Assembly (NCBI GenBank): GCA_030050125.1
Contig: JASIJN010000332.1
Coordinates: forward strand, 1-7,274
Source: Streptosporangiaceae bacterium
GTDB lineage: Bacteria; Actinomycetota; Actinomycetes; Streptosporangiales; Streptosporangiaceae
Direction: 5' to 3'
DNA length: 7,274 nt
Under the pieces are notes generated by a model that was not told the origin of the DNA, searched no databases, and worked only from the letters and a program-made list of their open reading frames with translations. A program made the position numbers and the translations under genes. Positions 1-7,274 of the stretch are shown in pieces. How positions within the stretch are numbered: position 1 is the first letter of the stretch; each line of letters opens with the position of its first letter.

Positions 1-1
1 C

Positions 2-1672
2 TGGCTGGCCGAAGGCCTGCGTCAGCTGGGCGGCAAGGCCGCCGCGACGCCGGCCGCCCCGCGTGGTGACGGGGATTACCCGCGCGAGCGGCTGGCGAAT
101 CCCTGGCCGGGTCGCTGGCTGATCGGGCCGGCCCTGGCCGCGGCCGGATGCGCCGGCGCGCTGACCACGCTCGGCCCCGAGAAGGCGCTGCTGGCCCTGT
201 TGCTGGTGACGGTGGTGGCGGGCGTCTGGCGGTGGCCGGCGCTGGCGGCCTACCTGGCCATAGGACTGACGCCGCTCACCGCGAACCTCGACCTGGGTCA
301 CGCCCTGCCCCTCATCCGGCCGAACGAGGCCCTCGACCTGCTCGTGGGGGCGACGCTGGCGGTCCGCGGGCTGGTCAGGGCGCGCACGGGCGAGCTGCCC
401 AGGATCCGGCTCGGCCGGATCGAGCTGGCCATGGTCCTGATGGCGGTGTCCAATTCCGCCGTCCCGCTGCTGTGGATGATGATCCGCCAGGAACCGATCA
501 CCCAAAGCGATCTCCTCTACGCCCTGGTGATGTGGAAGCTGCTCGGCATCTACGTGATCGTCCGCCTGGCGGTGCGCACCGAAGCGCAGATACGGCGGTG
601 CCTGTGGCTGTCGGTCGCGGCCGCGTGCGTCGTCGCGCTGGTCGCGGTCCTGCAGTCGCTGTCGCTGTTCGGCGTGCCGCGGCTGCTGGCCGAGTTCTTC
701 GGCGGCCCCACGCAGTTCGGACCGCCCGGAGGCCGGGGCAGCTCGACGCTGGGGCTGCCCGCGGCCACCGCGGACCTCATGATCTTCAACCTGGCGGTCG
801 TGTGCGGCCTGTGGACGCGGTACCGGCGGCATCCGGTGGTCCTGGCGGCCGCCGCCGCGCTGATGTCGTTCGGCGCGCTCGCCGCGGGCGAATTCGCCGG
901 TGTCATCGGCTTGGTCGTGGGCCTGGCCTGCATCGCGATCGTGACCCGCTCGGCGAGGCTCCTCGGATTGGCTCTGCCGGTCCTGGGGGCCGGCGGCTAC
1001 GTCCTGTGGCCGGTGATCAGCGGCCGCCTCCTCGGCTTCCAGTCCGCGTCCAGGCTGCCGGCGAGCTGGATCGGGCGGCTGCAGAACTTGCAGACCTATT
1101 TCTGGCCCAAGCTGTTCTCCGACTGGAACTTCGTGCTCGGCGTCCGGCCATCGGCCGTGGTCGACGTGGTGAGCGCGTCCGGAGACCAGGTCTGGATCGA
1201 GAGCGGCTATACCTGGCTGCTCTGGGGCGGCGGCATCCCGCTGCTGCTGAGCTTCCTGTTCTTTGCCTACGTGACGGCGCAGCAGGGCTGGCGGGCGGCA
1301 CAGGGGGGCCGGCGGGCGCAAAGCGTCGCGGGCGTCGCGGTTTTCGTGGCGGTCGTCGTCATCACCGTCCTCATGATCTTTGACCCGCACCTGACCTACC
1401 GGGGCTCGGCCGACGACTTCTTCTTCCTGATCGCGCTGGCCGTGCCCAGGGACCGGCGTCCCGGGCAGGCCCGCAACACCTACCACGCACTAGCCGAACT
1501 GAACGCACGGAGATCAGATGACAGTCGACAAGACCATTCACGACACGGCCCGCGAACCGAGCATCCGCGCCGGGAGGCGCCGGCGGCTGCGGCCACAGGG
1601 ACAGCAGGGGCCGCAGGAGCCGCAGTCGCCGAACGGAGCACCGCCGCAGCCGCCGCGGCGCCTGGGCGGTGA
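2..1672 (+). CDS. O-antigen ligase / Wzy-like polysaccharide polymerase, 5'-truncated by the window
   Basis: Integral membrane protein of the O-antigen ligase/polymerase type, which joins or transfers lipid-linked glycan units on the outer face of the membrane. The frame is open from base 2 with no ATG or GTG before base 206, so the true start lies upstream of the window. The visible part is 556 residues. About eleven hydrophobic segments can be picked out between bases 120 and 1440. Between them is a large polar section (about 1000-1200) ending in VWIESGYTWLLWGGG, which resembles the late E-x-GY motif region of Wzy/WaaL proteins. GRGSSTLGLP, around base 735, resembles the family's usual R-x-GTLGNPN loop. 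The last 60 or so residues (after about 1490) are Ala/Arg-rich low complexity and overlap the next gene. Base composition suggests this tail is not the selected frame there. Polymerase and ligase cannot be separated by sequence reading alone. The family is fairly sure, the exact role is not. Confidence 0.78.
   Translation, partial: WLAEGLRQLGGKAAATPAAPRGDGDYPRERLANPWPGRWLIGPALAAAGCAGALTTLGPEKALLALLLVTVVAGVWRWPALAAYLAIGLTPLTANLDLGHALPLIRPNEALDLLVGATLAVRGLVRARTGELPRIRLGRIELAMVLMAVSNSAVPLLWMMIRQEPITQSDLLYALVMWKLLGIYVIVRLAVRTEAQIRRCLWLSVAAACVVALVAVLQSLSLFGVPRLLAEFFGGPTQFGPPGGRGSSTLGLPAATADLMIFNLAVVCGLWTRYRRHPVVLAAAAALMSFGALAAGEFAGVIGLVVGLACIAIVTRSARLLGLALPVLGAGGYVLWPVISGRLLGFQSASRLPASWIGRLQNLQTYFWPKLFSDWNFVLGVRPSAVVDVVSASGDQVWIESGYTWLLWGGGIPLLLSFLFFAYVTAQQGWRAAQGGRRAQSVAGVAVFVAVVVITVLMIFDPHLTYRGSADDFFFLIALAVPRDRRPGQARNTYHALAELNARRSDDSRQDHSRHGPRTEHPRREAPAAAATGTAGAAGAAVAERSTAAAAAAPGR
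1507..1517 (+). promoter_or_regulatory. ribosome binding site for the chain-length regulator gene
   Basis: GGAG at 1509-1512 lies five bases before the ATG at 1518. It is the clearest Shine-Dalgarno sequence in the window. It supports the 1518 start even though that start lies 155 bp inside the upstream reading frame. The next plausible in-frame start is the GTG at 1695, just past the upstream stop. Confidence 0.6.
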
Positions 1673-3104
1673 CCGTCAGGCCAGACGGCTGGCGGTGCTG
1701 CACGCGCGGCACTCCCGGTCCTCGCTGCGTGCCGGGGCCTCCTGGTCGCGCTTCCTGGTGGCCTACGCCGCCTGGATCATCGTGGTGACGCTCGCCGCCG
1801 TCGGCGCGGCCGCCGCGCTGGCGCACTCGCAGACGCCGTTGTACCGGTCCCAGGCGGTCGTGATCGTGTCGCCGCCGGCCGTGTCGGCCAGCAGCGGCAA
1901 CCCCCCGAACATGGCGACCGAGGAGGACCTCGTCAAGTCCGGGACCGTGCTGACGCGGGCCTCGGCACTGCTGCACGTGCCCGTCGCCACGCTGGCCAGC
2001 GGGCTGTCGGTCAACGTGCCGAGCACGACGACCCTGCTGCAGATCTCCTATTCGAGCCCCGTGCCTCGCATCGCACAGCAGCGAGCGCAGGGAATCGCCC
2101 GGGCGTACGTCTCCTACCGTTCGCCGGTCCACGCCGCGACCTCGGCCGGCCACGCGGTGGTGAGCGCCACCCCGACCGCCGATCTGGTCACCTCCGCGGC
2201 CCTGCCGAGCTCGCCGGCCAGCCCCGACTACCTGATCGACATCGGCGCCGCGCTGATCGTCGGGCTGCTGCTGGCCATCGGCTCCGCCTGGCTTCGCGAT
2301 CGTACGGACGACCGCCTGCGCGGCCCGCTGGACCTCGAGGCCCAGGCCGGCGCCCCGGTGCTCGGGTCGATCCCCGCGTTCCGGCCCGGCCGCGACGATC
2401 GCGCCGGCCGGCTCGTCATGGCCGCTTACCCGGACTCCGCCGTCGCCGAGGCCTATCGCTGCCTGCGGACGCGGCTGCTGCAAGCGGCGGCCCACCGGGA
2501 CGCCAAGACGCTCCTTGTCACCAGCCCGGGCTGGGAGGACAAGAGCACCGTCGCCGCCAACCTGGCGGCCGCGCTCGCGCAGTCGGGCCGCCAGGTGGTG
2601 CTGGTGTGCGCCGACCTGCGATGGGGGCGGGCCGACGAGCCGTTCGGGCCGGGCGCGGGTTACGGCCTGAGCGGCGTACTGGACGGGCAGGCGGGCGTGG
2701 CCGAGGCCCTGCAGGCAACCGAGGTCCCCGGGCTGCGGCTGCTCCGGCCCGGCGCGGTCCCCGCCGATCCGGCCGCGCTGCTGCAACGTCCCGCCTTGCC
2801 CGCGACGCTCGGCGAGATCCGCGGGCGGGCGGACGTCGTCGTGATCGAGGCCCCTCCGCTGCTGGCCAGCCCGGACGCCCAGCCGCTCGCGGACCTGGCG
2901 GACGTGATCCTCATCGTGGCCGACGCGCGCAGATCTGCCCGCAAGCACGTGCGGCTGGCCATGCACGAGGCCGAGCACACGCGGGGCAAGCTGGCCGGGT
3001 GGGTGCTCGGCAACGTGGGCAGGCGCCGCCGCCTGCGGCGCAGCGGGCCTGAGTCGCTCGCGACGAACGACCGGGGCCTTACTACCGCGGGGCGGGCTTG
3101 GTGA
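1518..3104 (+). CDS. Wzz/BY-kinase-like polysaccharide chain-length regulator with degenerate ATPase motifs
   Basis: A 528-residue fusion of a Wzz-type membrane domain and a cytoplasmic BY-kinase/MinD-like ATPase domain, the usual single-chain form in high-GC Gram-positives. It should control chain length or export of the polymer. Residues 1-70 are basic and Pro/Gln-rich. TM1 is about 79-102. The extracytoplasmic loop is about 105-235, with the Pro-rich signature SSPASPDYL before TM2 (about 238-258). EAYRCLRTRL (311-320) is the conserved element leading into the kinase domain. The nucleotide motifs deviate. The P-loop reads SPGWEDKST (336-344), with Asp in place of the Gly before Lys and one residue fewer than usual. 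Walker A' reads VLVCADLR (361-368), with Cys for the first Asp. Walker B reads VVVIEAPP (440-447), with Glu for Asp. The C-terminus is Arg-rich (GRRRRLRR, 501-508) and has no tyrosine cluster. It overlaps the upstream gene by 155 bp and the convergent methyltransferase gene by 23 bp. The family is confident. Kinase activity is doubtful. Confidence 0.86.
   Translation: MTVDKTIHDTAREPSIRAGRRRRLRPQGQQGPQEPQSPNGAPPQPPRRLGGDRQARRLAVLHARHSRSSLRAGASWSRFLVAYAAWIIVVTLAAVGAAAALAHSQTPLYRSQAVVIVSPPAVSASSGNPPNMATEEDLVKSGTVLTRASALLHVPVATLASGLSVNVPSTTTLLQISYSSPVPRIAQQRAQGIARAYVSYRSPVHAATSAGHAVVSATPTADLVTSAALPSSPASPDYLIDIGAALIVGLLLAIGSAWLRDRTDDRLRGPLDLEAQAGAPVLGSIPAFRPGRDDRAGRLVMAAYPDSAVAEAYRCLRTRLLQAAAHRDAKTLLVTSPGWEDKSTVAANLAAALAQSGRQVVLVCADLRWGRADEPFGPGAGYGLSGVLDGQAGVAEALQATEVPGLRLLRPGAVPADPAALLQRPALPATLGEIRGRADVVVIEAPPLLASPDAQPLADLADVILIVADARRSARKHVRLAMHEAEHTRGKLAGWVLGNVGRRRRLRRSGPESLATNDRGLTTAGRAW
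3023..3041 (-). terminator. possible hairpin terminator for the methyltransferase transcript
   Basis: A perfect inverted repeat, GCGCCGC (3023-3029) and GCGGCGC (3035-3041), with a five-base loop. It lies 41 bp beyond the methyltransferase stop codon and inside the 3' end of the convergent chain-length regulator gene. There is no T-tract. GC-rich coding DNA yields such hairpins by chance, so this is tentative. Confidence 0.2.
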
Positions 3105-3816
3105 TCAGCCCCAGCTGGTCGTCGGTGATGACGGCGTCGAGGCCCTTCGACCGGGTGAACTCCACATACGCCGCGTACGCTCCGGCCCACCGCCCCTGGT
3201 CGTGACAGTCGTCGGTCACGATGACCCCGCCAGGGGACAGCAGCTTGTAAACGGCCTCCAGCACCGCGAGGACGGGCCGGTACAGGTCGACGTCGACGAG
3301 CGCGAACCGAAACGGCGCGATGCTCAGGTAGTCGAAGGTCGTGGCGTCAGCGCGGAAGGATCTCACGCGGCTCACGCCGTTGCGGCGCATTGTCCGGTCG
3401 AACCACTGCTTGCTGTTCCCGCGGAAGTCTTTGTCATACCGGTAGCGGCGGCCGAGCGCGTGCTCGCATGAGATGTCGTCCGCGGTGAAACCGGCGAATG
3501 TGTCGATCGCATAGTAGTCGACATTGATGCCAAGGGTATCGATATGACGATTAAGAAAGACGCTCGTCGCACCATAAGCGCAGCCAACCTCGAGGATCGA
3601 CCCCGGGACTTCCGATGTTTTCGTGACCTGCTCGCACAGAAACCCGAGTTGCGACGGGGAGAACATGTACCTGTACCTGTACGTGAACAAATCCCGGGCC
3701 GGTGTCCGGAGCAAGAGCTGCTTTGCGCGGTGTGCCAGGAGTGATTGCGAAGGCCAGGCCGACGGCAGGATCCGCTCTGGTCCGCGGCCCGATACGGGCG
3801 TCTGGTGGTCTTTCAT
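3082..3816 (-). CDS. TylF/MycF-type class I SAM-dependent O-methyltransferase
   Basis: A 244-residue methyltransferase, probably O-methylating a sugar of the polymer or its precursor as TylF and MycF do on macrolide sugars. SAM-binding motif I is ILEVGCAYGATS (74-85). YYAIDTFAGF (101-110) matches the family's D-T-F-x-G block. FALVDVDLYRPVL (171-183) and GGVIVTDDC (196-204) match the Asp residues that bind the metal in MycF-like enzymes (D174, D176, D202, D203). I chose the ATG at 3816 because the sequence just upstream carries the block shared with the acyltransferase gene. Upstream in-frame ATGs at 3858 and 3870 also lack a Shine-Dalgarno sequence and would run through that element. No start has a good Shine-Dalgarno, so a leaderless transcript is plausible. 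Bases 3481-3600 are only about 53% G+C, far below the neighbours, hinting at separate acquisition. The gene diverges from the GT2 gene. The exact acceptor is unknown. Confidence 0.86.
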   Translation of the reverse strand: MKDHQTPVSGRGPERILPSAWPSQSLLAHRAKQLLLRTPARDLFTYRYRYMFSPSQLGFLCEQVTKTSEVPGSILEVGCAYGATSVFLNRHIDTLGINVDYYAIDTFAGFTADDISCEHALGRRYRYDKDFRGNSKQWFDRTMRRNGVSRVRSFRADATTFDYLSIAPFRFALVDVDLYRPVLAVLEAVYKLLSPGGVIVTDDCHDQGRWAGAYAAYVEFTRSKGLDAVITDDQLGLITKPAPR

Positions 3817-3822
3817 ACGTGA

Positions 3823-3890
3823 ACAATCGGTCAGGGCGGCGATGACCGGAACCCTCATACGTGCGAGCATGGCTACGTCAGACGGGGATA
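3823..3890. promoter_or_regulatory. shared divergent control region, copy 1 (methyltransferase / GT2)
   Basis: Inside the 108-bp divergent gap (3817-3924), the plus strand reads ACAATCG (3823-3829), 21 bp, ACCCTCAT (3851-3858), 6 bp, GAGC (3865-3868), 2 bp, GGCTAC (3871-3876), 8 bp, GGGATA (3885-3890). The same blocks in the same order occur at 6277-6337. Read on the minus strand, CGATTGT lies 6 bp from the methyltransferase ATG. GATTGT would therefore be at about -12 to -7 if transcription starts at the A of ATG, and ATGAGGGT at about -42 to -35, where an activator or upstream element would sit. The block identities are seen directly. The promoter role is inferred. Confidence 0.55.
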
Positions 3891-3893
3891 CCA

Positions 3894-3905
3894 GGCGCCG
3901 GCGCC
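3894..3905. repeat. 12-bp perfect palindrome in the divergent gap
   Basis: GGCGCCGGCGCC is its own reverse complement and lies 19 bp before the first possible start codon of the GT2 gene. It could be a regulator half-site pair, but short all-GC palindromes arise easily in this base composition. The second divergent gap has no equivalent. Confidence 0.3.
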
Positions 3906-3923
3906 CGGCTGCACCATTGGGAT

Positions 3924-3947
3924 AATGGAAAGTGAGACAATGGAAAG
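3924..3947 (+). repeat. direct repeat duplicating the GT2 start codon
   Basis: AATGGAAAG occurs at 3924-3932 and again at 3939-3947, 15 bp apart in the same frame. This gives two successive Met-Glu-Ser starts (MESET then MESQW). GGAAAGTGAG at 3927-3936, three bases before the second ATG (3940), partly resembles a Shine-Dalgarno sequence, so the second start may be the one used. GATAAT at 3921-3926 resembles a -10 box and would also favour the ATG at 3940. Confidence 0.45.
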
Positions 3948-5244
3948 CCAATGGTTCTCCCCGGTCCGGATGATGGACGTGGAGCTGACGCGGCCGCTGC
4001 CGGCCGTTCCCGGTGACGGGCAGCGCGGTAAGGCGTGGGTGCTGGGACGGCTGCACACCGAGCCGGTCGGCGTGTGCGTCGTGCGGCCCGGTCCGCAGGG
4101 GCTGACCTCCGGCCAGCTGGCCGCGCTGCTCTGGGACGAGGTCCGCGAGCCGGTCACCGAGCGCTTCGCCGAGGCCGGGCTCGCCTCGCCCCGGCCGCTC
4201 ACGGCAGCGGGCCTGGAGGCCGACCCCGCGACGTGGCCGTTCCTGAGGCGCCGTCAGGCGGCGCTGGCCGACCCGCCGTTCATCAGTGTCATCGTCCCCA
4301 CCCGGGGCCGGCCGGAGCGGGTCGACGACTGGCTGGCGTGCCTGCGGCGGCAGGAGTACCCGCGCTTCGAGGTCGTGGTGGTGGACAACGCTCCGACCAC
4401 CGACGACGTCCGGGCCGGCGTCGAGGCCGCACAGGGGGTGAAGGGAGGCGGCCTGTCGCTGCGCTACGTCCGGGAGCCGCGCGGCGGTACGTGCTGGGCG
4501 GCCAACGCCGGGGTAGCGGCCTCGGCGGGCGAGATCATCACGTTCTGCGCCGACGACGGTGAGCCAGACCCTCACTGGCTGGCCGGGCTGGCCTGCGGGT
4601 TCGCCCGGGGCGATGACGTCGGCTGCGTCACCGGCATGGTGCTTCCGGCCCGGCTGGACACCGCGGCGCAGGAGCTGTACGAGCAGTTCGGCGGGTTTCG
4701 CAAGAGCCGCGGGTTCTCGCCGGCCATCTTTTCCCGCCACGGGCCGCAGAGCCCGCTATACCCGGTTCCCCCGTTCGGAACCGGCGCGTGCGTCGCTTAC
4801 CGCAAGGACGCGCTCGAGCGCATCGGCGGCTTCGACGTCGCGCTGGGGCCGGGAACGCCCGCCCGCGCCGCGGAAGACCTGCTCGCGATGACGATGGTGC
4901 TGCTCGCCGGGTACCGCCTCGCCTACGAGCCCGCGGCATTGATGCGCCACGAGCACCGCCGGGATCTGGACGGCCTGCGCGTCCAGATGCAGGGGTACGG
5001 CGTCGGCCTCACCGCCTACTACGCCGCCCTCCTGCGGCACCGGCCGGGCGTGCTGCCCGAGCTGATCAGGCTGGCGCCCACCGGGTTGCGTTACCTGCGG
5101 GCGGCGAGCTTCCCGGCCACCACGGCTCCGCTGGATCTGCTCGACGAGCTCAAACGGCAGCATCGCCGGTCGATGCTGCTCGGGCCGGTGGCCTACCTGC
5201 GCAGCGTGCGCAGGCAGGCACGGGTCGCGGCGGCCGGTTACTGA
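3925..5244 (+). CDS. family 2 glycosyltransferase (GT-A fold)
   Basis: A 439-residue (or 434 from the ATG at 3940) inverting glycosyltransferase that would add a sugar from an NDP-sugar to the growing glycan at the cytoplasmic membrane face. An N-terminal region of about 110 residues, with the element DVELTRPLP (18-26), resembles the leader domain seen in many actinobacterial GT2 proteins. The GT-A domain begins at FISVIVPTRGRPERV (119-133). VVVVDNAP (150-157) is the nucleotide-binding strand. The metal-binding DxD position reads CADDGEPDPHWL (208-219), with Gly212 where a third Asp is common. FGTGACVAYRKDAL (284-297) and the AED motif (316-318) that supplies the catalytic base are intact. 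No clear membrane span is seen, although the C-terminus is basic. Its 3' end overlaps the convergent acyltransferase gene by 7 bp. Donor and acceptor cannot be predicted. Confidence 0.9.
   Translation: MESETMESQWFSPVRMMDVELTRPLPAVPGDGQRGKAWVLGRLHTEPVGVCVVRPGPQGLTSGQLAALLWDEVREPVTERFAEAGLASPRPLTAAGLEADPATWPFLRRRQAALADPPFISVIVPTRGRPERVDDWLACLRRQEYPRFEVVVVDNAPTTDDVRAGVEAAQGVKGGGLSLRYVREPRGGTCWAANAGVAASAGEIITFCADDGEPDPHWLAGLACGFARGDDVGCVTGMVLPARLDTAAQELYEQFGGFRKSRGFSPAIFSRHGPQSPLYPVPPFGTGACVAYRKDALERIGGFDVALGPGTPARAAEDLLAMTMVLLAGYRLAYEPAALMRHEHRRDLDGLRVQMQGYGVGLTAYYAALLRHRPGVLPELIRLAPTGLRYLRAASFPATTAPLDLLDELKRQHRRSMLLGPVAYLRSVRRQARVAAAGY
5196..5214. terminator. possible bidirectional hairpin at the GT2 / acyltransferase convergence
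   Basis: CCTGCGCA (5196-5203) and TGCGCAGG (5207-5214) form a perfect eight-base-pair stem with a three-base loop (GCG). It lies 23 bp past the acyltransferase stop codon on the minus strand and 27 bp before the GT2 stop codon. It is the strongest hairpin I found near a gene end. There is no T-tract, which is common for actinobacterial hairpin terminators. A weaker five-base-pair hairpin (GTGGT/ACCAC, 5259-5273) follows the GT2 stop codon by 14 bp. Confidence 0.35.
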
Positions 5245-6269
5245 AGATCGATCTCGTAGTGGTCGTGCACCACGCCGCCGGCCCCGAAAGACACCTTGAA
5301 GTCGTACAGGCTTTCGTTCAGGTGCCAGCCCTCGTGCGGGGTGGAGACCCCGAAGTCGAAGAACCGGTGCCCGCGACGGCGGGCCAGGTCGATGGCGTGC
5401 TCCATGACCAGGTCGGTGACGCAGGCGACCCGGCCCTGCTCGGTGGTGGCCGTGTACTGCATGTGCATCGCCGGGCCCGCGGCGAACAGCACGGCGCCGC
5501 CGGCGAGTGCCCCGCCCGCCCAGCCGGTGATCAGGATGATGTCCTCGGGAAACAGGTCATGCAGCAGCCGGATCTCCGCGAGCGAGTGCACCGGCGAGGT
5601 GTCATGCCGCCGGGCGAGGTTGGCGTCGAGGATCTGCCAGAAGCCGGCGACGTCGCTCCAGCTGTCCCGGGTGGAGACGCCGGCCGCCTCGGCGCTCCGG
5701 CGCGAGCGGAGCCGCCGCTGGGTGACCCGGCCCCGGCGGCCCAGGTAGATCGCGGCGGACAGGTCGCTGCGGTAGCGCCGCGCCTCGAGCCGGAACAGCG
5801 CGTAAAGGTCGTCCTCCGCCGGCTCGGTGTGGTACAGCGCCGGCACCGCCTTGTAGCGCAGGCGGCGGTAGCCGAGCCGCCGGTAGTGATCGGCGATGCC
5901 GTGCAGGGCCGAGATCATCGACGCGCCGCGGACCGAGCCGTCGTGGATTAGCCCGCCGTAGGTCAGTCCGGGATGGCTGACGATCACCTCGGGGCGCGAC
6001 GGGTTCTCCGCCGCCGGGAGCACGCCGGTCACCCGCCCCCGGCGATCTTCCACCAGCACGGACCGGTCACAGAAACGATCGCCGTGGTAGGACAGGAAAC
6101 GGCGCGTGTGCAGGAACGTGCCGTTGCAGGACCGGGCGACGAGATCGTCCCAGGCCCCGGCGTTTCCCGGCGCATAGCCCCGGACCGCGATATCGGCCGT
6201 GCCCTGATTCGCGCCCTGATTCACGGTCTGATTCGTCACGCTTTCAATGGCCTCTTGTTCGGCTCTCAT
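5238..6269 (-). CDS. FemAB-like / GNAT-superfamily acyltransferase
   Basis: A 343-residue protein of the FemAB-related acyltransferase type often found in polysaccharide loci. It may transfer an acyl or aminoacyl group to a sugar or lipid-linked intermediate in the cytoplasm. After a polar N-terminus with an Asn-Gln repeat (12-22), the first lobe shows TFLHTRRFLSYHGDRF (51-66) and SHPGLTYGGLI (98-108). The second lobe includes GGALAGGAVLF (252-262), HMQYTATTEQGR (269-280), FFDFGVSTPHEGWHLNESLYDFK (starting at 303) and a C-terminal DHYEIDL. DFG-S-x5-G-x-x-LN-x-x-L-x-x-FK is the hallmark of this group. The ATG at 6269 is preferred because the block shared with the methyltransferase promoter lies 7 bp upstream. 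There is no nearby Shine-Dalgarno. It overlaps GT2 by 7 bp and diverges from GT4. A plain GNAT N-acetyltransferase is the alternative annotation. Confidence 0.84.
   Translation of the reverse strand: MRAEQEAIESVTNQTVNQGANQGTADIAVRGYAPGNAGAWDDLVARSCNGTFLHTRRFLSYHGDRFCDRSVLVEDRRGRVTGVLPAAENPSRPEVIVSHPGLTYGGLIHDGSVRGASMISALHGIADHYRRLGYRRLRYKAVPALYHTEPAEDDLYALFRLEARRYRSDLSAAIYLGRRGRVTQRRLRSRRSAEAAGVSTRDSWSDVAGFWQILDANLARRHDTSPVHSLAEIRLLHDLFPEDIILITGWAGGALAGGAVLFAAGPAMHMQYTATTEQGRVACVTDLVMEHAIDLARRRGHRFFDFGVSTPHEGWHLNESLYDFKVSFGAGGVVHDHYEIDLQ
6201..6236. repeat. three 12-bp tandem repeats inside the acyltransferase N-terminus
   Basis: Plus-strand units are GCCCTGATTCGC (6201-6212), GCCCTGATTCAC (6213-6224) and GGTCTGATTCGT (6225-6236). 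They are in frame and encode the repeated Asn-Gln pattern TNQ-TVNQ-GANQ near residues 12-22 of the acyltransferase. The repeat is outside the recognisable fold and could expand or contract by slippage without shifting the frame. Confidence 0.75.
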
Positions 6270-6276
6270 GCTTCAG

Positions 6277-6337
6277 ACAATCGATCCTTGACCCCGCTGC
6301 CCGCCACCCTCATGTGGCTGAGCCGGGCTACGGGATA
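6277..6337. promoter_or_regulatory. shared divergent control region, copy 2 (acyltransferase / GT4)
   Basis: Inside the 110-bp divergent gap (6270-6379), the plus strand reads ACAATCG (6277-6283), 22 bp, ACCCTCAT (6306-6313), 6 bp, GAGC (6320-6323), 2 bp, GGCTAC (6326-6331), directly followed by GGGATA (6332-6337). These are the same five blocks in the same order as at 3823-3890. The minus-strand CGATTGT lies 7 bp before the acyltransferase ATG, compared with 6 bp at the methyltransferase gene. That position suits a -10 element of a leaderless transcript. The role is inferred. The block matches are read directly. Confidence 0.55.
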
Positions 6338-6352
6338 CGGAGGATGTCTCGA

Positions 6353-6379
6353 TAACGGGCACGCGTTAGCCTTTGGCAC
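6353..6379 (+). promoter_or_regulatory. candidate -10 box and inverted repeat ahead of the GT4 gene
   Basis: TAGCCT (6367-6372) fits the actinobacterial TANNNT -10 pattern and ends seven bases before the ATG at 6380, the spacing expected for a leaderless transcript. No Shine-Dalgarno sequence precedes that ATG. An inverted repeat, TAACG (6353-6357) and CGTTA (6364-6368) with a six-base spacer, overlaps the -10 box and could be an operator. No convincing -35 box was found. Confidence 0.35.
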
Positions 6380-7274
6380 ATGCGGGTAAAGTCGCCGGGA
6401 GTTCCCGGGCATGTCCTCATCGTGGTGGAAAACCTTCCGATGGGTATTGACCACAGGGTTCGCAAGCAGGTTGGCGACCTGCTGGCGAACGGTTACCGCC
6501 TGTCCGTGGTGACCCGGGCCGACCCGGCCAATGCCCGCTACCGCACAATGCCCGGGGTCAACGTGCTCGAGTACCCGCCACCGGCCGAGCCCCGCGGGAA
6601 AGCCGGGTATTTCAGGGAGTACGGGATATCGCTCTGCTACGCGACCGTGCTGAGCCTGGCGGCCAGGTCCCGCGGCCAGATAGACGTCGTGCAATTCTGC
6701 CAGCCCCCCGATATCTACTTCGCGCTCGCCTGGATTTTGCGGGGGCTGGGCATGAAGGTCGTATCCGAGCAGCGCGATCTCATGCCCGAGCTTTTCGCCG
6801 CCAAGTACGGTCAGCCGGGCCGGGCGGTCGCGTCCGCCCTGGGGTGGCTCGAGCGGCGGACTCAGCGCGCCGCTCACCATACGCTGTGCACCAACGAGAC
6901 CGCCCGCAGGCGCATGATCGAGGCAGGCGCCGAACCGGGGCTGGTGACGATCGTCGGGAACGGACCGGTGCTCGGCAGGGTCGAGGCGGCGGCGGCCGAC
7001 CCTGCCCTCCGTGGCGGGCACAGGTACCTGTGCTGCTGGATCGGCAAGATGGGCCGTCAGGACCGCCTGGATCTGCTGCTGCGCTGCATCGAGTACATCG
7101 TCAGGGATCTCGGGCGCACGGACTGCGGCTTCGCGATCCTCGGTGACGGCGAGTGCCTCGACCAGGCGCGCGCCGAGGTGGCCAGGCTGGGCCTGCAAGC
7201 CTGGGCCGACCTTCCCGGCTGGCTGCCCGAGGACCAGGTGTTCAGCTACCTGGCCAGCGCCGACCTCGGCCTGG
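6380..7274 (+). CDS. family 4 glycosyltransferase (GT-B fold), 3'-truncated by the window
   Basis: The first 298 residues of a retaining GT4 glycosyltransferase, open to the right edge. The N-terminal acceptor lobe starts with a hydrophobic strand and HRVRKQVGDLLANGYRLSVV (25-44), followed by IDVVQFCQPPDIYFALAW (101-118). The linker has the characteristic TNETARRRMIEAGA (171-184) and VTIVGNGP (189-196). The C-terminal donor lobe begins YLCCWIGKMGRQDRLDLLL (216-234), where homologues usually read GxMGPQDGVD. It continues with GRTDCGFAILGDGECL (245-260) and GWLPEDQVFSYLASADLGL. The E-x7-E catalytic/donor-binding motif should lie just downstream, so activity cannot be judged. The first ATG in this frame is at 6380 with no Shine-Dalgarno, and a leaderless start is plausible. 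It would transfer a sugar to the lipid-linked intermediate at the cytoplasmic face. The family is very clear and the substrate unknown. Confidence 0.92.
   Translation, partial: MRVKSPGVPGHVLIVVENLPMGIDHRVRKQVGDLLANGYRLSVVTRADPANARYRTMPGVNVLEYPPPAEPRGKAGYFREYGISLCYATVLSLAARSRGQIDVVQFCQPPDIYFALAWILRGLGMKVVSEQRDLMPELFAAKYGQPGRAVASALGWLERRTQRAAHHTLCTNETARRRMIEAGAEPGLVTIVGNGPVLGRVEAAAADPALRGGHRYLCCWIGKMGRQDRLDLLLRCIEYIVRDLGRTDCGFAILGDGECLDQARAEVARLGLQAWADLPGWLPEDQVFSYLASADLGL

Follow-up and report, generated by a model that had tools for sequence, protein, structure and literature searches.

Related promoter-like regions upstream of a methyltransferase and an acyltransferase gene in an actinobacterial exopolysaccharide-type locus

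Divergent promoter pairs may have one regulator site in common. The JUMPstart/ops system of the NusG paralogues RfaH and LoaP relies on a short element upstream of polysaccharide genes; the ops sequence contains GTAGC and exerts its effect within transcribed DNA. In actinobacteria, many transcripts are leaderless and −10 elements of the TANNNT form are widespread (PMC3898074, PMC4895711). The locus that we describe, a stretch of 7,274 nucleotides from a Streptosporangiaceae bacterium (the window), can be compared with each of these. As in divergent promoter pairs, a site lies between two divergent genes, here repeated within one cluster, but the shared sequence is one-sided, beside the minus-strand genes, and its regulator is only proposed. 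As with ops, the element is short and stands upstream of polysaccharide genes, yet by inspection the five bases GTAGC are all that ops and the shared core have in common, and the transcribed DNA in which ops works would be missing if the genes were leaderless. In layout the locus resembles leaderless actinobacterial promoters: the ATG is preceded at 6-7 nt by a −10-like hexamer, and both a usable Shine-Dalgarno sequence and a clear −35 are lacking; those promoters have TANNNT, however, whereas the minus-strand hexamers here read GATTGT, and leaderless starts at this locus are predicted from sequence.

The genes and features of the two gaps are collected in Table 1. The methyltransferase start residue is the same in near relatives (e.g. 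P0121, P0122, P0126), and the acyltransferase start agrees with those of the five nearest relatives (P0002-P0006); the latter protein also matches TIGR03019 at 7.5e-19, under that model's cut-off. The GT2 start is uncertain because of a 15-nt tandem duplication there, and the alternative at 3940 is the start of the database protein P0241 (434 aa), whose protein cluster occurs on contigs of up to 20,863 bp.

Table 1. Genes, gaps and sequence features of the locus (positions in the window).
Feature	Position	Strand	Remarks
TylF-type O-methyltransferase gene, 244 aa	3082..3816	-	start ATG 3816; Pfam PF05711 4.9e-11, PF13578 4.1e-10
Gap 1, 108 bp	3817..3924	.	divides divergent methyltransferase and GT2 genes
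-10-like hexamer GATTGT, in shared block CGATTGT (3823-3829)	3823..3828	-	6 nt before ATG 3816; putative function
Possible promoter: ATGACC, 17 nt, GAGCAT	3842..3870	+	no counterpart in gap 2
Shared core CGTAGCC-N2-GCTC-N6-ATGAGGGT	3851..3877	-	gap 1; proposed regulator site, putative function
Shared block GTATCCC (GGGATAC on +), fifth block	3885..3891	-	gap 1; upstream of core
Weak -10-like hexamer CACCAT	3912..3917	+	7 nt before ATG 3925
GT2 glycosyltransferase gene	3925..5244	+	start 3925 or 3940; PF00535 1.3e-20
FemAB/GNAT-type acyltransferase gene, 343 aa	5238..6269	-	start ATG 6269; PF13480 6.1e-8
Gap 2, 110 bp	6270..6379	.	divides divergent acyltransferase and GT4 genes
-10-like hexamer GATTGT, in shared block CGATTGT (6277-6283)	6277..6282	-	7 nt before ATG 6269; putative function
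Shared core CGTAGCC-N2-GCTC-N6-ATGAGGGT	6306..6332	-	gap 2; proposed regulator site, putative function
Shared block GTATCCC (GGGATAC on +), fifth block	6332..6338	-	gap 2; touching core
TAGCCT, full TANNNT -10-like hexamer	6367..6372	+	7 nt before GT4 ATG 6380; putative function
GT4 glycosyltransferase gene	6380..7273	+	cut by window end; PF13579 1.1e-13

A first-pass annotation of the window had described five blocks in the same order in both gaps, and a check of positions bore this out to the base: ACAATCG lies at 3823 and 6277, ACCCTCAT at 3851 and 6306, GAGC at 3865 and 6320, GGCTAC at 3871 and 6326, and GGGATA at 3885 and 6332. The spacers it gave (21/22, 6/6, 2/2 and 8/0 nt in gap 1/gap 2) and the 6 and 7 nt from the first block to the minus-strand ATG are correct, and with both strands of the window searched, ACAATCG and ACCCTCAT are indeed confined to the two gaps. 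GGCTAC occurs elsewhere at 995 and, in reverse, at 5868, and GGGATA at 3919 and 6623. Two of the blocks are one base longer than first reported (GGCTACG and GGGATAC).

The likeness of the two gaps is real, being expected by chance with a probability of roughly 1e-4 to 1e-3, since random pairs and real windows almost never match it. Among 5000 pairs generated by a first-order Markov model built from the gaps, none reached the observed ungapped identity of 49 (maximum 48), the best ungapped segment of 18 (maximum 15) or the global score of 18 (maximum 14.5), and a single pair reached the gapped local score of 24.5. Real-DNA control windows were sampled from this window and from 19 of 29 loci gathered for comparison, those above 60% G+C; a segment of at least 18 was found in 0 of 5985 against either gap. 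A chain of three colinear 7-mers arose in 16 of 50000 random pairs and in 0 of 5781 real windows. That two G+C-rich gaps are alike by accident is thus very improbable: only one pair of gaps was compared, and 3 of the 5985 real windows had an ungapped identity of at least 49 with gap 1 and none with gap 2, but by segment score, by global score and by 7-mer chains alike the frequency is at or below about 3e-4.

Measured from the starts of the two minus-strand genes, the local alignment of the gaps covers the interval about 7-76 nt upstream and stops short of the plus-strand starts. At the plus-proximal side, 20-column windows at the best offset match at 3-7 of 20 positions, except for the last, which matches at 10, a level that 4.7% of random 20-mers reach or exceed. 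The likeness stops at the coding starts: over the first 100 coding nucleotides, the gap-1 and gap-2 genes are identical at 35 (minus strand) and 33 (plus strand) positions, and random stretches of the window at 29.4 +/- 5.1. Thus, of the earlier proposal of a duplicated bidirectional promoter/operator placing four genes under one regulator, the related control-like region in both gaps is supported, whereas the bidirectional reach is conjectural, the alignment being one-sided and adjacent to the minus-strand genes.

The same alignment would also be left behind by descent without shared control, in which one promoter-bearing gap was copied, or both moved with gene modules, and then diverged, so that the blocks would be remnants and not selected sites. 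Identity extends over 50 of 71 aligned columns, with small insertions and deletions setting the copies apart, and the grouping of the matches into blocks falls short of significance: in 2946 of 20000 column shuffles there were three or more runs of at least 7. Yet the likeness ends at the coding starts and the −10-like block is equidistant from both ATGs to within 1 nt, and we consider mere descent somewhat unlikely.

If GT2 is assumed to start at 3925, a hexamer with A at position 2 and T at position 6 (A2/T6) lies 6-7 nt before all four divergent starts; the background at these spacings is 8.9% of gap positions and 4.1% of window positions. The scan accepted spacings of 4-9 nt, across which the background rises to 27% in gaps and 12% in the window, so that four of four is modest support; the two minus-strand sites are not independent. 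Only the GT4 hexamer, TAGCCT, is a full TANNNT, the others being GATTGT, GATTGT and CACCAT; as GATTGT lacks the first T, we do not count the minus-strand promoters as proven members of the leaderless class. There is no Shine-Dalgarno-like 4-mer at a usable distance from the four starts (GT2 at 3925): the acyltransferase has AAGG/AGGA at −20/−19 and GAAG at −5, and a GT2 start at 3940 would put GGAA at −13. By contrast, GGAG stands at −9 of the kinase-like gene at 1518, which is internal to an operon and lacks a correspondingly placed A2/T6 hexamer. No −35 is common to the two minus-strand promoters (TTCCGG versus GGCGGG at 17 nt), and a scan for the sigma-70 consensus found no promoter.

We suggest, at slightly less than an even chance, that the promoters of the methyltransferase and acyltransferase genes are of the leaderless kind, resemble each other through duplication or convergence, and each have a regulator site upstream. 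Each gap would then be the promoter region of its minus-strand gene, built to one common design in which GATTGT 6-7 nt before the ATG would direct a leaderless transcript. The core, a candidate operator repeated in two gaps upstream of several genes, occupies roughly −62 to −35, a stretch to which an activator could bind and from which it would contact RNA polymerase. A single regulator might in this way govern, and so co-express, two sugar-polymer tailoring enzymes of an actinobacterial-type exopolysaccharide cluster, while the plus-strand glycosyltransferases would have promoters of their own, the central site perhaps being common to them. If this is right, it supplies a specific candidate for the operator and promoter arrangement of exopolysaccharide tailoring genes in an actinobacterial type of cluster seen here chiefly in metagenomes, and suggests that the timing of tailoring genes can differ from that of assembly genes. 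The mechanism is ordinary in kind.

We considered whether the shared blocks might instead be parts of GT2 and GT4 promoters that give 5' leaders some 40-50 nt long, either recognised by an alternative sigma factor through ACCCTCAT..GGCTAC or, for gap 1, of the usual NTGACC/TANNNT type. In both gaps 48 nt separate GGCTAC from the first plus-strand ATG, a distance that the first-pass annotation had missed and that depends on the uncertain GT2 start. To our knowledge, ACCCTCAT..GGCTAC fits no sigma-factor consensus. NTGACC, the −35 motif of S. coelicolor (PMC4895711), occurs on the plus strand of both gaps. The pair in gap 1, whose GAGCAT overlaps the GAGC block, is better than the minus-strand −35/−10 pair, and a plus-strand promoter there is possible on the basis of these motifs. 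In gap 2, however, TTGACC at 6288-6293 is not followed by an A2/T6 hexamer 15-20 nt on, the two NTGACC motifs are differently placed relative to the blocks, and GT4 already has TAGCCT at 7 nt. This arrangement also leaves the shared CGATTGT unexplained, and as an account of the blocks we consider it improbable.

Control through RNA or a leader peptide appears quite improbable. The ATG within ATGAGGGT opens a short upstream reading frame, which in gap 2 comprises 15 codons (MRVAGSGVKDRLSEA) with a TGA overlapping the acyltransferase ATG, and in gap 1 is in frame with the methyltransferase, adding 14 codons; GT4's own start, CACATGCGGGT, resembles CACATGAGGGT. Stop-free frames are nevertheless common at high G+C, and by inspection no Shine-Dalgarno sequence precedes the ATGAGGGT ATG. 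No MRVPVIAALTDCSR-like stretch was seen by eye among the 120 methyltransferase relatives listed, some viewed over 70 residues. Folding is no better than that of shuffled sequences, with z of 0.60 and −1.14 on the minus strand, and no Rfam match was obtained up to E 1.

Beyond the window, a family-wide motif is not supported, because the core with at most one mismatch has 2 matches in 341 family genomes and its reversed control at least 1. In a looser scan of the 29 loci (348,875 bases), the core with up to three mismatches gave three matches (L006, L022 and L023), of which L022 and L023 are the family-genome matches; ATGAGGGT-N21/22-CGATTGT with up to three mismatches gave six, and CGATTGT-N6/7-ATG none. 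The best of the six, in L006 with one mismatch, was taken as chance, the stretch being coding-like by inspection. A profile search of genome contigs found 15 acyltransferase loci. The nearest, L001 (64%), comes from a Streptosporangiaceae MAG and starts only within the gene, and a 58% relative, L016, has no similar gap by eye; within the family of the L001 genome, 3 of 341 have the acyltransferase at E<=1e-40. The methyltransferase was found in 0 of 3 at E<=1e-3, and its profile in 0 of 341 of the family (E<=1e-50) and 0 of 197 and 0 of 296 in class and phylum samples (both E<=1e-40). GT2 relatives, 52-56% identical, occur in 3 of 338 at E<=1e-80, and their upstream regions are unlike gap 1 by eye. 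Other than the acyltransferase, the window proteins have no tblastn match at E<=1e-5 in 21 loci. Viral contigs contain no exact core match and no relative by either profile; plasmids gave two short glycosyltransferase matches and no methyltransferase. In the titles and abstract openings of the papers that literature searches listed, no such element turned up for actinobacterial exopolysaccharide clusters, which is weak evidence of absence.

A broader version of the proposal, which we regard as rather unlikely, is that a regulator as yet undescribed, from an uncultured lineage of actinobacteria, binds CGTAGCC-N2-GCTC-N6-ATGAGGGT and activates leaderless tailoring mRNAs at several points of the cluster, keeping methylation and acylation separate from chain assembly.

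Relatives tend to keep the window's genes linked, as judged indirectly from entries of equal longest-contig size: nine such coincidences were counted for acyltransferase and GT2, six for methyltransferase and GT2, and three for acyltransferase and methyltransferase, with 0.2-0.3 expected. Sets that by equal length probably share a contig include P0019/P0143/P0257 (6623 bp), P0029/P0149 (34720 bp) and P0136/P0242 (5331 bp). Relatives in which these genes occur side by side are represented here by metagenome proteins alone. Among methyltransferase relatives, P0123 starts six residues earlier, and some distant ones (e.g. P0168) have other long N-termini.

The window, rich in G+C, covers part of an actinobacterial-type exopolysaccharide cluster. 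The last four genes lie on alternating strands, so that convergent and divergent junctions take turns; both convergent pairs overlap at their 3' ends. The membrane-protein frame, which we infer to be polymerase-like, overlaps the gene of a Wzz/tyrosine-kinase-like protein in a different frame. The Walker A region of this 528-residue protein is odd (SPGWEDKST, with no glycine before the lysine), no tyrosine occurs past residue 382, and the scores against TIGR01007 and PF13614 both fall below the cut-offs; the protein may not be an active autokinase.

Positions of genes, junctions and smaller sequence features in the window
Feature	Position	Strand	Remark
Membrane-protein frame	2-1672		no Pfam match
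Wzz/tyrosine-kinase-like protein	1518-3104		
TylF-type methyltransferase		minus	
GT2 glycosyltransferase		plus	
FemAB/GNAT-type acyltransferase		minus	
GT4 glycosyltransferase		plus	cut off
Membrane-protein frame/kinase-like gene overlap	1518-1672		155 nt
First convergent overlap	3082-3104		23 nt
Second convergent overlap	5238-5244		7 nt
Gap 1, divergent (methyltransferase/GT2)	3817-3924		
Gap 2, divergent (acyltransferase/GT4)	6270-6379		
Tandem duplication at GT2 start	3918-3947		15 nt; TGGGATAATGGAAAG / TGAGACAATGGAAAG
Exact direct repeat TCATACGTG	3813-3821 and 3855-3863		
Upstream frame MRVAGSGVKDRLSEA	6266-6313	minus	15 codons

Both divergent gaps contain, in plus-strand order, the blocks ACAATCG, ACCCTCAT, GAGC, GGCTAC and GGGATA, and the blocks, spacers and distances all agree with the values of the first-pass annotation. 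The similarity of the two gaps is real, at a level of about 1e-4 to 1e-3. None of 5000 Markov pairs comes up to the two gaps in ungapped identity, in ungapped segment or in global score, and one of them reaches their local score. Among 5985 real windows, drawn from this window and from 19 of the 29 loci used for comparison (some of which overlap one another), none attains the segment score of 18, and the total ungapped identity is reached by three for gap 1 and by none for gap 2. A chain of three 7-mers was found in 16 of 50000 random pairs. The clustering of the matches is not significant, at least three long runs occurring in 2946 of 20000 column shuffles, and thus the word 'blocks' is by itself no evidence of selection.

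We considered to which genes this similarity belongs. The local alignment lies at about 7 to 76 nt ahead of the minus-strand ATGs. In the plus-proximal part, 20-column windows hold 3-7 matches, rising to 10/20 in the last, a level reached by 4.7% of random 20-mers. The similarity therefore belongs first to the upstream regions of the methyltransferase and acyltransferase genes. A bidirectional control region had been proposed from the sequence; a related region does lie in both gaps, but the local alignment adjoins the minus-strand genes. Similarity does not extend past the gaps: in the adjoining coding sequence 35/100 (minus strand) and 33/100 (plus strand) positions match, against 29.4 +/- 5.1 for random stretches. 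GGCTAC lies 48 nt ahead of the first plus-strand ATG in both gaps, a distance that in gap 1 depends on an uncertain GT2 start, since the tandem duplication yields two in-frame ATGs (3925 and 3940). The database protein matching GT2 starts at 3940, and most of the GT2 relatives listed have a longer stretch ahead of the conserved WFSP-like motif. The N-terminus resulting from the duplication, MESETMESQWF, is unlike those of the relatives listed.

In minus-strand orientation the elements follow one another as GTATCCC, CGTAGCC-N2-GCTC-N6-ATGAGGGT-N21/22-CGATTGT-N6/7-ATG. We suggest that the divergent genes would be leaderless, with a -10-like hexamer close to the start codon. All four divergent starts have a hexamer with A2 and T6 placed 6-7 nt ahead (GATTGT, GATTGT, CACCAT and TAGCCT), of which TAGCCT alone is a full TANNNT, and none has a usable Shine-Dalgarno site; the internal kinase-like gene has one. 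Such hexamers occur at 8.9% of gap positions, and since this background rises to 27% over the whole range of spacings scanned (4-9), the hexamer rule lends leaderless promoters modest backing. The layout of the four starts is like that of leaderless genes. In M. tuberculosis these account for 26% of the genes that have a primary start site (PMC3898074), and in S. coelicolor 21% of primary starts are leaderless (PMC4895711).

A -35 element common to both gaps was not found. The core, CGTAGCC-N2-GCTC-N6-ATGAGGGT, would span about -62 to -35, the place of an activator, and a regulator may act there. Counting against the leaderless minus-strand layout, gap 1 could instead hold a plus-strand promoter, ATGACC-N17-GAGCAT, which makes a better -35/-10 pair than anything the minus strand offers; in gap 2, TTGACC is present without a fitting -10. 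As judged from sequence, the gaps probably form a local pair of putative promoter regions, related to each other, that would serve two tailoring genes, and as a mechanism such an element is ordinary in kind.

The protein set contains many relatives of the methyltransferase, of GT2 and of the acyltransferase, and the equal lengths of their contigs suggest that these are often linked. Among genomes with DNA such relatives are rare; at the thresholds used, the acyltransferase was found in 3/341 and GT2 in 3/338, and the methyltransferase in 0/341, 0/197 and 0/296; the surroundings of the relatives' genes, as far as inspected, differ from those in the window. When one mismatch is allowed, the core has two matches in 341 genomes. 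Either the element is lineage-specific or else it has not been kept.

Two smaller features adjoin the minus-strand starts. The TGA of the upstream frame MRVAGSGVKDRLSEA overlaps the acyltransferase ATG (ATGA), and the gap 1 copy of ATGAGGGT is in frame with the methyltransferase. One copy of the direct repeat TCATACGTG holds the methyltransferase start codon and the other overlaps the ACCCTCAT block.
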